Origin: Nitrospira sp.
GTDB lineage: Bacteria > Nitrospirota > Nitrospiria > Nitrospirales > Nitrospiraceae
Reading direction: 5' to 3'
Length of the DNA: 64,000 bases
Assembly: GCA_036984305.1 (NCBI GenBank)
Contig: BQWY01000001.1
Span: 1,943,501 to 2,007,500, forward strand
Positions 1 through 64,000 of the stretch are shown piece after piece. The notes beneath the pieces are model-generated. The model was not told the DNA's origin. It made no database searches and saw nothing but the letters and a program-made list of their open reading frames with translations. The position numbers were made by a program, and so were the translations under genes. Position 1 is the first letter of the stretch. Every line of letters starts with the position of its first letter.

Positions 1-24
1 ATCTCGGTATGAACGATCACAATC

Positions 25-290
25 AGCAGCGTGTCTATGCACTGATAGTCCACACTGGCGAGAAGTATCTGGTTGAGTGCATTCAGAGTGTTCTGGTGCA
101 GAATTGCAGCAACTAGGAGTAGTGCATCCTTAACAATGGAGCAGGAAAGCAGCCGGGTAATCGCGGAGGCGTATGCACAGCGAGACCATCGCATCCGCGT
201 ACTCGACACACCACAGTTCTGCAGTAAGGTGACGAACCCAACGTGCGGGTTCCGTGAGACACCGGTCGGCGCAGTTGCACCGCGCCCTTG
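25..290 (+). pseudogene. Decayed remnant of a GT2 glycosyltransferase N-terminus
   Basis: This stretch is recognisably a second copy of the 5' part of the intact GT2 gene that starts at 1677. The order of similar segments is the same (GEKYL-like, the Val-Leu-x-Gln-Asn region, then the IAEAYAQRD and IRVLDTPQF regions). Bases 149-223 match 1822-1896 with only three differences, but flanking parts are far more diverged and contain in-frame stops (for example near 113-120) and small indels. No open frame joins it into a working enzyme. I infer a tandem duplicate that has degenerated; the well-preserved central block could reflect later gene conversion. Confidence 0.8.
149..223 (+). repeat. Direct repeat, copy 1 (partner 1822-1896)
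   Basis: A 75-base block identical at 72 positions to bases 1822-1896, offset 1673 bases. It lies in the dead GT2 copy; the partner lies in the intact GT2 gene. Recombination between the two would delete the SGNH gene lying between them. Confidence 0.9.
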
Positions 291-303
291 CCGATCAAGT
301 GAC

Positions 304-1559
304 ATGCGACAGTTCAGGTCGGCCACCCTCAATGCGACCCTGTTCCTCGGAAGCATCGCCGCCTCGGTTGCTGCGACCGAGGTCGGGTTACGAGTGTACG
401 GCTATACACCTCCCCCGACGATCCAGCGGCCGTATTACGCTCCGCAGTTTTATTACAAGCCGGATCCCGTGAACGGCTATGATATTGTCGACAATTTTTC
501 CGGTGGCGTCTTCGAATTCCCTGAGTACATACGAGCCTACGGTACTGCGTTCACGGTCTCATCAAACAAACTGGGTTGTCGAGATCGTTCGTTCGAGCAT
601 AATGACGACTATGTCTTGTTGCTAGGAGATAGTTTTACTTGGGGTATGTTCCGCTTGAACACACGTGGGGGGCGACGCTCGAACAACTCATCGGCATCAG
701 AGTACTAAAGTGCGGCGTTGAGGGATATGGGTCGCGCCAGGAGCGGCACAAACTCGAGACTGTCGTAGCAAAGGCTGGGCAACCGCGCTTGGTGATCATT
801 GGGTACATGGTGGCGAATGATCTCCTGGATGACTATTTTTACCCGAACAGAACGGTAATCGACGGGTATATGGTCACCAGGATTACACTGGCGGATGAAA
901 TAGGTGGTGGTCGTCGGGTTCGTTCTGATGACGAGTTGCGCGCAGGGCTGAAAAGTTTCCGTGAACCGAAGCCTCCTGGTTTCGTCGGCCGTGCAAAAGA
1001 CCTCCTTGCGGCGCATTCGGTCATCTACGATCGTTTACGAAACTGGACGCCTTTCCGACATCTCGCATTCCGGCTGGGCATGGCAGACCCACCGCGCGCA
1101 ATAGGTGGCGACGCAGCGTTTTATCCAGCCGAGATGTTTCCTTGGTTAGAAGGAGCCTGGGGAGAGCATCTCACAAATCTGCGCCAGTTGAAATTGGCGG
1201 TGGAAGCGGTCGGAGCTGCGCTGGTGATAGTCATCATTCCTACGGATGAGCAGATTTACAGATTCTCTCGATATGAAGGCGATAGAATCCGGTTGGAGTA
1301 CCCGAATAGACGACTCGCCGAGTTCTTTCGAAAAGAAGGCATCGCATTCCTCGACTTGATTCCAGAGTTTCGGCGACATGCGCGTCACGACCCAAGGCCG
1401 ATGTTGGACGCACGGCACGATCTGTATTGGCCTTATGACGGGCATTTGAATGTAAAAGGTAATCGCCTGGCGGGACTCGTGGTCGCACACTTCGTATTGG
1501 AACACGATTTTGTCAGTCCGAATCAGCAGTTAAAAGAGTTCGACGTGACCGAGCAGTGA
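304..1559 (+). pseudogene. SGNH/GDSL-like hydrolase gene, frameshifted
   Basis: The reading frame from the ATG at 304 begins with a hydrophobic N-terminal segment (residues about 8-24, signal anchor) and reaches the SGNH block I-like motif GDSFTWG. At 641-644 a run of four G shifts the frame. The continuation in the next frame (YVPLEHTWGATLEQ, then VIGYMVANDLLDD, then a C-terminal D-G-H-L-N block V-type motif near 1438-1450) completes a typical membrane-anchored SGNH protein of about 418 residues. One extra G would restore a single frame. SGNH proteins in polysaccharide loci are commonly acyl-esterases or acyltransferases acting on the glycan. Whether the shift is real, phase-variable or a sequencing error cannot be decided from the sequence. 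Confidence 0.7.
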
Positions 1560-1676
1560 CCAGTCGGCCGTCACATATCATCGTAGGGTATACCGTTTGC
1601 CATGCCGAGAACGCCTCTACGCTAGCTGAACCAGGCTTAAAGCCATAAGCATTCACGCTCGAGCACCTTCAGTCTC

Positions 1677-2732
1677 ATGCGCTCCTTGGACCAACCACTG
1701 GTTTACGTGTTGACACCCGTCTACAACGGCGAAAAGTATCTGTCTGAATGCATCGCAAGCGTGCTGGCACAGAATTACGCCAACTGGGAGTATTGCATCC
1801 TCAACAACCATAGCACGGACAGCAGCCGCGTAATCGCGGAGGCGTATGCACAGCGAGACCGTCGCATCCGCGTGCTCGACACACCACAGTTCTGCAACCA
1901 CCTGACTAGCCAAAACTTCGGCTTACGTCAGATGCCCGCCGACGCACAATATTGCAAAATTGTCCATGCCGACGATTGGCTCTTCGCCGACTGTCTCACG
2001 CAAATGGTCGGCCTCGCCGAGGCACATCCGACCGTCGCGATCGTGGGCGCGTATGGGTTGCGAAATGATCATGTGTCATGGGACGGACTGCCCTATGGAC
2101 GTTCGGCGATTCCCGGCCGAGACATCTGTAGGAATACCCTGTTCGGTGGGACATATGTCTTTGGATCTCCCACGTCGCTGCTGTTTCGTGCAGAGCCAGT
2201 AAGGCAGCGACCGGCATTCTTCAATGAAAGCAATCCGCATGCCGATGTGGAAGTGTGTTTTGACATTCTAAGAAGCGGGGATTTCGGTTTTGTGCACCAG
2301 GTGCTCACGTTTACGCGTGACCATAGCGAGTCCGGGACCCATTATACCCGGCGCATCGGCAGCGATTACCTGGGTATGTTCGAGATCTTGTTGAAATATG
2401 GACGGGCATTTTTGACCGAGTCAGAATACGACGGACGTCTCAAGGATAACTGGAACCAGTATTACGCGTTCCTTGGTGCCACGGTTGCCTCCGGTAGTTT
2501 CGATAAGAGCTTTAGGCATTTTCATCGTCGTGGCTTGAATAGATTGGGTTGCTCACTCAATCCGGCGAGGCTTGCAACGGCCGTCTTGCTCCAGGTGATT
2601 GACCTCGTCCTCAATCCACTCACGACTTCAAAAAGGATCACAAGAAGGCTCACTCGTTTGTTAGGGAATACCTCCATCCGAGCCGGGAACCGATGGCGGT
2701 TTACCTCTGGCTTGCGTGCCTGGCTACTGTGA
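1677..2732 (+). CDS. Family 2 glycosyltransferase
   Basis: The 351-residue product starts with the GT-A nucleotide-binding strand (VYVLTPVYNGEKYL, residues 9-22), followed by the usual S-V-L-A-Q-N-Y segment and a nucleotide-sugar loop reading NNHSTDSS in place of the more common DDGSTDGS. A metal-binding ADDW motif follows near residue 100. The C-terminal third is basic and has weakly hydrophobic stretches but no clear membrane segment. It would transfer a sugar from a nucleotide donor during exopolysaccharide repeat-unit assembly at the cytoplasmic face. The acceptor cannot be predicted. A broken copy of its 5' end sits about 1.7 kb upstream. Confidence 0.88.
   Translation: MRSLDQPLVYVLTPVYNGEKYLSECIASVLAQNYANWEYCILNNHSTDSSRVIAEAYAQRDRRIRVLDTPQFCNHLTSQNFGLRQMPADAQYCKIVHADDWLFADCLTQMVGLAEAHPTVAIVGAYGLRNDHVSWDGLPYGRSAIPGRDICRNTLFGGTYVFGSPTSLLFRAEPVRQRPAFFNESNPHADVEVCFDILRSGDFGFVHQVLTFTRDHSESGTHYTRRIGSDYLGMFEILLKYGRAFLTESEYDGRLKDNWNQYYAFLGATVASGSFDKSFRHFHRRGLNRLGCSLNPARLATAVLLQVIDLVLNPLTTSKRITRRLTRLLGNTSIRAGNRWRFTSGLRAWLL
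1822..1896 (+). repeat. Direct repeat, copy 2 (partner 149-223)
   Basis: Lies inside the intact GT2 gene; 72 of 75 bases match the copy in the dead GT2 fragment. Confidence 0.9.
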
Positions 2733-2904
2733 TCCTCATCGCCCTGCTGTCACCTTGGCATGGGCGCATAGACTTCCGACTGCACTCGGAGACTCATTGA
2801 TGGTGCAAATCTTCCGTGTGCCGGTTCTGCAGTCCCACGAATGAATCGAGCGCTGTCTCCCAACGAGCGCTTTGTACAACGATCAATCTATCCCGAGGCA
2901 GCTT

Positions 2905-3858
2905 ATGGAAACTCATCAGACTCTGGATGTGAAGGACTCCGGGACGCTGCACGATTACCTAGCGGACAGACTCCGAGGAACGTGGCCTCATTCCATTGGG
3001 AGTGCGGTATGGCGCATCAGGCAGCGCGTGATGCGCCGGGTCGATGGAGAGCGCATTTTATTAGAACGATATGCTCGCGTACATGGGAAACCGTTCGACC
3101 CCCAGTGTCCGCACACCTTTACTGACAAGCTGTTTTGCAGAATGATTGCATTAAATCGAAGGAGAAACCAGCTTTATACCCAACTGTCCGATAAGTATTC
3201 GGCGCGGACATATGTGGAAAAGAAGATCGGTGCCAGGCATTTAGTGAAGCTGCTGTGGCATGGTACGGATCCATTGGGTATCCCGTTCGCTGCATTGCAG
3301 CCGGGGTATGTCATTAAAACGAATCACGGCAGTGCGCAAATCATCGTCGTGAAGGGAGCCGTCGATCGAGAGGACGTAGTCCGTAAACTATCACTGTGGT
3401 TGAAGACCAACTATTATTGGGCTTGTCGGGAATATCAGTACTATCACATCACACCTCGCGTGATGGTTGAGGAGTACTTGCAAAACCCGGATGGCAGCGG
3501 TCCCCTTGATTATCGGATCTGGTGTTTCAATGGCATACCAGAAGTGATTCAGGTGGATAATCGTGCACATGACATCAATCCTTTCTTTGATATCGCATGG
3601 AAGCAGCTGGACCTGTATTATCGAGAGGGTATGCCTAGGCCTGCCATACCAAAGCCCGCAAACCTTGATCAAATGTTGGTCATAGCAACGCAGCTTGCGA
3701 GTGGGTTGGATTTTGTCCGAGTCGATTTATACAACATCGCTGGCCACATATATTTTGGTGAATTCACGCTGACACCTACCGCCGGAGAGTTAAGATTGAA
3801 ACCAGCCAGTTGGGACGCGGAGCTAGGAGAGAAATGGAAGATGTCCAGACTAACCTGA
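2905..3858 (+). CDS. TupA-like ATP-grasp polysaccharide protein
   Basis: The product has the layout of the TupA-type ATP-grasp family found in teichuronopeptide and capsule loci: an early FTDKLFCRM segment, then YVEKKIGA, VIKTNHGSAQIIVV, then DYRIWCFNGIPEVIQVD and a C-terminal RVDLYN/GEFTLTP block, which matches the acidic metal-binding end of ATP-grasp enzymes. The family is thought to ligate an amino acid or similar acid to a sugar carboxyl or amine using ATP. I prefer the ATG at 2905, with GAGG six bases upstream, giving 317 residues; an upstream in-frame TTG at 2872 is possible. It lies between glycosyltransferase-type genes, so it probably decorates the same glycan. Confidence 0.8.
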   Translation: METHQTLDVKDSGTLHDYLADRLRGTWPHSIGSAVWRIRQRVMRRVDGERILLERYARVHGKPFDPQCPHTFTDKLFCRMIALNRRRNQLYTQLSDKYSARTYVEKKIGARHLVKLLWHGTDPLGIPFAALQPGYVIKTNHGSAQIIVVKGAVDREDVVRKLSLWLKTNYYWACREYQYYHITPRVMVEEYLQNPDGSGPLDYRIWCFNGIPEVIQVDNRAHDINPFFDIAWKQLDLYYREGMPRPAIPKPANLDQMLVIATQLASGLDFVRVDLYNIAGHIYFGEFTLTPTAGELRLKPASWDAELGEKWKMSRLT

Positions 3859-3976
3859 GGCTCCCAAACTTTATGGTTTATGCCGATTTGGTGCTTACCG
3901 TTTCAGCACATTAGTAACAGCCATCCCGCTTCACCGAATAAACACACCTGCTCACCACGAATCACGCAGCTAGTCC

Positions 3977-5575
3977 ATGCAACTTAATGCTCTAGCAAAT
4001 AACCTGTTACCCAAACTTGCATGGGTGGCTGAAGTAGATCGACGGAGCACTTGCGTAACCCTTCAGCACGGCACTCACGTAGAAGTCCGGGCGCGATTTT
4101 TCATCGAGGGAGTTTGGAACGGCGCTTTCCGGAACGGCGCTTTCGGCGAAACGGACTGCGTATTCGGCACCGGCGGCATCATCGGAGACGAGTCAATTCG
4201 GTTCGTAGCAAGTGCATCCACCACAGACTATTTGTATTATGAGGACAGCGGAGCAAAGGTAACGGTATCCAATTCCTTGCCACTGCTCCTCGCATGCATC
4301 CGGGACTTTCTTGATCCTCAGTGCCGTGAATATCCACAAATCTGCGGTTCAATACTGGAAGGAGTAAATGATTATCGTCGCGACATTCCTACGCGATCCG
4401 GAACAGTGCGACGCCTGATGTATCGTAACCTGGATGTCTCTAGAGACAAACTCGTCGAATCGGATAAACGAATGCCGCCTCGGTTCCTCTGCTTTGAGGA
4501 CTATCGGAACTACCTGCAATATAACTATGCGCTCATAGCCGCCAATGCGCGCGATAGTGATCGATCTCAAGGACTGGAGATCCTGTCCACTCAATCCAAA
4601 GGCTACGACTCTACTGCAGTGAACGTCCTTGCTAGTCCGTACGGGATAGACAAGGTCTTTACCGTATCTAAGGCAAAGAGCATTTGTCACTTAGCTCACA
4701 ATGATGCGGGACACTTGCCTGATGATGACGGTGGAGAGATATGTGAGTTGCTCGGTCTCAATTGCATTCGCATCAACAGACGTGCATTTGCCGAAAGCTT
4801 CGATGAAGAATATCTTTACTACTGCGCGCTACATCACAACCAGGATGCGAATCTTCAGGAAATAGGAAGGAATATTTCGAATGTGGGCGTACTGTTGACC
4901 GGGACACTGGGGGAAATCTGGTACACGACCAAGTGCCTGGGCGAGCGAGCCTATTTGGATTCCAGCCTAAAGCGATGGGATGTAGGAGGCCATGGAATGG
5001 CGGAATTCCGTCTGGTAGTCGGTTTCATCCATCTACCCTTGCCATATATAGGAGCCAGGCGCAAGCAGGATATTGTGGCAATTACGGAGTCACAGCAGAT
5101 GGATCCGTGGCGGTTGGGAAACAGCTATGATCGCCCGATTCCGAGGCGGATTGCCGAAGAGGCCGGTATTCCGAGGGAAGCGTTCGGTCAGTCCAAAATG
5201 GGGTCCGTGGTGATCTTCTCTCGGCCGTCGATTCCCTATGGAAAGGCATTCAGGCTGGAATTCTTCAAATACCTGGCAGACGAGAAGGTTATGGCGAGGT
5301 TCAAGTCCATGCTGTGGCCAGTTGTTCGCTGGTTGAACTCTATTCAGTTGTTAAAAGCCAAGCGACGGTGGATTCTGGTTTACTACATTGAGCGTGTGAT
5401 TTCGAGGCTGACAGGGCGGGAGTTCCATTTCCCGCTAATCTGGTCTCACCTCGAGGGTGCACTGTTTTGCTATTGCGTGAACCGCACTGCGGTGTCTTAC
5501 CTCTCACATCTCTGTCAAGGGCAACCAGCTATTTCTGACCGCATCTCACGTACATATTCGAAAAGGAGCGGATGA
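3977..5575 (+). CDS. Asparagine-synthetase-like PP-loop protein
   Basis: The 532-residue product is weakly but recognisably organised like a class B asparagine synthetase. The first 120 residues resemble the glutaminase half (STTDYLYYEDSGAKVTVSNS resembles the YY/A-S-E segment) but there is no N-terminal Met-Cys nucleophile. Around residue 200 there is a PP-loop-like LSTQSKGYDSTAV, where the canonical S-G-G-x-D-S is S-K-G-Y-D-S. So it may bind ATP but use ammonia, or act on an unusual substrate. Proteins of this kind in surface-glycan loci are usually unassigned amide-forming enzymes. A second, canonical asparagine synthetase lies 3 kb downstream. Function is not known. Confidence 0.55.
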   Translation: MQLNALANNLLPKLAWVAEVDRRSTCVTLQHGTHVEVRARFFIEGVWNGAFRNGAFGETDCVFGTGGIIGDESIRFVASASTTDYLYYEDSGAKVTVSNSLPLLLACIRDFLDPQCREYPQICGSILEGVNDYRRDIPTRSGTVRRLMYRNLDVSRDKLVESDKRMPPRFLCFEDYRNYLQYNYALIAANARDSDRSQGLEILSTQSKGYDSTAVNVLASPYGIDKVFTVSKAKSICHLAHNDAGHLPDDDGGEICELLGLNCIRINRRAFAESFDEEYLYYCALHHNQDANLQEIGRNISNVGVLLTGTLGEIWYTTKCLGERAYLDSSLKRWDVGGHGMAEFRLVVGFIHLPLPYIGARRKQDIVAITESQQMDPWRLGNSYDRPIPRRIAEEAGIPREAFGQSKMGSVVIFSRPSIPYGKAFRLEFFKYLADEKVMARFKSMLWPVVRWLNSIQLLKAKRRWILVYYIERVISRLTGREFHFPLIWSHLEGALFCYCVNRTAVSYLSHLCQGQPAISDRISRTYSKRSG

Positions 5576-5714
5576 TCGACATCCTGGCAAATCCCTTTCG
5601 CTTTATGCTGTCATCTCGCATTGAACCACCTCAATCTTGGCGGCTTCGGTCGCCCCCAGAAATACGTTTCCAACATTGCTGTCATTGGCCGGCAAGGGGC
5701 AATCCTGAACGACA

Positions 5715-6893
5715 ATGATTCTTGTCTGTGAAATAATGTTTCACCGTCTGGCTCACGTGCCGTTCAACGCTGGATTGCTGGCGACGATACGAACTGCCTT
5801 TCCGAGGGAGGCTCTCTCTTTTGGTGGAAGTGCACTATATATAGAAGCTCTGAAACAACAGGTGGGCCAGCCGTTAGCTAGTTCAATTGTCTGGCGTGAG
5901 ATTGCCCCGATACCTCCTGGACCAAGCTATAGTGAGCGATTCTTCCGTGAACTGGCTCTCATTCGGCGTCTGTTTGAAATCCTGACTCATAGCTCGCCTT
6001 CTCGTTTGCTTCTCACGTCAGCCTTTCCTTCGACCGTCCTCGCGTTGAAGATTGCGCGATTTGTTGGGCCTAAGAAGCTGCAAGCGCAGGTCGTACTTCA
6101 TGGAATCAGTGGAGTGGTCGGCAAGCGCTACCGTCATCCGCTCCGTCGGTTTCAGGATATGAAAACTGCTCTGACGTTTTTAGGCAATACGAATATCCAG
6201 TATATCGTTCTGGAGAAACCCATACGTGACACGGTTGTGAACCGCCTTCCATTCCTGTCTGGTAAGCTCGCAGTTCTTGAACATCCCATTCCTCTGAATG
6301 AAAATACATCCCAAATGCCGGAGTTTCATGTACCAATCCGATTCGGATTTCTTGGACTGGCGAATAGAGCAAAAGGCTTCCCAAGCTTCGTAAAAATTGC
6401 CAATGAGATCAATGCCAAGTATGGGTGTCGCGCTGAGTTCCACGCCATCGGTCATTTCCAGAAAGATGGGCCACAACTGAACAGCACAGATGTTCTTGCG
6501 ACTAAGCCGGTTGGCATGCAGATGAGCCGACTAGACTTTGTGCGTGGGATCATGCCACTTCACTATATCGTTCTGCCGCATGAGGCGTCGTCGTATGCCT
6601 TATCCGCCAGCGGCGTCCTGCTGGATGCTATTGCTTGTGAAAAACCCGTCATCGCCAGGAGAATACCGATATTCGAGGCAATGTTCGAAAAACATGGCGA
6701 TATCGGCTATCTGTTCGATAACGATGCGGAATTGAAACGCATTGTAGAGCGGATAGTAGAGAAGCCCGACAAACCACAATACCGGCAGCAGGTGCTGAAT
6801 CTTCGGTGTGTGCGGAAATCTAGGGACCCTGAAACGCTGGCAGCCGCCTATCGACAATTCTGCGAAGCAAGCGATAAAGCACGCAGCCAATAG
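5715..6893 (+). CDS. Glycosyltransferase, GT-B fold, divergent
   Basis: The 392-residue product has a GT-B-type second domain: a FGFLGLANRAKGF segment at about residue 215, a cofactor-loop region HEASSYALSASGVLLDAIA near 295, then the CEKPVIARRIPIF segment typical of GT4/GT1 nucleotide-sugar binding. The N-terminal domain is poorly conserved and contains a basic loop (GKRYRHPLRRFQD). No transmembrane segments are seen. It presumably adds one residue of the repeat unit. Donor and acceptor cannot be assigned. The start at 5715 is an ATG with only a weak upstream ribosome site. Confidence 0.68.
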   Translation: MILVCEIMFHRLAHVPFNAGLLATIRTAFPREALSFGGSALYIEALKQQVGQPLASSIVWREIAPIPPGPSYSERFFRELALIRRLFEILTHSSPSRLLLTSAFPSTVLALKIARFVGPKKLQAQVVLHGISGVVGKRYRHPLRRFQDMKTALTFLGNTNIQYIVLEKPIRDTVVNRLPFLSGKLAVLEHPIPLNENTSQMPEFHVPIRFGFLGLANRAKGFPSFVKIANEINAKYGCRAEFHAIGHFQKDGPQLNSTDVLATKPVGMQMSRLDFVRGIMPLHYIVLPHEASSYALSASGVLLDAIACEKPVIARRIPIFEAMFEKHGDIGYLFDNDAELKRIVERIVEKPDKPQYRQQVLNLRCVRKSRDPETLAAAYRQFCEASDKARSQ

Positions 6894-6976
6894 CCTCATC
6901 GAGACCTCGCACACCATCGCGGTTTCTCCCTAGCGCAACGCACTGCCACTAAGGCCTCAATAACAATTGTGTACGC

Positions 6977-8398
6977 ATGAACATGAACACTAAATCAGTG
7001 GTCATGATTGCCTACTATTTTCCGCCGGATGGAAGTGCTGCTGCCTATCGGCCGTTGCGGTTCCTCAAAGGATTGGCAAGGGAGGGATGGCGTGCGACAG
7101 TCATATGCTGCGAACCCTATCGTTTCGAACGATATGATCCGCAGCTGCTCGGTCAAGTGCCTGCGGCTACTCAGATTGTGAGGGTAAAGGATCGAGATCC
7201 GTGGCGTGCGATTCAAGTATGGCGCGGCGCGCGAATGGAGAACAAACTAGCAGGCTCACCTGCCGAGAGAGCACGACAGATTGTGGCCGGACATCATGCG
7301 CCGTGGCGCTCGAAACTGCGTGAAGCCGTCAGGACGGCAGAGGCGTGGCTGTACCGTCCTGACTTTGCGATGCCCTGGATACGACCTGTAGTCGCAGAGG
7401 TACAGAAAGCCTGCCGCAGAAACAGGCCGAATGTCATATGGGCCACGATCGGGCCACTCTCGTCAGGCTTGGCCGCCTACCGGGCGTCTAGGGTCACAGG
7501 AGTTCCGTATGTCCTCGATTTTCGAGATCCCTGGGGATTGGAATATTATGCGGAAGAGGTCAGACGTCCAAACTGGGCAAAGCAAGCCGATCACCGAATG
7601 ATGTGCCGCATGTTCGAGCGGGCACAGGCAATTGTGTTCATGTTTGATTCTATCGCCGAGTGTTATGTCCGCGCTTTCCCCGGCTCCGTGGACAGAAATA
7701 AGACTCACATCATCCCAAATGGGTTCGAAGGACGGGTAGAAAGGTTTGTTCATGTACCGGGTACCCGCTGTAAGGTCCTATATGCCGGCACATTGCACAC
7801 CTACCGCTACGATACTCTGCTGGAGGGTCTCGTACGACTCAAGGGCAAAGACCCTCAGCGTGCCAGCCGACTACAACTGCTGTTTGTCGGTGAAGGTCTA
7901 CGGGAATTGCAGGAGAGGGTTGCAGACCTCGGCATCAAGGATCTCGTTGAGACAGCGCCGCCCACCTCACAGGCAGAAGTCCGCCGGCTCCAGGAAGGAG
8001 CCCATGCGCTGCTCGTATTAGGCAGGACTCCAGGCCGAAAGGGCCACGAACTGGTCGCCGGCGCGAAACTGTTCGGTTATTTGCAAGCCGGCCGGCCAAT
8101 CATTGGAATCGTGCCGGGTGACGAAACGCGCCGGATACTCGGCCAAGTTGGGAACGCAATGATTGCGGATGCCGATTCTCCGGATGAAATCGTGGCCGCA
8201 TTTGTGAGAGTCATCGATGCATGGTCGAACCGGGTACTCGAGAGTCTCGTTCCAAATCGGGCAGCCTGTGAAGCCTACTCAGCAGCCCGACAAACTGCGG
8301 CACTGGTTCGCGTGCTTGAAGGTCAGCCTCCGGTGCAAGCTGTCATTCCAGGGATCAAAGATGTCCCCTTCGGATTACAGGTGAACTATCACGCTTGA
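6977..8398 (+). CDS. Family 4 glycosyltransferase
   Basis: The 473-residue product begins with the GT4 N-terminal signature VVMIAYYFPPDGSAAAYR and a LRFLKGLAREGW segment. The C-terminal Rossmann half has VLYAGTLHTYRYDTLLEGL and a donor-binding GAKLFGYLQAGRPIIGI stretch. It matches the group of GT4 proteins with an N-terminal GT4-like acceptor domain found in exopolysaccharide loci. It is probably cytoplasmic or peripheral to the inner membrane. A second ATG two codons in (6983) is equally usable. Confidence 0.85.
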   Translation: MNMNTKSVVMIAYYFPPDGSAAAYRPLRFLKGLAREGWRATVICCEPYRFERYDPQLLGQVPAATQIVRVKDRDPWRAIQVWRGARMENKLAGSPAERARQIVAGHHAPWRSKLREAVRTAEAWLYRPDFAMPWIRPVVAEVQKACRRNRPNVIWATIGPLSSGLAAYRASRVTGVPYVLDFRDPWGLEYYAEEVRRPNWAKQADHRMMCRMFERAQAIVFMFDSIAECYVRAFPGSVDRNKTHIIPNGFEGRVERFVHVPGTRCKVLYAGTLHTYRYDTLLEGLVRLKGKDPQRASRLQLLFVGEGLRELQERVADLGIKDLVETAPPTSQAEVRRLQEGAHALLVLGRTPGRKGHELVAGAKLFGYLQAGRPIIGIVPGDETRRILGQVGNAMIADADSPDEIVAAFVRVIDAWSNRVLESLVPNRAACEAYSAARQTAALVRVLEGQPPVQAVIPGIKDVPFGLQVNYHA

Positions 8399-8633
8399 CT
8401 TGTGATTCGGAGTTGAATGACATCTCGGAGAGCGGCCTGTAGCGAGCGCGTCCCTTCAAGAGTTGCGCAATCTAATCCTCCCTCCATCAAGCCGCCTGAA
8501 CATTGAGGCCGGGCTCGGTCACGCCGACGGCTGAGGCGGGTGTGTTACCTCGCTTGATTCAAGGCACCAACGTTTGATTTTCAATTCGGTGGGGGTTCGG
8601 TCGGTCCTCACGTCGCCAGCCGAAAGGTCGAAC

Positions 8634-10484
8634 ATGTGTGGATTCATTGCATTCCTACAGGACGAGCCGAGGATTGATTTGGAAACAGCTCGGGAGGCTC
8701 TCGCGAAACTGGAGCACCGAGGGCCCGATGCAAGAGGAGAGTGGTGTGAAGGTGGCGTCATGATGTTACACCGCCGGCTGTCGATTATTGACCTCAACAC
8801 CGGCCATCAACCTATGCAGAGCATTGATGGACGACATGTCATTGTTTTCAACGGAGAGATCTATAATTTTTGGCAGCTACGCGCTGAGCTTGAAGAGCAG
8901 GGCAGCCAATTTCGCACCCGTTCAGATACCGAGGTGCTTCTGGAAGGCTATCGTCGTTGGGGCTGGCGTATTGTTGACCGATTGAACGGCATGTTCGCCT
9001 TTGTCATTTGGGATCGAGTTCACTCGATGGCCTTTGGTGCGCGTGATCGTGTGGGTATCAAGCCGTTGTGCTGGGCTCTCGACCGAGGTGCCCTCATCGT
9101 ATCGTCAACGCTCGAACCATTTAAGGCGCTGGAGGGCTTCCACCGTATCGATCCCGTTGCGGTAAGGGATCTTCTGACATTTGACTATATCCCGTCCCCG
9201 CGGACGATCCTTCGAAGGGTGAACAAACTCGACCCAGGTTGCATGTTTTACTGGCAGTTCGGAAGAGACGTTTTAAAAATCGATCGGTACTGGTCTCCTC
9301 CCATGGAAAGTAGCAGATTGACCGCGCCCGATGAATTCGAGCTCGAGGATCTCCTGCGCGAAGCCGTCAAGCGTCAGTTAATCAGCGATGTGCCGATCGG
9401 CGTGTTCCTCTCCGGCGGCATTGATTCCTCCTTAATTGCCGCCTTGATGGCCAGGGAAAGTGGTAAACCCATTCGCACTTACTCAATTGCCTTCAAGGAT
9501 GCGGAATCCGATGAGTCCTCCATTGCCAAGCTGGTCGCGAGGCAGTTCGGTACTGATCATACTGCACTGCCGGCCGAGGATCTCGACTCCGAGAGATTGC
9601 TGGATCTGTTAAGCCGTCTCGATGAACCATTTGCGGATCCGGCCATCGTTCCGACCTTTGTCTTGTCCAGACTGACGCGATCGCACGTGAAAGTTGCGCT
9701 TTCGGGTGACGGTGGCGACGAGGTATTCGGAGGATATCCTAAATATCTTCTTGGAAGACTAAACCAAGAGGCGATTCCATTCCAGCCACTATTGCACAAA
9801 GCACTAGGCGCGTTGTCCTGGCGACCACGCGGCGTATCGCATCTCTACTGGCGCACCCTTTCTTCTCAAGATCGGATCCGATGGTCGTTGTCTGGCTATG
9901 GGGACTTTCCCGTGTTCGAGAAGGACTTGAAAACAATCTTGATGCCCGCTTATCACGAGCCAGCACAGGTGGACCAATACTTCGAGCCCTGGGAGCGCCG
10001 CGCTAGTCGGTATGGACTGCGTTTTGACACGGATCTCCTGATACGAACCGACCTTGAGACCTACCTGAGCGAAAACTGTCTGGTAAAAACCGATCGCGCG
10101 AGCATGCTGGCTTCCTTGGAGGTACGCGTGCCTTATCTCGACAATGTGGTGTTGGATCACATTCTGCCGCTTTCGGGTGAGACAAAGATTGCCAGCGGCA
10201 CGCTCAAGGCTCTGCTGGTGCCCATTGCACGGCGTGTGCTTCCGAAAGAAGTTTGGGATCGTCCCAAGCATGGATTTAATGTGCCTCTTGCTAGCTGGCT
10301 CACAGGTAACTGGCGGCCTGCCGTTGAGGCAGTGTTCGAATGGGGAGAAGAGAACGTCGATTTGTTCAACTGGCAATATCTTCGCCGCCTTCAGAAGAGT
10401 ATGTCCGCACGTGGAACTGGCCGGCAACTTTGGAAGCCATTCGTATTCCTTGCATGGGCCATGGCGCATAAGGTCAAGGTATGA
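8634..10484 (+). CDS. asnB: Asparagine synthetase (glutamine-hydrolysing)
   Basis: Starting at the ATG at 8634 gives the obligatory N-terminal Met-Cys: Cys2 becomes the class II glutaminase nucleophile after Met removal. The glutaminase half carries LEHRGPD, HRRLSIID and the FNGEIYN and SDTEVLLEGY motifs. The synthetase half carries the FLSGGIDSS PP-loop near residue 260 and a SGDGGDEVFGGY motif. Length, 616 residues, is normal for the family. An upstream in-frame start at 8574 would bury the nucleophile and is rejected. In exosortase-linked loci such amidotransferases are thought to amidate a sugar acid rather than make asparagine. It overlaps the next gene by four bases, so the two are translationally coupled. 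Confidence 0.92.
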   Translation: MCGFIAFLQDEPRIDLETAREALAKLEHRGPDARGEWCEGGVMMLHRRLSIIDLNTGHQPMQSIDGRHVIVFNGEIYNFWQLRAELEEQGSQFRTRSDTEVLLEGYRRWGWRIVDRLNGMFAFVIWDRVHSMAFGARDRVGIKPLCWALDRGALIVSSTLEPFKALEGFHRIDPVAVRDLLTFDYIPSPRTILRRVNKLDPGCMFYWQFGRDVLKIDRYWSPPMESSRLTAPDEFELEDLLREAVKRQLISDVPIGVFLSGGIDSSLIAALMARESGKPIRTYSIAFKDAESDESSIAKLVARQFGTDHTALPAEDLDSERLLDLLSRLDEPFADPAIVPTFVLSRLTRSHVKVALSGDGGDEVFGGYPKYLLGRLNQEAIPFQPLLHKALGALSWRPRGVSHLYWRTLSSQDRIRWSLSGYGDFPVFEKDLKTILMPAYHEPAQVDQYFEPWERRASRYGLRFDTDLLIRTDLETYLSENCLVKTDRASMLASLEVRVPYLDNVVLDHILPLSGETKIASGTLKALLVPIARRVLPKEVWDRPKHGFNVPLASWLTGNWRPAVEAVFEWGEENVDLFNWQYLRRLQKSMSARGTGRQLWKPFVFLAWAMAHKVKV

Positions 10485-11629
10485 AGATCGCCTTTCTCAA
10501 TGATGGCCCTTATGAGTACGCCTTGGGTGGCGGCGAATGGCATGGAGGCTTGGAACGTAATATCTGGATACTCTCGCGAGCCCTTGCTAGAGCCGGCTGG
10601 AGGGTGCAAGTTGCTGTCCGTGGGGCACTAGCACTGAAGGAACGAAATGTGATCGAGGGAGTCGAATACATTGGCATCGGGCAAGGTCCCCTAGCACCCG
10701 GGCAGATTTTAATGGAATGGTATCGATTCTTATCGTCTGAGAGACCGGACTGGCTGTTTTGGGGGGGAGGCAGCCATCTGTTCGGGCCGCTTGTGGAAAT
10801 TGGGAAATGGCTTGGCGTTGGTACGATTTTCCATGCTTGCTTGGATGCTGATGTACAGCCCCGGCGGGGGGTGTTTTCCCGCTCGCGTTTGTGGCCGCTC
10901 TATGCGTGGGGACTTCGGAGAACCGATAAGATCTTTGTTCAACATTCCGGGCAACTTCTGATGCTTCACCCGCGGTTAAGAGCAAAGGCCTGCACGCTGC
11001 CTAAAGTGGGTTTGCTTCCATCGGCGGTGAAGCCTCACGCGCAACGCCGAGGGTATGTTGCCTGGATAGCCACACTGCGTCAGCATAAACGACCCGACCT
11101 ACTCATCGAGCTCGCAAAAAGAGCACAGGAGATACAGTTTATCGTCTGCGGTGGACCGACCGAATATCAGACTGCTGCCGAGTATAGCCTTGGTATGGTC
11201 GAAGCATTGAGCAAATTGCCGAATGTGGATTACCGAGGCCGCGTTAAGCCAGACGAAGCCATGGAGGTGATCGCCAATGCGGCCGTACTGCTCTGTACGT
11301 CTGATGAAGAGGGTTTCCCAAACACGTTTATGCAGGCGTGGGCAAGCGGCACCCCTGTCGTAACCTTGAAAGTCGATCCCGACGGCATCATTGAAAAAGT
11401 GGGGCTTGGCAAAGTTTCGAGGACTGTCAATATCGCGGTGACCGATATCAATGCATTAATTGCGTCACCCGATCAACGCGAACGGATTGCTTTGCGCGCG
11501 CGGCGGTATATTTCTGAAAAGCACAATGAAACCGCTGTCGTAAAGATCTTCACCGATGCGCTTCGTCATCGGCTCGATGTGCAAGAGAGTGTAATGTCAG
11601 GTTCGCAGGTACCGACCTTAAAGTCATGA
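10481..11629 (+). CDS. Family 4 glycosyltransferase
   Basis: The 382-residue product has the GT4 glycine-rich N-terminus LGGGEWHGGLERNIW and a long-helix SRALARAGWRVQVAV. Its C-terminal half has WIATLRQHKRPDLLIELA, then DEEGFPNTFMQAWASGTPVV, the E-x7-E-like donor motif of GT4 enzymes. The ATG overlaps the asnB stop codon (ATGA), which indicates co-translation. It would add a hexose-type residue during repeat-unit synthesis. Confidence 0.87.
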   Translation: MKIAFLNDGPYEYALGGGEWHGGLERNIWILSRALARAGWRVQVAVRGALALKERNVIEGVEYIGIGQGPLAPGQILMEWYRFLSSERPDWLFWGGGSHLFGPLVEIGKWLGVGTIFHACLDADVQPRRGVFSRSRLWPLYAWGLRRTDKIFVQHSGQLLMLHPRLRAKACTLPKVGLLPSAVKPHAQRRGYVAWIATLRQHKRPDLLIELAKRAQEIQFIVCGGPTEYQTAAEYSLGMVEALSKLPNVDYRGRVKPDEAMEVIANAAVLLCTSDEEGFPNTFMQAWASGTPVVTLKVDPDGIIEKVGLGKVSRTVNIAVTDINALIASPDQRERIALRARRYISEKHNETAVVKIFTDALRHRLDVQESVMSGSQVPTLKS

Positions 11630-11880
11630 AGGTATTTAGCCGCGAGTATTTCATTTCCTGCCCGAATGTGGGGAGAACGTTGTCCCACAATGGAAGCAGC
11701 AGACGGGTTTACCACTACACTCAGCCTTTGCGATGGAGTGACGGCCAGCCTTCTTCGGTTGAAACTACCAATTGCGAAGCGCCGTTCTTTAAGTGAAAAA
11801 GTCTGTTAATCGGCGACGCCGTGACGGCCGAATTACCATCTTGCCGCAGCGCTTAGACCTACAACCGTGTAACCTCGATC

Positions 11881-13095
11881 ATGACTAGAGAACTTGGCAT
11901 GGGCACTTGGCTCCCGGTGGACGATCGGGTAGGCGACGCGTCGGAGCCGGTGCCAAGTCCACCCGCGATTTTCGAGTATACGTGGTATGGGATTCTCGGG
12001 TACGCGATGCTCGGTCAGGCATGGGGGATCGTCATTCCATCGGTTGGGGGGGCGTTATTGGCCCTTTTAGCCGCAGCTTGCGTAGCGAGCGTTGGAGCTC
12101 GTGCCCCACGAGTATATGCACCGGTCGCTCCGGCCATCTGTATGGGAATTTCTATCATTGCGGTGCAGTTCTTATTCTATGGTGGGCGCGCACTCGAGAG
12201 CAGCATGGTCTTCATCGGGTGGCTCTTCACCGTCTGTATTGTTCAAGTACTGTCGCTACGACCTCGGTTCCTGAATCGCTTCGCCATGGCCGCCTTCATC
12301 ATAGGTCTGGGTGCCATCCCCTATATGCAGGCGCGTTCGGGAGGGGGCTTCATTCGGTTTGGGGCAAGTGGAACGTCCATCTCTAATCCAAACACGCTAG
12401 CAATGTGGTTTGGTTTCTGCGCCATCTTTTTTCTTTTTTGGGGTCTGCAATCTCGGACTCTTACCAGGCGAATGTTCACTTGGGCGTTGGCACTGATCAG
12501 TCTGTATATCGTCGCACTTACGGTCAGTCGGGGAACCCTACTAGGAATTGTTCTGGCCTGTCTCGTTGGGTTTCGTTCGACATTGAAGCACGGTTTCCTT
12601 CCAGCGGTGTCCGTTGTGGTGCTGATGGCGCTGGTCTATGAATCCGGGGTGTTCCAGCAGGCAATTGACTTTTACACGATCAGAGGAACAGAGGAGACGG
12701 GGCGAGGGAAGTTGTGGCCTGCGGCCCTCCAACGTCTACTCGATTCGCCGTGGACGGGGTATGGTTTGGACGCCGTCCGCGTCCGGGCCGCCTGGAACTT
12801 TGCACACACTCCGCACAATGCGCTGCTCTATATAGGCCTCGGCGGTGGACTTATTCCGTTGTTGTGCTTCCTCGGCTATTTGGCCAGAGTGGGAATCAAC
12901 ACGATGCACATCATGAAGGGGTACCCGGTGGGAGAAGCGACAATAATTCCAGCGTTGGTAGCCTTCGCGTTCATCCAGATTATGCTCGCTGATAATTTCT
13001 TTATGTTCGCGTGGGTTGTGGTGGTGTTTACCTCCGCCATCATGCAGGGGCATCCTCATTGGCTACGAACGATTCCTCAAATGAATGAAGCGTGA
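11881..13095 (+). CDS. O-antigen ligase / Wzy-like polymerase
   Basis: The 404-residue product is almost entirely hydrophobic, with about ten predicted membrane segments. Between the later segments is a large periplasmic loop with ETGRGKLWPAALQRLLDSPW, then YGLDAVRV and HTPHNALLYIGLGGG. This arrangement (R/K-rich loop followed by an H-x-x-H-N motif) is typical of the Wzy_C / O-antigen ligase superfamily. In an exopolysaccharide locus it most likely polymerises lipid-linked repeat units in the periplasm. The preceding 250 bases hold no gene, so a separate promoter is possible. Confidence 0.82.
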   Translation: MTRELGMGTWLPVDDRVGDASEPVPSPPAIFEYTWYGILGYAMLGQAWGIVIPSVGGALLALLAAACVASVGARAPRVYAPVAPAICMGISIIAVQFLFYGGRALESSMVFIGWLFTVCIVQVLSLRPRFLNRFAMAAFIIGLGAIPYMQARSGGGFIRFGASGTSISNPNTLAMWFGFCAIFFLFWGLQSRTLTRRMFTWALALISLYIVALTVSRGTLLGIVLACLVGFRSTLKHGFLPAVSVVVLMALVYESGVFQQAIDFYTIRGTEETGRGKLWPAALQRLLDSPWTGYGLDAVRVRAAWNFAHTPHNALLYIGLGGGLIPLLCFLGYLARVGINTMHIMKGYPVGEATIIPALVAFAFIQIMLADNFFMFAWVVVVFTSAIMQGHPHWLRTIPQMNEA

Positions 13096-13104
13096 GTAAC
13101 GACA

Positions 13105-14307
13105 ATGCTACCTCATCGCGCCTCAGCAGCCACTTGTGAGTCGACATCAGGCGACGTGGTCATGAGTGGCAGCATTTCGAGTCTCGATCCACGCGTCCCA
13201 TCGGATTGTCGTCTTCTGTACTTGGTGGGTCACTTAAGTCTCGGTGGTTTGGAACGACAACTGTTTGATCTTCTTCGTGTGATGGATAGGGGTCGCTACA
13301 AACCGGCGGTCGTCGTATGGCGGTATACTCCGGGTGATCACTACAATGAAGCCATCGAAGCCCTTGGGGTGCCAGTGGTCCCTCTGGGTAATGGCCTATC
13401 CCGATTGGGTAAGGTACGAGCACTTCGGCGATTGGTGTCTTCTGTGCGACCCGAGGTGATTCATTCGTATTCCTTCTACACAAACATTGCAGCTTGGTGG
13501 GCGGCTCGCGGTACGGCAACGATCCCTATGGGATCGATCCAAAATACATTCTGGTTCGAACGACAGCATGCGGGGAAACTGCTGGGACGGCTATCTGGGC
13601 GATGGCCATCCGGCCAAATGTACAACAGCTTTGCAGCGGAGGAGACGGCGAGACAATCCGCGACGTTATTTCGTCCTCGGCGGATCTACGTCATTACGAA
13701 CGGAGTCGACCTCGAGAAGTTTTCCCCACGGTCTCATCCGCAACACGGCTATGTGTTAGCTGTTGGAAGCCTGTATTCTCGTAAACGTTGGGATCGGTTG
13801 ATTCGAGCGGTCGCGCTGCTCGCCTCGAAAGGCACTCATCTTGAAGTCAGGCACGTTGGTTCAGGACCCCTGTTGGGAGAGCTCGAGGCGATGGTAAAGC
13901 GACTCCATATTGAACACGCCTTTCGATTCCTCGGAGTTCGGCACGATATCCCCGCTTTACTGGGGGACGCGAGCTTTCTCGCACACACAGCCGAGGTTGA
14001 GGGCTGTCCGAACGTTGTCCTCGAAGCCATGGCCTGTGGTCGGGCGGTGGTCGCAACGGCTGCCGGTGATATTCCCTGGTTGGTAGACGATGGGAAGACT
14101 GGATTCGTGGTCCCACGAGATGATGAGGTGGCCCTCTCCAATCGTATCGCGACCCTTTTGGAGGATCGTGATCTCTGTCGACGAATGGGAGAGGCCGGCC
14201 GGATGAAGGCCGAGCACACATTCGGGCTCGATCGCTTCAGATCAGAACATTTCGTAGCCTACCGCGCTGAGGGATGGCAGGATAACCAGTATGTGGGAAA
14301 TGGGTGA
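13105..14307 (+). CDS. Family 4 glycosyltransferase
   Basis: Glycosyltransferase with the GT4 N-terminal motif GHLSLGGLERQLFDLLRVM and C-terminal AVGSLYSRKRWDRLIRAVALL and EVEGCPNVVLEAMACGRAVV (E-G-x-P-N-x-x-L-E donor motif). Starting at 13105 the protein has 400 residues, but the first 19 look unstructured; an in-frame ATG at 13162 is an equally good start. It begins only nine bases after the polymerase gene and is presumably in the same transcript. Confidence 0.87.
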   Translation: MLPHRASAATCESTSGDVVMSGSISSLDPRVPSDCRLLYLVGHLSLGGLERQLFDLLRVMDRGRYKPAVVVWRYTPGDHYNEAIEALGVPVVPLGNGLSRLGKVRALRRLVSSVRPEVIHSYSFYTNIAAWWAARGTATIPMGSIQNTFWFERQHAGKLLGRLSGRWPSGQMYNSFAAEETARQSATLFRPRRIYVITNGVDLEKFSPRSHPQHGYVLAVGSLYSRKRWDRLIRAVALLASKGTHLEVRHVGSGPLLGELEAMVKRLHIEHAFRFLGVRHDIPALLGDASFLAHTAEVEGCPNVVLEAMACGRAVVATAAGDIPWLVDDGKTGFVVPRDDEVALSNRIATLLEDRDLCRRMGEAGRMKAEHTFGLDRFRSEHFVAYRAEGWQDNQYVGNG

Positions 14308-14533
14308 GTGATGAACAAAACATGACGTCACCAGTGTTCGCTGCCGATGACACAACGTTGAGCCCATAGCATACCGTTCTTCCTCCTCATCCGTACGGAC
14401 CTCATATACTTTTATCTAAAAGATAGCGTGCCTCAGCGATAGAGTTGTGAGACCACGAAGGCTGCGACATAGGCGTTATCACAATCACGCCAATGTGCAG
14501 CTACTGACCTGGCGGCGATCCTAAGGGACATCC

Positions 14534-15508
14534 GTGTTACATACTTGGAAAACGCGCCACATCGTGACGGGATTACTAACCTGGGTACCTATGCTGAATG
14601 CATGGCGTGTGAGGCATGCAACGACCGGAGGGTCGGATTCAGCTCGCTACTGCTATTCGGTTTGGTTGCGTCATCTCATCATACTGGATCGATGTGGATT
14701 CAACATTAAAGGGACACGCATAGGGGAACTGGGACCGGGGGACACCCTTGGTATGGGCTTGGCGGCGTTGCTTTCGGGAGCATCCGAATATGTGGGGTTA
14801 GACATCATCCCCTATTCAGCCAAGGCCGACTTGGAAAAGATGTTTGACGCATTACTGTTGATGTATTCTCAGAAAGAACCGATTCCAGACGACATTGAAT
14901 TTCCTCTCATCAGGCCGCGGATGGAGTCCTACGAATTTCCGAGTTATCTTATCGACTGGCCGGGGTTTTTCATTAGAGCCGAAGAAATCCGCAATCAGGT
15001 TAGGGCTGGCGTGAACAGTGCTCCTTTGTTGGGGTATAGAGCTCCTTGGACGTCGTCGTCGCACATCGCTGAGGCGTCCCTTGATTTGATCTTCTCCCAA
15101 GCGGTTCTCGAGCATGTTGATGCACTAGATGATACGTATCGCACCATGTTTGCGTGGCTCAAGCCAGGCGGCTATGCGTCTCATGTCATTGACTTTAAGG
15201 CCCACGGTCGGTCGCCGTTTTGGAACGGACATTGGGCCTACTCGGATTGGCAATGGAAGCTGGTCCGAGGAAAGCGCGAATTCCTGCTAAACCGAGAGCC
15301 AATCAGCACTCATCTCGCGCACGCGAAGAGAGCGGGCTTTGAAGTACGCTTAGTAACACGCGACCAGACGACCCATGGACTCCAGGCGTCCGCCCTTTCC
15401 TCGCGATTCCAGCGCATCGATGCGGTCGACGCTCAAACAAGCGAGGTGTTGTTGGTTCTCCAAAAACCCACATCGAAACAGCCGTTCGGCACATTGTCCC
15501 AAAACTGA
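14534..15508 (+). CDS. SAM-dependent methyltransferase, class I
   Basis: The 324-residue product shows the class I motif I as IGELGPGDTLGMGLAALL followed by YVGLDIIPY (acidic end of strand 2). The later DLIFSQAVLEHVDALDDTYR stretch matches motif IV and post-motif IV. The start is a GTG at 14534 with TAAGGGA just upstream. It may methylate a sugar hydroxyl or carboxyl of the polymer. The extra 30 N-terminal residues before the Rossmann fold are basic. Confidence 0.75.
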   Translation: MLHTWKTRHIVTGLLTWVPMLNAWRVRHATTGGSDSARYCYSVWLRHLIILDRCGFNIKGTRIGELGPGDTLGMGLAALLSGASEYVGLDIIPYSAKADLEKMFDALLLMYSQKEPIPDDIEFPLIRPRMESYEFPSYLIDWPGFFIRAEEIRNQVRAGVNSAPLLGYRAPWTSSSHIAEASLDLIFSQAVLEHVDALDDTYRTMFAWLKPGGYASHVIDFKAHGRSPFWNGHWAYSDWQWKLVRGKREFLLNREPISTHLAHAKRAGFEVRLVTRDQTTHGLQASALSSRFQRIDAVDAQTSEVLLVLQKPTSKQPFGTLSQN

Positions 15509-15545
15509 ACGACTCCGATACGCTTACGTACCTTCAGCCAATCTA

Positions 15546-16793
15546 ATGCGGCTCGCCGTTTTTACAAGTCAATTCCCAGGCCGTGTGAACACTTTCTTCG
15601 CGCGTGATATGAGGTCCCTAATAGAAGCCGGGATCGATATAGATATCTTCCCAATTTACCCGCTTGACCCAGCGCTTTGGCGGTACGTCCCGGATTGTCT
15701 TGGAGAAGACGTCCTTCCAAGGAGTAGAATTCATCATATCAACCTTGCTCAGGTCCTTCGATCCTCGAAACTGATACCGTCCGAGAAGCTCAGCAGCTTT
15801 TTTCAAGATACGGCCGCCATCATTGCCTCGGCGGTTAGATTCGGCGCCGAGCCGCTCGTAAAGAGCATGTATGCCATTGGCAAAGCAATGGCCTGGGCTG
15901 GACAATTCCCACATAACTTTGATCACGTCCTCGCATATTGGGGGAACTATGCTGGAACTTGCGCATATCTGTTTAATCGTTTGATACGCCAGCCCATACC
16001 ATTATCTATCTTTCTCCATGCAGGAACGGACCTCTACAGAAACCAGGTGTTCCTGCGGCAGAAGCTCTTGTATGCAAGCAATATCATTGTCGTGTGCGAG
16101 TTCAATAGAGGTTTTTTACGGGAACACTACCCAGATATCTTTGATTCCATAGCAGACAAGATCCACCTGCATCATTTGGGTCTGGATTTAGCCGAATTTC
16201 GATATGAACCGGGAGGCCGTCAGGTGCAGAGAGTCCTTGGTGTGGGCGGCTTAGAAAAATATAAAGGATTTGAGTACCTTCTACGGGCGACACGCGAATT
16301 GGCATACCGAGGTATCGACATTGACATTGAGCTGATCGGTGATGGTCAAGAGAAGGATACCTTGGAGGCCTTAGCCAGGCAGCTGAGAATCAATGATCGG
16401 TTGAAATTGCGTGGTTGGCTTCCGATCGATGAGGTGAGAAGGATTATGGAACAAGCAACGATCTTAGTACATCCTTCTATGGGCCTCGGCGATGCGGTAC
16501 CAACGGTGATTAAGGAAGCTATGGCACTGGGTACGCCCGTTATTGCATCGGAGATCGCCGGTGTTCCTGAGTTGCTCAATGGGGGCAGATGCGGGGTGCT
16601 TGTGCCGCCCAAAGATGTTAAGGCTCTCGCTGACGGTATCGAGGCACTCTTGGGTAGCATTGCGCTACGACGAACCTACGCTGAGGCTGCACGCAAATAC
16701 GCTGAGGACAAGTTCGATCTTCGGCGGAACGGCCGGCTATTGGCAAACGTCCTCGCCTCAACGAAAGGACCAACTGAAGCTGTGTCATTGTGA
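15546..16793 (+). CDS. Family 4 glycosyltransferase
   Basis: The ATG at 15546 gives a 415-residue protein beginning MRLAVFTSQFPGRVNTFF, a typical GT4 N-terminal strand-loop. The in-frame open stretch upstream of it runs inside the previous gene and is not used. The C-terminal domain has VGGLEKYKGFEYLLRATREL, GDGQEKDTLEAL and the donor motif GDAVPTVIKEAMALGTPVIA. It resembles colanic-acid-type glycosyltransferases. The next gene starts one or fourteen bases after its stop. Confidence 0.87.
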   Translation: MRLAVFTSQFPGRVNTFFARDMRSLIEAGIDIDIFPIYPLDPALWRYVPDCLGEDVLPRSRIHHINLAQVLRSSKLIPSEKLSSFFQDTAAIIASAVRFGAEPLVKSMYAIGKAMAWAGQFPHNFDHVLAYWGNYAGTCAYLFNRLIRQPIPLSIFLHAGTDLYRNQVFLRQKLLYASNIIVVCEFNRGFLREHYPDIFDSIADKIHLHHLGLDLAEFRYEPGGRQVQRVLGVGGLEKYKGFEYLLRATRELAYRGIDIDIELIGDGQEKDTLEALARQLRINDRLKLRGWLPIDEVRRIMEQATILVHPSMGLGDAVPTVIKEAMALGTPVIASEIAGVPELLNGGRCGVLVPPKDVKALADGIEALLGSIALRRTYAEAARKYAEDKFDLRRNGRLLANVLASTKGPTEAVSL

Positions 16794-16806
16794 AATGGGA
16801 TTCCAC

Positions 16807-18201
16807 ATGAATGATTCCTTGATTAAACTGTACAATCATTTGCCCGCGCCGTTGCGTTCGGTAGCAGCCAGCCTTCGTGGGCAATATCTTCGATCTTGGC
16901 GATACGGCAACGACACAGAAGGCTTGATCGAGGAAGCTCTCGATCGAGAGAGCTGGAGCCCTTCGCAGTGGAAAAAGTGGCAAGAAGAGCGTCTCGCCTA
17001 TGTGCTTCATCGTGCAGCTACGCAGGTGCCATACTATCGCGAACAATGGAGTGGGCGTCGGCGGCAGGGAGACTTGGCATCGTACGAGTATTTGGAAAAT
17101 TGGCCAATCCTCAAGAAGGATGCTCTTCGTCAGAACCCTCTTGCCTTTGTTGCCGAGGATCGGAATCCCAAGCGTATGTATCTCGACCATACCAGCGGAA
17201 CATCTGGAACTCCATTAAAAATCTGGTCCAGCAAGCATACTTTGCACGCCTATTTTGCCATTTATGAGGCGCGTATTCGTCGGTGGCACGGATTGAGTAT
17301 CAACCAGCGATGGGCGATTCTGGGTGGACAGCCTGTTGTGCCAGTTGCAGCTAAGCAGCCGCCGTTTTGGGTGTATAACGCATCAATGAACCAACTGTAT
17401 CTATCTGCAAACCATGTCAGTGCGAGAAATGTCAGAGCGTACGCCGATGCGATCAATCGTTATGGCCCAACTCACATGATAGCCTACCCTTCCTCCGCTT
17501 CTGTGCTGGCTCGAGAAATCATCGCGGCGGGACTTCCTCTGACGTGCGTCACGATGCTCATCACTAATGCGGAGCCTGTTCATCCCTGGCAACGAAGTAT
17601 AATCACAGGCGCACTTGGTTCGCAGGTTCGGGAAACCTATGGCATGGCGGAAACCGTGGCAGCTGCGAGCGAATGTCAGCATGGAAAACTTCACCTGTGG
17701 CCCGATACGGGATTGGTGGAGATCTTTAGCGACACCGAAGACATACCTCAACGAGGATCATCTAAACCGGGACGGTTCATCTGTACAGGCTTGCTGAATC
17801 CCGACATGCCATTGATTCGATATGAGGTGGGGGATCGTGGACAAATAGCACCAGAAACAGAACATTGCAGTTGCGGGAGGACCCTACCAACAGTAGGTCG
17901 AATAGAAGGCAGAACCAATGATGTCCTCATTGCAAAAGATGGCCGTCGAGTTTATTGGTTGAATCCAGTCTTCTATGGATTGCCGATACGTGAAGCCCAG
18001 ATAGTCCAGCAGAGCGTTAATCGATTGCGGGTACGTTACGTTTCCGCCCCGGACTTCAAGGAGGGAACAAAACTACTAATCGCCGAACGGCTCCAACGAA
18101 GGATGGGAGAGGTGGATGTCATTATGGAGCAGGTGGAAATGGTGCCTCGGGAAGCGAATGGCAAGTTTCGGGCCGTCGTCTGTGAATTGTCGAATGAATA
18201 G
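16807..18201 (+). CDS. CapK/PaaK-like AMP-forming ligase
   Basis: The protein (about 464 residues) belongs to the adenylate-forming superfamily: the nucleotide loop is DHTSGTSGTPLKIWSS (near residue 125), later RETYGMAETVAAASEC, and a metal-type SCGRTLPTVGRIEGRTND segment close to the hinge. This is the PaaK/CapK branch found in capsule loci, where the acid activated is unknown; it may load an acyl or amino-acyl group for transfer to the glycan. Starts at 16795 (one base after the preceding stop) and 16807 are both possible. It is the last gene of the run and converges on the beta-helix gene. Confidence 0.8.
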   Translation: MNDSLIKLYNHLPAPLRSVAASLRGQYLRSWRYGNDTEGLIEEALDRESWSPSQWKKWQEERLAYVLHRAATQVPYYREQWSGRRRQGDLASYEYLENWPILKKDALRQNPLAFVAEDRNPKRMYLDHTSGTSGTPLKIWSSKHTLHAYFAIYEARIRRWHGLSINQRWAILGGQPVVPVAAKQPPFWVYNASMNQLYLSANHVSARNVRAYADAINRYGPTHMIAYPSSASVLAREIIAAGLPLTCVTMLITNAEPVHPWQRSIITGALGSQVRETYGMAETVAAASECQHGKLHLWPDTGLVEIFSDTEDIPQRGSSKPGRFICTGLLNPDMPLIRYEVGDRGQIAPETEHCSCGRTLPTVGRIEGRTNDVLIAKDGRRVYWLNPVFYGLPIREAQIVQQSVNRLRVRYVSAPDFKEGTKLLIAERLQRRMGEVDVIMEQVEMVPREANGKFRAVVCELSNE

Positions 18202-18229
18202 GTGATAGGTTGCCATTGCCATCGTAGAA

Positions 18230-19516
18230 TCATCGGATCGCTACGCCCTTTGGTGCACTTGGTGGAGTCGTGTCCAATGAATCCGTTCCCAATTCGTATG
18301 CGCCAATGTCATGAGTAAATCCCTCAGGTCTAGGGTTGTTAGCAAAGTCCATGGATACCTGTCCCAAAATTATGCCCGCATCGATTGCAGGGCTGCTTGT
18401 AGGGACACGGAAGTCAAACCCGGCGGCATTGATGAAATACGGATTGGTAGTGAGGTTGTGGTCAATGATTGTATCGGGCGCGCTATTCTGAATGTTGTTT
18501 AGGGTATTGTTATACGAGATATTGTTTTGAACGAGCGTGTTCCTAAGCAATTCTCCATATACAACAATTCCTTGGCCATCATTTCCATAGACTGTATTGT
18601 TCCATACTTTTATGCCGGTACCACCTGTACTAACTGTAATGCCGGGGGTCTTACCAACAGCATGTCCGGGCAGAGATCCGTTATTGTATACTAGATTATT
18701 ATAAACGGAGACATTCGTGAGAGGAGTGGTAGCTCTATACTGATCGACGATGATCCCGCCAATAGGGGACGTAGGACAAAAATTATTGTCGTGAATCCGG
18801 TTACCGCGTATCGTCGTGTTGCTGATGCTCCCAGATTCGCCATATACCTGGATACCGCCGCCAGCATTGCGGTGGATGTTGTTGGATTGGATGAGGCCGT
18901 TATTGCCGTTGTGGAAGTAAATACCATAGTACCGATGCCCAGCGACACAATCGGTCCGAGGGTCGTGGATCTCAGAATTTTGTATCGTGATGTTGTCTCC
19001 CTCTATGTACAGCCCATGAAAATGCTGGTTGTAGATTCGGACATTGTCGATGATGATGTCGTGGGAACCATAGGCAATGATCCAACCTTCGTAGTCCGCA
19101 AGATTTGCGCCGTCGATATCCAGATTCTCTACGCGAACCCAACTGCTGATGCCGCGTAACCGGACAGCTCCATAGCCCGCCATGGGCGCGGGAGGTCTAA
19201 TGATAACCTTCTCGCCTGGGTACCCGGCGATGGTGAGCCATTGATTTACCGTACCTGTTTTTCCCAGTCCAGAGATGTTCAACTGTTCCGCATACGTACC
19301 CGCCCGAATATATAGTTTATCGCCCGGTGCTAGGCATGAGATACCCGACGCTAAGGTCCGCCTCGGTGTGGCGGTCGACTGGGATTGCGCGCAGGCACTA
19401 GCGTCGTTGCCCGTAGTCGCCACATAGTACGTGGCAGCTTGAGCCCTGACGGCTCCGAAGAACAATACGGACAGTAATGATAGAGCAATAATACGTATAT
19501 TCTTTGAAACCTTCAT
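18230..19516 (-). CDS. Secreted right-handed beta-helix protein
   Basis: After a signal peptide (residues about 8-27, ending AQA) the mature protein starts ATYYVATTGNDASACAQ, typical of pectate-lyase-fold proteins, then shows regular Asn-rich turns (IQSNNIHRN, IRGNRIHDNN, VYNNLVYNNG, VWNNTVYGNDG, VQNNISYNN), each a coil of a parallel beta-helix. It ends DIGAYELGTDSLDTTPPSAP plus eight residues. That ending is the linker normally placed before an FnIII domain, but no domain follows. Such proteins in exosortase loci are thought to bind or cleave the polymer (lyase/epimerase). I chose the ATG at 19516, which gives a normal signal peptide; 19534 is an in-frame alternative. It is the only gene of the locus on this strand. 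Confidence 0.83.
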   Translation of the reverse strand: MKVSKNIRIIALSLLSVLFFGAVRAQAATYYVATTGNDASACAQSQSTATPRRTLASGISCLAPGDKLYIRAGTYAEQLNISGLGKTGTVNQWLTIAGYPGEKVIIRPPAPMAGYGAVRLRGISSWVRVENLDIDGANLADYEGWIIAYGSHDIIIDNVRIYNQHFHGLYIEGDNITIQNSEIHDPRTDCVAGHRYYGIYFHNGNNGLIQSNNIHRNAGGGIQVYGESGSISNTTIRGNRIHDNNFCPTSPIGGIIVDQYRATTPLTNVSVYNNLVYNNGSLPGHAVGKTPGITVSTGGTGIKVWNNTVYGNDGQGIVVYGELLRNTLVQNNISYNNTLNNIQNSAPDTIIDHNLTTNPYFINAAGFDFRVPTSSPAIDAGIILGQVSMDFANNPRPEGFTHDIGAYELGTDSLDTTPPSAPKGVAIR

Positions 19517-19983
19517 AATCAGTAGCGTCTCCATCCGGTGTTACGTGCACGGGCGAGGTGCCCACGCGATCTGGATGGCCGTAGAAGAGCACAAGTCGTG
19601 CCCTCACTGTCAGTCACAACCTTTTGATTATCCATTAGGTTTTCCTTATCGAGTTTAGATTCCTGTGCAGAACTGTATGCCAAAGTGTTCACCACTGAAC
19701 GGTGGGAAACCCGCCGTTCATTCTCCTTATACGAATCGCTAATGTAGCCTCATCCCCCTGAGTATGCAACGATTTGTCTTCCCGTCATTGCGGAAGATGC
19801 TGCTTTCCGAGTCGCTCGAGATTGGGTCACAAAATGTGTGCTGTGATCATTTATTGGAGACCCGACTTACCAAATCAATGGCATGGTGCTCTTACTTTTT
19901 GTGTCGGAGAACTGCAATAGGGGCTGAAAGGAATTCGCAGCAGGTAGGGCCTTGTTTGATCATCCCGTTTCTGGACGAAACAA
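19517..19983. other. Intergenic region between divergent genes
   Basis: About 470 bases separate the start of the beta-helix gene (minus) from the methyltransferase (plus). Short open frames occur but none has coding character. The only structure seen is the hairpin at 19696-19720. The region should contain promoters for both directions, but no clear hexamer pair stands out. Confidence 0.6.
19696..19720 (+). other. Intergenic stem-loop
   Basis: An eleven-base-pair stem (TGAACGGTGGG paired with CCCGCCGTTCA, one G-U pair) closes on an AAA loop and is followed by TTCTCCTT. It could be a weak terminator or an RNA structure. The T-run is interrupted, so terminator function is uncertain. Confidence 0.5.
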
Positions 19984-20733
19984 ATGCGCAGCCCAGAGGT
20001 GAGACAGATTGCGATTTGTCAGGCCAAGGGTATGCCGATTACGTGTGAGAGTGCCATTCTCGACTTCGGCTGTGGGGATGGCCATCGCGTCTATCAACTT
20101 CGGGACATGGGGTATCGCCATGCCTACGGTTATGATCGTGGGGTCTTGATGGGGCGCACGATCCCAGTGAAATTTCGCAACGAAGAAGATCGCAACTGGT
20201 TTCGGTGGTCTGATACCGGAATACTGCCGTACCCCGACGAGTCATTCGATCTCATCATCTCGGATCACGTGTTTGAGCATGTGATCGATCAAGCCACAGC
20301 GTTTCGAGAACAATATCGGATTCTCAAACCCGGAGGGGTTGCAGTGCATGTCTTCCCGGCCAAATGGCGAGCCATCATTGAACCGCATATTTACGTGCCT
20401 CTGGGTGGCTTCGAGCCGTTCAAGCGGCGTGGGTGGTATTACCTATGGGCGCTGCTGGGTATCCGCAACCGGTATCAGCACGGCAGGCCGTCGCGTGACA
20501 TCGTCGAATGGAATATGCGCTATGCGAAAGAAGGGTTGAAGTACCTGAGCTGCCGGCAGTATCGCAAGCTGTTTTCCATCATTCCGTTCCGCCATAGTTG
20601 GGAAGAACTGACCTACATGCAAAGGAGTTACAAACCGCGCATCCAACGACTCGGTGCCCTCGCAGCACGGTTGCCTCTGCTCACGAGGGTTATTCGTACG
20701 TTTGTTGAGCGTGTCCTCTTCCTTCAAAAGTAA
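19984..20733 (+). CDS. SAM-dependent methyltransferase, class I
   Basis: The 249-residue product has a textbook motif I (ILDFGCGDGHRVYQLRDMGY, near residue 25), then HAYGYDRG, and the LIISDHVFEHVIDQATAFRE segment followed by RILKPGGVAVHVFPAKW (motif V-VI region). The C-terminal third is basic and aromatic (YLWALLGIRNRYQHG) and may contact the membrane or a glycolipid. Role within the exopolysaccharide locus is probably glycan methylation. The N-terminus before motif I is unusually short. Confidence 0.8.
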   Translation: MRSPEVRQIAICQAKGMPITCESAILDFGCGDGHRVYQLRDMGYRHAYGYDRGVLMGRTIPVKFRNEEDRNWFRWSDTGILPYPDESFDLIISDHVFEHVIDQATAFREQYRILKPGGVAVHVFPAKWRAIIEPHIYVPLGGFEPFKRRGWYYLWALLGIRNRYQHGRPSRDIVEWNMRYAKEGLKYLSCRQYRKLFSIIPFRHSWEELTYMQRSYKPRIQRLGALAARLPLLTRVIRTFVERVLFLQK

Positions 20734-20833
20734 TTTTTGACGGCGGGTGCCCGAGAAGGAATTAAGAGCTTCTCTCATTGGCCGTGACTCCACCTTCATA
20801 GTTGCCTGCTTGCATAACCATCTGTAGTGAGCA

Positions 20834-22123
20834 ATGCCACGCGTACTTTTTCTGACTCAATATTTCCCTCCAGAAATGGGTGCTGCTCAGACCCGTCTCT
20901 TTGAGCTGGGACAGGAACTGTTGCGCCTGGGATGGGACGTCGAGGTTCTCACCGCGTTGCCCAATTATCCTACGGGACGGATCTTCGAAGGGTACAACGT
21001 CGCATCGCCCTTGCGCGAGACTCTCGGAGGGCTTTCAGTGGTCCGGGTACCGCTCAGACCTGCTCAACGCGGTTTTGTGGAACGCCTCATCTGCTACTAC
21101 TCCTTTGTCCGGTCAGTGATTCGTTGGGGCACAAAGCTATGCCACAAACCGGATGTTCTGTTTGTTGAATCACCTCCCTTGTTTATTGGGCAGTCTGCCG
21201 TGTCCTTGTCCAAAGCGTGGAATGTTCCAATCATCTTTAATGTGTCTGACCTTTGGCCGGAAACGGCCAAGTCTATGGGCGTCGTGAAGAATCGGTTCGT
21301 ATTTGCTCTGGCTGAGGCGCTCGAACTGTCTTATTATCGCCGTGCCGCCCTTGTGACTGGGACGTCGGACGAAATTATCTCGTCGGTCCGACGGCGATGT
21401 CCCTCTACCGCTGCTGAAGTCATTACAAATGGCGTTGATATCGGCCGATTCGGCCCTCACTATGCTGATGGCGTGGCACGGGCTCTGCTGCACAATGAAG
21501 GACGAATCACCTTTATTTACGCCGGTGTCATGGGGCTGGCTCAGGGACTGGAGTTAATCTTGGATGTTGCCGCAACAGTTCGCGATCTGAGTCACGTTCA
21601 GTTTGTACTCGTCGGTGAGGGGGCGGAACGTGAATCCCTGGAACGGCGTATCGAGAGTGAGAATTTATCCAATGTGCGGCTATTGCGGCCACAACCAAAG
21701 GAACAAATCCCTGCTCTTCTGGCTGCATCGGATGTGGCATTTCTGACACTCAAATTCAACATTCCTGGTGCAGTGCCAAGCAAAATTTACGAAGCCATGG
21801 CGACTGGTCTGCCGATTCTCTTTGCTGGGGAAGGTGAGGCTGCTCGTCGCATTCGAGAAGCGGGGGCCGGCCTCGCGATTCCGTATGGGGATGTTCGCGG
21901 TCTTGAGAAAGCTGTCCGGTACTTCGCTGCTGCCGAGCCTTTACGCCAACAACTCGGCCAGGCTGGTCGACTGGCGGCGGAGAAGTCATACAGCAGAAAA
22001 GCCATCGCCCGGAGATTGCATACTCTACTTCTTGACATTGCGAGCCGCACGAAACACCACGATGGCCAACATATCTCTATTGCGCCAGCCCAAGCTGATC
22101 GGGCACCGCACGTCCACCTCTAA
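20834..22123 (+). CDS. Family 4 glycosyltransferase, WbuB/WcaI-like
   Basis: The 429-residue product starts PRVLFLTQYFPPEMGAAQTR, the characteristic opening of the WbuB/WcaI type of GT4 enzymes, followed by NYPTGRIFEGY. The donor-binding half has FIYAGVMGLAQGLELILDVA, then NIPGAVPSKIYEAMATGLPI. These enzymes typically transfer fucose-type or N-acetylamino sugars to lipid-linked intermediates at the inner membrane. It is followed by a 200-base gap. Confidence 0.88.
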   Translation: MPRVLFLTQYFPPEMGAAQTRLFELGQELLRLGWDVEVLTALPNYPTGRIFEGYNVASPLRETLGGLSVVRVPLRPAQRGFVERLICYYSFVRSVIRWGTKLCHKPDVLFVESPPLFIGQSAVSLSKAWNVPIIFNVSDLWPETAKSMGVVKNRFVFALAEALELSYYRRAALVTGTSDEIISSVRRRCPSTAAEVITNGVDIGRFGPHYADGVARALLHNEGRITFIYAGVMGLAQGLELILDVAATVRDLSHVQFVLVGEGAERESLERRIESENLSNVRLLRPQPKEQIPALLAASDVAFLTLKFNIPGAVPSKIYEAMATGLPILFAGEGEAARRIREAGAGLAIPYGDVRGLEKAVRYFAAAEPLRQQLGQAGRLAAEKSYSRKAIARRLHTLLLDIASRTKHHDGQHISIAPAQADRAPHVHL

Positions 22124-22322
22124 ACCTGGGCACACATCGCGATCCAGTTCGTGATGCTGCCAGTCGGCACATTGCGGTCGGCCTTGAGAGTTCCGGCTAC
22201 CACGCGCACGTTGTCGGCTTTGACGCATTGTTGAACGCTGCTTTCGCAGCTCTGGGGGCAGGGATTGTCCCACGTGAGAAACGCTCTGTTCCAAACAAAG
22301 TCTTGCACTCAGAAGACAAACA

Positions 22323-23267
22323 ATGCTGCCGGTTATCGAGTGGCCCCATGGAAAGGCATTTGCCTTCACGATTTTCGACGATCCTGATTTAGATTCAATT
22401 GCGAATGCCTCGACAATGTATTCATTCCTTACGGATTTAGGGTTCCGGACGACGAAGGCCGTCTGGCCGATCCGGGGATCGGGCACGCCGAAAATCGGCG
22501 GCGCCACCTGTGAAGAGGCACCATACCTCGCGCTGATCCTGGGTCTGAAAGAGCAAGGTTTCGAAATAGCATTTCATAATGCGACGCATCATACGTCCAC
22601 TCGTGAAGAAACGGCTCACGCGTTGGGAGTATTTCGCCGGCTCTTCGGACATGACCCCCATTCAATGGCAAATCATTCTGGCTGCTCTGAAAGTATTTAT
22701 TGGGAAAGCGCCCGTGTGTCAGGTGTGCAGCGGGTACTTTACAACGCCCTTCATTGGAATCTGAATGGGAAAAGCTCTCGTTCTCAGGGCCACATCGAAA
22801 CCAGCCCGCTATTCTGGGGCGACCTCTGTAAGGAGCGGATCAAGTATGTCAGAAACTTTGTGGTCGGCGACGTCAACACCCTCCGAGCATGTCCCGTGAT
22901 GCCGTATCATGATCCTGCTCGTCCCTATGTCAATTCTTGGTTTGCTGCATCAGAAGGAGCGAATATCGACTCCTTCATTGCGATGCTGTGTGAGAAAAAT
23001 CAAGATAGACTCGCGATAGAAGGTGGCGCATGCATCATGTACACGCACTTTACCAAAGGATTTCTGGCGCACGGAAGAATGAATGAACGTTTCCGAGCTC
23101 TCATGGTGCGGTTGAGCAGATTGAACGGGTGGTTTGTTCCGGCCCACACATTACTCGACTTCATCCAGCGAGTGCGCGGCAGTCATGTCATTACGCCGTC
23201 AGAACGAACTGACCTCGAGAGAAGATGGCTCTGGCACAAAATTCTCCATACTCGTGGAAGAAGTTAA
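22323..23267 (+). CDS. Polysaccharide-deacetylase-like (NodB-fold) protein
   Basis: The 314-residue product has FTIFDDPDLDSIANASTMY near residue 18, which fits motif 1 of the NodB fold (Asp pair), and FEIAFHNATHHTSTREE near residue 85, which fits the H-x3-H metal site. Deacetylases of this fold remove N- or O-acetyl groups from polymer or lipid-linked sugars with a divalent metal. No signal peptide is visible, so it may act in the cytoplasm. The motifs are divergent, so a catalytic role is probable but not assured. Confidence 0.65.
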   Translation: MLPVIEWPHGKAFAFTIFDDPDLDSIANASTMYSFLTDLGFRTTKAVWPIRGSGTPKIGGATCEEAPYLALILGLKEQGFEIAFHNATHHTSTREETAHALGVFRRLFGHDPHSMANHSGCSESIYWESARVSGVQRVLYNALHWNLNGKSSRSQGHIETSPLFWGDLCKERIKYVRNFVVGDVNTLRACPVMPYHDPARPYVNSWFAASEGANIDSFIAMLCEKNQDRLAIEGGACIMYTHFTKGFLAHGRMNERFRALMVRLSRLNGWFVPAHTLLDFIQRVRGSHVITPSERTDLERRWLWHKILHTRGRS

Positions 23268-23432
23268 TTGGTGTGGCCCCTCTCTGAAGCAATGCCCAGT
23301 GTTCTCGTCTGGGACCAACGCGCCCAACTGTCCTGCCTCGCCTCGCTTCCGCCTCATGCACCTGTGCAGGCGAATTCGCCGTACTGTTCGCCAACCATCG
23401 GGTAAGAACCCGCATAGAGCGAGCGGTGCTGA

Positions 23433-24503
23433 ATGACTTACGTTCTGGAACGTCTGGAGATTGGAGGAAGTGATTGGCCCGCAATGACCGATGCCCAACA
23501 GGCCGGAACCATATTCCAGACGCCTGCTTGGCTGGCCTTTCTCACAGAGACCCAACAGGGAGAGCTGGTCCTGGCCAGATTGAAGGATGGGGACGACGTT
23601 CGCGGACTCTTTGCCGGTGTGATCGTCAATAAATACGGGGTGCGCATTCTCGGGAGTCCCTTCCCCGGTTGGAGCACGGACTATATGGGGCTAATGCTGT
23701 CGCCGGGGGTTGTGCGACGCGGCGCGATCGAGGCGCTCATGGAATTTGCCTTTCACCAACTGGGTTGCCTGCATTTCGAGATGATGGACCGGCAGATTAC
23801 CGAAACGGATCTCGCGGACCTCGGTGTCCGATACCGGCTGTATCGCAGCTTCGAAGTGGATCTTTCCCAGAACGAATCGGATCTGTTCTCTAAGATGACG
23901 AGTGCCTGTCGCCGTTGTATCCGCAAGGCGGAGAAGGAGGGCGTCTTCGTGGAGGAAGCCCACGACTCAGCCTTCGCCGACGAGTATTACGCGCAGCTTC
24001 AGGACGTCTTTGCGAAACAAGCCCTGCTGCCCACCTACGGCATCGAACGGGTCCGTCGGCTTATATACCATCTCCAGCCCATCGGGCAGTTGCTCCTGTT
24101 GCGCGCGCGCGATCGCACGGGCCGTTGTATTGCCACGGGAATTTTCCCGTATTGGAGCGGCGTCATGTATTTTTGGGGTGGAGCCAGTTGGCGGCATTCC
24201 CAGTGTTTGCGTCCCAACGAAGTGCTTCAGTGGCATGCGATGCGCATTGGCAAGAGCAGGGACATTCGTATTTACGACTTGGGGGGTGGCGGAGAATACA
24301 AGCGCAAATACGGTGGCGCTGATGTAGCAGTGCCTTGGTTCCACAAATCCAAATATGGCTGGGTACGGTGCCTACGCGAGTGGGCGGAGAGGGGCCACAA
24401 GATCAGACGCGAGGGGAGAGGACAGCTCGTTCGTCTATTGGGGCGCTCCTTATCGCGTGGTGAGCAGGGTACGGGGTCCATGTCGCAGGTCACGCAGAGA
24501 TGA
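23433..24503 (+). CDS. FemAB/BioF2-type GNAT acyltransferase
   Basis: The 356-residue product has the double-GNAT layout of FemAB-like proteins in exosortase loci: an N-terminal FQTPAWLAFLTETQQGELVL, a central MTSACRRCIRKAEKEGVFVEE helix (FemAB-type arginine-rich helix), and a C-terminal YFWGGASWRHSQCLRPNEVL stretch followed by RIYDLGGGGEYKRKYGG. Members transfer an acyl or amino-acyl group, here presumably to the exopolysaccharide or its lipid carrier. It is the last gene of the left block before a 560-base gap. Confidence 0.78.
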   Translation: MTYVLERLEIGGSDWPAMTDAQQAGTIFQTPAWLAFLTETQQGELVLARLKDGDDVRGLFAGVIVNKYGVRILGSPFPGWSTDYMGLMLSPGVVRRGAIEALMEFAFHQLGCLHFEMMDRQITETDLADLGVRYRLYRSFEVDLSQNESDLFSKMTSACRRCIRKAEKEGVFVEEAHDSAFADEYYAQLQDVFAKQALLPTYGIERVRRLIYHLQPIGQLLLLRARDRTGRCIATGIFPYWSGVMYFWGGASWRHSQCLRPNEVLQWHAMRIGKSRDIRIYDLGGGGEYKRKYGGADVAVPWFHKSKYGWVRCLREWAERGHKIRREGRGQLVRLLGRSLSRGEQGTGSMSQVTQR

Positions 24504-25063
24504 AGGTTTAACCGTGATAGCGGTCTTTGATCTTAAACGCTCACCGTGATACCTGGCCTGTTCGCCACAGACACCGTCGACATGCGCGAGACTTATGTTG
24601 ATCGCATCGTAGTGTCCACCGCTGTCTCTTTGGATATGTAGGCCACGGCGAATCTGGGCGTTCAGGGCTTTACTGCGCCGTTTCGTGGAGATACGGTCCT
24701 GTATTTGACTGTCATCTAATCGCTTTACGGCTCCTCGCTTTTTTAGGCAATCTTTTCAGCTTTCATGTCACAGGTAGTGGCGACGCTCGAGAGAGCAAAA
24801 CCATGCTTGGCCATTTAATTGTACGTGCTAAGCAATTTATACCGGTTAAGTGATCTGATGAAATGTAACCGATGCCCGCCAGATTGTCACGTGCGCTGAA
24901 ATGGCAATAGCGATAGCGGCTTCGCTTGAGTTAAAGGATCAGCAACATTCTATTTGGTTGAAGATCCATGGACAGTTCAGTGTTGGCTCCCTGGACGAAG
25001 GTTCGGCAACGGAGCCAATCTGACGTGGGGCCAACCCATTTCGTTCACATACGGTGGTAGCGT
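24504..25063. other. Intergenic region, 560 bases
   Basis: No gene, tRNA or clear repeat is visible. The region is notably AT-richer than the flanking genes and divides the glycosyltransferase block from the exosortase block. It should hold the promoter of the HTH gene at 25064. Confidence 0.5.
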
Positions 25064-25624
25064 ATGACCAACCGAGAACAATTAATTAAGGCCAGATTGG
25101 GTATCCTCGCCTTGGGTAGCGAACTCAAGAATATCCGCCGGGCCTGCGAATTGGCGGGAATTAGTCGATCGCAGTTTTACGCCCTGAAGAAAGCGTATCA
25201 GGCATATGGTAAAGACGGCTTGGGACCGAAGATCCGGCGCACACCAAATATGCCGAATCGAACGCCTCCTTCCCTGGAGCAGCTGATTCTTATGAATACT
25301 CAACGGAATCCCAGCGTTAGCTATATTCGCCTCGCGGAGGAGATGAAAGCGAAGGGCGTCGATGTGACACCGTCGATGATCCGATATGTGTGGAAGCGCT
25401 CCGGACTTTCGGCCCGAGCAGCTAGGTTCCAGTGGGTGAAAAAATACCGGACTGCCGGGCTAATGTTTGAACGGTCGGCGGCTTCCAATGGATTGAGTCC
25501 GAACCCGCCGTCTATGGCCAAACCGGTGACCGGAATGCGACCACCGCGCAGGATGGAGTTTGACGATTCCGGGGCATCCTGCTCCAAGGCGACCGATAGT
25601 GTCCGCACTTCTCCAGCTACGTAA
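25064..25624 (+). CDS. Transposase-derived HTH protein, no integrase domain
   Basis: The first 125 residues match the N-terminal DNA-binding half of IS481/IS3-type transposases: a helix-turn-helix (NIRRACELAGISRSQFYALKKAY, about residues 22-45), a linker rich in Pro and Arg, then a second winged-helix-like unit (SYIRLAEEMKAKGVDVTPSM, ending VWKRSGLSARAARFQW). The DDE integrase domain is absent and the remaining 60 residues are unrelated and low in structure. A homologous protein lies at 38590. No inverted repeats or target duplications were seen around it. It sits directly in front of the two PEP-CTERM genes, so a regulator role is plausible but is inference. Confidence 0.7.
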   Translation: MTNREQLIKARLGILALGSELKNIRRACELAGISRSQFYALKKAYQAYGKDGLGPKIRRTPNMPNRTPPSLEQLILMNTQRNPSVSYIRLAEEMKAKGVDVTPSMIRYVWKRSGLSARAARFQWVKKYRTAGLMFERSAASNGLSPNPPSMAKPVTGMRPPRRMEFDDSGASCSKATDSVRTSPAT

Positions 25625-25852
25625 GAACCACAAAAACCTTATTGACTTGCGCCGTGTGGGAGGCGCACATTAATAGCATGCTGCACGTGATACCAATTGC
25701 CGTTTGGATGAACGGAGTCCATGGATGTGGGCGGCCGACGCGAGCCCTGAGGAACGGCCGAGGACGACACCGCTCGTTATGTTTTTGAGCAATCAATATC
25801 GGAAAGAAGTTTGCCACCGGACCAAGACCCGGAAGTAAGGGAGTCCACCACG

Positions 25853-26536
25853 ATGCAACAAGAACTGGGGCGGGGAGTTCAACGGAGATCCGAAGGTGCG
25901 TCCTTTCTGGTGCACGACCTCATGGCTGCCTTCTTCTGCTTGGCAGCGGCGTTGATGCCGACCGACGCAAAGGCCGACAGCTTTGCCGTCACCGGCCCCA
26001 GCACGATTCCCTTGTTTTGGAACTTTAGTACTCCTTTATCCAACTCGCTCACGGCCAATGCCACGATGAACGTGTCCAGCTTCTCTTCAAGCGAAGTGCT
26101 GCTGGGAGTGACGATTAACAATACCACGTCAAATTACGTGGTGAGTTCGTTTGGATTCAACACCAATCCGGCCGTGACGGCTTCGTTCACGTCTTCGGGT
26201 GCGGTTTTCGACGGAGTGAGCAACGACGTGACCTTTCCTGGTTTCCAGACCATCGAGGTGTGCACATTCACTTCCGCCAACTGCTCCTCGAGCACCAACG
26301 GAGAAGCTCTGCAGGCGAATTCCGGCGACAGCTTCGGACTTCGGTTGACGGGCTCTTTCGGATCTTCCCTTGCGCTGTCCACCTTTGCAATGAAGTTTGC
26401 CGGCGGACCAGAAGGCTCATTTGAAGTGGCAGGTAGGGTGCCGCTGCCGGGGACGCTGCTGCTGTTCGGAGCGGGGTTTGCCTTGTTCGTGACGTGGCAT
26501 CGTCGTGCTGAGTGCGCAATCAGGCGCCCCGCATAG
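25853..26536 (+). CDS. PEP-CTERM-like sorted surface protein
   Basis: The 227-residue product has an N-terminal signal segment (about residues 22-42, cleavage near DAKA), a Ser/Thr/Asn-rich extracellular part with no recognised domain, and a C-terminal sorting signal: VPLPGT, a hydrophobic helix (LLLFGAGFALFVTW) and a basic tail (HRRAECAIRR). The motif is a variant, P-L-P in place of P-E-P. I chose the ATG at 25853, preceded by AAGGGAG. The exosortase encoded 3 kb downstream is the likely processing enzyme. Two cysteines (CTFTSANC) could form a disulphide. Confidence 0.82.
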   Translation: MQQELGRGVQRRSEGASFLVHDLMAAFFCLAAALMPTDAKADSFAVTGPSTIPLFWNFSTPLSNSLTANATMNVSSFSSSEVLLGVTINNTTSNYVVSSFGFNTNPAVTASFTSSGAVFDGVSNDVTFPGFQTIEVCTFTSANCSSSTNGEALQANSGDSFGLRLTGSFGSSLALSTFAMKFAGGPEGSFEVAGRVPLPGTLLLFGAGFALFVTWHRRAECAIRRPA

Positions 26537-26615
26537 CGAGAGAACATTGCATGGTCGTTAAGCATGATGCCTGGTAGGGAAGACCGAGTAGATTTGACCC
26601 CAAGGGGAGGAAGCC

Positions 26616-26927
26616 ATGAGACCGATTGCACTGTGTAGCCTGGTTGCCTCGATCTTCTTTCTCTTCTCCGTGGCGAACGTCGGGGAAGCTGGTGCCTTCG
26701 ATTATGGAATTGGATACGGCCCAAACGCCCTGAGCGCATTTTCACTGAAGGGCCACCTGGCAACGGGGGATTGGTGGGCCTGGCTGCTCTGGTGGTTCAA
26801 ACAATACGCCACGACTTGGCACAACACACCCAAGGGCAGCGTTCCTATCCCAGGCACCCTTGTCCTGTTCGGTCTCGGGTTTGGTGCTGTAGTGGCGTTT
26901 CGAGAGTGGAAAAACCGAACTCGCTAA
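26616..26927 (+). CDS. Small PEP-CTERM-like protein
   Basis: The 103-residue protein has a signal peptide (residues 1-26, ending GEAGA), a Trp-rich middle (GDWWAWLLWWFKQYATTW) and a C-terminal sorting signal of VPIPGT, hydrophobic LVLFGLGFGAVVAF and basic REWKNRTR. A strong ribosome site (AAGGGGAGGAAGCC) precedes the ATG. With so little mature sequence it may be a peptide-like matrix component or an assembly factor. It immediately precedes the PrsT-like and exosortase genes. Confidence 0.8.
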   Translation: MRPIALCSLVASIFFLFSVANVGEAGAFDYGIGYGPNALSAFSLKGHLATGDWWAWLLWWFKQYATTWHNTPKGSVPIPGTLVLFGLGFGAVVAFREWKNRTR

Positions 26928-26936
26928 GCGAGTTCG
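26916..26936 (+). other. Stem-loop spanning the stop codon
   Basis: A perfect nine-base-pair stem (CGAACTCGC with GCGAGTTCG) places the TAA stop of the small PEP-CTERM gene in the three-base loop. No T-run follows, so it is more likely an mRNA stabiliser or processing signal than a terminator. Confidence 0.6.
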
Positions 26937-27191
26937 TCAAGCGTGCGTCCGCTCGATTGCCTAAGGCTGCCGAAGGGCAGAGCTGTAGCCGTACGGTTGT
27001 CATCGTAGGGGAATGTCGTTCCCAAGGTCACGATCTCGTCCTGACTCTGCTTCTTCACTCGCATCTATAATTAATTACGCTCACGATCATCTGCCGTTCC
27101 TGCTTTCAAGCCGATGTTGCCTTCTTTGACACCGGCTTCGTCACGCGCTGGCACGTCCGGCCTCCCACTAATGAAGCTCTTGGGGATCGAC

Positions 27192-29555
27192 ATGTCGTTC
27201 TCGCTGCGCACATGCCCATGTCTGGCGCTCATCCTCGCCGGCCTCATGGGGTGCACGTCGAAGCCTGTCGAGGACGCGACGGCGGTGCACCACGAGCGGG
27301 CACGTCAACTCCTTGCCGCTGAACGTTATATAGAAGCCTTGGCGGAATACGACGACGCAGCGACGAAGAATCCGCAGGACGACGAAGCGCTCTATGAAGC
27401 CGCGCTCCTGCACATCAAGCTCGGTGGAGCGGAACATCTCGATGCGGCTCAGCGCGCCCTGGTTCGTGTCGTCAAACTGAATCCATCGCGTCCAGATGCC
27501 CATGTGCAGCTAGCCCGCTTCCTCCTGCTGAGTGGACAGCCTGCGAAAGCTCGCTTACATGCCGACGCCGTTTTGGCTCTTCAACCGCTTCATGCCGAGG
27601 CCCATCTGATCAAGGGACAAAGCTGGCTTCGTGATGGCAACCATGGGGACAGTCTCATCGAGCTGGGGAAAGCGATCAAGTCCGATCCCACTCGACCGGA
27701 GGGCTACCTCGAAGTGGCGAAACTTCGTGCGGTTCAACACCAATATAGCCAAGCTGAAGAGATCCTTCGTGCGGGTATGGCGCAGGCGCCCCGTTCCGTC
27801 GGTCTTCGCATGGCCCTGGGCGATCTGCTGGCGGTTTCGGGAAAGACGACCGAGGCGGTTGGAGTGTATCGGGAGGGTCTTGAGGTGGAACCGCAAAGCG
27901 GTCCGCTGTACCTCAAGCTGGCCGCCATCAGTTTCAAACAGAAACGGATGGTGGAGGCGGAGGCCCTCTATCGGAAATGGATCGACGTGCAACCGAACGA
28001 TGCCATGGCGCATGTCGCGCTGGCGCAGCTGTATCATTCCACAGGGCGTGGGAAAGACGCCCTCGCCGAACTGCAAGCTGCTCAACGGCTTGATCCAGGA
28101 TCCAGTGTGGTACGGGAGGCGTTGGTGACCTTCTATTTGGAAACAGGCTGGATTGAAGAGGCCGCCCATCACATCGATGCGTGGTTGGACGAACAGCCGA
28201 CGGACGTGTCCGCGCACGTGCTCCAGGCCCGCTTGCGTCTGGACCAACGCCGGACCGATGAAGCGCTGTCCCTGCTACGGGAGGCGGTCCGTCATGCCCC
28301 ACGGGCAGCCACCGTTCAACAGTACTTGGGAATCGCATTGGCCAAAGCGGGAAACATACCGGATGCCTTGGCGGCGCTCAGAGAAGCCAAGACGCTCGCG
28401 CCAGATTCGAGCGACATCCATACAAATTTGGCCCAGGTGTACCTGGCCGATGGGGCGCTTCATGTCGCCATCAAGGAAGCAGAGGAGGCAATACGGCTCA
28501 ATCCTCAAGCTCTCGCAGCCCTAAAAGTATTGGGCGATGCATACCTTCAAAACGGGAATGGAGCCCGAGCTTTGCCGTACTATGAGCAGGTAGCGAGCAT
28601 GACTCCCGATGATCCGAGAATCCATTACCGGCTCGGGATGGCGTTACGCGTCCGGGGCCGCGACGAGAAGGCGTTGGCTCATTTTGAGGAAGCCCTCGAG
28701 GGTCGCTCCCCCGACCTTGATGCCCTCGATCAGCTCGTCTCGTTGTTGGTCGTACAGGGGAAGGCTCAGCATGCCCGTGATCGCGTCGAGAGCCTTCTCG
28801 CGACGATGCCGGATGAACCACGGCTCCACAACTTGATGGGACAACTTCTAGCCCAGGCGCGCCGATTCGCGGAAGCGGAGTCCGCGTACAAGACGGCGCT
28901 GAAAATCGATAGCGGGCTGCTAGCTACTTACATTCATCTCGGGGTACTGTATGTGCAATGGGGCAAGGTGGCGGACGCGATCCGCCAGTTCGAGGCCGTT
29001 TCGGAGAAGCAGCCGCGGAATCCTGCGGCTTTGATGGTCGCAGGGGTGCTCTACGAGCAGCGCCGCGATATTGATCGTGCAGAGGCAAAATACCTTGCCG
29101 CGCTTGCGATCGAGCCGAATTTCGGCCCGGCCGCGAACAATCTCGCCTGGTTGTTGCTCGAGCATCGTCGTAACCCGAATCGCGCTCTCCCCTATGCAGA
29201 AACCGCGAGAGCGAGTCTGCCGCGCGACCCGCATGTGGCTGACACACTGGGGTGGGTACACTACCACATCGAAGGATACGAGAAGGCCGCCGCATTGCTG
29301 AAGGAGGCCCTCGACCGTATGCCCGACAGTCCGGTGGTGCTCTATCACTACGGCATGGCGCAATACCGGAACGGTCGCGGAACTGAAGCTGCCCAGGCAC
29401 TGAAGCGGTTCCTTGCTGTGAGCCCGTCAGATTCCCATGCCGACCAGGCGAAGAGCGTGCTTGCGAATCTCTCGGACAAGCACGCGAAACGAGACAACTC
29501 TTTGGGCAGCCGTTTCTCTCGACACGCGCTCGATCCCAGGATCCCGCTCGTATGA
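27192..29555 (+). CDS. prsT: TPR-repeat lipoprotein, PrsT-like
   Basis: The product (787 residues from the ATG at 27192, with GGGGA five bases upstream; 27171 also possible) has a lipoprotein signal ending LAGLMGC, then an almost continuous array of about twenty tetratricopeptide repeats (for example AAERYIEALAEYDDAATKNP, then NRALPYAETARASLP near the end). This is the architecture of PrsT, the TPR protein encoded next to exosortase A. It is thought to act as a periplasmic scaffold in exopolysaccharide export. Its stop overlaps the exosortase start (ATGA). Confidence 0.87.
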   Translation: MSFSLRTCPCLALILAGLMGCTSKPVEDATAVHHERARQLLAAERYIEALAEYDDAATKNPQDDEALYEAALLHIKLGGAEHLDAAQRALVRVVKLNPSRPDAHVQLARFLLLSGQPAKARLHADAVLALQPLHAEAHLIKGQSWLRDGNHGDSLIELGKAIKSDPTRPEGYLEVAKLRAVQHQYSQAEEILRAGMAQAPRSVGLRMALGDLLAVSGKTTEAVGVYREGLEVEPQSGPLYLKLAAISFKQKRMVEAEALYRKWIDVQPNDAMAHVALAQLYHSTGRGKDALAELQAAQRLDPGSSVVREALVTFYLETGWIEEAAHHIDAWLDEQPTDVSAHVLQARLRLDQRRTDEALSLLREAVRHAPRAATVQQYLGIALAKAGNIPDALAALREAKTLAPDSSDIHTNLAQVYLADGALHVAIKEAEEAIRLNPQALAALKVLGDAYLQNGNGARALPYYEQVASMTPDDPRIHYRLGMALRVRGRDEKALAHFEEALEGRSPDLDALDQLVSLLVVQGKAQHARDRVESLLATMPDEPRLHNLMGQLLAQARRFAEAESAYKTALKIDSGLLATYIHLGVLYVQWGKVADAIRQFEAVSEKQPRNPAALMVAGVLYEQRRDIDRAEAKYLAALAIEPNFGPAANNLAWLLLEHRRNPNRALPYAETARASLPRDPHVADTLGWVHYHIEGYEKAAALLKEALDRMPDSPVVLYHYGMAQYRNGRGTEAAQALKRFLAVSPSDSHADQAKSVLANLSDKHAKRDNSLGSRFSRHALDPRIPLV

Positions 29556-30541
29556 GCCAGAGTTTAGATCATCCCACCCCGGCTGTACTTCATAGGGGAT
29601 CTCGGCGTTTCACTCCATGGCAGCAAGCGTCGGTGAGCGCAATTCTCGCAATCCTGTGTGCGGTTTGGCTGTACTGGTCAACAATCATGTCGATGACGCA
29701 GGCTTGGCTCGGCTCGAGAACATTTGCCCACGGCGTGTTGGTGCTTCCTGCCACCGGTTATTTGCTCTGGTGTCGACGGTCGAGCCTGGTTGGTCTGATC
29801 CCCGCTCCGACTGCCATGGGGCTCGTCTGTTTGGCGCTGACCGGCGCTCTATGGGTGGCAGGGACGGTTACCAACTCGGATTGGCTCCAGCAGGTAGCCG
29901 TGATTGCCATGTTGCCGGGCATTCTCTGGGCCATCATGGGCAGCGATGTCGTGCGACAATTGGCCTGGCCGTTGGGGTTTCTCGTGTTCATGCTTCCTGT
30001 CGGGACCTCATTCGAACCCTGGCTCCAGGATCTGACAGGGCAGATGATCGTCGTCGGCCTAGGCGTGACCGGAATCCCGTATCTCTACGAAGGGCATTTC
30101 ATCACGCTTCCCTCTGGCACATGGGAAGTCGCGCCGGATTGCGGGGGCTTGCGGTATCTGCTGCCGGGTCTTGCGGTCGGCTATGCCTTCTCGGCGCTCG
30201 TGTATCGGCAGCCGATACGCCGCTGGCTATTCCTGGTAGTGTGCGCCGTGGTCCTGATACTGGCCAATGGACTTCGCGCGTATGGTGTCATGGTCGGGGA
30301 TTATCTCGGCATCACCGAGGGAGCCGATCATCGAGTCTTCAGCTACACCATCTATGGATTCACGGTTCTGTGGTTGTTTTGGTTTGGACTTCGCTGGCAA
30401 GAGCATTCGATGTTGCCGCCGTCAGCGGCCACCAGCGAACTGGTGGGGGGTGCTCCCCATCCTCGGCACGCGATCCAAATGGTCCTGCTCACGGTGATCG
30501 TCCTGGCTCTCGCTCCTTTGAGTCTTTGGTGGCGAGCGTAA
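29552..30541 (+). CDS. xrtA: Exosortase (PEP-CTERM transpeptidase)
   Basis: The 329-residue integral membrane protein has about eight hydrophobic segments. The family catalytic triad is visible: Cys197 in APDCGGLRYLLPG, Arg242 in NGLRAYGVMVGDY, His260 in ADHRVFSYTIYG. The Cys motif reads C-G-G-L rather than the commoner C-S-G-L, and the His motif is longer than the usual H-x-x-Y-G. It should cleave the VPLPGT/VPIPGT signals of the two proteins encoded just upstream and attach them to a carrier. The C-terminal extension of about 50 residues has one more hydrophobic segment and no EpsI-like domain. Confidence 0.87.
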   Translation: MSQSLDHPTPAVLHRGSRRFTPWQQASVSAILAILCAVWLYWSTIMSMTQAWLGSRTFAHGVLVLPATGYLLWCRRSSLVGLIPAPTAMGLVCLALTGALWVAGTVTNSDWLQQVAVIAMLPGILWAIMGSDVVRQLAWPLGFLVFMLPVGTSFEPWLQDLTGQMIVVGLGVTGIPYLYEGHFITLPSGTWEVAPDCGGLRYLLPGLAVGYAFSALVYRQPIRRWLFLVVCAVVLILANGLRAYGVMVGDYLGITEGADHRVFSYTIYGFTVLWLFWFGLRWQEHSMLPPSAATSELVGGAPHPRHAIQMVLLTVIVLALAPLSLWWRA

Positions 30542-30845
30542 GGGTCTAGCTCAATAAGCCCCTGCCTCCTCAGACGGAAATTGCAGCACGCTTCGCTTTC
30601 TCATCGAGATGCGACGTATCGGGTTCATGTCGGTATGAAGAGACTATTGTCCGTTCGTGGATGGTCCCGATCTATCTGACCCAATCTACAGGGGCGCCGT
30701 GACTCCCATGGAATCGGCAGCCCATTCTACGGGCGTTGGTCACTTGGCCTCAATCGTTCGTAGCCGCTAGGTCTCGCCCTGTTTTCTCCGTATTCCGCTC
30801 GCCCTGATCCAGACGAATCGATTCGCCTTGAAGTGGGGACTTCCT
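30542..30845. other. Intergenic region, about 300 bases
   Basis: No gene or clear structure was seen between the exosortase and aminotransferase genes. It may carry the promoter of the downstream three-gene unit. Confidence 0.5.
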
Positions 30846-32003
30846 ATGCCCGAATTCATACCCTTTCATAAGCCCGACATCGGCGACGCCGAGATCGCCG
30901 CGGTGGTCGATGTGCTCCGGAGCGGATGGCTCACGACAGGGGCCAAAACGAAGCAGTTCGAAAGCGAGTTTGCTGCGAAGGTCGGGGCGCAGTATGCGGT
31001 GGCCGTCAACTCCTGTACCGCCGCCTTACATCTTGCGCTTGAAGCGAACGGAGTAGGCGAGGGTGATGAAGTGATTGTCCCGACGATGACGTTCGCGGCC
31101 ACGGCGGAGGTCGTCGCATATCTGAGAGCCAAACCCGTGCTGGTGGATTGCGCGCCGGATACGCTGAATGTGACCGCCGACGCTGTCGCGCGGGCAGTGA
31201 CTACGAGAACGAAGGCCATCATCCCGGTGCATTTCGGCGGGCATCCCTGCGACATGGACGGCATTCGGGCGGTGGCGCGCGCACGGCGTCTGCGCGTCAT
31301 CGACGATGCCGCGCACGCCTTTCCGGCCCGCTATCGTGGCCGCATGGTTGGCAGTCTCTCGGATGCCACCTGCTTTTCCTTCTATGCCACCAAGAACATC
31401 ACGACCGGAGAGGGCGGGATGGTCACCACGGATGATGCCAACGTCGCTGCGCGAATGCGGACGATGAGCCTCCATGGTCTCAGTCGCGACGCGTGGAATC
31501 GCTATGCTGCCGGTGCAGCCTGGTACTATGAAATTCTCTCGCCCGGTTTCAAGTACAACCTGACGGACATCGCGGCGGCCCTTGGACTTGTGCAGCTTGG
31601 ACGGTGCGACGCATTTCTGAAAGCGCGGGAACGCTTGGTGGCCTTGTACGATGAGGGCTTTGCCGACCTCCCTGAAATTCAACGACCACGGGCAGCGAAT
31701 CATGTCCAACACGCGTGGCATCTGTATGTCGTTCAACTCGATCTCGACCGGTTGCACATCGGGCGGGATGAGTTTATCCGCCGTCTGAACGAAGCAGGGA
31801 TTGGGTGCAGCGTCCATTTCATTCCCCTCCACTTGCATCCGTACTACCGGGACACCTGGGGCTATCGTCCCGACGATCTGCCGGCTGCGACAGCGGCGTT
31901 TCAGCGCATCATCTCGCTGCCCCTTTACCCAACCATGACCGAGGACGACCTCCAGCGCGTCGTGAGAACTGTGAGAGGCCTCGTGAAAGGACATCGGCGA
32001 TGA
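30846..32003 (+). CDS. DegT/DnrJ/EryC1-type sugar aminotransferase
   Basis: The 385-residue protein (ATG at 30846, with GGGGA upstream) starts IPFHKPDIGDAEIAAVVDVL and SGWLTTGAKTKQFE, the standard opening of nucleotide-sugar aminotransferases. The PLP lysine lies in CFSFYATKNITTGEGGMV, and the substrate-binding FKYNLTDIAAALGLVQL motif follows. Its partner is the 4,6-dehydratase domain encoded by the next gene, which it overlaps by four bases. Together they should convert UDP-GlcNAc (or a similar sugar) to the UDP-4-amino-4,6-dideoxy sugar, as PglE/PglF-type pairs do. No acetyltransferase of the PglD type is present next to them. Confidence 0.88.
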   Translation: MPEFIPFHKPDIGDAEIAAVVDVLRSGWLTTGAKTKQFESEFAAKVGAQYAVAVNSCTAALHLALEANGVGEGDEVIVPTMTFAATAEVVAYLRAKPVLVDCAPDTLNVTADAVARAVTTRTKAIIPVHFGGHPCDMDGIRAVARARRLRVIDDAAHAFPARYRGRMVGSLSDATCFSFYATKNITTGEGGMVTTDDANVAARMRTMSLHGLSRDAWNRYAAGAAWYYEILSPGFKYNLTDIAAALGLVQLGRCDAFLKARERLVALYDEGFADLPEIQRPRAANHVQHAWHLYVVQLDLDRLHIGRDEFIRRLNEAGIGCSVHFIPLHLHPYYRDTWGYRPDDLPAATAAFQRIISLPLYPTMTEDDLQRVVRTVRGLVKGHRR

Positions 32004-34636
32004 TCAAGCGCGCATTTGATCTGCTGGCAGCCGTGGTCGGACTATTCCTGACTTGGCCGCTGTGGCTGGTGTTGGCAGCCCTGATCAAGCTCGATTCTCG
32101 CGGTCCCGTGTTTTTCACGCAGATGCGCGTGGGAAAGAATCTCAAACCGTTCTCATTATTCAAATTCCGTACAATGGTCGCCGGGGCCGAGACGTCGGGG
32201 ATTTCGATCACCGTCGGAGCGGATTCGCGAATCACTCGTGTGGGTCGCTGGTTGCGGAGGACAAAACTGGATGAACTCCCTCAGCTCCTCAATATTCTCA
32301 AAGGTGAGATGAGCATTGTCGGCCCGAGGCCTGAAGTGCCTCGCTATGTCGAGCTGTTTCGGAACGAGTTTGCAGACATTTTGGTGCTACGGCCGGGCCT
32401 CACCGATTTGGCTTCACTAAAATATCTCGACGAAGCGGGCATCCTGGCGTGCGCCGAGCAGCCGGAGATAGCTTACTGCCAACAGATCCTCCCGGAAAAG
32501 ATCGGGTTGGCAAGGCTGTATGTCAGACATGCGTCCGTGGCGCTTGACCTGGCCATTATCGTTCAAACGCTGCTGAAGCTCCTCGGGGTGCCCTTCGTGT
32601 TCTGTGATTTAGCCGGGCCCAGCCTCCCGGCTAAAATTAGATCATGGTCCATGACAGGCCGCATAAAAGCGATGATTCTAAAGTGGCGGCGGCCCCTCAT
32701 TATCATGTTGGACATTGGCCTGATCATTGCAGCCAATTACCTAGCATTTTGGTTGCGGTTCGACGGAGAGATTCCGTCCGATCAATATGCGCTGTTCGTA
32801 GAGATGGCGCCCTGGCTAGTGGCCATACGCGGCATGGCGTTCGTCGCCTTCCGCCTGAATGAGGGGCTCTGGCGATATGTCAGCATGTGGGACATGCAGA
32901 ATATCCTCGCCGGTGTGACGACGAGCACGGTGGCCTTCTACGTTCTCGTGCGCTGGGGGATGCACCTGTATGCATACCCTCGTTCGATTTTTGTCATCGA
33001 CACCTTCTTGCTGATTGGCTTCGTCACGGGAGTGCGGCTTCCAAATAGAATCCTGCGCGACCGATTCGTCTTCCGCTCGAAAACGAAGGCTTTGATCGTG
33101 GGGGCAGGGGACTCGGGTGAACGGATTGCTCGAGAGATGCGGATGCACCCTTCCTATCGATACCGCCCGATCGGGTTCGTCGACGACGACCCTGCACTCC
33201 TGAATCAGCGGATTCATGGCGTCAAAGTGCTTGGAACTCTGCCGGACCTGCAAAGGCTGGTCGTGGAGCATGAGCCGCATGAGGTCATTCTGGCGATACC
33301 AGGTATGCCACAAGCGCTGCTACGGAAGATCGTGTCCGAGCTCGAGCCCTTTAAAGTGACCATCAAGATCTTGCCCGGCCTCAAAGACGTTCTGGCGGAC
33401 CATACGAGTCTCAGTCAGATCCGAAGCGTGGATATGAGCGATCTGCTGCCACGCGCTGAAATACGCCTGGACGCGAATGCCCTGCGTAACCTCATTCAAG
33501 ACCGGAGGATCATGATTACGGGAGCTGGAGGCTCGATTGGCTCTGAGCTTGCCAGGCAAACGGCCGGGCTGCAGCCCGAGGCATTGGTCCTCTTCGAGCG
33601 CCATGAGAACAGTCTCTATACGATCGCCAAGCAACTGGAGGATCGCCGCCTCTCGGCCTGTGTACACCCCGTCATCGGTGACGTCACCGATGCACGTCGG
33701 CTCTCGGTCATCCTCAAGCAATACCGACCGCATATTATCTTCCACGCTGCGGCGCATAAGCATGTACCGTTAGTGGAGATGAATATTACGGAGGCCATCA
33801 AGAATAACTGCATGGGCACGCGCCTGGTTGCAGAGGCGGCCGACCGATTCGGCGTGGAACGCTTTGTGCTGATTTCAACGGACAAGGCGGTCAATCCGAC
33901 CAGCGTAATGGGGGCCTCCAAGCGCGTCGCCGAACTCATTGTCCAAGATATGGCACGCCATAGCCGGACGTGCTTCCTCACCGTTCGCTTTGGCAACGTG
34001 TTGGGCAGCAGCGGCAGCGTTCTCCTGCGTTTCCAGGAACAAATCAAAGACGGCGGTCCCGTCACGGTGACGCACCCAGAGATCCGTCGCTATTTTATGC
34101 TCATCCCAGAGGCGGTCCATCTCGTCATGCAAGCCGCCTCGTTAAAAGAGCAAGGCGCCATCTACGTTCTGGACATGGGGGAGCAGATCAAGGTTCTCGA
34201 TCTAGCACGCAACCTGATTCGGCTCTCGGGTTTCTTGCCGGGGCGGGAGATTCCTATCCGGTTCGTTGGTCTTCGGCCGGGTGAGAAGTTGCACGAGGAA
34301 CTCGTTGGAGTGGGGGAATTAGTTGAGAGGTCTTCAATCGACAAGATCCTTCGAATCCGGCGGATGGGCTCGGCCGGCGCCGAAGAGGTATCCGCCATGA
34401 TGATGGCCCTCGAGGCAGCCGCCTATCTGAACAACGGTGCCACTGGTATTGACCGTCTGCACGATCTCGTACCTGATTTTCATCGCCCAGACACCGAGGA
34501 GGACGCTACAACTCCGGATGCCGATTGGGTTGAGGAGGAGCCGGCCTATTCGATCGCTCGATCAGGAGGCGGAGCAGAGCGTCTGGCCTTCAATCACGAA
34601 GGCGCTCAACCCATCATTTCCCCGCGATCGCCATGA
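32000..34636 (+). CDS. Phosphoglycosyl transferase fused to 4,6-dehydratase
   Basis: The 878-residue protein is a two-part fusion. Residues 1-205 are a bacterial sugar transferase (PglC/WcaJ type): re-entrant hydrophobic helix at 8-28, KFRTM near 55-59, catalytic Asp91-Glu92 in TKLDELPQLLN, then SIVGPRPE. After a linker, residues 230-345 carry about four membrane segments, followed by a first Rossmann unit (VGAGDSGE, 367-374) and the SDR-type 4,6-dehydratase: TGAGGSIG (507-514) and STDKAVNPTSVMGASKR (626-642), with M-x3-K in place of Y-x3-K as in WbpM/FlaA1/PglF. So one polypeptide makes the keto-sugar and later loads the finished sugar phosphate on undecaprenyl phosphate. The C-terminal tail of about 60 residues is acidic. 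Confidence 0.9.
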   Translation: MIKRAFDLLAAVVGLFLTWPLWLVLAALIKLDSRGPVFFTQMRVGKNLKPFSLFKFRTMVAGAETSGISITVGADSRITRVGRWLRRTKLDELPQLLNILKGEMSIVGPRPEVPRYVELFRNEFADILVLRPGLTDLASLKYLDEAGILACAEQPEIAYCQQILPEKIGLARLYVRHASVALDLAIIVQTLLKLLGVPFVFCDLAGPSLPAKIRSWSMTGRIKAMILKWRRPLIIMLDIGLIIAANYLAFWLRFDGEIPSDQYALFVEMAPWLVAIRGMAFVAFRLNEGLWRYVSMWDMQNILAGVTTSTVAFYVLVRWGMHLYAYPRSIFVIDTFLLIGFVTGVRLPNRILRDRFVFRSKTKALIVGAGDSGERIAREMRMHPSYRYRPIGFVDDDPALLNQRIHGVKVLGTLPDLQRLVVEHEPHEVILAIPGMPQALLRKIVSELEPFKVTIKILPGLKDVLADHTSLSQIRSVDMSDLLPRAEIRLDANALRNLIQDRRIMITGAGGSIGSELARQTAGLQPEALVLFERHENSLYTIAKQLEDRRLSACVHPVIGDVTDARRLSVILKQYRPHIIFHAAAHKHVPLVEMNITEAIKNNCMGTRLVAEAADRFGVERFVLISTDKAVNPTSVMGASKRVAELIVQDMARHSRTCFLTVRFGNVLGSSGSVLLRFQEQIKDGGPVTVTHPEIRRYFMLIPEAVHLVMQAASLKEQGAIYVLDMGEQIKVLDLARNLIRLSGFLPGREIPIRFVGLRPGEKLHEELVGVGELVERSSIDKILRIRRMGSAGAEEVSAMMMALEAAAYLNNGATGIDRLHDLVPDFHRPDTEEDATTPDADWVEEEPAYSIARSGGGAERLAFNHEGAQPIISPRSP

Positions 34637-34693
34637 CGACGCTCCTCCGATCACGGCCATGATGGATAGAAAGCGATGGACAAGGTGGAACCT

Positions 34694-36988
34694 ATGTCTC
34701 TTAGTATGACGTCCAATCCTACGAGCTCCGCGGCTTCCATGCTTCTTGAATACTGGGGTATGGCGTTGCGCCGGAAATGGATCTTGATCGGAGCCGTCTT
34801 TCTCTCCGTGGCAGTCGCCGTCGTCTATTGCAAGCTGGCAACCAAAGTCTATCGCTCCGAGACGCTGATTCTTCTGGAAGATCAAAAGATCCCGGAGAAT
34901 TATGTCCAGGGAGCTGCTGAAGCTAACAGCAATTTTGAGCGACGCATTTTTGTCATTGAGACGCAAGTCCGAAACAGAACACGCCTCGAGGAAATCCGAA
35001 AGGAATTCAATCTCTATCCAGAGGAGGTCGAGGAATTTGGCCCCGAGTGGGCAATCGGCAAGATGAACGCGTCGATCGTGGTCGCCACGGTGAGCAAAGG
35101 GGTTGTGGCGGGTCCGAACAACATCGGCGCGTTTACGGTCTCCTTTGCCCATGAGGACCCCGCCACGGCGATGAACGTCTCTTCCCGCATTGCAGCCGTA
35201 CTGATCGAGGAGGACCTCAAGGACCGCACGCATGCCGCGGAAGGCACAACGGAGTTTTTGGATATCGAGGTGAACAGAGTCAAGCTTCAAATAGACAAGA
35301 AAGAGGAGGAAATTAGTCGATTCAAATCCCAGCATGTCGGGCAACTCCCTCAGCAGCTCGAGACGAACCTTCGAGTATTGGACCGTCTGCACAATGATCT
35401 GAATGCGGTTGGCGAAGCTTTGCGGCGCCACGCGGATCGTCTGACATTGGTCGAAAGCGCAATCGACCAATATCTACAATTCGGGGTGATCATTCCCACG
35501 TTGGTCAATGGCACCGTCCAACCCAATCCGTCATTCGCCAAACTGAATGAACTGCGAGATAAGCTCGCCAAACTGGAAGCCGAGTTCTGGGACGGATATC
35601 CCGAAGTCGTACTCACAAGGGAGGAAATCAAACAGCTCGAGCAGAAATTGCGCCGGCAGTACGACCCTGAAAGTGACAAGTCCGATGAGCAGGCGATGGA
35701 CCCCTATTACCACGATCTCAAGAAACAGCTGACGGAAATCAAGAACGAGCGGGCATTGCTCCTCGAACGTCAGCGGGTACTTCGATCCGAGAAGAAGGAG
35801 TACGACAATCTCGTGGAGACGGCTCCAACGGTAGAGCAGGAATTACTCACGCTGATGCGGGATTATGAAAACTTGAAGAGCAGCTATCAATCACTGCTGG
35901 ACAAACGTCTACATGCGCTGGTTGCGGAGAATCTGGAGAAGCGACAAAAGGGCGCCCAGCTGCGGATTCTGGAAGAAGCCAGGTTTCCTCGTGTTCCCGA
36001 ACGACCGAACCAGCCGCGCGTGCTCATTCTTGGCTTGCTCTTCGGCTGCGCGTTCGGAATGGGAATGGCGGTGCTCGTAGAACAATTGTATCCGCAGTTC
36101 CGCCGACCTGAAGACATCGAAATGCTCTTCGGCCCGCAGCTACTTGCCGTTATCCCCGACTTCAGTCTCGAGTCCGCCTACAGGACCTGGAGGCGGTTCA
36201 TTCCAACCTACCCCTTTGGCAGGGAAGCAAAGCTCAGCCTAGGCGGCGACCCCCTCCTTCCAGAACGGAGAGAGGCCAAGGGCAACGGCCTGCCGAATGG
36301 GCAGGCGATTCAAGAGAGTTTTGTGGCGAAATGGTTTCCCAGTTCAATGGTGGCTGAGCAATATCGAGTCGCCGCCACTCGGCTCTCACTGATCAGCGCA
36401 AAAGAGCGGTGCACTGTGCTCGCCGTGACGAGTGCAGTGAAAGGAGAGGGGAAGACCACGACGGTGATCAATCTCGGGTACACACTGGCCCGGGATCTGG
36501 GCAAGCGGGTGCTCCTCATCGATTGCGACTTCAAGTTTCCCGGACTTCAACAGTTTACGGAAGAGGACTGCAATTGCGGGCTTGCCGACTATTTAGCAAA
36601 CGACGTAGACATCGACGAATGCCTGGTGGGGTGTGGCGAGGCACCTTGCTGGATCCTTCCCGTCGGAAACCGGGTCGTCAACTCCACTGAACTCTTGAAG
36701 ACCGACCGACTATCCGTTCTGTTGCAGGGGCTGCGAGACCGGTTCGACTTCATTCTCCTCAACACTCCTCCCATTCTTGCTCAAGCGACCATGAATGTGT
36801 TGGCGGGGCATGCCGATGGCCTTCTCCTCGTCGTAAGAGCAAACCGTACGCCGCACGACGTCGTCAAACGCGCGGTTAGCTCACTCAAGAGCACCAAACC
36901 ACTCCATGTGGTGCTCAACGCCGTTGGCAATCAAAGCCTGCCTTCGTATATCTACGAGTACGGCGAGCTCCAAACGCGTGTCCCATAA
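34694..36988 (+). CDS. Wzz chain-length protein fused to BY-kinase
   Basis: The 764-residue protein (ATG at 34694, with AAGGTGG upstream) has a first membrane helix (ILIGAVFLSVAVAVVYC), a long coiled-coil periplasmic region, a second helix (ILGLLFGCAFGMGMAVL) and a cytoplasmic kinase-like domain. The kinase has Walker A SAVKGEGKTTTV (near residue 580) and Walker A' LLIDCDFKF. Walker B reads FILLNTPP, with Asn where the family has Asp. The C-terminus has a tyrosine cluster (YIYEYGEL) typical of autophosphorylated BY-kinases. It should control polymer chain length and export; the Walker B change raises doubt about kinase activity. Confidence 0.87.
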   Translation: MSLSMTSNPTSSAASMLLEYWGMALRRKWILIGAVFLSVAVAVVYCKLATKVYRSETLILLEDQKIPENYVQGAAEANSNFERRIFVIETQVRNRTRLEEIRKEFNLYPEEVEEFGPEWAIGKMNASIVVATVSKGVVAGPNNIGAFTVSFAHEDPATAMNVSSRIAAVLIEEDLKDRTHAAEGTTEFLDIEVNRVKLQIDKKEEEISRFKSQHVGQLPQQLETNLRVLDRLHNDLNAVGEALRRHADRLTLVESAIDQYLQFGVIIPTLVNGTVQPNPSFAKLNELRDKLAKLEAEFWDGYPEVVLTREEIKQLEQKLRRQYDPESDKSDEQAMDPYYHDLKKQLTEIKNERALLLERQRVLRSEKKEYDNLVETAPTVEQELLTLMRDYENLKSSYQSLLDKRLHALVAENLEKRQKGAQLRILEEARFPRVPERPNQPRVLILGLLFGCAFGMGMAVLVEQLYPQFRRPEDIEMLFGPQLLAVIPDFSLESAYRTWRRFIPTYPFGREAKLSLGGDPLLPERREAKGNGLPNGQAIQESFVAKWFPSSMVAEQYRVAATRLSLISAKERCTVLAVTSAVKGEGKTTTVINLGYTLARDLGKRVLLIDCDFKFPGLQQFTEEDCNCGLADYLANDVDIDECLVGCGEAPCWILPVGNRVVNSTELLKTDRLSVLLQGLRDRFDFILLNTPPILAQATMNVLAGHADGLLLVVRANRTPHDVVKRAVSSLKSTKPLHVVLNAVGNQSLPSYIYEYGELQTRVP

Positions 36989-37344
36989 ACCCAAGGATTT
37001 GATGGTCACTCCGGGGGTTGGCGGAGGTCTCTCACTTCAGTGATGCGGGCTTGGGAGTCCTTACACTTATCGACAGGTGTGCCAGGCGGTCTGCCAAGCG
37101 TTGATCTCCTTGCCTCGAGCTGAACCCGTGTGGGAACAATCATAGCAGGCTGCGTCATGCAGTATGCAGCGTTGGTTCCCGTTGAACCATGCTGCATCGT
37201 ACACGGCCTCTGCTCGGCGGCCGTGCGTCGGACCGGTCTCTCGCTGAAACGGACCTCATGGGCAAGGTGAAGGGACGGCGCGTCGAACGCTCCCACATGT
37301 GCCATACTTTCTTAGACGACGGGCCGACCCAGAATGTCAGTCCG
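36989..37344. other. Intergenic region between convergent genes
   Basis: About 356 bases between the Wzz/BY-kinase gene (plus) and the FnIII lipoprotein (minus). No coding frame of quality, terminator or repeat was recognised. Confidence 0.5.
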
Positions 37345-37680
37345 CTACTGGACGGCAATGCTGACTTCATCGGAGAGAGTACTTTCCTTACCCGTCGTAT
37401 TGTACGCCGTGACGGCGAAGTAGTAGGTGTTGCCTGATTGTAAGCCCGGCACCTGGTAGGATGTGACCGAGGCAGGTACTTCTGCTAAGGACGGTCCATA
37501 CACGCCTGACTCTTTGGTGAGATAGACCTTGTATCCTGCCAAATCAGCTTCATTGTTTGGCGCCCAAGACAATGTCGCCAGACTTCCAGAGGGTACACCT
37601 TCCTCGCCACCGCTGCCACAGGCTGCCAACATCAAACCTAGATGGATCGCGAGGAACGCCAAACACAAGAACTGCTTCAT
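37345..37680 (-). CDS. Small lipoprotein with one FnIII domain
   Basis: The 111-residue protein has a lipoprotein signal ending LMLAACGSG (Cys at residue 21), then one complete fibronectin type III domain: ATLSWAPNNEADLAGYKVY, then YQVPGLQSGNTYYFAVTAYN and a C-terminal LSDEVSIAV strand. It is likely anchored in the outer membrane. Its FnIII domain is closely similar in sequence to that of the protein at 39045, suggesting a shared origin. FnIII domains of this type often bind polysaccharide or mediate protein contacts. It is transcribed against the locus. Confidence 0.82.
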   Translation of the reverse strand: MKQFLCLAFLAIHLGLMLAACGSGGEEGVPSGSLATLSWAPNNEADLAGYKVYLTKESGVYGPSLAEVPASVTSYQVPGLQSGNTYYFAVTAYNTTGKESTLSDEVSIAVQ

Positions 37681-38172
37681 AGGCTCTCCCTCATGCCGTG
37701 TGAAATCGCCTCTCCAGGCGTTCGCCCCTTATTGAAAAACGTCCGAGCGTGCCGTGATCGGCCCCTGGGGACGATTGCATTTCCGTTTTGCCGGAATGGG
37801 CTTGCCTCCTGAAACGCAAACTGGATGCCAGGACGGTGTCTGTGTCGTTTTGACCCGATAACCTGGTGATTTTCCGACCTTTCACTATGCACGATATTAG
37901 CCGACATACGCTTCGAGGCCGAACGCGTCCTCGAATGTGAAGGGCACCCCATACAACTTCCTTGTGTCGATAGCAGGAAAGTTTCGATGATGCACGGCGT
38001 TACGAATTCAATCTGCCGTACGACTTCATCGGATCGATCCGTGTCTCTAGCGAGGAACTCCTCGGTACTTACCGCGGCGACCTCTTGTCGGATCGCTCTC
38101 CACAATCGCGTCATCGGGCGCGTCCTTGAACCGAAGCTTGTCAACCATGTCTGCCATGGAAGGAGATGACGT
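37681..38172. other. Intergenic region, about 490 bases
   Basis: A frame of 188 codons is open on the minus strand but its composition is not that of a protein, so I do not call it. The stretch should contain divergent promoters for the lipoprotein (minus) and the small gene at 38173 (plus). No operator or repeat stands out. Confidence 0.5.
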
Positions 38173-38442
38173 GTGAACACACCAACGTGGATCGTTAAAA
38201 CCGGTGTTGGGGAAGATTGGGGTCTTATTCGACGATTGATCATTGGTTCAAAAACGAAGCAGATTCACTATGTGGATATTGTCATTGTCAATACGGGGAA
38301 GGTCGTCCGTTTGCCCTGGGAGACGTTCGAGATTCACAACGAAGAGATACGATTGGGCATCCCGGAGACGCAAGCGCATGCCCGTGGTGCACGAGCTTCG
38401 AAGCTCGGCGATGATGCTTTTTCCATGGACGTGTGGCCCTAA
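38173..38442 (+). CDS. Small hypothetical protein, PRC-barrel-like
   Basis: The 89-residue product starts at a GTG preceded by a near-perfect ribosome site (AAGGAGATGAC), which supports a real gene. The sequence YVDIVIVNTGKVVRLPWETF followed by IRLGIPETQAHAR looks like the beta-barrel core of PRC-barrel proteins, but the match is by eye. PRC-barrel proteins often bind RNA or act as envelope adaptors. Not clearly assigned. It precedes the second HTH gene. Confidence 0.55.
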   Translation: MNTPTWIVKTGVGEDWGLIRRLIIGSKTKQIHYVDIVIVNTGKVVRLPWETFEIHNEEIRLGIPETQAHARGARASKLGDDAFSMDVWP

Positions 38443-38589
38443 CAGGCTCAATCGGAACTTTTAATGCACATCGAGCTGAAAATCCTTCACACAAGCGATG
38501 AACAAATTGTCCTCCTCGGCAACGCGGTGTAGAGAACGGGGAGCAAGGGAAGGAATGGAGATTGCACCTACTGGCGTAAGGGGAGCGCT

Positions 38590-39024
38590 ATGAACGGTCG
38601 CAAGCAATCGATACAGAAAGGGTTAGGGGTACTTGCCTTGGCGGAACGGCTGCAGAACGTTTCTTTGGCATGCAGGCTTTCGAGTGTCAGTCGGGCTCAT
38701 TATTACCGTCTCAAGAAGACGTATGAGATCCGAGCGGAGGACCGGGTGCCCGCCAGGAGCAACACTCCTTTCCGTGGGTTCTCTCACATGCCTCGTGAAG
38801 CGGAGTATGTCATTCTTAAAATGACGGCACAGTATCCGACTATTGCGTGCTCTGGGCTTGTGATGAGACTCAGACTGGATGGCATCAAAATTCCCGGTGA
38901 TATGGTGAAATCTGTGTGGAAAAAATATGGACTGACCACCCGCGCCGCCCGAGTGTCGTGGATGGGGAAACCGGATCCATGGATGTTGATCGAGATGCAG
39001 ATAAAAAGACAGGTCACCTGCTAA
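38590..39024 (+). CDS. Transposase-derived HTH protein, paralogue
   Basis: The 144-residue product aligns along its length with the first 130 residues of the protein at 25064: both have LALAERLQNVSLAC-type helices, an S-R-x-x-Y-x-L-K-K recognition helix, and end with VWKKYGLTTRAARVSW. It resembles the N-terminal half of IS481/IS3 transposases without the integrase domain. Here the stop falls just after the second DNA-binding unit. Two independent copies of the same truncated module flanking one locus suggest retained DNA-binding proteins rather than random debris. It ends 20 bases before the BACON/FnIII gene. Confidence 0.68.
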   Translation: MNGRKQSIQKGLGVLALAERLQNVSLACRLSSVSRAHYYRLKKTYEIRAEDRVPARSNTPFRGFSHMPREAEYVILKMTAQYPTIACSGLVMRLRLDGIKIPGDMVKSVWKKYGLTTRAARVSWMGKPDPWMLIEMQIKRQVTC

Positions 39025-39044
39025 GACAGACATGCGAGAGGCCT

Positions 39045-39647
39045 ATGAAGACTCTCATCTCCATTTTTGTTATCACGCTCCCGTTTGTTTCCCATGCCAT
39101 CGCCGCCGAAATCAGTCCCTCCACCTTGACGTTCAAGGCTGTCCAAGGAGGAGGGAATCCCGCGAGGCCAACGACTACCCTTTCCAAGAACATCAAACGC
39201 TCCTTGAACCGGACGACCGGAGACGACGCAGCCTGGCAGACCGTCTCGCCGGCATCCGGCCGTCTGAACTCCTCGTCGCGGGTTATCGTCAAGGTCGATG
39301 CCTCTAGCTTGGCCGCTGGGACTTACTCGGACACCGTCCATATAACATCCAGTGAAGGGAGGCGCGTATCGCCTGTGATCTTCGCGGTAGATCCGGTAAC
39401 ACGTCCGACGACGAAGGCGGTCACCCTCGCATGGGATCCCAATCCTGAGACCGATATTGCCGGGTACAAGGTTTATGTCGGGACGAAGTCTGGAAGGTAC
39501 GGTCCCCCCATTAGTCTTGGCAATGTGACTACGTACACCTTCGCCAATCTCGAACCCGGCTCTACATACTATTTTGTGGTAACTGCGTACGACAAGAGCG
39601 GCAACGAAAGTTCTCCCTCCAGCGAGGTGAGTACAACACTAGAGTAG
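39045..39647 (+). CDS. Secreted BACON-FnIII protein
   Basis: The 200-residue protein (ATG at 39045, GAGAGG upstream) has a signal peptide (residues 1-20, ending AIA), a BACON-like Ig domain (ISPSTLTFKAVQGGGNPAR, WQTVSPASGRL, LAAGTYSDTVHITS) and an FnIII domain (VTLAWDPNPETDIAGYKVYV, then LEPGSTYYFVVTAYDKSGNE). Such modules bind carbohydrate or mediate surface assembly. No anchor or sorting signal is seen, so it is probably released. The upstream HTH gene is in the same orientation and may be co-transcribed. Confidence 0.82.
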   Translation: MKTLISIFVITLPFVSHAIAAEISPSTLTFKAVQGGGNPARPTTTLSKNIKRSLNRTTGDDAAWQTVSPASGRLNSSSRVIVKVDASSLAAGTYSDTVHITSSEGRRVSPVIFAVDPVTRPTTKAVTLAWDPNPETDIAGYKVYVGTKSGRYGPPISLGNVTTYTFANLEPGSTYYFVVTAYDKSGNESSPSSEVSTTLE

Positions 39648-40177
39648 TTCAGGCACAGTTCATGCGTACATGTCGTTTGTGAAAGCCTTGCAGAGTCGTC
39701 TTAGCCAGGTGACGACCGCACACAATCATATGCCTCGGGCTCTGGCAATTGTTCGCGCTGCGGTATAGATCAACTGAAATCCCGTGGAACACTGCCTGAC
39801 TGTCGTCTCGTTGGCAAGATTCCTTGGCAGGGGCGGGGCACGCGGGTTACCGGATGCCGGAGTAGATTAGGTACGCGGAACCGCTAGCATTTCTTCACAG
39901 ATTGTTCACGATGGCAAGGACTATGCTCGCCAGGGTGCGAGCATAGTCCTTTTTTTTTGTCCAAGCTGACATCGATGCATTTGCTGGGCACCGTGTATCA
40001 CGGCCTGTTGCGATGAGGTGAGCGGCACTGAACACCTCCTCTCAAGGCTATGTAGCGGGCTACGAAAGACCGCCTCGGTAGAGCACCCAATCCCGCTATC
40101 TTGGAATTTGAACAAGACGGTGGTAGCCTAAGGTTGAGCTTGGTTGACGCTAACGCGACGATGATGAAAGTAGTACG
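39648..40177. other. Intergenic region with a strong terminator
   Basis: No gene was recognised in these 530 bases. The notable feature is the terminator at 39918-39958, some 270 bases beyond the BACON-FnIII stop. The stretch between may be a long 3' untranslated region or a separate small RNA. Confidence 0.55.
39918..39958 (+). terminator. Intrinsic terminator
   Basis: A perfect twelve-base-pair stem (GGACTATGCTCG with CGAGCATAGTCC) closes on an eight-base loop and is followed by nine T. This is a very strong rho-independent terminator for plus-strand transcription. It separates the exosortase region from the RuBisCO-like region. Confidence 0.95.
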
Positions 40178-40402
40178 ATGACAACCGAGGCAATGCCAGA
40201 TTGGGCAGATCGAGAGGCGGAAACAATCGTCGATAAGTTCGTCGCCGACGAGGGCCCCGAAGATCTGCTACGATTGCAAGAATCCATTGCTGCGGCACTT
40301 CGATCCGCCCTTCTGCGGGCCTCGTCAACCGGGCCTTCCAAGACTGACCGACCTGCAAGGCGACCGAGAAGCTCACGAAAGACCTCGTCTGACTTATCCT
40401 AA
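40178..40402 (+). CDS. Small hypothetical protein
   Basis: The 74-residue frame has a plausible acidic helical half (DWADREAETIVDKFVADEG, LLRLQESIAAALRSALLR) and a basic Ser/Arg-rich tail. The ribosome site is weak. Nothing overlaps it on either strand except shorter frames. It could be a small regulator; I do not recognise a family. Confidence 0.38.
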   Translation: MTTEAMPDWADREAETIVDKFVADEGPEDLLRLQESIAAALRSALLRASSTGPSKTDRPARRPRSSRKTSSDLS

Positions 40403-40578
40403 GCGTCGATGTGCGGATGCCGCTCCTCCACGGTGGTATCTGTCACGGCATGATCCGTCCGATTCTTTTTGGGGAGCCGGTCGAATGCGGCCTCCTCGAA
40501 GTCTCCGATGAACCTGAGTTCGGCTATCGATGAATCGTCCGTGGCCTCTGAATCGACATATAACCCGCTAGATTCAGC

Positions 40579-42789
40579 TCATAGGATCAATAATCCGGCA
40601 CGACGCAACTCTCTCCATGCCGGGCTCTTCATCCAGAGCTCACATTTCTTAAGGCCTCCGAGTGGGTACCCCTCCCTAGCCGTCGACAGCAAGGGATAAG
40701 GCATTTGTTTCGCGTGTTGTATCGGAGAGGCGTTTCGCAGTAGCGCAATCAGCCATTCGGATACGGCGTGCGGCAGCCGGAGGACCGTGTCTTCAGTTTT
40801 AGATGGAAGTACTAGTGTGGTAGTCCGAGACTCCCACCGTTCGATGATGGGATCCGTCCCGAGCCAGATCAGCCGTCCCCGGAGCGATCCGGACTGGCGA
40901 GTGTCGGCGTGGGCAGCAGCCTGACTGGCCCAGAAACGCGAGACGCGGGGAACTCGGACCGGGCGTTCAAACCAGCAGGGCACTTTGGTGCTGAACCCTC
41001 GTCCCTCCACAAACTCCCCCACGGCCAAGCGGAGGCCTTTTCCCAACCATTCCGGACAATCTCCCTTCACATCGATGTGAATCAGGTCATTGTCGGCAAA
41101 TCCGGCAAACGAAGGCCCCACAATTTTGATTCCATGCGACTTGGGATCGAGGCCGACGGGACTATGCGCCGTGGCGACGAACCTGTGCCAAAAGGCGGAT
41201 TGAACGAGGTCGGCGGCGAAGAGCTGCCGCACGCGCTCCAGGCTTTCCACGGTTTCGTCGACGGTTTCACTGGGGAAGCCATACATGAGATACGCGTGGA
41301 TCAGAATTCCGGCGGCGCGGAAGGCGGCGGCCACGCGGGCGGTTTGGTCTACCGTGATGCCCTTTTTCATTTTGGTCAGTAACCGGTCCGAGGCGACTTC
41401 GAGGCCGGCGCTGACCGCGATGCATCCGGAGGCGGCGAGTAACCGGCAGAGGTCCGGGGTGAACGACTTTTCGAAACGGATGTTGCCCCACCACGAAATC
41501 GACAGACCTCGCTCCAGCAGGCCGATCGCCAGCGCTTTCAGCGCCGCCGGGGGCGCCGCCTCATCGACGAAATGAAAGCCGCGTCGGCCGGTTTCCGCCA
41601 CGAGGGCCTCAATTCGATCCAAGAGAACGGTGGTGCGGGTGGCGTCGTATCGGCCGATGTAATCGAGACTGACGTCGCAGAACGTGCATTGCTTCCAGTA
41701 GCACCCGTGGGCCACGGTCAGCTTGTTCCAATGTCCATCCGACCAGAGACGGTGCATGGGGTTGGTTGTGTCGAGGATGGAGAGGTACCGTTCGAGGTCG
41801 AGACCGTCATAGGTGGGCGTGCCGGTGTCGTCCATGCGGATATCGGCGTCTCCTGTGCCCCGCAGGTAGTCGACGCGATTATGGCCGGTGCGAACAAACG
41901 TGCGGGTGAGTGACGATTCGTTCCGAAGCCCTGCGAGGGACTCCAGGATCGAGAGGAGTGGCCGCTCGCCGTCGTCGAGCGTGACGTAATCGACGTAGTC
42001 GAACACCCGAGGGTCGGTGAGTCGCCGCAGTTCCGTGTTCACATACCCGCCGCCTAGCACCAGCTTCATGGCGGGCCAGCGGGCTCGTACGGCCTGCGCG
42101 AGACGGAACGCCCCGTAGAGGTTTCCGGGAAAGGGTACGGTGAGCCCAATGACGGTTGGCTCGTGTCGTCGCACCTGCCGCTCCAGGGCCTCGATGGCCC
42201 AATGGTCGGTCAGGCTCGGGGGTGCCTCCAATGCGGCTAGAACTTGATCGAAGGTGCTGGCCGATGTTCCGACGTGTTCCGCGTATCGGCTCAAGGCGAA
42301 CTGGGGTGCGATCGTCTGACCGATCAGGTCGGACAAGTCTTCCAGATAGAGCGTCGCCAAATGTTTGGCGTGATCGGTAGCCGAGAATCTGAGGTGCCGA
42401 CCTGTCACGCGACGGAGTCGGGCAAATCGGGGTCCTTCGGGGAGTAGTGTCCGTTGAACGATGCGGGTGGCAAGAGAGGAGTCCCTGCCTTGGAGAAATC
42501 GAATCACCGGATCGATGGTGTCCACATACGCGGGCGCCAGGGCCAGCATTTGTTTGGCTTCCCCCTGTAACTCCAACCGGTGCGCGCGCAGGATTTCGAA
42601 GACCCGCGCGAGACCGGATTTCGAAAAGAGGGCCAGCACCATATCCATCCCCACATCTGCCTGTGCGACCTCACACCCACGGGTCCGGAGGAATCCAGTC
42701 AGATAGGCGGTCGAGGGGTACGGGGTGTTGAGCTGAGTCAGAGGCGGAATCACAAGGAGCGTTCGCGGGAGCAAAGCGGCTGTCGCCAT
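40579..42789 (-). CDS. B12-binding-type radical SAM protein
   Basis: The 736-residue protein has an N-terminal cobalamin-binding-like Rossmann region (LLVIPPLTQLNTPYPSTAYL and IGLTVPFPGNLYGAFRLA, VLGGGYVNTEL) and then a radical SAM barrel. The cluster-binding motif is GCYWKQCTFC, that is C-x4-C-x2-C, one residue longer than the usual C-x3-C-x2-C. Downstream landmarks GLEVASDRLLTKMKKG and AYLMYGFPSETVDETVESLE are standard for this class. The C-terminal 200 residues are family-specific. It starts 45 bases after the RuBisCO-like gene ends, on the same strand, so both are likely one operon. Substrate unknown; methylation, ring rearrangement or C-S chemistry are typical for the class. Confidence 0.82.
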   Translation of the reverse strand: MATAALLPRTLLVIPPLTQLNTPYPSTAYLTGFLRTRGCEVAQADVGMDMVLALFSKSGLARVFEILRAHRLELQGEAKQMLALAPAYVDTIDPVIRFLQGRDSSLATRIVQRTLLPEGPRFARLRRVTGRHLRFSATDHAKHLATLYLEDLSDLIGQTIAPQFALSRYAEHVGTSASTFDQVLAALEAPPSLTDHWAIEALERQVRRHEPTVIGLTVPFPGNLYGAFRLAQAVRARWPAMKLVLGGGYVNTELRRLTDPRVFDYVDYVTLDDGERPLLSILESLAGLRNESSLTRTFVRTGHNRVDYLRGTGDADIRMDDTGTPTYDGLDLERYLSILDTTNPMHRLWSDGHWNKLTVAHGCYWKQCTFCDVSLDYIGRYDATRTTVLLDRIEALVAETGRRGFHFVDEAAPPAALKALAIGLLERGLSISWWGNIRFEKSFTPDLCRLLAASGCIAVSAGLEVASDRLLTKMKKGITVDQTARVAAAFRAAGILIHAYLMYGFPSETVDETVESLERVRQLFAADLVQSAFWHRFVATAHSPVGLDPKSHGIKIVGPSFAGFADNDLIHIDVKGDCPEWLGKGLRLAVGEFVEGRGFSTKVPCWFERPVRVPRVSRFWASQAAAHADTRQSGSLRGRLIWLGTDPIIERWESRTTTLVLPSKTEDTVLRLPHAVSEWLIALLRNASPIQHAKQMPYPLLSTAREGYPLGGLKKCELWMKSPAWRELRRAGLLIL

Positions 42790-42834
42790 ATTGCCTCACA
42801 TAACACAGGCTCACGCATGGTGTCTGCTGAATTT

Positions 42835-43995
42835 CTACGGCGCCGGCGTAATGGCCTCGATGAATCGTTGGCTGGCACGACGTATTCCATCCGGTGCATG
42901 TTGAATGCGGCTGCCCAGGACGTAGACGACATCCTGTCCATACAGGCTGCGAACGGCGTCGATCTGCTCGAACCCGATGCGGCCCGCAGCGGTCGGAAAA
43001 ATGGCGGGCAACCGAAGTACAGAGGTGGCTGTCGCCGCAGCGATGCTCGCGCAATCATCACGGCCTAGGCCGAAGTCCGGTCCCCATGTCGGGTAGATGG
43101 TCACGTCCGCTCCAAAGAGACGAGGGAAGGTTCCGTAGAGGACGGCCGGAGCTATGCCCTGAGGGGAATGGAGTGCGTACGTTCCGAGCAGGGCCGGATG
43201 GCTGAAGATCGGTAAACTGATGGTTTCGTCCTCAGCCAGTTCGCGCATGACATCATAGCCGGTGAGTCCGGGGCAGATGAGGAGCCCTCCAGCGCCGGCA
43301 TCCTTTGCGATCCTCGCGCGTTTTCGAACCTCTGTGGGGGGACCGCTGACATGGGCCACGTATCGACAGGTTCCCCCCGACAGCCGGTTGGCTTCCGCGA
43401 CCGCTTCGGCACAGGCGCGTACTCGGTCTTGGAATCGACAAAACACGTGGTCGCTCATCCCCTGGTCGTCCTTGATCCAGTCCACCCCACCGAGAGCGAA
43501 CTCCCGGGCGAGCGATGCGAGGGCGTCCGGTGTCAGACCGAGCGGTTTCAAAACCGCACACACCATCGGGCGGGTCGGCGTATGTGTCAACGTGCGAAGG
43601 CCTGGCCGTCCGTATCGCGCTCCCGAAAACGGGATGACCGCTTGTAAAGGAAACTCCAATCCGACGAGCCGAATGCCGGGTTTGAGGCTGCAGGTACCGA
43701 AAAGCACGTGCAATGCCTCAGCGGCTGTGCGGCCGAAGAGCTCCAGGGGAAAACTGATCGTCGCGCTGGACTGTCCCTCGTCGACGGCCTCGATCGATTC
43801 GACTCGTCCAATCAATTCTCCGCGGATGGGGCCATCCGGGATAATTTCGGCGGCAGTCTCGACGGTTTGGTCCGTGCAGATGAGATCGGCGGTTCGCCGG
43901 GCGGCTGCCCCGATGGCTTGTATCCAATAGGTTGCGGTCATCCGTTCGCCGGAGAGTTGCAGGGAAGGTGGGGGAGTAAAGCGAATAGAGGGCAT
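42835..43995 (-). CDS. RuBisCO-like protein (form IV)
   Basis: The 386-residue protein has the RuBisCO large-subunit fold: an N-terminal alpha/beta domain (ATYWIQAIG, SATISFPLELFG, YGRPGLR) and a TIM barrel with VLKPLGLTP (Lys150 matching the catalytic lysine), GGVDWIKDDQGM (Lys175-Asp-Asp, with Gln178 where carboxylases have Glu) and SHPALLGTY. The second lysine of K-P-K is missing and loop 6 lacks the usual G-K, so it cannot be a carboxylase. RuBisCO-like proteins act as enolases, isomerases or in related sulfur or sugar-acid steps. An internal ATG at 43941 (ATYWIQ) is an alternative start. It heads an operon with the radical SAM gene and is divergent from the cyclase gene. Confidence 0.88.
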   Translation of the reverse strand: MPSIRFTPPPSLQLSGERMTATYWIQAIGAAARRTADLICTDQTVETAAEIIPDGPIRGELIGRVESIEAVDEGQSSATISFPLELFGRTAAEALHVLFGTCSLKPGIRLVGLEFPLQAVIPFSGARYGRPGLRTLTHTPTRPMVCAVLKPLGLTPDALASLAREFALGGVDWIKDDQGMSDHVFCRFQDRVRACAEAVAEANRLSGGTCRYVAHVSGPPTEVRKRARIAKDAGAGGLLICPGLTGYDVMRELAEDETISLPIFSHPALLGTYALHSPQGIAPAVLYGTFPRLFGADVTIYPTWGPDFGLGRDDCASIAAATATSVLRLPAIFPTAAGRIGFEQIDAVRSLYGQDVVYVLGSRIQHAPDGIRRASQRFIEAITPAP

Positions 43996-44100
43996 GGATC
44001 ACAGGTATCACATGGCCGCGGACGCTGCTAGTATGGTGGCGTCTGTCATGGCAGGTCATTAGGCGGTCCAGCCCGATTGAGATCGAATTGAGGGGTGTCT

Positions 44101-44910
44101 ATGGCTAGCTGGAGAGCAATTGTAATCGCATTCTTGATGAGCGCGACTTTACAAACGGTTGGATGGGCGCAGGTCGACGAGCGCCGGCTGCTCGATCTGA
44201 CGTATGCCTTCGATGAGCATACGTTGGCCTGGCCCGGGAACGAGCCCTTTCGATGGGAACGGGCTGCCTGGGGACGGTCAGAATCGGGAAATTGGTATGC
44301 CGCAGGAAATTTCCGCATGGCGGAACACAGTGGCACGCACCTTGACGCACCCATTCACTTTGCAGAGGATCGCCAGACGCTCGATGCCATTCCGCTGCAC
44401 CGCTTGATCGGCCCCGCAGTCGTGATGTCTGTCGCGGATCAGGTGAGCGCGGACGCCGACTACCGCCTCTCCGTCAAGGAGTTGCTCCGCTGGGAGGGTC
44501 AGCATGGCCGAATTCCAACAGGAGCCATCGTGTTGCTGCACACGGGCTGGGGCGCCCGCTGGCCGGACAGGAAGCGGTACTTTGGAAGTGAGACGCCCGA
44601 CGATGCCACAACCTTGCACTTCCCGGGCTACTCGCGTGAAGCGGCAGAATGGCTGGTCCGCGAGCGTCAGATACGCGGAGTTGGGATCGACACGGCGAGC
44701 ATCGACTATGGACCCTCGCAAGACTTCCCGGTCCATCGCGTGCTCAACACCGCCAACGTGTATGGGTTGGAAAATATAGCGAATCTCGACCGTGTGCCTG
44801 CGACTGGGGCCACACTCATCGCGATGCCCATGAAAATCGCCGGCGGCACAGGAGGCCCTGTCCGCATCGTGGTCGTCCTGCCGGACGGAGCCGGACGGAG
44901 TTTGCCATGA
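44101..44910 (+). CDS. Secreted cyclase-family (kynurenine formamidase-like) hydrolase
   Basis: The 269-residue protein has a signal peptide (residues 1-23, ending GWA) and the family metal-binding motif HSGTHLDAPIHF near residue 80, followed by GAIVLLHTGWGARW and a C-terminal GIDTASIDYGPSQDFPVHR. Cyclase-family enzymes hydrolyse amides or lactones using a metal centre. It is therefore predicted to be periplasmic. Its stop overlaps the start of the dehydrogenase gene (ATGA). It is divergent from the RuBisCO-like gene across about 105 bases. A GTG two codons upstream (44095) is also possible. Confidence 0.83.
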   Translation: MASWRAIVIAFLMSATLQTVGWAQVDERRLLDLTYAFDEHTLAWPGNEPFRWERAAWGRSESGNWYAAGNFRMAEHSGTHLDAPIHFAEDRQTLDAIPLHRLIGPAVVMSVADQVSADADYRLSVKELLRWEGQHGRIPTGAIVLLHTGWGARWPDRKRYFGSETPDDATTLHFPGYSREAAEWLVRERQIRGVGIDTASIDYGPSQDFPVHRVLNTANVYGLENIANLDRVPATGATLIAMPMKIAGGTGGPVRIVVVLPDGAGRSLP

Positions 44911-45785
44911 AGGTGGCGGTACTCGGCACGGGCCTGATGGGACGGGCAATCGCCGAGCGATTCCTGGCCTGCCGCCGTCCTGTCGTCGTGTACAATCGGA
45001 CCACCGCTAAAACAGCGCCGCTCGCCGCACTCGGGGCCGAGGTCGCGGACACTCCGGACGACGCGATACGACACGCTTCGTATGTGCTCCTCCTTCTCTC
45101 CGATGCCGAGGCTATTCGGTCACTGTTACCGTTACACGACCGGCCGGAGACGATCCGACATCGCGTGCTGATCCAGATGGGCACCATCGGGTCGTCCGAG
45201 AGCCGGGACTTGGAGCGTGCCGTCGTGAATTCCGGGGGCGAGTATCTTGAAGCGCCGGTGCTGGGAAGCCTTGCCGAAGCCAAGGCTGGTGAGTTGCTCG
45301 TGATGGTTGGGGGAACGAGAGACCAGTTTGATCGGTGCAGGGACGTGTTGTCTGTTTTAGGAAAGAGGCCGCAACTGATTGGCCCCGTCGGGCACGCGGC
45401 GAGCCTGAAATTGGCACTCAATCAATTGATCGCCTCCCACATCGCCGCATTCTCCCTCAGTCTCGGCTACCTCGATCGGGCCGGCGTGTCGATCGACGCG
45501 TTTCGAACGATTTTGGGGGAGAGTGCGCTCACGGCGCCGATGTTCGAGAAGAAATACCCTCGGCTCGCAGCCCGTCGATACGACACCCCGAATTTCTCGG
45601 TGCGGCATCTGCTCAAGGACGTGCGCTTGTTTCTGAGGGAGGCGCAGGTCGCCGGGCTCGATACACGAAGTCTCGATAACGTGCCGACGCTCTTGGACGC
45701 GGCTATAGACCTGCATCGAGGGGACGAAGATTATTCGGCTGTGTACGAAGCGATCAATCCGGCGCCGAAGGGACCGTCCGGATAG
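44907..45785 (+). CDS. Beta-hydroxyacid dehydrogenase, NAD(P)-binding
   Basis: The 292-residue protein has the nucleotide-binding VLGTGLMGRAIAERF at the N-terminus, VYNRTTAKTAPLAALGA next (Asn-Arg-Thr suggests NADP preference), YLEAPVLGSLAEAKAGELLV (substrate-binding block) and GHAASLKLALNQLIAS with the catalytic Lys. It belongs with 3-hydroxyisobutyrate, glyoxylate/succinic semialdehyde and tartronate-semialdehyde reductases. The tight overlap with the secreted cyclase gene suggests a shared pathway despite different compartments. Confidence 0.88.
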   Translation: MKVAVLGTGLMGRAIAERFLACRRPVVVYNRTTAKTAPLAALGAEVADTPDDAIRHASYVLLLLSDAEAIRSLLPLHDRPETIRHRVLIQMGTIGSSESRDLERAVVNSGGEYLEAPVLGSLAEAKAGELLVMVGGTRDQFDRCRDVLSVLGKRPQLIGPVGHAASLKLALNQLIASHIAAFSLSLGYLDRAGVSIDAFRTILGESALTAPMFEKKYPRLAARRYDTPNFSVRHLLKDVRLFLREAQVAGLDTRSLDNVPTLLDAAIDLHRGDEDYSAVYEAINPAPKGPSG

Positions 45786-45839
45786 CCGGTGCCTAAGGGG
45801 CAACACAATATGACCGGTGCCAGGTTCCGAGACTGCGCG

Positions 45840-46334
45840 CTATGCCGGGATGAATTTTAGCGCGACCCCATTGATGCAGTACCGGAGCCCCGTGGGTTTG
45901 GGGCCGTCGTTGAACACATGTCCTTGATGTCCGTCGCAACGCGCACAATGGACTTCGGTCCGAGGGATGATCAAATAAAAATCGGTCTTGGTCCCGATCA
46001 CCTGGGGGGCGATCGGTTGCCAAAAGCTCGGCCAGCCGGTGCCGCTGTCGAACTTGTGCTCGGACGACCACAGCGGCAGATCGCAGCCGGCGCAGACGTA
46101 GGTCCCTTTGGCCTTGTTGTCGTGCAATGGACTGGTAAATGCACGCTCGGTTTGTTCCTTCCGAAGGACCTGGAACTGTTGCGACGATAGGACCTGTTTC
46201 CATTCATCGTCAGTCTTGGAGACGCGTACGATTTGAGACGGGATGTTCACGGTGGTTCCTCCTGCATTGGCACGAGTCATCAAGAGTCCTACGCTGGCGA
46301 CCACGGCGGCGCGGAGAATTTTCTCTGCCTCCAT
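45840..46334 (-). CDS. msrB: Peptide-methionine (R)-S-oxide reductase, exported
   Basis: The 164-residue protein has a hydrophobic N-terminal signal (residues 8-24) and the MsrB fold: zinc Cys pairs in YVCAGCDLPLW and HCARCDGHQGHVFNDG, the substrate region FDSGTGWPSFWQP, and the catalytic cysteine in GLRYCINGVALKF. It repairs methionine-R-sulfoxide in proteins; the signal suggests a periplasmic or membrane location. It is convergent with the dehydrogenase gene. Confidence 0.92.
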   Translation of the reverse strand: MEAEKILRAAVVASVGLLMTRANAGGTTVNIPSQIVRVSKTDDEWKQVLSSQQFQVLRKEQTERAFTSPLHDNKAKGTYVCAGCDLPLWSSEHKFDSGTGWPSFWQPIAPQVIGTKTDFYLIIPRTEVHCARCDGHQGHVFNDGPKPTGLRYCINGVALKFIPA

Positions 46335-46507
46335 AGGCCCTCCTGCAGAGCGCCCGCGGGAAAGGGCGTTCTCTGTGGAGTCGTTTGCCCCTCGTATATC
46401 TTACAGGCCTGCTGTCCGGTGGCTCAACCGGCTCTAGCGGGATAAGGTCATGGAATCGCTTGATTTCAGGCCCCCGACCCTGGTAGCTCGTCAGAAAACC
46501 TGTTTAT

Positions 46508-47203
46508 ATGAGTCAATCGATGCGCGCTGAAACAGCGAAGACCTGGTTATCCTGGAGCAGCGGAAAAGATAGCGCCTGGTGCTTGCACGTGCTCCGGCAG
46601 CGAATCGACGTCACGGTGGTAGGGCTGGTGACCACGGTCAACCGGGAGGCTCGCCGGGTCGCCATCCATGGCGTGCGAGAAACATTGGTGCAGGCGCAGG
46701 CGGATGCGCTGGGCCTTCCCTTGATCGCCGTGCCGCTCCCGCAACCGTGCAGCAATCAGGAGTACGAAGCGGCGATGGAAGACGTGTGGTCGCGCGCGTG
46801 CGAGGAAGGGGTGACGCATATTGCATTCGGTGACTTGTTTCTGGACGATATCCGCCGCTATCGCGAAACCCAGCTTCAGCCTACCGGCTTGACTCCCTTG
46901 TTTCCCATTTGGGGGCTTGATACCGGGGGGCTCGCTCGGCGAATGGTCGCCTCTGGGCTGCAGGCCGTCGTGACGTGCGTGGATTCACGAAGGTTGGACG
47001 CCTCCTTTGCCGGACGGTCCTTCGATCACTCGTTTCTTGACGATTTGCCGGAAGGGGTAGACCCGTGCGGCGAGCGGGGAGAATTCCACACCTTCGCGTT
47101 CGCCGGTCCGATCTTCGAGCGCGCACTACCGATCATCGCCGGCGAGCGCGTGGAGCGTGATGGGTTTGTATTCGCAGACGTGCGACCACGAGAGGTGTCA
47201 TGA
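46508..47203 (+). CDS. Diphthine-ammonia-ligase-like PP-loop protein
   Basis: The 231-residue protein has a PP-loop LSWSSGKDSAWCLHVL, then VGLVTTVNREARRVAIHGVR and the conserved ITHIAFGDLFLDDIRRYRE-type block, ending GERGEFHTFAFAGP, which are the hallmarks of the adenine-nucleotide alpha-hydrolase group related to archaeal/eukaryotic diphthamide synthetase. Bacteria do not make diphthamide, so the true substrate is unknown. It overlaps the DUF4112 gene by four bases. Confidence 0.8.
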   Translation: MSQSMRAETAKTWLSWSSGKDSAWCLHVLRQRIDVTVVGLVTTVNREARRVAIHGVRETLVQAQADALGLPLIAVPLPQPCSNQEYEAAMEDVWSRACEEGVTHIAFGDLFLDDIRRYRETQLQPTGLTPLFPIWGLDTGGLARRMVASGLQAVVTCVDSRRLDASFAGRSFDHSFLDDLPEGVDPCGERGEFHTFAFAGPIFERALPIIAGERVERDGFVFADVRPREVS

Positions 47204-47727
47204 ATACACGCGCCCGCAGAGTTGTCTCGGATGAAGGGTCCGAATCGGATGAGGAGTCGCTGGAGCGGGAATCGCTCCGTCAGATGGCCGATTTGCTCGC
47301 CAAGATTCTCGACACGGCTGTCCCTATCCCCGGCACATCGCTACGAGTCGGACTGGACCCGCTGCTCGGACTCGTTCCGGGGATCGGCGATACGATCGCG
47401 AACGTCATTGGCTCAGGAATCCTGGTACTGGCCACTCGCCTAGGAATTCCCCGTATCGTACTGGTTCGCATGTCCGTGAATATGTTTCTCAACGGCGCCA
47501 TCGGGGCGATCCCGATTTTCGGTGACGCGTTTTCCGTCTGGTTCCGGAGTAATGCCCGTAACGCAGCGCTGCTCCGCCGGCATTCGCAGCGTGAGCGGCG
47601 CCCCGGAACGACGGTCGACTGGATCTTTGTCGTCGGCCTCGGCGTTGTCACCCTCGGTGCGATGGTTGCCGTCATCGCGGCGATCTTATGGGCGTGTGCG
47701 AGGCTCTGGAGCGTGCTGACAAACTAG
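47200..47727 (+). CDS. DUF4112 membrane protein
   Basis: The 175-residue protein has an acidic N-terminus, the DUF4112 core (DTAVPIPGTSLRVGLDPLLG, LVPGIGDTI, then MFLNGAIGAIPIFGDAFSVW) and a C-terminal membrane helix (VGLGVVTLGAMVAVIAAILW). Function of the family is not known. Two or three membrane segments are likely. The ATG overlaps the previous stop, so the two are translationally coupled. Confidence 0.88.
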   Translation: MNTRARRVVSDEGSESDEESLERESLRQMADLLAKILDTAVPIPGTSLRVGLDPLLGLVPGIGDTIANVIGSGILVLATRLGIPRIVLVRMSVNMFLNGAIGAIPIFGDAFSVWFRSNARNAALLRRHSQRERRPGTTVDWIFVVGLGVVTLGAMVAVIAAILWACARLWSVLTN

Positions 47728-47814
47728 CTGCGCCGGCTCACAGCTCGCCACTCGACCGGTTTTCAGGAGCCCTTCTCCCACCACGGCTGGCTCGAGTGCT
47801 GTTCGAGATAGGTT

Positions 47815-50220
47815 CTAGTGCGACGCCACGACGTGTTCGTGCTCGTCCGCCGACCCGGCTCCGAAGGCCGGGCCGCTCTCCCCGGGACATTGAAATGCCG
47901 CCTGCAAGACGTCAGAAGCTTGTTCGACCGGTACGAAGGTCAATTCCTGTCGAACTTCCGTCGGAACGTCCTTGAGATCCTTCTCATTCGCCTTCGGCAG
48001 AATGATTCGGCGGATGCCGGCGCGGTGTGCCGCCAGTACCTTTTCCTTAATGCCCCCCACCGGCAGTACCAATCCGCTGAGGCTGATCTCTCCGGTCATC
48101 GCGGTGTCGCGACGGACCGGGACTCCGTTATACACGGAGGCCAGAGCCGTCACCATCGTGACGCCAGCCGATGGTCCGTCCTTCGGGATCGCGCCGGAAG
48201 GGACATGGATGTGGACCCCGTTTCGCTTGAAACGGGAAATATCCAATCCCATGCTCTCGGCATGCGACCAGAGATAACTGCGCGCCGCTCGTGCCGATTC
48301 CTGCATCACGTCGCCCAATTGGCCCGTGAGCGTGAGGTCGTGACTTCCCGGCAACAACGTCGTCTCGATGTACAGCACGTCGCCCCCGGTCGGCGTCCAG
48401 GCCAACCCCGTCGCCACGCCGGCCGGCAAGTCCTTGCGGATCTCCTCGGGCGTGAAGCGTTCGATGCCAAGCCACTCTCGGACACGGTCCACCGTGACCT
48501 CCATCGCCTTGGAATCTTCGTCCGACGGTGATTCAGCGATGGCAAGGGCGATCTTGCGAGTCAACTTGCCCAACTGTTGCTCGAGTTGTCGAACCCCTGC
48601 TTCCCGCGTGTACTTGGAAATCACTTCGGGGAGAACGTCGGTGGCGAGTCGAATGCGGCCGGGGTCCAGCCCGGCTTCTTTCACGCGACGCGGCCACAGG
48701 TACCGATCCGCGATCGCCATTTTTTCGCGCTCGCTGTACCCTGGGAGACGTATGACCTCCATCCGGTCCAGCAGGGGCTGCGAGATGGGGTCCAGCGTAT
48801 TGGCCGTGGTCACGAACAGGATCTTCGACAGGTCTAACGGAAGGTCCAGATAGTGATCCCGGAACGTGTGGTTTTGCGCCGGATCAAGAATTTCCAGGAG
48901 CGCCGCGGCCGGGTCGCCCCGGAAGTCGCGCCCCATCTTGTCGATCTCGTCCAGCATGAGGACAGGATTGTTGACGCTGGCGCGACGGAGTGCTTGGACG
49001 ATGCCTCCGGGCATCGCGCCCACGTAGGTTCTCCGGTGCCCGCGCAACTCCGCCTCATCGTGGACCCCGCCGAGACTGAAGCGCTCGAAGCGTCGTCCCA
49101 GCGCGCGGGCGATGGATTGCCCCAAGCTCGTCTTGCCCACCCCCGGAGGTCCGACCAGGCAGAGAATCGGCGCCTTGGCCGTCGGGTTGAGCTTCAACAC
49201 CGCGAGATGTTCGACGATCCGCTCCTTCACCTCGTGGATCCCATGATGGTCCTCATCCAACACCTGCCGGACGCGTGCCAAGTCGAGGCTATCTTCCGAG
49301 GAGCGCATCCATGGCAGCTCGAGCACGAGTTCCAGATAGCTCCGTAACACCTGATGATCCCCGGACGCAGGTGGCAGCTTGCTCATCCGTCCCAGGTCTC
49401 GCTCGGCTTCCTTGCGCACGGTTTCCGGAAGGTCCGCTTCCTTGATCCGCTTTCGCAGTTCAGCCACATCGCTATCGTCGTCCTCCTGTTCCCCCAACTC
49501 CCGTTGAATCGCCTTGAGTTGTTCGCGGAGGATGTATTCGCGCTGATTCTTGCCGATCGTTTCCTGCGCTTCGGTTGCGATCTTGTTTCGGAGGGTCAGA
49601 ATCTGTACTTCACGGGTCAGCGCGGCGTAAATGGCCCGATACAGGTTTAGTTTCGTGTCGGCCTCGAGCAGCGATTGCTCTTCCGAAAGCGTCAAGTTCA
49701 GGACGGAAGCCGCGCGATAGGCGAGCAGGACGGGGTCTGCCTCCTGACCCAGCGAGATGAGCATCTCGTTGAGGCTGGAAGGCTGAACGAGTTTCAGCAA
49801 CTCTCCCGTCGTGTCGGTGATCGCACGCACGAGCGCATCGCTCTCCGCACTGGATTCGCCTGGGATGGGCAGCGCACGGATTTTGCCAAGGAGATAGGGT
49901 TCGGTCTGCTCGACTTTCACGATCACCTGACGATCGATCCCCTGCACGAGGGCGTGAAGTTGTCCATCGGTGCCACGGCCAGCCTGCTTAATCACCGCCT
50001 TGGTGCCGATTGTATACAATTGGTCTTGTCCCGGGGTTTCGATTTGAGGATCGCGCTGAGCCACGATCACCAGCGTCTTGTCCTCGTCTTTGACGGCGGC
50101 TTCGACTGCGGCGACAGAACGGTCGCGCCCGATCGTCAACGGCATCATGGCGCCGGGAAACAGCACACCGCGCTTGATCGGGAGTATCGGCAAGGTCGCA
50201 AACATTTCATGATCCGACAT
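47815..50220 (-). CDS. lon: ATP-dependent Lon protease
   Basis: The 801-residue protein is a complete Lon: N-terminal substrate domain (LPILPIKRGVLFPGAM), AAA+ module with Walker A GPPGVGKT (357-364) and LMLDEIDKMG, and the protease domain with the Ser684-Lys727 dyad (PKDGPSAGVTM and GGIKEKVLAAH). The length is normal for bacterial Lon. It degrades misfolded and regulatory proteins in the cytoplasm. The C-terminal His-rich end (DEHEHVVASH) is a small extension. No heat-shock promoter motif was recognised upstream. Confidence 0.96.
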   Translation of the reverse strand: MSDHEMFATLPILPIKRGVLFPGAMMPLTIGRDRSVAAVEAAVKDEDKTLVIVAQRDPQIETPGQDQLYTIGTKAVIKQAGRGTDGQLHALVQGIDRQVIVKVEQTEPYLLGKIRALPIPGESSAESDALVRAITDTTGELLKLVQPSSLNEMLISLGQEADPVLLAYRAASVLNLTLSEEQSLLEADTKLNLYRAIYAALTREVQILTLRNKIATEAQETIGKNQREYILREQLKAIQRELGEQEDDDSDVAELRKRIKEADLPETVRKEAERDLGRMSKLPPASGDHQVLRSYLELVLELPWMRSSEDSLDLARVRQVLDEDHHGIHEVKERIVEHLAVLKLNPTAKAPILCLVGPPGVGKTSLGQSIARALGRRFERFSLGGVHDEAELRGHRRTYVGAMPGGIVQALRRASVNNPVLMLDEIDKMGRDFRGDPAAALLEILDPAQNHTFRDHYLDLPLDLSKILFVTTANTLDPISQPLLDRMEVIRLPGYSEREKMAIADRYLWPRRVKEAGLDPGRIRLATDVLPEVISKYTREAGVRQLEQQLGKLTRKIALAIAESPSDEDSKAMEVTVDRVREWLGIERFTPEEIRKDLPAGVATGLAWTPTGGDVLYIETTLLPGSHDLTLTGQLGDVMQESARAARSYLWSHAESMGLDISRFKRNGVHIHVPSGAIPKDGPSAGVTMVTALASVYNGVPVRRDTAMTGEISLSGLVLPVGGIKEKVLAAHRAGIRRIILPKANEKDLKDVPTEVRQELTFVPVEQASDVLQAAFQCPGESGPAFGAGSADEHEHVVASH

Positions 50221-50348
50221 GGTGCCTCCTCGTACGCCACGGCCATGGAGAGTTCACTCACGGCGCACATCAGATAGGTAGGTTCAATTCTGCCGAAGTC
50301 AATGGGAGAAAGGCCGGCGGTGAGAGAGGTGACCGACGCGCGACACGG

Positions 50349-52379
50349 TTAGCGGTCGACGAAGAGTGCGCCGGGTCCGTCAATGACCGACTGCGCATTG
50401 CTTCGGCGCGCACTGCCGTTCGGATAGGTTCGCGCGTAGTAGTCGCTACCTTGCAGATCGAGAAAGGCGGCAGCGCCACCCTCTTCAGCATACCCGAGAC
50501 CGCGTGGAATGTGGTAGCGGTCTCTACCGCCTTCCTCGATGAAGACGCTCCACGAGTTGTGATCCGCGATCCCGAGTCCGTCGGAATGTTCGAAGCTATA
50601 GGTGTCGTCGTCCCTGCCGGCATCGATCCCGAGGACCACCCCGAGGTCCCAGGCCGCAGCCCCATTGTAATGAGGGCCCGTGGAGTCGTAATAATCGGCG
50701 CCCTGGTAGTCAAGAAAGACTCCCACGCCGAAGTGGGCGCCGGAGGCGATGCCGTAGCGTGCCGCCAAGTGGTCATCGTTGCCCTCCAGATCGAGCTTCA
50801 TGCCGATCCCGAAAAAATACCCGAGGCCCTGAGAAAAATTAGCGGACTGGTAGTGATCGTCGCCACGCAAATCGATCGCCATTCCGATGCCGCCGGCCAG
50901 GGCATAGCCGAGATCGTCTTGATTCGAGGACACGACGCGTGCGCCCGCTCCCGCCCCAAGCCCGAAGCAGTCGAACTGGAACAAGGGGCTATTGGGATCG
51001 CCGTCGGGTACTTCGGTCAGATTGTACAGACTCGGAATCTTCCCGCCGCATTGATAGTTGTCGTCTCCATCGAGATCCACAATGGCTCCTACTCCCGATG
51101 GCCCGCCAAATCCGAGCGCATACCCGGCGCTTTGGTATTGATCGTCCCCTTCGGCGTCAAGAAGCAAGCCCAACCCGGCGATCGATGCGCCTTGGGTGAA
51201 GCGCCCCCCGGTGTATAGATCATTGCCCCCTTCGTCATACAGAATGCCGATCCCCGCGAACCCCGTTCCGCCGGATCCATCGGGCAACTCGTAGGTATCG
51301 TTCCCTGACTTGTCGATCAGCAGGCTCACGCCCAAACGCCCCGTGGCGAGTGCTAAGTGCGATGACGGGAGGTAGGCATCATTTCCCGAGAGATCGATGA
51401 CGATGTTGACCCGCTGATCCGACGTGTTCGGGGCGGCGATCAGTCCTCGGTAGGTGTCGTCACCACCAAGGTCGATCAAGAGGGCGATCCGGCCGTCAAG
51501 TTGATATGTGTTCGAGCCCGGCCCTCCCACGACGATCAAGCCTGCCGGCGTTTCTTTCTGCAGTAAAATTTCCCCTTTGACACCGTCGACGTTCTTCTTG
51601 ACTGGTGCCGTAGTGCGGAGTGAATCCGTCAACTCGCGTAGGAGATCCAGGTCGGCCAATTTCGTGGCCAATTGTGCGGCAGTGACGAGGGGATCGTAGC
51701 CTACGAACTCTTGGCTCAACTGGACGAAGCGGCGGTTGGTATACAGGAGAAATCGTGCCTGGCTGTCGGGCTCGGTCGATTGGGGCCGGTAGTTGTCGAT
51801 GAACCTCGAGGAATGTTCGAACAGAAATTGTCGGTCCTCCGGCGAAAGCGTTCGAGTTGCCCGCTGGCACAGCCGGTACACTTCCTGCAACGCGGCTGCC
51901 AATCGGTCCTGCGGCAGCGCTCTCTTGTCGCGGTGGTCGGGAAGTGCCACCGGGGCGTGTCCGGACTTAATGCGGTACTTCTCGAGTGTCAGCAGCACGT
52001 CGTCCAGTCCGGCGGTCCCGTGTTTCGAAAGAGCCGCGACGAGGAGAGCATACGCTTCCAGCTGGTTCATGCCTTCCCAGGGATCGAGAAGCGTGTTGAC
52101 GGCATCGCGGCGTTTGCCGATCGCGGGATAGGTTCGGGCGCCCGACAATGAGAGCAGGGTGGCCTTATGCTGTGTGCCGATATTCGACTCGATGAGCGGG
52201 GCCGCGTGGCGGGATAAACGACTGACCACGGGGTCGACCCCGAGTCCCGGGGGTAAGATCGGCTCGATCGGGCCTTCAGGAAGCGACGGCAACGGCGACC
52301 GGCATCCCCCCATGAGAAATCCGATCAGCAACACCATGGCGGCGAAGGATGCAATACGTCTGAGTTCTATGTTATGCAT
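50349..52379 (-). CDS. Lipoprotein with D-x-x-G-x-D-x-Y repeats
   Basis: The 676-residue protein has a lipoprotein signal (FAAMVLLIGFLMGGC) and an alpha-helical N-terminal half (residues 40-270). From about residue 275 on it carries roughly twelve repeats of a hydrophobic strand followed by D-x-x-G-x-D-x-Y, for example LLIDLGGDDTY, IVIDLSGNDAY, LLIDKSGNDTY, ILYDEGGNDLY, AIVDLDGDDNY, VFLDYQGADYY. Spacing is mostly 30-50 residues. The pattern suggests a beta-solenoid with acidic, possibly calcium-binding, turns. I do not recognise the family. The ATG at 52379 leaves 31 bases to the divergent Nudix gene. Function unknown. Confidence 0.7.
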   Translation of the reverse strand: MHNIELRRIASFAAMVLLIGFLMGGCRSPLPSLPEGPIEPILPPGLGVDPVVSRLSRHAAPLIESNIGTQHKATLLSLSGARTYPAIGKRRDAVNTLLDPWEGMNQLEAYALLVAALSKHGTAGLDDVLLTLEKYRIKSGHAPVALPDHRDKRALPQDRLAAALQEVYRLCQRATRTLSPEDRQFLFEHSSRFIDNYRPQSTEPDSQARFLLYTNRRFVQLSQEFVGYDPLVTAAQLATKLADLDLLRELTDSLRTTAPVKKNVDGVKGEILLQKETPAGLIVVGGPGSNTYQLDGRIALLIDLGGDDTYRGLIAAPNTSDQRVNIVIDLSGNDAYLPSSHLALATGRLGVSLLIDKSGNDTYELPDGSGGTGFAGIGILYDEGGNDLYTGGRFTQGASIAGLGLLLDAEGDDQYQSAGYALGFGGPSGVGAIVDLDGDDNYQCGGKIPSLYNLTEVPDGDPNSPLFQFDCFGLGAGAGARVVSSNQDDLGYALAGGIGMAIDLRGDDHYQSANFSQGLGYFFGIGMKLDLEGNDDHLAARYGIASGAHFGVGVFLDYQGADYYDSTGPHYNGAAAWDLGVVLGIDAGRDDDTYSFEHSDGLGIADHNSWSVFIEEGGRDRYHIPRGLGYAEEGGAAAFLDLQGSDYYARTYPNGSARRSNAQSVIDGPGALFVDR

Positions 52380-52410
52380 GAGCGTTCGGGCCACCGGCTC
52401 ACTTGCCAGC

Positions 52411-52938
52411 ATGCGCTACTGTTCTTATTGTGCCTCGCCCATCGGAAGGCGCGTTCCGCAGGGGGACACGCTGCCACGGTTTGTGTGCGATTCCTGCCAG
52501 GCCATCCATTACGAGAATCCCAAGATCGTCGCCGGCTGCATTCCCGAATGGTCGGGGCAGATTCTACTCTGCCGACGGGCGATCGAGCCTCGAGCTGGAT
52601 TTTGGACCTTTCCCGCCGGGTTCATGGAGATGGGCGAGAGCACCGAACAGGCGGCGTGCCGTGAAACGTTGGAGGAGGCCACGGCCACCGTGGAACAATG
52701 CCGGTTGTACTCTCTCGTCAGTATGCCTCGCATCGGCCAAGTTTACGTGGTCTTCCGCGCCCAACTGGTCTCACCGGAGTTCTCGCCGGGATCGGAAAGT
52801 CTCGAAGTCAATTTGTTCCATCCCGATAAGATTCCCTGGGATCAATTGGCGTTTATGGTCGTCGCCCAGATTCTTCGTCGGTACGTCCAGGATACAGCCA
52901 ACGGAGACTATTCACTGTACGTCGACAATGTCCTGTAA
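52411..52938 (+). CDS. Nudix hydrolase with zinc ribbon
   Basis: Starting at the ATG at 52411 the 175-residue protein begins MRYCSYCASPI and continues to CDSCQAIHYENPKIV, a four-cysteine zinc ribbon as in NudC-like enzymes. The Nudix box is GFMEMGESTEQAACRETLEE (G-x5-E-x7-R-E-x2-E-E) near residue 70. Substrates of this group include NADH, ADP-ribose and capped RNA ends. Upstream in-frame starts would overlap the divergent lipoprotein gene and are not preferred. Confidence 0.85.
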   Translation: MRYCSYCASPIGRRVPQGDTLPRFVCDSCQAIHYENPKIVAGCIPEWSGQILLCRRAIEPRAGFWTFPAGFMEMGESTEQAACRETLEEATATVEQCRLYSLVSMPRIGQVYVVFRAQLVSPEFSPGSESLEVNLFHPDKIPWDQLAFMVVAQILRRYVQDTANGDYSLYVDNVL

Positions 52939-53109
52939 TGGCCATTGCCGAGGATCGTGACGCAACGGTCGAATCTTTTCATTGTACCCCAGAAGCGCGG
53001 CCTTACGCCGCCAATTCAGAAACTGTGGTGGCCAACCTCTCGCGGTGAGCTCGAAGCGGAAATGTTTGCAATTGAGTCGAGCGATTTCTAGAATGTCGGC
53101 CTCAGGCCC

Positions 53110-53844
53110 ATGGCAACATCACGCTCGAACCGAGTTCCGCCACGTCGTTCCCCTCGCCGGAAGGCCGCCACAACGTCAGTAGTTCTGCTGCCTCGCGGTG
53201 CCAAGCGTCGATTCGGTGCCCGACTTCTGAAATGGTATCGGGAGCACGGGCGTGACCTTCCCTGGCGAAATACGTCTGATCCGTACCGAATTCTCGTGAG
53301 CGAGGTCATGCTTCAGCAAACGCAGGTGGATCGAGTCATCCCGAAGTACCATGAGTTTCTGGGACGCTATCCCGATTTTGTGACGCTCGCGGAGGCTCCG
53401 GTGGAGGAGGTGCGGCAGACGTGGTATCCGCTTGGCTATAACGTCCGCCCCCATCGGTTGCACAGCATCGCACGCGAAACCGTGGCCCGTTACGGAGGGG
53501 CACTCCCGCGGGATGCGGTGGAATTGTTGTCATTCAAGGGAATCGGACGGTACACGGCGGGAGCGATTCGCTCATTTGCGTTCAACGAGGACGCGCCGAT
53601 CTTGGATACCAATGTCATTCGAGTGCTCCAGCGAGTCTTCGTCGGGCAAGGCCATCCGAAGACGATGAAGGCGCTTCTGTGGAAGCTCTCGGAAGCCTTG
53701 ATTCCAAAAGGGCAAGGGTATCATTTCAATCAGGCCCTGATGGACTTCGGCGCTACGTTATGTACCGCCCGCGACCCCTATTGCCTGCTCTGTCCCATGA
53801 AGGCGTTCTGTAAGAGTTACCCGTGGACTCCACCGACTCCATGA
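53110..53844 (+). CDS. mutY: A/G-specific adenine glycosylase without C-terminal domain
   Basis: The 244-residue protein has the MutY core: LPWRNTSDPYRILVSEVMLQ with catalytic Glu, the helix-hairpin-helix GIGRYTAGAIRSFAF, catalytic Asp in ILDTNVIRVL, and the iron-sulfur ligands C-x6-C-x2-C-x5-C in CTARDPYCLLCPMKAFC. The C-terminal MutT-like domain that recognises 8-oxoguanine is absent, so the protein is about 110 residues shorter than E. coli MutY. A separate MutT-type gene begins inside its stop codon (ATGA). It should excise A opposite 8-oxoG or T mispairs. A third overlapping gene completes a repair operon. Confidence 0.88.
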   Translation: MATSRSNRVPPRRSPRRKAATTSVVLLPRGAKRRFGARLLKWYREHGRDLPWRNTSDPYRILVSEVMLQQTQVDRVIPKYHEFLGRYPDFVTLAEAPVEEVRQTWYPLGYNVRPHRLHSIARETVARYGGALPRDAVELLSFKGIGRYTAGAIRSFAFNEDAPILDTNVIRVLQRVFVGQGHPKTMKALLWKLSEALIPKGQGYHFNQALMDFGATLCTARDPYCLLCPMKAFCKSYPWTPPTP

Positions 53845-54266
53845 CGGACGCCTTGGGATCGGCGACTGAAATCGTGTACGTCGCGGCGGGTGTCGTCCAG
53901 CAGGACGGACGCTATCTGATTGCGAAGCGACCCAGGGGCACCCATTTGGAAGGCCTCTGGGAGTTTCCGGGAGGGAAGCGCGAGCCGGGAGAAACGATGG
54001 AAGCGTGCCTCCGTCGGGAATTGTGGGAGGAGTTGGCCGTCCGAATCGCCGATCCTGTGTTGCTGTGCGTGCTTCGACACGAGTACCCGGAGAAAACCGT
54101 CGAATTGCACTTCTTTCGCTGCCGCATCGTGCATGGAGAGGCACGTGCATCCGCGGGCAGCGAACTACGGTGGGCCACGGCGATGGAGTTGAGTCATTAT
54201 GCCTTTCCTCCGGCCGACCGTCCGGTCATTGCGGTTCTGCAGGGAGCAGAGATTTCGGCCCGATGA
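53841..54266 (+). CDS. mutT: MutT-type Nudix hydrolase (8-oxo-dGTP diphosphatase)
   Basis: The 141-residue protein contains VAAGVVQQDGRYLIAKRP, the Nudix box GGKREPGETMEACLRRELWE (G-x5-E-x7-R-E-x2-E-E), and the adjacent RHEYPEKTVELHFFRC strand typical of MutT. It should hydrolyse oxidised dGTP. Because it directly follows a MutY that lacks the MutT-like domain, it might also assist MutY in trans; that is inference. The ATG at 53841 overlaps the mutY stop, and an in-frame GTG at 53823 is the alternative. Confidence 0.88.
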   Translation: MTDALGSATEIVYVAAGVVQQDGRYLIAKRPRGTHLEGLWEFPGGKREPGETMEACLRRELWEELAVRIADPVLLCVLRHEYPEKTVELHFFRCRIVHGEARASAGSELRWATAMELSHYAFPPADRPVIAVLQGAEISAR

Positions 54267-54967
54267 AAATCGTGTTGGACATCGAGACCGTCCCGGCTCC
54301 GAAAGACGAATGGGCACGTATTGCGGGCGTGACCTTGGTGCAGGGAGAGGAGCCGGCACCGGATCTGTTCTCGCAGGCGGATCGCGAATCGCGCCAGCAC
54401 GATCAGGAGGAGCAATACGCCAGGTCAGCCTTCGACGGCACCTTTTCGCGCATTGTTTGTATCGGCGTCATCTTCTTGAACGATGATCTGGAGCCGCGCG
54501 GGGCGGTGTGCTGGTACGGTTCGAACGAGAAGGAATTGTTGCAGCGGTTCTGGCAGAGGATTGCCAAAGAGCGTCCTAGCTCATGGATCACCCACAATGG
54601 TCTGGGGTTCGATTTGCCCTTCATTAAGAAACGTTCCATCATTCATCAAGTCAAACCCGCCGTGGATATTAATTTGGCTAAATTTCGGAGCGAGCCCGTT
54701 TACGACACCATGGCGATATGGAGCAACTGGGATGCAAGGGGGTGGGTCAAGCTCGATACGCTGGCGCGGGCGCTCGGTGTCGAAGCGAAATCCGGCAGCG
54801 GCGACCAGGTGCTTCCGATGTGGGAACGGGGCGAAACGAAAGAGATAGCGCTGTATTGCCTCCACGATGCGTACGTGACGTATGCCTGTTACGCACGCAT
54901 GACCTTTCGCACACCTCTCTCGCGCGAAGTGCTACTCCTGCACTACGAACTGATCGAAACGACATGA
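54263..54967 (+). CDS. PolB-like 3'-5' exonuclease
   Basis: The 234-residue protein has DnaQ-type exonuclease motifs: LDIETVPAPKDEW (Exo I), THNGLGFDLPFIKKR (Exo II) and YCLHDAYVTYACY (Exo III with Y-x3-D). This matches the predicted PolB-like 3'-5' exonuclease family. Its ATG overlaps the stop of the MutT gene, so it is the third gene of a mutY-mutT-exonuclease operon. It is presumably a DNA-repair nuclease. Confidence 0.85.
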   Translation: MKIVLDIETVPAPKDEWARIAGVTLVQGEEPAPDLFSQADRESRQHDQEEQYARSAFDGTFSRIVCIGVIFLNDDLEPRGAVCWYGSNEKELLQRFWQRIAKERPSSWITHNGLGFDLPFIKKRSIIHQVKPAVDINLAKFRSEPVYDTMAIWSNWDARGWVKLDTLARALGVEAKSGSGDQVLPMWERGETKEIALYCLHDAYVTYACYARMTFRTPLSREVLLLHYELIETT

Positions 54968-54974
54968 AAGAGGA

Positions 54975-56000
54975 TCACTTGGTCTGGGTGATCCGATGAT
55001 CCGCGGAGTCTTTCTGAAGAATATCCAGAATGGCCTTGTGGCTGTCGGACGGTGGCGATTTTGTTGGAGCCTTGGTTTTTTTGGCCGAGGCTTTAGATTT
55101 TTTGGTGCCGGATTTTCGGGACGCTTTCTTGGACGGTGCCTTCTTGGTGGAACTCTCGGATTTGACCGCGGAGGTTTTGGCGGCTGTTGGCGACGAACCC
55201 GGCTTCGCAACCTCGGTAGGTGTGCTTGGCGCAATCGACACAGCCGCGCCGGTGGTTGTGGTCGGCGTCGTACTGCCAAAAACGGCGGTGGTAGGAGGTG
55301 ATGCCAGTGAATCCTCCCGCGCGGCACTGGGGTGCGAGGACGCTCCCGGCTTCTGGGCCGTCGTTTCGGTGTGTAGCCTGGCCAGTGCCACGTAGTCGAT
55401 GACAAAGCTCGTCAGATGGCCGTCCCCCAACCCGACGTCGGTCGGGGCACTCTGCGTCCGAGCCGCCGAAGCAGGCTCAAACTCCCATGCTCCGGTGGAC
55501 CTTGATGCGAGGAGCTTGCTCGATCGCCCGAAGGTCGTTGCCGCTGTTCCAGTAGGGCGAGACAGTAACGGTGTCAGGTACAGCGCCGGACCTTTGACGT
55601 AGAGCGTCCCCCCCGTCACTCCGTTGCCATCGTGGCCGGATGGGCGTACCCGAAAGACGACCATATCCTCCGGCCGAGCCTTGGCAAGGGCTTGTGCCAG
55701 GAGGGGTGCAAGATACTCGACGTCTTTTGGAGAATAGGCTCGGTCTGGTACGTCTGATTGACTGCGGACGCCCTCGAGCGCTCGACGTACGACGTCGGTA
55801 TCCAATTTTGCGGGATGTGATGCCTCGAAGGACCAATCGATCATTTCCTCCAGGGCGACCGTCGCCTCTTCCCCACGATGCACGATCGTTTGATTCTTGA
55901 ATAAACGGCTGCAACCGCTTGCGTTGACTGTAAGCAGGGCGGCGACTGCAACCAAGGTGCAAACGGTTATGGTGGATGTCCGAGGCGTGAGACCCTTCAT
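54975..56000 (-). CDS. Lipoprotein with basic Lys/Ala/Ser tail
   Basis: The 341-residue protein has a lipoprotein signal (VCTLVAVAALLTVNASGC), a structured region (residues 40-220, containing VFRVRPSGHDGNG and LTSFVIDYVALARLH) and a C-terminal low-complexity segment of Thr/Pro then Lys/Ala/Ser, similar in composition to histone H1 (KKAPSKKASRKSGTKKSK). I do not recognise the core domain. The tail might bind anionic polymer or DNA. It converges on the exonuclease gene, leaving seven bases. Confidence 0.72.
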   Translation of the reverse strand: MKGLTPRTSTITVCTLVAVAALLTVNASGCSRLFKNQTIVHRGEEATVALEEMIDWSFEASHPAKLDTDVVRRALEGVRSQSDVPDRAYSPKDVEYLAPLLAQALAKARPEDMVVFRVRPSGHDGNGVTGGTLYVKGPALYLTPLLSRPTGTAATTFGRSSKLLASRSTGAWEFEPASAARTQSAPTDVGLGDGHLTSFVIDYVALARLHTETTAQKPGASSHPSAAREDSLASPPTTAVFGSTTPTTTTGAAVSIAPSTPTEVAKPGSSPTAAKTSAVKSESSTKKAPSKKASRKSGTKKSKASAKKTKAPTKSPPSDSHKAILDILQKDSADHRITQTK

Positions 56001-56081
56001 AGGTCGCTCCCGGCAGAGGTGGCTAGAAACCGACTAAGGCAACGAAGGAACCTGACCGGTGTTGCAGGGCAGGAAGGTGAG

Positions 56082-56165
56082 CTACCAGATACCGAGTCCC
56101 ATGAGGATGAATCCCATTGTCATCCATCCCACCAGGCCGACTGAAATAATGGTTTCGAAGCTCAT
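56082..56165 (-). CDS. Candidate 27-residue single-TM membrane peptide
   Basis: A short frame reads MSFETIISVGLVGWMTMGFI followed by LMGLGIW and a stop, a near-ideal single membrane helix with a short N-terminal flank. A longer in-frame start (56303, 73 residues) exists but its extra part lacks protein character. There is no good ribosome site for either. Small single-helix proteins commonly act as subunits or regulators of membrane complexes; here nothing points to a partner. Confidence 0.32.
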   Translation of the reverse strand: MSFETIISVGLVGWMTMGFILMGLGIW

Positions 56166-56596
56166 GGCGTCCGTGTCACTCGAGTTGAAAAAGGTTGATC
56201 CGATCCTTCGTGTCTCCTCGTGACTATAGCCACAAGCAATCCACATGCCCATGAAGAATTGTTTTTTTACCGTTTTCTCCAGGGCTTGAGCGAGGGATAT
56301 CACCCCGTCTCATCCCTATGCCCGCTGAAAATAATATCTCGACCATAGGGTGATACATGATCTTTAAGTCACCGAAAATACAGCGAACCATGAGAGGCGA
56401 TATGTAGGTGGCCGACTGCATATTTCACCATGTCCCGGCCTATATGTGAGCACGTGGCGACCTTCGCTCCCAGCGTTGAAGCAAGCAGGAATTGGCAGCG
56501 AGTGACAGTTTCTGTACACAGGGGCAAAATTTGTGCGCAGTGGGCGAAATGGAAGGTTTATTCGTAGGGTATGGGACCAGGGAATGTTCCAATTGA
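56166..56596. other. Intergenic region, about 430 bases
   Basis: Apart from the possible extension of the small membrane frame, no gene, repeat or terminator was recognised between the lipoprotein and miaB. Confidence 0.5.
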
Positions 56597-57946
56597 TTAC
56601 GCCCGGATCGGTCGACCGAAGAGCGTCGTCACGGAGGCAGTCTCAACGAAGACATCGACGAGCTGGCCGGGTTGAACTCCATCCTGAGGAGCGTGAGCGG
56701 ATTTTTCCCATACCACTGTCAGATTGTCATCGCTCCGTCCCATCCATTGTTCCAAGGACCGTTTGCTGTGCCCTTCGACAAGGACGGAGATCGTATCCCC
56801 GATCCGGCTCTGATTGAGGGCTAAAGAGATCCCCTTTTGAAGTTGTACCAATCTGCCCACACGGTCGCTCTTGACCTGGTCGGGAACGTTGTCCGAGTAC
56901 TTGCGGGCGGCAATGGTATTTTTTCGCTCCGAGTATTTGAAGACGAAGGCAGCATGGAAGCGAACCTGCTCCATCGTCCGATAGGTATCCACGAACTCCC
57001 TGTCTGTCTCTGTCGGAAAGCCACATATGATGTCGGTCGTGAGCGCGATGCCCGGGTGTTTGCGGCGTATCGTATCCGTCAGTTCCAGAAATTCGCGTTG
57101 GCTGTAGGTTCGGCCCATGAGATCCAGAATACGATCGCTGCCGGCCTGGAGAGGCAAATGAATATGCTTGCAGATTCGTGGGTGTCCGGCGATCGCATCG
57201 AGGAGCGGTGGTGGAAAGTCCTTCGGATGCGGCGAAGTGAAGCGCACCCGCTCGATGCCGGGCGTGTCGGCCACGTGGGTGATCAGCCGCGCAAAATCCC
57301 ACTCATCGTAACGGTACGAGTTGACGTTCTGCCCCAAGAGTGTGACTTGGCGATGGCCTTGCTCGGCCAGCCGTCGAGTCTCTTCCAGGATGCCCTGCGG
57401 GTCGCGTGACCGTTCGCGCCCTCTTGTGTAGGGCACGACACAGAAGGTGCAAAAATTATCACAGCCTCGCATGATGGCGATCCAGGCGTTTACGCCCGGT
57501 TCACGATCGGGCAAGATGTCGTTGTACGTCTCATACTCGGACAGATCGACCGCGAGGCCTTTTTGCCGGAATCCTTGTTCGTCCGAATCAAGCGCCGCCT
57601 CGACCAGCTTCGGTAAGTGCCGATACCCGTCGGGACCCACCAGGATGTCCACCAGCGGTTCCTTGTCAGTCAGCTCGGACTTGAGGCTCTGAGCCATGCA
57701 GCCGAGCACACCGACCACGAGCGGACGTGATTTTTTGACCGCCCGCAGTTCGGCGAGGTGCCCGTATACCCGCGTGTGGGCATGCTCGCGAATCGCGCAG
57801 GTGTTCATCAATACGACATCGGCTTTCTCGCGGTCGTCCGTAAACTCGTACCCATCCTTCTTGAGGAGGCTTCGAACGAGTTCGGAATCGTACTCGTTCA
57901 TCTGACAGCCGAAGGTCTCAATATGGATGAAGCGTCGCATCGTCAC
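56597..57946 (-). CDS. miaB: tRNA-2-methylthio-N6-dimethylallyladenosine synthase
   Basis: The 449-residue protein has the UPF0004 domain cysteines (ETFGCQMNEYDS, LMNTCAIREHA, GVLGCMAQ), the radical SAM cluster motif RGCDNFCTFCVVPYTRG (C-x3-C-x2-C) and a C-terminal TRAM domain (GDTISVLVEGHSKRS). It adds the 2-methylthio group to i6A37 of tRNA. It overlaps the end of mtaB by four bases and is the downstream gene of the pair. Confidence 0.95.
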   Translation of the reverse strand: MTMRRFIHIETFGCQMNEYDSELVRSLLKKDGYEFTDDREKADVVLMNTCAIREHAHTRVYGHLAELRAVKKSRPLVVGVLGCMAQSLKSELTDKEPLVDILVGPDGYRHLPKLVEAALDSDEQGFRQKGLAVDLSEYETYNDILPDREPGVNAWIAIMRGCDNFCTFCVVPYTRGRERSRDPQGILEETRRLAEQGHRQVTLLGQNVNSYRYDEWDFARLITHVADTPGIERVRFTSPHPKDFPPPLLDAIAGHPRICKHIHLPLQAGSDRILDLMGRTYSQREFLELTDTIRRKHPGIALTTDIICGFPTETDREFVDTYRTMEQVRFHAAFVFKYSERKNTIAARKYSDNVPDQVKSDRVGRLVQLQKGISLALNQSRIGDTISVLVEGHSKRSLEQWMGRSDDNLTVVWEKSAHAPQDGVQPGQLVDVFVETASVTTLFGRPIRA

Positions 57947-59283
57947 GCCATCGCCAATGGGGCAGCCTGGGGAATGGTAAGCTCGGCAAGCGCGGTCTCG
58001 CCACTCAAGCCGGTGATGACCACATTTCGAATCGTATTGGCCACGACCCCGTCATCGGGAACGGCCACGCGCAAAAAGTTCCCCGTCGTTCCGTGCCGAC
58101 GGCCCTCCTTGACGGTTTTTTCAAACAAAGCGGACACGGTTTTCCCAATGTAACGTTGGTGGAAAGCTGCAGCCTTCCGGTTCGACAATCTCGCAAGCAG
58201 GCGGCTTCGTTGGGCGATACAAGCCGGTGGCACTTTCTCGCTGAGCTTCTGGGCCGCCGTGCCGGGTCGCTCCGAATAGCTGAACACATGACAGTACGAA
58301 AAAGGGTGCTCCTCGACGAATGCCAACGTGCGGGCGAACGCCGCGTCGTCTTCGCCTGGAAATCCGACCATAACATCGGTGCCTAGTCCCAGCTCGGGGA
58401 TTGCAGCTTCGGCCCGCTCGATCACGCGATGATACTCATCGGCCGTGTAGCGGCGATTCATGGCCGCGAGGATGGCATTGTCGGCACTCTGGATCGGAAT
58501 ATGCAAATAGCGACACAGCTTCGGAGACGCGCCCATATATGCAAGCAGATCATCGGCGATCGTGGTGGGCTCGATGGACGAAATGCGAATGCGTTCAATC
58601 TCGGGAATCTCCTCAAGCCGACGAATGACATCAACCAGTCCTGATCCATCGAAATCATATTGACCGATGTTGACCCCGGTAAGGACCAATTCTCGGTACC
58701 CGGCGGCGGCCAATTCGCTCGCCTCGCGCAGCAGGTCGGGGAGGGCGCGGCTCCGCTCGCGGCCACGTGCAAACGGGATCAGGCAAAAAGTGCACATGAA
58801 GTTGCACCCATCTTGAATCTTGAGCAACGCCCGTGTCGAATCGGCATAGGCTGTTCCGGGGAGAGTGAAGTCCTCCCGGTCGATGGAACGAGTGTGGACC
58901 ACTTCGGGGGCCGGGCGTTTTCGAAGGACATTAGGTTCCGGGAGATAGTCCGGTAAGCGCATCTTGTACTGCGTGCCGACCAGCAGGTCGATGCCTGCCA
59001 CGGCCCGCAACTGGTCGACCCCCGTTTGGGCATAGCATCCAGTCACCGCCACGAAGGCGCCGGGAGAATGGCGGAGCGTTTTCCGGATTGCATACCGGCA
59101 GTCTCTTTCGGCGTTCTCGGTAACCGAGCAGGTGTTGAGCACCAAGAGGTCGGTCTCCCCGCCGAAGGGAACCACCTGATAGCCTTTTCGTCTCAGCGAA
59201 TCGGCGAGGATCGACGTCTCAGCCTGGCTGAGACGGCAGCCGAGTGTATGCAGCGACGCGCGTGGTCGTGGAAAGCTGGTCAC
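57943..59283 (-). CDS. mtaB: tRNA t6A37 methylthiotransferase
   Basis: The 446-residue protein has the same layout as MiaB (LGCRLSQAETS, VLNTCSVTENAERDC, VTGCYAQ, then the cluster motif DGCNFMCTFCLIPFARGRER) but matches the MtaB branch by its EYHRVIERAEAAIPELGLGT and GFPGEDDAAFART blocks. It converts t6A37 to ms2t6A37. Its stop overlaps the start of miaB, so the two thiotransferases form one operon. Confidence 0.93.
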   Translation of the reverse strand: MTSFPRPRASLHTLGCRLSQAETSILADSLRRKGYQVVPFGGETDLLVLNTCSVTENAERDCRYAIRKTLRHSPGAFVAVTGCYAQTGVDQLRAVAGIDLLVGTQYKMRLPDYLPEPNVLRKRPAPEVVHTRSIDREDFTLPGTAYADSTRALLKIQDGCNFMCTFCLIPFARGRERSRALPDLLREASELAAAGYRELVLTGVNIGQYDFDGSGLVDVIRRLEEIPEIERIRISSIEPTTIADDLLAYMGASPKLCRYLHIPIQSADNAILAAMNRRYTADEYHRVIERAEAAIPELGLGTDVMVGFPGEDDAAFARTLAFVEEHPFSYCHVFSYSERPGTAAQKLSEKVPPACIAQRSRLLARLSNRKAAAFHQRYIGKTVSALFEKTVKEGRRHGTTGNFLRVAVPDDGVVANTIRNVVITGLSGETALAELTIPQAAPLAMA

Positions 59284-59443
59284 GGGTAAACATTATAAGA
59301 AACCGCCGACGACCTGGGCAAGACGATAGGCTCCGTGTGAATCACTTCACGAAGCAACCCGCTTTGTGAGTCAGAACGATTGACAGTCGACCATGCAGCC
59401 GATAGAGTGATGCGGCTGGTCCATGGCGAAAGGAGGTATCCGG

Positions 59444-59848
59444 ATGCTGCTGTTTCGATGGTGTCTGACCACCTTCCTTCTGATCTCGGCGACATCGAGT
59501 TCGCTGGCAAGCCCCCATACCCCTCTGCCGGTTGAGCCCGAGTACGACGTCCGCATCGACGAACTCTACGACCATGAAGCCCGCTTGTTTATCCTGCTCT
59601 ATTCGTTGAACGGCAGCGGAGAAGTCGACTACATTACCGCGCGCCCCGTGATCGAGTACAGCCGGAGCAATTACGGCAATCCCGTCTACTATACCGATCA
59701 GAATCCGCTCTTCTATTGGTGGAATCACACCATGTTCAATGATCCCGAACAGGACGGCGTGAATGGGAACGAGCGGGTGTACGAAGAGAATATCGAATTC
59801 GATATCTCCCGCTACAAACCGTGCCTCTTCAATGGGCAACCCTGTTAG
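59444..59848 (+). CDS. Secreted hypothetical protein
   Basis: The ATG at 59444 is set by an excellent ribosome site (AAAGGAGGT, six bases upstream), giving 134 residues with a signal peptide (ending SSLAS). The mature part is rich in Tyr, Asn and Asp (ITARPVIEYSRSNYGNPVYY, DPEQDGVNGNERVYEENIEF) and ends with a Cys pair in KPCLFNGQPC. I do not recognise a family. It is divergent from mtaB. Confidence 0.75.
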   Translation: MLLFRWCLTTFLLISATSSSLASPHTPLPVEPEYDVRIDELYDHEARLFILLYSLNGSGEVDYITARPVIEYSRSNYGNPVYYTDQNPLFYWWNHTMFNDPEQDGVNGNERVYEENIEFDISRYKPCLFNGQPC

Positions 59849-59895
59849 CAGGGCGCTGAACATGGTCGGTATCTCGCTCGTCCGGCCCGGGCATC

Positions 59896-60213
59896 TCACT
59901 GTGTGTCCTTGACCCGATCGCTGTTCTCGCCTTGCTCGTCATCCTCGTGAAATCTGAGAAACTTGCCCAGTCGATGACTCAGAGCGCCGGTTTGTTGGGA
60001 AGTAAAACGCGTCCCGGAGCGGAATTGGATGGGCAGATGGGGGCCGTTTTGCATATGCTGCGAGGCCTCAGTCTCTAGTCGCATTCCTTGCCCGTTATCC
60101 CGCCTGGTGATCTCAACGTGTGAGTTCTTACAGGTGCACCGCTCACTCCTCCGGGACAGCGCGAGCCGAATTGCTGGGGCTCTTGGCGACCACTGGAGTT
60201 CGCGGAACGTCAC
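59896..60213 (-). CDS. Candidate hypothetical protein
   Basis: A 105-codon frame with a plausible C-terminal part (HVEITRRDNGQGMRLETEAS, LSHRLGKFLRFHEDDEQ) lies in an otherwise empty 450-base gap. The first 30 residues look less protein-like, so the start may be internal. No ribosome site is evident. It converges on the secreted protein gene. Evidence is limited to composition. Confidence 0.35.
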   Translation of the reverse strand: MTFRELQWSPRAPAIRLALSRRSERCTCKNSHVEITRRDNGQGMRLETEASQHMQNGPHLPIQFRSGTRFTSQQTGALSHRLGKFLRFHEDDEQGENSDRVKDTQ

Positions 60214-60296
60214 GAAGTATGCAATTTCGTGCCCCTCCTGCGCGGCTATGGTAGAACACGCTGGAGCACCGCACGCATTCGATCGACGCCTCCCGC

Positions 60297-61553
60297 ATGC
60301 TGACTTCCCTCGCTAATCGTCGCATCGCCGTGATGTTACCCTTGGGGTTCGCCTCGGGTCTTCCACTGGCTCTGACGACGGGCACTCTTCAGGCCTGGCT
60401 GTCCGTGGCTGGTGTTGACCTCAAAACTATCGGGATCTTCACGCTGGTCGGCCTTCCGTACACGCTAAAATTTTTATGGGCGCCGGTGATGGATCGATTC
60501 GTCCCGCCGTGGTTAGGGCGCCGGCGCGGGTGGATGCTGGCCACCCAGATCACCTTGATGGTCGGTGTGGCTGTGATGGCCGCCATTGATCCGGCGCGCT
60601 GGCCCTGGTGGATGGGTCTGGCGGCGCTCGTCGTCGCCTTCACCTCTGCCTCCCAAGATATCGTCTTCGATGCCTATCGGACGGATACCCTCCGGCCGCA
60701 AGAGCGTGGATTCGGAGCGGCGGTATGGGTCAACGGATATCGTCTTGCGATGATCGTGTCGGCGGTCTTGGCTCTGATACTGGCCGAGAGGATCGGGTGG
60801 GCCAACACCTACCTGGTGATGGTGGGATTCATGACGATCGGTGTGGCGGCGATTCTGACTGGCCCGGAACCGGAATGTGCGCAGGAGAGCCCTGCGTCGA
60901 TCCAGGAAGCATTTCTCGGTCCGATCGTCGAGTTCTTTCATCGCGGCTTCGGACTGCAACTCGTTTTGCTCGTCGCGTTGTACAAGATTGGTGATGCCTT
61001 TGCCGGAGCGCTTCAAACGGCGTTTTTCATCCGTGGGGTCGGGTTCTCGGCCGCCGATGTCGGTTACATGAAGGGACTCGGTATCGGCCTCACGTTGGTG
61101 GGCGCTTTGGCGGGCGGGGTCGGCATGACGCGACTGGGACTCGTTCGGTCGCTACTCATATTCGGGGCTCTCCAGGCACTGTCCAATCTGTCCTTCGTGC
61201 TGCTGGCATCAGCGGGCAAAAGTTATCCGTTGCTCGTATTCGCAATCGCGTCCGAAAATCTCACAGGCGGGATGGGCACGGCTGCCTTCGTGGCGCTGGT
61301 CATGGCGCTGTGCCACCACAAATACACGGCGACCCAGTTTGCGCTTTTGTCGTCGGTCGAGGCGTTGGGGCGAGTCCTGCTGGGGAGGCCGTCCGCGGAT
61401 CTGGTCGACTGGATCGGTTGGGGACCGTACTTCCTTGTGACGTTCTTCGCCTCGATACCGGGCTTATACTTGGTCTGGTCATTGAGGAGTGAGATCAACC
61501 GAGCCGAACACGTCCAGTCGTCTCGCGGAGCGGTGGCCTCAGAGCCCGTGTGA
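60297..61553 (+). CDS. AmpG-like MFS permease
   Basis: The 418-residue protein has twelve hydrophobic segments and the AmpG landmarks GFASGLPLALTTGTLQAWLS, LKFLWAPVMDRF and RRRGWMLATQ, then the ASQDIVFDAYRTDTL motif. Family members import anhydro-muropeptides for cell-wall recycling. No ampD, nagZ or beta-lactamase gene is next to it, so transport of another compound is possible. The ATG at 60297 is the only reasonable start. Confidence 0.85.
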   Translation: MLTSLANRRIAVMLPLGFASGLPLALTTGTLQAWLSVAGVDLKTIGIFTLVGLPYTLKFLWAPVMDRFVPPWLGRRRGWMLATQITLMVGVAVMAAIDPARWPWWMGLAALVVAFTSASQDIVFDAYRTDTLRPQERGFGAAVWVNGYRLAMIVSAVLALILAERIGWANTYLVMVGFMTIGVAAILTGPEPECAQESPASIQEAFLGPIVEFFHRGFGLQLVLLVALYKIGDAFAGALQTAFFIRGVGFSAADVGYMKGLGIGLTLVGALAGGVGMTRLGLVRSLLIFGALQALSNLSFVLLASAGKSYPLLVFAIASENLTGGMGTAAFVALVMALCHHKYTATQFALLSSVEALGRVLLGRPSADLVDWIGWGPYFLVTFFASIPGLYLVWSLRSEINRAEHVQSSRGAVASEPV

Positions 61554-61576
61554 GAAGAGCCGTCGTCCGTCGCCGT

Positions 61577-61870
61577 CTAGGTTTTGATGCGCCGCTGGAG
61601 GTAAAGAATGTACAACATCAAAACCGGAAGCGGCGCAAGGAGAAACGGCACCAGCCACAGCAGCGCCTGCTGGCCACGGACGCGTGCTTGGTCGATCATC
61701 CAAACGAAGACCCAGACGACCAAGCCGACATAGTTGAGCGACATCCACCGTGTCGTATGGATTTTGAGTCCGCTGCCGGAATCGGCCGGGCCCTGAATGA
61801 GAAAGAGCGCCAGGAGGAGCACGAATCCTCCCAGCAGCACGGCAGCGAGTCGTTTGCTCCAAACGTACAT
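61577..61870 (-). CDS. Small three-TM membrane protein
   Basis: The 97-residue product starts at an ATG (61870) with a strong GGAGGAGGA ribosome site. It has three hydrophobic segments (LLGGFVLLLALFLI, YVGLVVWVFVWMI, ALLWLVPFLLAPLPVLML) and a basic C-terminus (YLQRRIKT). Family not recognised. It is convergent with the permease gene. A longer upstream frame was rejected because it lacks protein character. Confidence 0.72.
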   Translation of the reverse strand: MYVWSKRLAAVLLGGFVLLLALFLIQGPADSGSGLKIHTTRWMSLNYVGLVVWVFVWMIDQARVRGQQALLWLVPFLLAPLPVLMLYILYLQRRIKT

Positions 61871-61944
61871 GCAGTCCTCCTCCGGCAAGCGCGAATGAAA
61901 TGCGGCGAGCGGGCGTAGGCTACTGAGAGGAATGGGGATTGTCA

Positions 61945-62376
61945 ATGAAGCCGAAGCGTTCACTGCATGCGACCGGGCGGGGAACGTCCGCATCCGGCGG
62001 CGCCGGGTCTCGTGTGCGCCTCGTTCTGGTCGTCTGCGTGACGGCGCTGCTCGTCGGCCTCTGGGCGAGCAACCCCTCCGCCGAGCACTATCAACGGTAC
62101 CTGGAACAGCAACTGGCGGCGCGTGCGTCCACGATCGACCCAAGCATCGGCGGTGAGGAGCGGCGGCGGCTCGAGATGATGATTGCGGTCAAGGGACGGC
62201 GATTGATGACGGCCGTGGTTCATGATCACACACGACGCTATACAGTGGGTATGGCCAGTCTCTACGTGTCAGATCTTCCCGACGTTCATCTCACCACGCT
62301 CGGATTCGCCACGATCTTTGTTCCCGTGAGCGGTCACGAACGTGGAATTCTGGTTCTCGGCCGCCTGCTCTTTTAG
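61945..62376 (+). CDS. Single-TM protein, possibly DUF4359-like
   Basis: The 143-residue product has a basic Gly/Ser-rich N-terminus, one membrane helix (VRLVLVVCVTALLVGLW, near residues 24-40) and an extracytoplasmic part with LEMMIAVKGRRLMTAVVHDH and YVSDLPDVHLTTLGFATIF. The last segment resembles DUF4359-type proteins, but only weakly. The ATG at 61945 is preceded by GGGGATT. Function unknown. Confidence 0.6.
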   Translation: MKPKRSLHATGRGTSASGGAGSRVRLVLVVCVTALLVGLWASNPSAEHYQRYLEQQLAARASTIDPSIGGEERRRLEMMIAVKGRRLMTAVVHDHTRRYTVGMASLYVSDLPDVHLTTLGFATIFVPVSGHERGILVLGRLLF

Positions 62377-62526
62377 GCCTACCGACACGATTCCGTAGAG
62401 ACGCAAGACTTCGATGGATATTTCTATGGGCATTTCTGTGGATAAATGGCGCCTCTTTTCGCGCTAGATCGCTCAGTACGGCCCTTTGGCAGAATCCACA
62501 GCCTATCCCTCCTCTTCACAGGTAAA
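62377..62526. other. Upstream region of the nrd promoter
   Basis: No gene seen. The AT-content rises toward the promoter at 62527; there is no recognisable cobalamin riboswitch, although the downstream gene is for a B12-dependent enzyme. Confidence 0.5.
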
Positions 62527-62574
62527 ACACAATATTTAGTGTTGACAAAAAATCATGATACCTATATGTAGGTG
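62527..62574 (+). promoter_or_regulatory. Tandem NrdR-type boxes over the nrdJ promoter
   Basis: Box 1 (62527-62542, ACACAATATTTAGTGT) matches the NrdR consensus ACACTATATATAGTGT at 14 of 16 bases, both differences being A/T swaps. Box 2 (62559-62574, TACCTATATGTAGGTG) is a weaker palindrome with its centre 32 bases further on, about three helical turns. A TTGACA -35 hexamer starts at 62542, just at the edge of box 1, and box 2 covers the likely -10 region (TATATG at 62563). NrdR is the ATP/dATP-responsive repressor of ribonucleotide reductase genes; bound to both boxes it would block this promoter. Confidence 0.85.
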
Positions 62575-62582
62575 CCAACAAA

Positions 62583-62606
62583 CTTTGTGGCCCGGAACCC
62601 ACAAAG
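62583..62606 (+). other. Leader hairpin upstream of nrdJ
   Basis: An eight-base-pair stem (CTTTGTGG with CCACAAAG) with an eight-base loop lies just past the promoter, followed by GGGCGCCC and five T about 25 bases later. It may be part of a leader attenuator or only a stabilising hairpin. Confidence 0.45.
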
Positions 62607-62693
62607 CCACGTTTCGAACCTGGGCGCCCTTTTTCTACCCTTCATTACAATCCAACCTTCACCGCAACGGGTGACCTCGAAGGAGGAGAGACC

Positions 62694-64000
62694 GTGAGAA
62701 TTGAACGTCGATTCACCAGGCGAGGAGAGGGTCCTTACAGCCGCATTCAGTTCGTGAAACGCTCATCCGAGATTCGTAATCCGGATGGATCGGTCGTGTT
62801 CAAGGTCGAGGACCTCCAAGTCCCTGACACGTGGACGCAGCTCGCCATCGACATTCTGGCGCAGAAGTATTTTCGGAAGGCCGGCGTGCCCCAGATTGAT
62901 GCCGAGGGCCAGGCGCAGACGGATAAGGACGGTAAGCCTCTATTCGGTCCGGAGCGAGACGCCCGTCAGGTCTTTGAACGACTGGCCGGATGTTGGGCGT
63001 CGTGGGGCAAGCGGTATGGGTACTTCAAGGGCGACGATGATGCTACGGCGTTCCACGACGAGCTGTGTTACATGCTGGCCAAACAGATGGCGGCGCCGAA
63101 TTCCCCTCAATGGTTCAATACCGGTCTTCACTACGCTTATGGCCTCTCCGGGCCCGCGCAGGGCCACTATTATGTCGATCCGGACAGCCGAGAGGTCGTC
63201 AAAGCCACCAATGCCTTCGAGCACCCGCAACCCCATGCGTGTCAACCTTATGAGGCGCTGATATCTACGCCCAATGGACCGATTGCCATTGGCGACATTG
63301 TGACGCAACGGCTAATCGGTCTCACCGTGTTCGATGGCACCCGAGATGGGGCGGGTATCACACAAGTAGAAGCGGTTCAGGACAACGGCGTGAAGCCCGT
63401 CTTCCGGATTATGCTCAAGAACGGCGCCAGTGTCGATGCGACGGGCGATCACCTCGTGTGGGCCAAAGCGCAGCGACGAACCCGCGGGGCGTGGGCCCGC
63501 GTGGATTCGCTAGCGCCGGGGATGCGACTCGAGCTCTCGACGGTTACCCATGTCGAGAGTCGCCGCGACGAACGGGCCGAAGATGAGGCGGCGCTCGTGG
63601 GATGGCTACATGGTGATGGGTTTGTCGGCCAATATCAGCAGGGCACGAATCAAAGCCTTACCATGGAGTTCATGACGATCGACAAGGAGGAATTCCAGTT
63701 CGTGCTCGATCGGGTGCAGCGGGTGTTCCCAGAGGCGCACTTCCACGTCCGGACAGTCGAGACGCAGAATGCTGAGCTGGATGTGCGGCGCATCCGCCTC
63801 TATGGCGAACCCCTTCGTGCCTTCGTCGAAAAGTACGATCTGCTCCGCGGTCCGAAGCAAGAATTGGCAATCGGCGCCGCACTCTCTCGGTCCGGCCGTG
63901 AAGTGTGGGCGGCTTACTTGCGCGCCCTGTTTCAGGCCGACGGGACCGTGAGGCTGCGCTCGCGGCAATCCCGAACGTCCGACATTGTGCTCACGACAGT
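62694..64000 (+). CDS. nrdJ: Class II (B12-dependent) ribonucleotide reductase, partial
   Basis: The gene starts at a GTG with an AGGAGGAGAG ribosome site and runs off the window. The first 182 residues are the N-terminus of adenosylcobalamin-dependent ribonucleotide reductase: LQVPDTWTQLAIDILAQKYF, FERLAGCWASWGKRYGYF, MAAPNSPQWFNTGL and the end of the extein at EHPQPHA. At residue 183 the sequence turns into an intein beginning with Cys (C-Q-P-Y-E-A). The normal continuation (C-F-I-Q) should follow after the intein, beyond the window. The enzyme makes deoxynucleotides without oxygen, using B12. Confidence 0.92.
   Translation, partial: MRIERRFTRRGEGPYSRIQFVKRSSEIRNPDGSVVFKVEDLQVPDTWTQLAIDILAQKYFRKAGVPQIDAEGQAQTDKDGKPLFGPERDARQVFERLAGCWASWGKRYGYFKGDDDATAFHDELCYMLAKQMAAPNSPQWFNTGLHYAYGLSGPAQGHYYVDPDSREVVKATNAFEHPQPHACQPYEALISTPNGPIAIGDIVTQRLIGLTVFDGTRDGAGITQVEAVQDNGVKPVFRIMLKNGASVDATGDHLVWAKAQRRTRGAWARVDSLAPGMRLELSTVTHVESRRDERAEDEAALVGWLHGDGFVGQYQQGTNQSLTMEFMTIDKEEFQFVLDRVQRVFPEAHFHVRTVETQNAELDVRRIRLYGEPLRAFVEKYDLLRGPKQELAIGAALSRSGREVWAAYLRALFQADGTVRLRSRQSRTSDIVLTT
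63240..64000 (+). mobile_element. Intein with LAGLIDADG endonuclease (5' part)
   Basis: The intein starts at Cys183 of the host protein. Splicing block A is present (CQPYEALISTPNGPIAIGDI) and block B is VDATGDHLVWAK (T-x2-H). Two LAGLIDADG motifs are visible, LVGWLHGDGFVG and YLRALFQADGTVRL, so a homing endonuclease is included. At least 253 residues lie in the window and the C-terminal splice junction is outside it. The insertion point, just before the conserved C-F-I-Q of class II reductases, is a known type of active-site insertion. Confidence 0.9.

Follow-up and report, generated by a model that had tools for sequence, protein, structure and literature searches.

RuBisCO-like proteins and their described relatives

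The conserved chemistry of RuBisCO and its relatives is enolisation, carried out through a carbamylated lysine and an acid/base lysine. In RuBisCO, the glycines of phosphate loops 7 and 8 (Gly381 and Gly404) contact a phosphate. Both glycines, together with Glu204, are active-site residues located around the ligand 2CABP (PMC9570433). Rhodopseudomonas palustris possesses two RuBisCO-like proteins (RLPs), RLP1, which is a 5-methylthioribulose-1-phosphate isomerase of the DeepYkr clade, and RLP2, which belongs to the Photo clade (PMC5893883). Among the DeepYkr RLPs, R. palustris RLP1 and the R. rubrum RLP are 5-methylthioribulose-1-phosphate 1,3-isomerases. MtnW, the 2,3-diketo-5-methylthiopentyl-1-phosphate enolase, shares the superfamily fold and the catalytic lysines, and keeps the Glu204 equivalent and the loop glycines.

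Organization of the locus

The window analysed here is a stretch of 64,000 nucleotides (C1:1943501-2007500) from the 4.35 Mb genome of a Nitrospira species of the Nitrospiraceae (G000), and it contains an RLP gene within the following arrangement.

40579..42789, minus strand: radical SAM protein (PF04055) of 736 aa with a CX4CX2C motif
42835..43995, minus strand: form IV RLP of 386 aa, of the Nitrospiraceae-specific "KDDQ" clade (PF00016; 3qfw; AlphaFold model; tree)
43996..44094, no strand: divergent intergenic region of about 100 bp between the RLP and cyclase genes (from the ORF coordinates)
44095..44910, plus strand: putative metal-dependent cyclase of the isatin hydrolase/kynurenine formamidase superfamily (PF04199), likely to be secreted
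44907..45785, plus strand: beta-hydroxyacid dehydrogenase family protein (HADH; PF03446/PF14833)

All four ORFs are intact, and their coordinates, strands and families agree with the compact head-to-head unit described in the initial annotation, in which the RLP and radical SAM genes are separated by 45 bp (42790-42834) and the cyclase and HADH genes overlap by 4 bp (44907-44910). The family assignments by Pfam are solid. None of the four proteins reaches an NCBIfam equivalog cut-off. The radical SAM protein matches Radical_SAM (PF04055, E = 9.2e-12, 45.9 bits against a cut-off of 29.5). Its [4Fe-4S] motif departs from the usual CX3CX2C, reading CX4CX2C at each of the 20 loci inspected. Its earlier description as a B12-type enzyme stands for the radical SAM part, while the B12 label corresponds to a sub-threshold match to PF02310 (28.9 bits against a cut-off of 32.1). 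Distant domain similarity to the B12-binding PhpK and rSAM_ocin families is detectable (E 1e-22 to 1e-25), but the scores of 79-87 bits against cut-offs of 282-600 give no family assignment. The cyclase matches PF04199 (E = 1.1e-43), has 8f9x and 5nmp as relatives in the PDB, and contains the motif HxGTHxDxPxH. Its N-terminus reads as a hydrophobic signal-like segment ending in ...VGWAQ, so that the periplasmic location proposed earlier is plausible from this reading of the sequence. HADH matches NAD_binding_2 and NAD_binding_11 (E = 3e-30 and 1.9e-17, respectively), and retains the catalytic-type Lys168 within the motif KLALNQ.

Fold and family of the RLP

The RLP contains a RuBisCO_large domain (PF00016, E = 4.6e-20, 72.5 bits against a Pfam cut-off of 30.1), and its AlphaFold model (pLDDT 92.4) aligns with RuBisCOs and RLPs at query-normalised Foldseek TM scores of 0.82-0.88; the fold and the catalytic domain place it in form IV of the RuBisCO superfamily. 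The closest solved relative is 3qfw from R. palustris, both by sequence (E 1e-61, 34% identity) and by fold (TM 0.86-0.94), making the protein a relative of the DeepYkr type. We infer that 3qfw is RLP1, because 2qyg carries the label rlp2. An identity as the MtnW enolase is rejected by a score of 127 bits against the TIGR03332 cut-off of 513.6, and an identity as a true RuBisCO (forms I-III) by Gln178, Arg339 and Ser362 and by scores far under the NCBIfam RuBisCO cut-offs.

Replacements in the active site

The positions that distinguish the window RLP from its relatives, and two that it shares with them, are encoded as follows.

43546..43548, minus strand: codon of Lys150, at the position of the RuBisCO general acid/base Lys175; invariant
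43471..43473, minus strand: codon of Lys175, at the position of the carbamylated RuBisCO Lys201; invariant
43462..43464, minus strand: codon of Gln178, at the position of the RuBisCO metal ligand Glu204, following strand 173-176 of the model
42979..42981, minus strand: codon of Arg339, at the position of RuBisCO Gly381 (phosphate loop 7), in the loop after strand 333-337 of the model
42910..42912, minus strand: codon of Ser362, at the position of RuBisCO Gly404 (phosphate loop 8), after strand 357-360 of the model

The KDD motif, the equivalents of Lys150 and Lys175, and a similar length are common to the window RLP and the DeepYkr RLPs. The two differ at the remaining positions: 3qfw has His at the Glu204 position and Gly at both 381 and 404, whereas the window RLP has Gln, Arg and Ser, and thus lacks both the His that follows KDD and the two loop glycines of a DeepYkr-type active site. 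The aligned MtnW-type structures have Glu, Gly and Gly at positions 178, 339 and 362, all three of which lie at the C-terminal ends of barrel strands in the AlphaFold model. The separation is absolute between RLPs with His (H-type, n = 64) and those with Gln (Q-type, n = 48) at position 178: position 339 is Gly in 100% of the former and Arg in 100% of the latter, and position 362 is Gly in 100% of the H-type sequences that cover it and Ser in 100% of the Q-type. Less strict differences between the same 64 and 48 sequences, from H-type to Q-type, are A148V, M152L, H283P, P336A and E42D. The Q-type RLPs keep Lys150, Lys175, Asp177 (equivalent to Asp203) and His266, and the equivalents of the carbamylated lysine, Asp203 and RuBisCO Lys175 are invariant across RLPs that are only about 40-55% identical.

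Phylogeny of the KDDQ clade

A scan of one genome per species across 84,980 species yielded 80 RLP loci, and the non-Nitrospira loci among them have KDDH where the window RLP has KDDQ, with a single exception at that position, in the translated match of L113. In a tree with MtnW as the outgroup, the 48 Q-type sequences form a single clade (support 100), which groups with the RLPs of two further Nitrospiraceae genomes, G010 (His) and G011 (Ser), with a support of 89 to 93; this grouping is unchanged by leaving out the diagnostic columns and 3qfw, which has a long branch. The Q clade is nested within the H-type sequences, though with only 85-93% support (SH-aLRT). The G010 RLP (L013/L027) keeps His178, and its gene starts directly after a split transketolase pair. 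The trees indicate that the RLP clade is restricted to the Nitrospiraceae, has a single origin, and is derived from the DeepYkr-like RLP family. The parent family in the tree consists of H-type RLPs. Those encoded in mtnK-mtnA-transketolase-RLP operons, such as the RLPs of Clostridium ljungdahlii (L110) and Alicyclobacillus (L135), have about 37-43% identity to the window RLP; they differ from it in having His178, Gly339 and Gly362 and in residing in operons with MTA-salvage genes.

Conservation of the gene neighbourhood

Among 120 Nitrospiraceae genomes, each at least 90% complete, the RLP is present in 60, HADH in 58, a cyclase relative in 84, and the radical SAM gene in 111. The exact four-gene order occurs in only two of the 120 (G000 and G012), which rules out a four-gene operon as a conserved unit. 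Parts of the arrangement do recur beyond the source genome, which supports that part of the earlier reading: the radical SAM gene lies within 6 kb of the RLP gene on the same strand in 34 of the 60 RLP genomes, and the cyclase gene diverges from the RLP gene with a spacing of less than 1 kb in 25 of the 60, in several genera. The initial annotation held that its reading would fall if the RLP and radical SAM genes were not neighbours in related genomes, or if the divergent pair was not conserved with them; with the full order in two genomes and a partial recurrence of the pairs, such a lack of conservation is found in part. The counts come from many genomes of shared ancestry and are not independent events, and they are limited by contig ends.

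The radical SAM gene is located elsewhere in 22 of the 60 RLP genomes and is absent from four, and is found in 55 genomes that lack the RLP, as well as in 85 of 246 genomes from other families and classes of the phylum. As it is near-universal with or without the RLP, co-occurrence does not identify it as an RLP partner. The cyclase gene remains near the radical SAM gene in four of these 55 RLP-less genomes (including loci L059 and L061). Of the 38 genomes that contain both HADH and the RLP, only six (G000, G012, G019, G020, G030 and G153) have the two genes within 3 kb of each other. Co-occurrence of the RLP with HADH and the cyclase (odds ratios of 3.5 and 3.8) is loose and confounded by phylogeny. 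In genus g19, a gene that reads as HD-GYP-like lies between the RLP and radical SAM genes. At the Q-type loci that are not close to a radical SAM gene (L023, L026, L078, L120 and L139), no common neighbour was found. Taken as a whole, the locus looks like a recurrent Nitrospiraceae neighbourhood, common to these nitrite oxidisers, rather than a dedicated four-gene pathway.

Methionine-salvage context

The arrangement is not that of a standard methionine-salvage cluster, in agreement with the earlier reading, and the window RLP has no cupin, mtn or transketolase neighbour, unlike its DeepYkr relatives. The earlier statement that no mtn gene is nearby holds for the locus, but mtnA (C1:2313384) and mtnP (C1:2945607) are encoded elsewhere in the genome, both above curated cut-offs. 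A profile search of the source genome found no class II aldolase (PF00596), and hence no MtnB or Ald2, and a two-sequence query found no match to a cupin methylsulfurylase of the Rru_A2000 type. Nearly all of the Nitrospiraceae have mtnA and mtnP, whether or not they carry the RLP. The RLP as a substitute for the MtnB/Ald2 aldolase is rejected by the lack of a visible anticorrelation, the aldolase being missing in roughly half of both groups.

H-type RLPs are often found in operons of mtnK, mtnA, a split transketolase and the RLP in several phyla, or beside a cupin similar to Rru_A2000, which we take to be the R. rubrum methylsulfurylase. Of the 64 H-type loci, 31 have the C-terminal half of a transketolase immediately upstream of the RLP gene; no Q-type RLP has one in this position, and no mtn gene is seen beside the RLP at any Q-type locus. 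Among all 80 RLP loci, mtnA is within about 6 kb in 11 and mtnK in eight, and the C. ljungdahlii locus contains both above curated cut-offs. Two loci (L123 and L134) have a cupin and no transketolase, and the top PDB match of the L123 cupin is Rru_A2000. The mtnK-mtnA-transketolase-RLP operons suggest a variant of methionine salvage in which transketolase may take the place of the cupin. Searches of the open-licence literature for an RLP with transketolase, for a Nitrospira RLP, and for the conversion of 5-deoxyribulose to DXP returned nothing relevant.

Possible functions of the RLP

The retained catalytic lysines suggest that the RLP is an active enzyme, and the substitution of the metal-site residue and of the glycines in both phosphate loops suggests a changed substrate or mode of binding; its job has probably changed. 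In the explanation preferred here, to which we give an even chance as a whole, the genes form a neighbourhood and not a pathway, and the RLP descends from the DeepYkr-like family of 5-methylthioribulose-1-phosphate isomerases, its active site having been remodelled. The enzyme would still remove and return a proton beside a carbonyl, in an enolisation or a 1,2- or 1,3-isomerisation, by means of carbamylated Lys175, Asp177 and Lys150. The substrate would probably no longer be held through phosphate loops 7 and 8, and Arg339 and Ser362 may instead bind some other anionic group, or one that has shifted its position. On this view the cyclase and the radical SAM protein would be neighbours in their own right; their genes accompany the RLP gene and may be co-expressed with it. 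A phosphorylated substrate may also be bound in another orientation, and, since only 49-106 bp separate the RLP and radical SAM genes in five genomes, which represent four genera, their conserved adjacency could reflect a real link between the two.

Retention of the ancestral function seems rather unlikely, although a genome with mtnP and mtnA and without the aldolase and the cupin leaves room for the old role. The RLP would then convert 5-methylthioribulose-1-phosphate, derived from MTA, to 1-(methylthio)xylulose-5-phosphate, or 5-deoxyribulose-1-phosphate directly to 1-deoxyxylulose-5-phosphate, with the radical SAM neighbour as a source of the by-product 5'-deoxyadenosine. The association of H-type relatives with mtnK and mtnA and the retention of Lys150, Lys175, Asp177 and His266 are consistent with this function, as is the nearest structure, a presumed RLP1 with such activity (PMC5893883). 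The replaced metal-site residue and phosphate-loop glycines argue against it, as do the missing match to the cupin in the source genome, the lack of mtn genes adjacent to Q-type RLPs, and the distribution of the pathway genes: mtnA and mtnP are present regardless of the RLP, and aldolase loss is not visibly commoner with it, several RLP-less relatives showing the same gap. The change from Glu or His to Gln at the metal site can equally mean that catalysis has been lost, and with both phosphate loops altered the RLP could be an inactive protein with a binding or regulatory role; the invariance of the carbamylated-lysine, Asp203 and Lys175 equivalents at such low identity points to continued catalysis and makes this improbable. 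The joint pathway first proposed, in which a lactone or amide is opened by the cyclase in the periplasm, oxidised or reduced by HADH, and rearranged by the RLP and radical SAM protein, draws on the compact order in G000 and G012, the 25 genomes with a divergent cyclase gene, and the loose co-occurrence described above. It has not survived the comparison and appears very improbable, given that HADH usually lies elsewhere, that the radical SAM gene persists without the RLP and its adjacency to the cyclase gene can do so too, and that the cyclase probably resides in a different compartment.

Significance

While the RLP family is known, no report of a clade with these replacements and this genomic setting was found in the open-licence literature, which is weak evidence of novelty. 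A further reading, somewhat less likely than not, is that the KDDQ clade represents a functional class new to the RuBisCO superfamily. Its members would be enolising RLPs that arose from a methionine-salvage isomerase through replacement of the metal ligand and both phosphate-binding glycines, and would thus act on a different, possibly non-phosphorylated substrate. About half of the examined Nitrospiraceae genomes carry this RLP without an assigned role, and, if the substrate is indeed new, the clade would add one more reaction to the RuBisCO superfamily, with defined residues.

Conserved transketolase operon, and two RLP loci with a cupin gene

The gene order mtnK–mtnA–transketolase(N)–transketolase(C)–RLP is conserved as an operon in Clostridium, Alicyclobacillus, and further lineages, and a transketolase half lies directly upstream of the RLP gene in 31 of the 64 H-type RLPs, the parental family carrying His at the position of RuBisCO E204. 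Four loci serve as named examples, and other loci also have the operon:

L110:5716-11152, mtnK–mtnA–transketolase(N)–transketolase(C)–RLP operon
L089:5671-11164, the same operon
L135:5722-11131, the same operon
L145:5788-11128, the same operon

This conserved arrangement suggests a variant of methionine salvage in which the RLP product serves as the substrate of transketolase, for which no report was found in the open-licence papers searched. Two loci carry a cupin gene near the RLP gene and lack transketolase:

L123:2299-4577, RLP with a nearby cupin
L134:9986-11589, RLP with a nearby cupin

The two cupins are related to each other, and the top PDB match of the L123 cupin is Rru_A2000 of R. 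rubrum (3jzv).

Surroundings of the RLP gene in Nitrospiraceae

In relatives, the radical SAM gene is adjoined by a peroxiredoxin gene, the best match to which in the Nitrospira genome (88% identity) lies approximately 70 kb from the radical SAM gene.

G000:C1:1914268-1984082 (overlapping window 1-40578), stretch between the peroxiredoxin match and the radical SAM gene

Polysaccharide-type genes lie in between, as judged on the part within the window, and the stretch looks like a large insertion beside the radical SAM gene. Elsewhere in the window, a bacterial diphthamide-synthase-family ATP pyrophosphatase (PF01902; 46508-47203) is adjoined by a DUF4112 gene.

The RLP of the Nitrospiraceae genome G011 (L014/L028) branches beside the Q clade and carries Ser, neither His nor Gln, at the metal-site position, possibly a further change at the position altered in that clade. 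A record titled Candidatus Parvibacillus calidus (L081) shows the Nitrospira-type RLP/HD-GYP/radical SAM neighbourhood, and its RLP falls within the Nitrospira clade; the record is probably a mislabelled genome.

The partner of the RLP may be either a cupin, as seen at only two loci, or transketolase, as alternatives.
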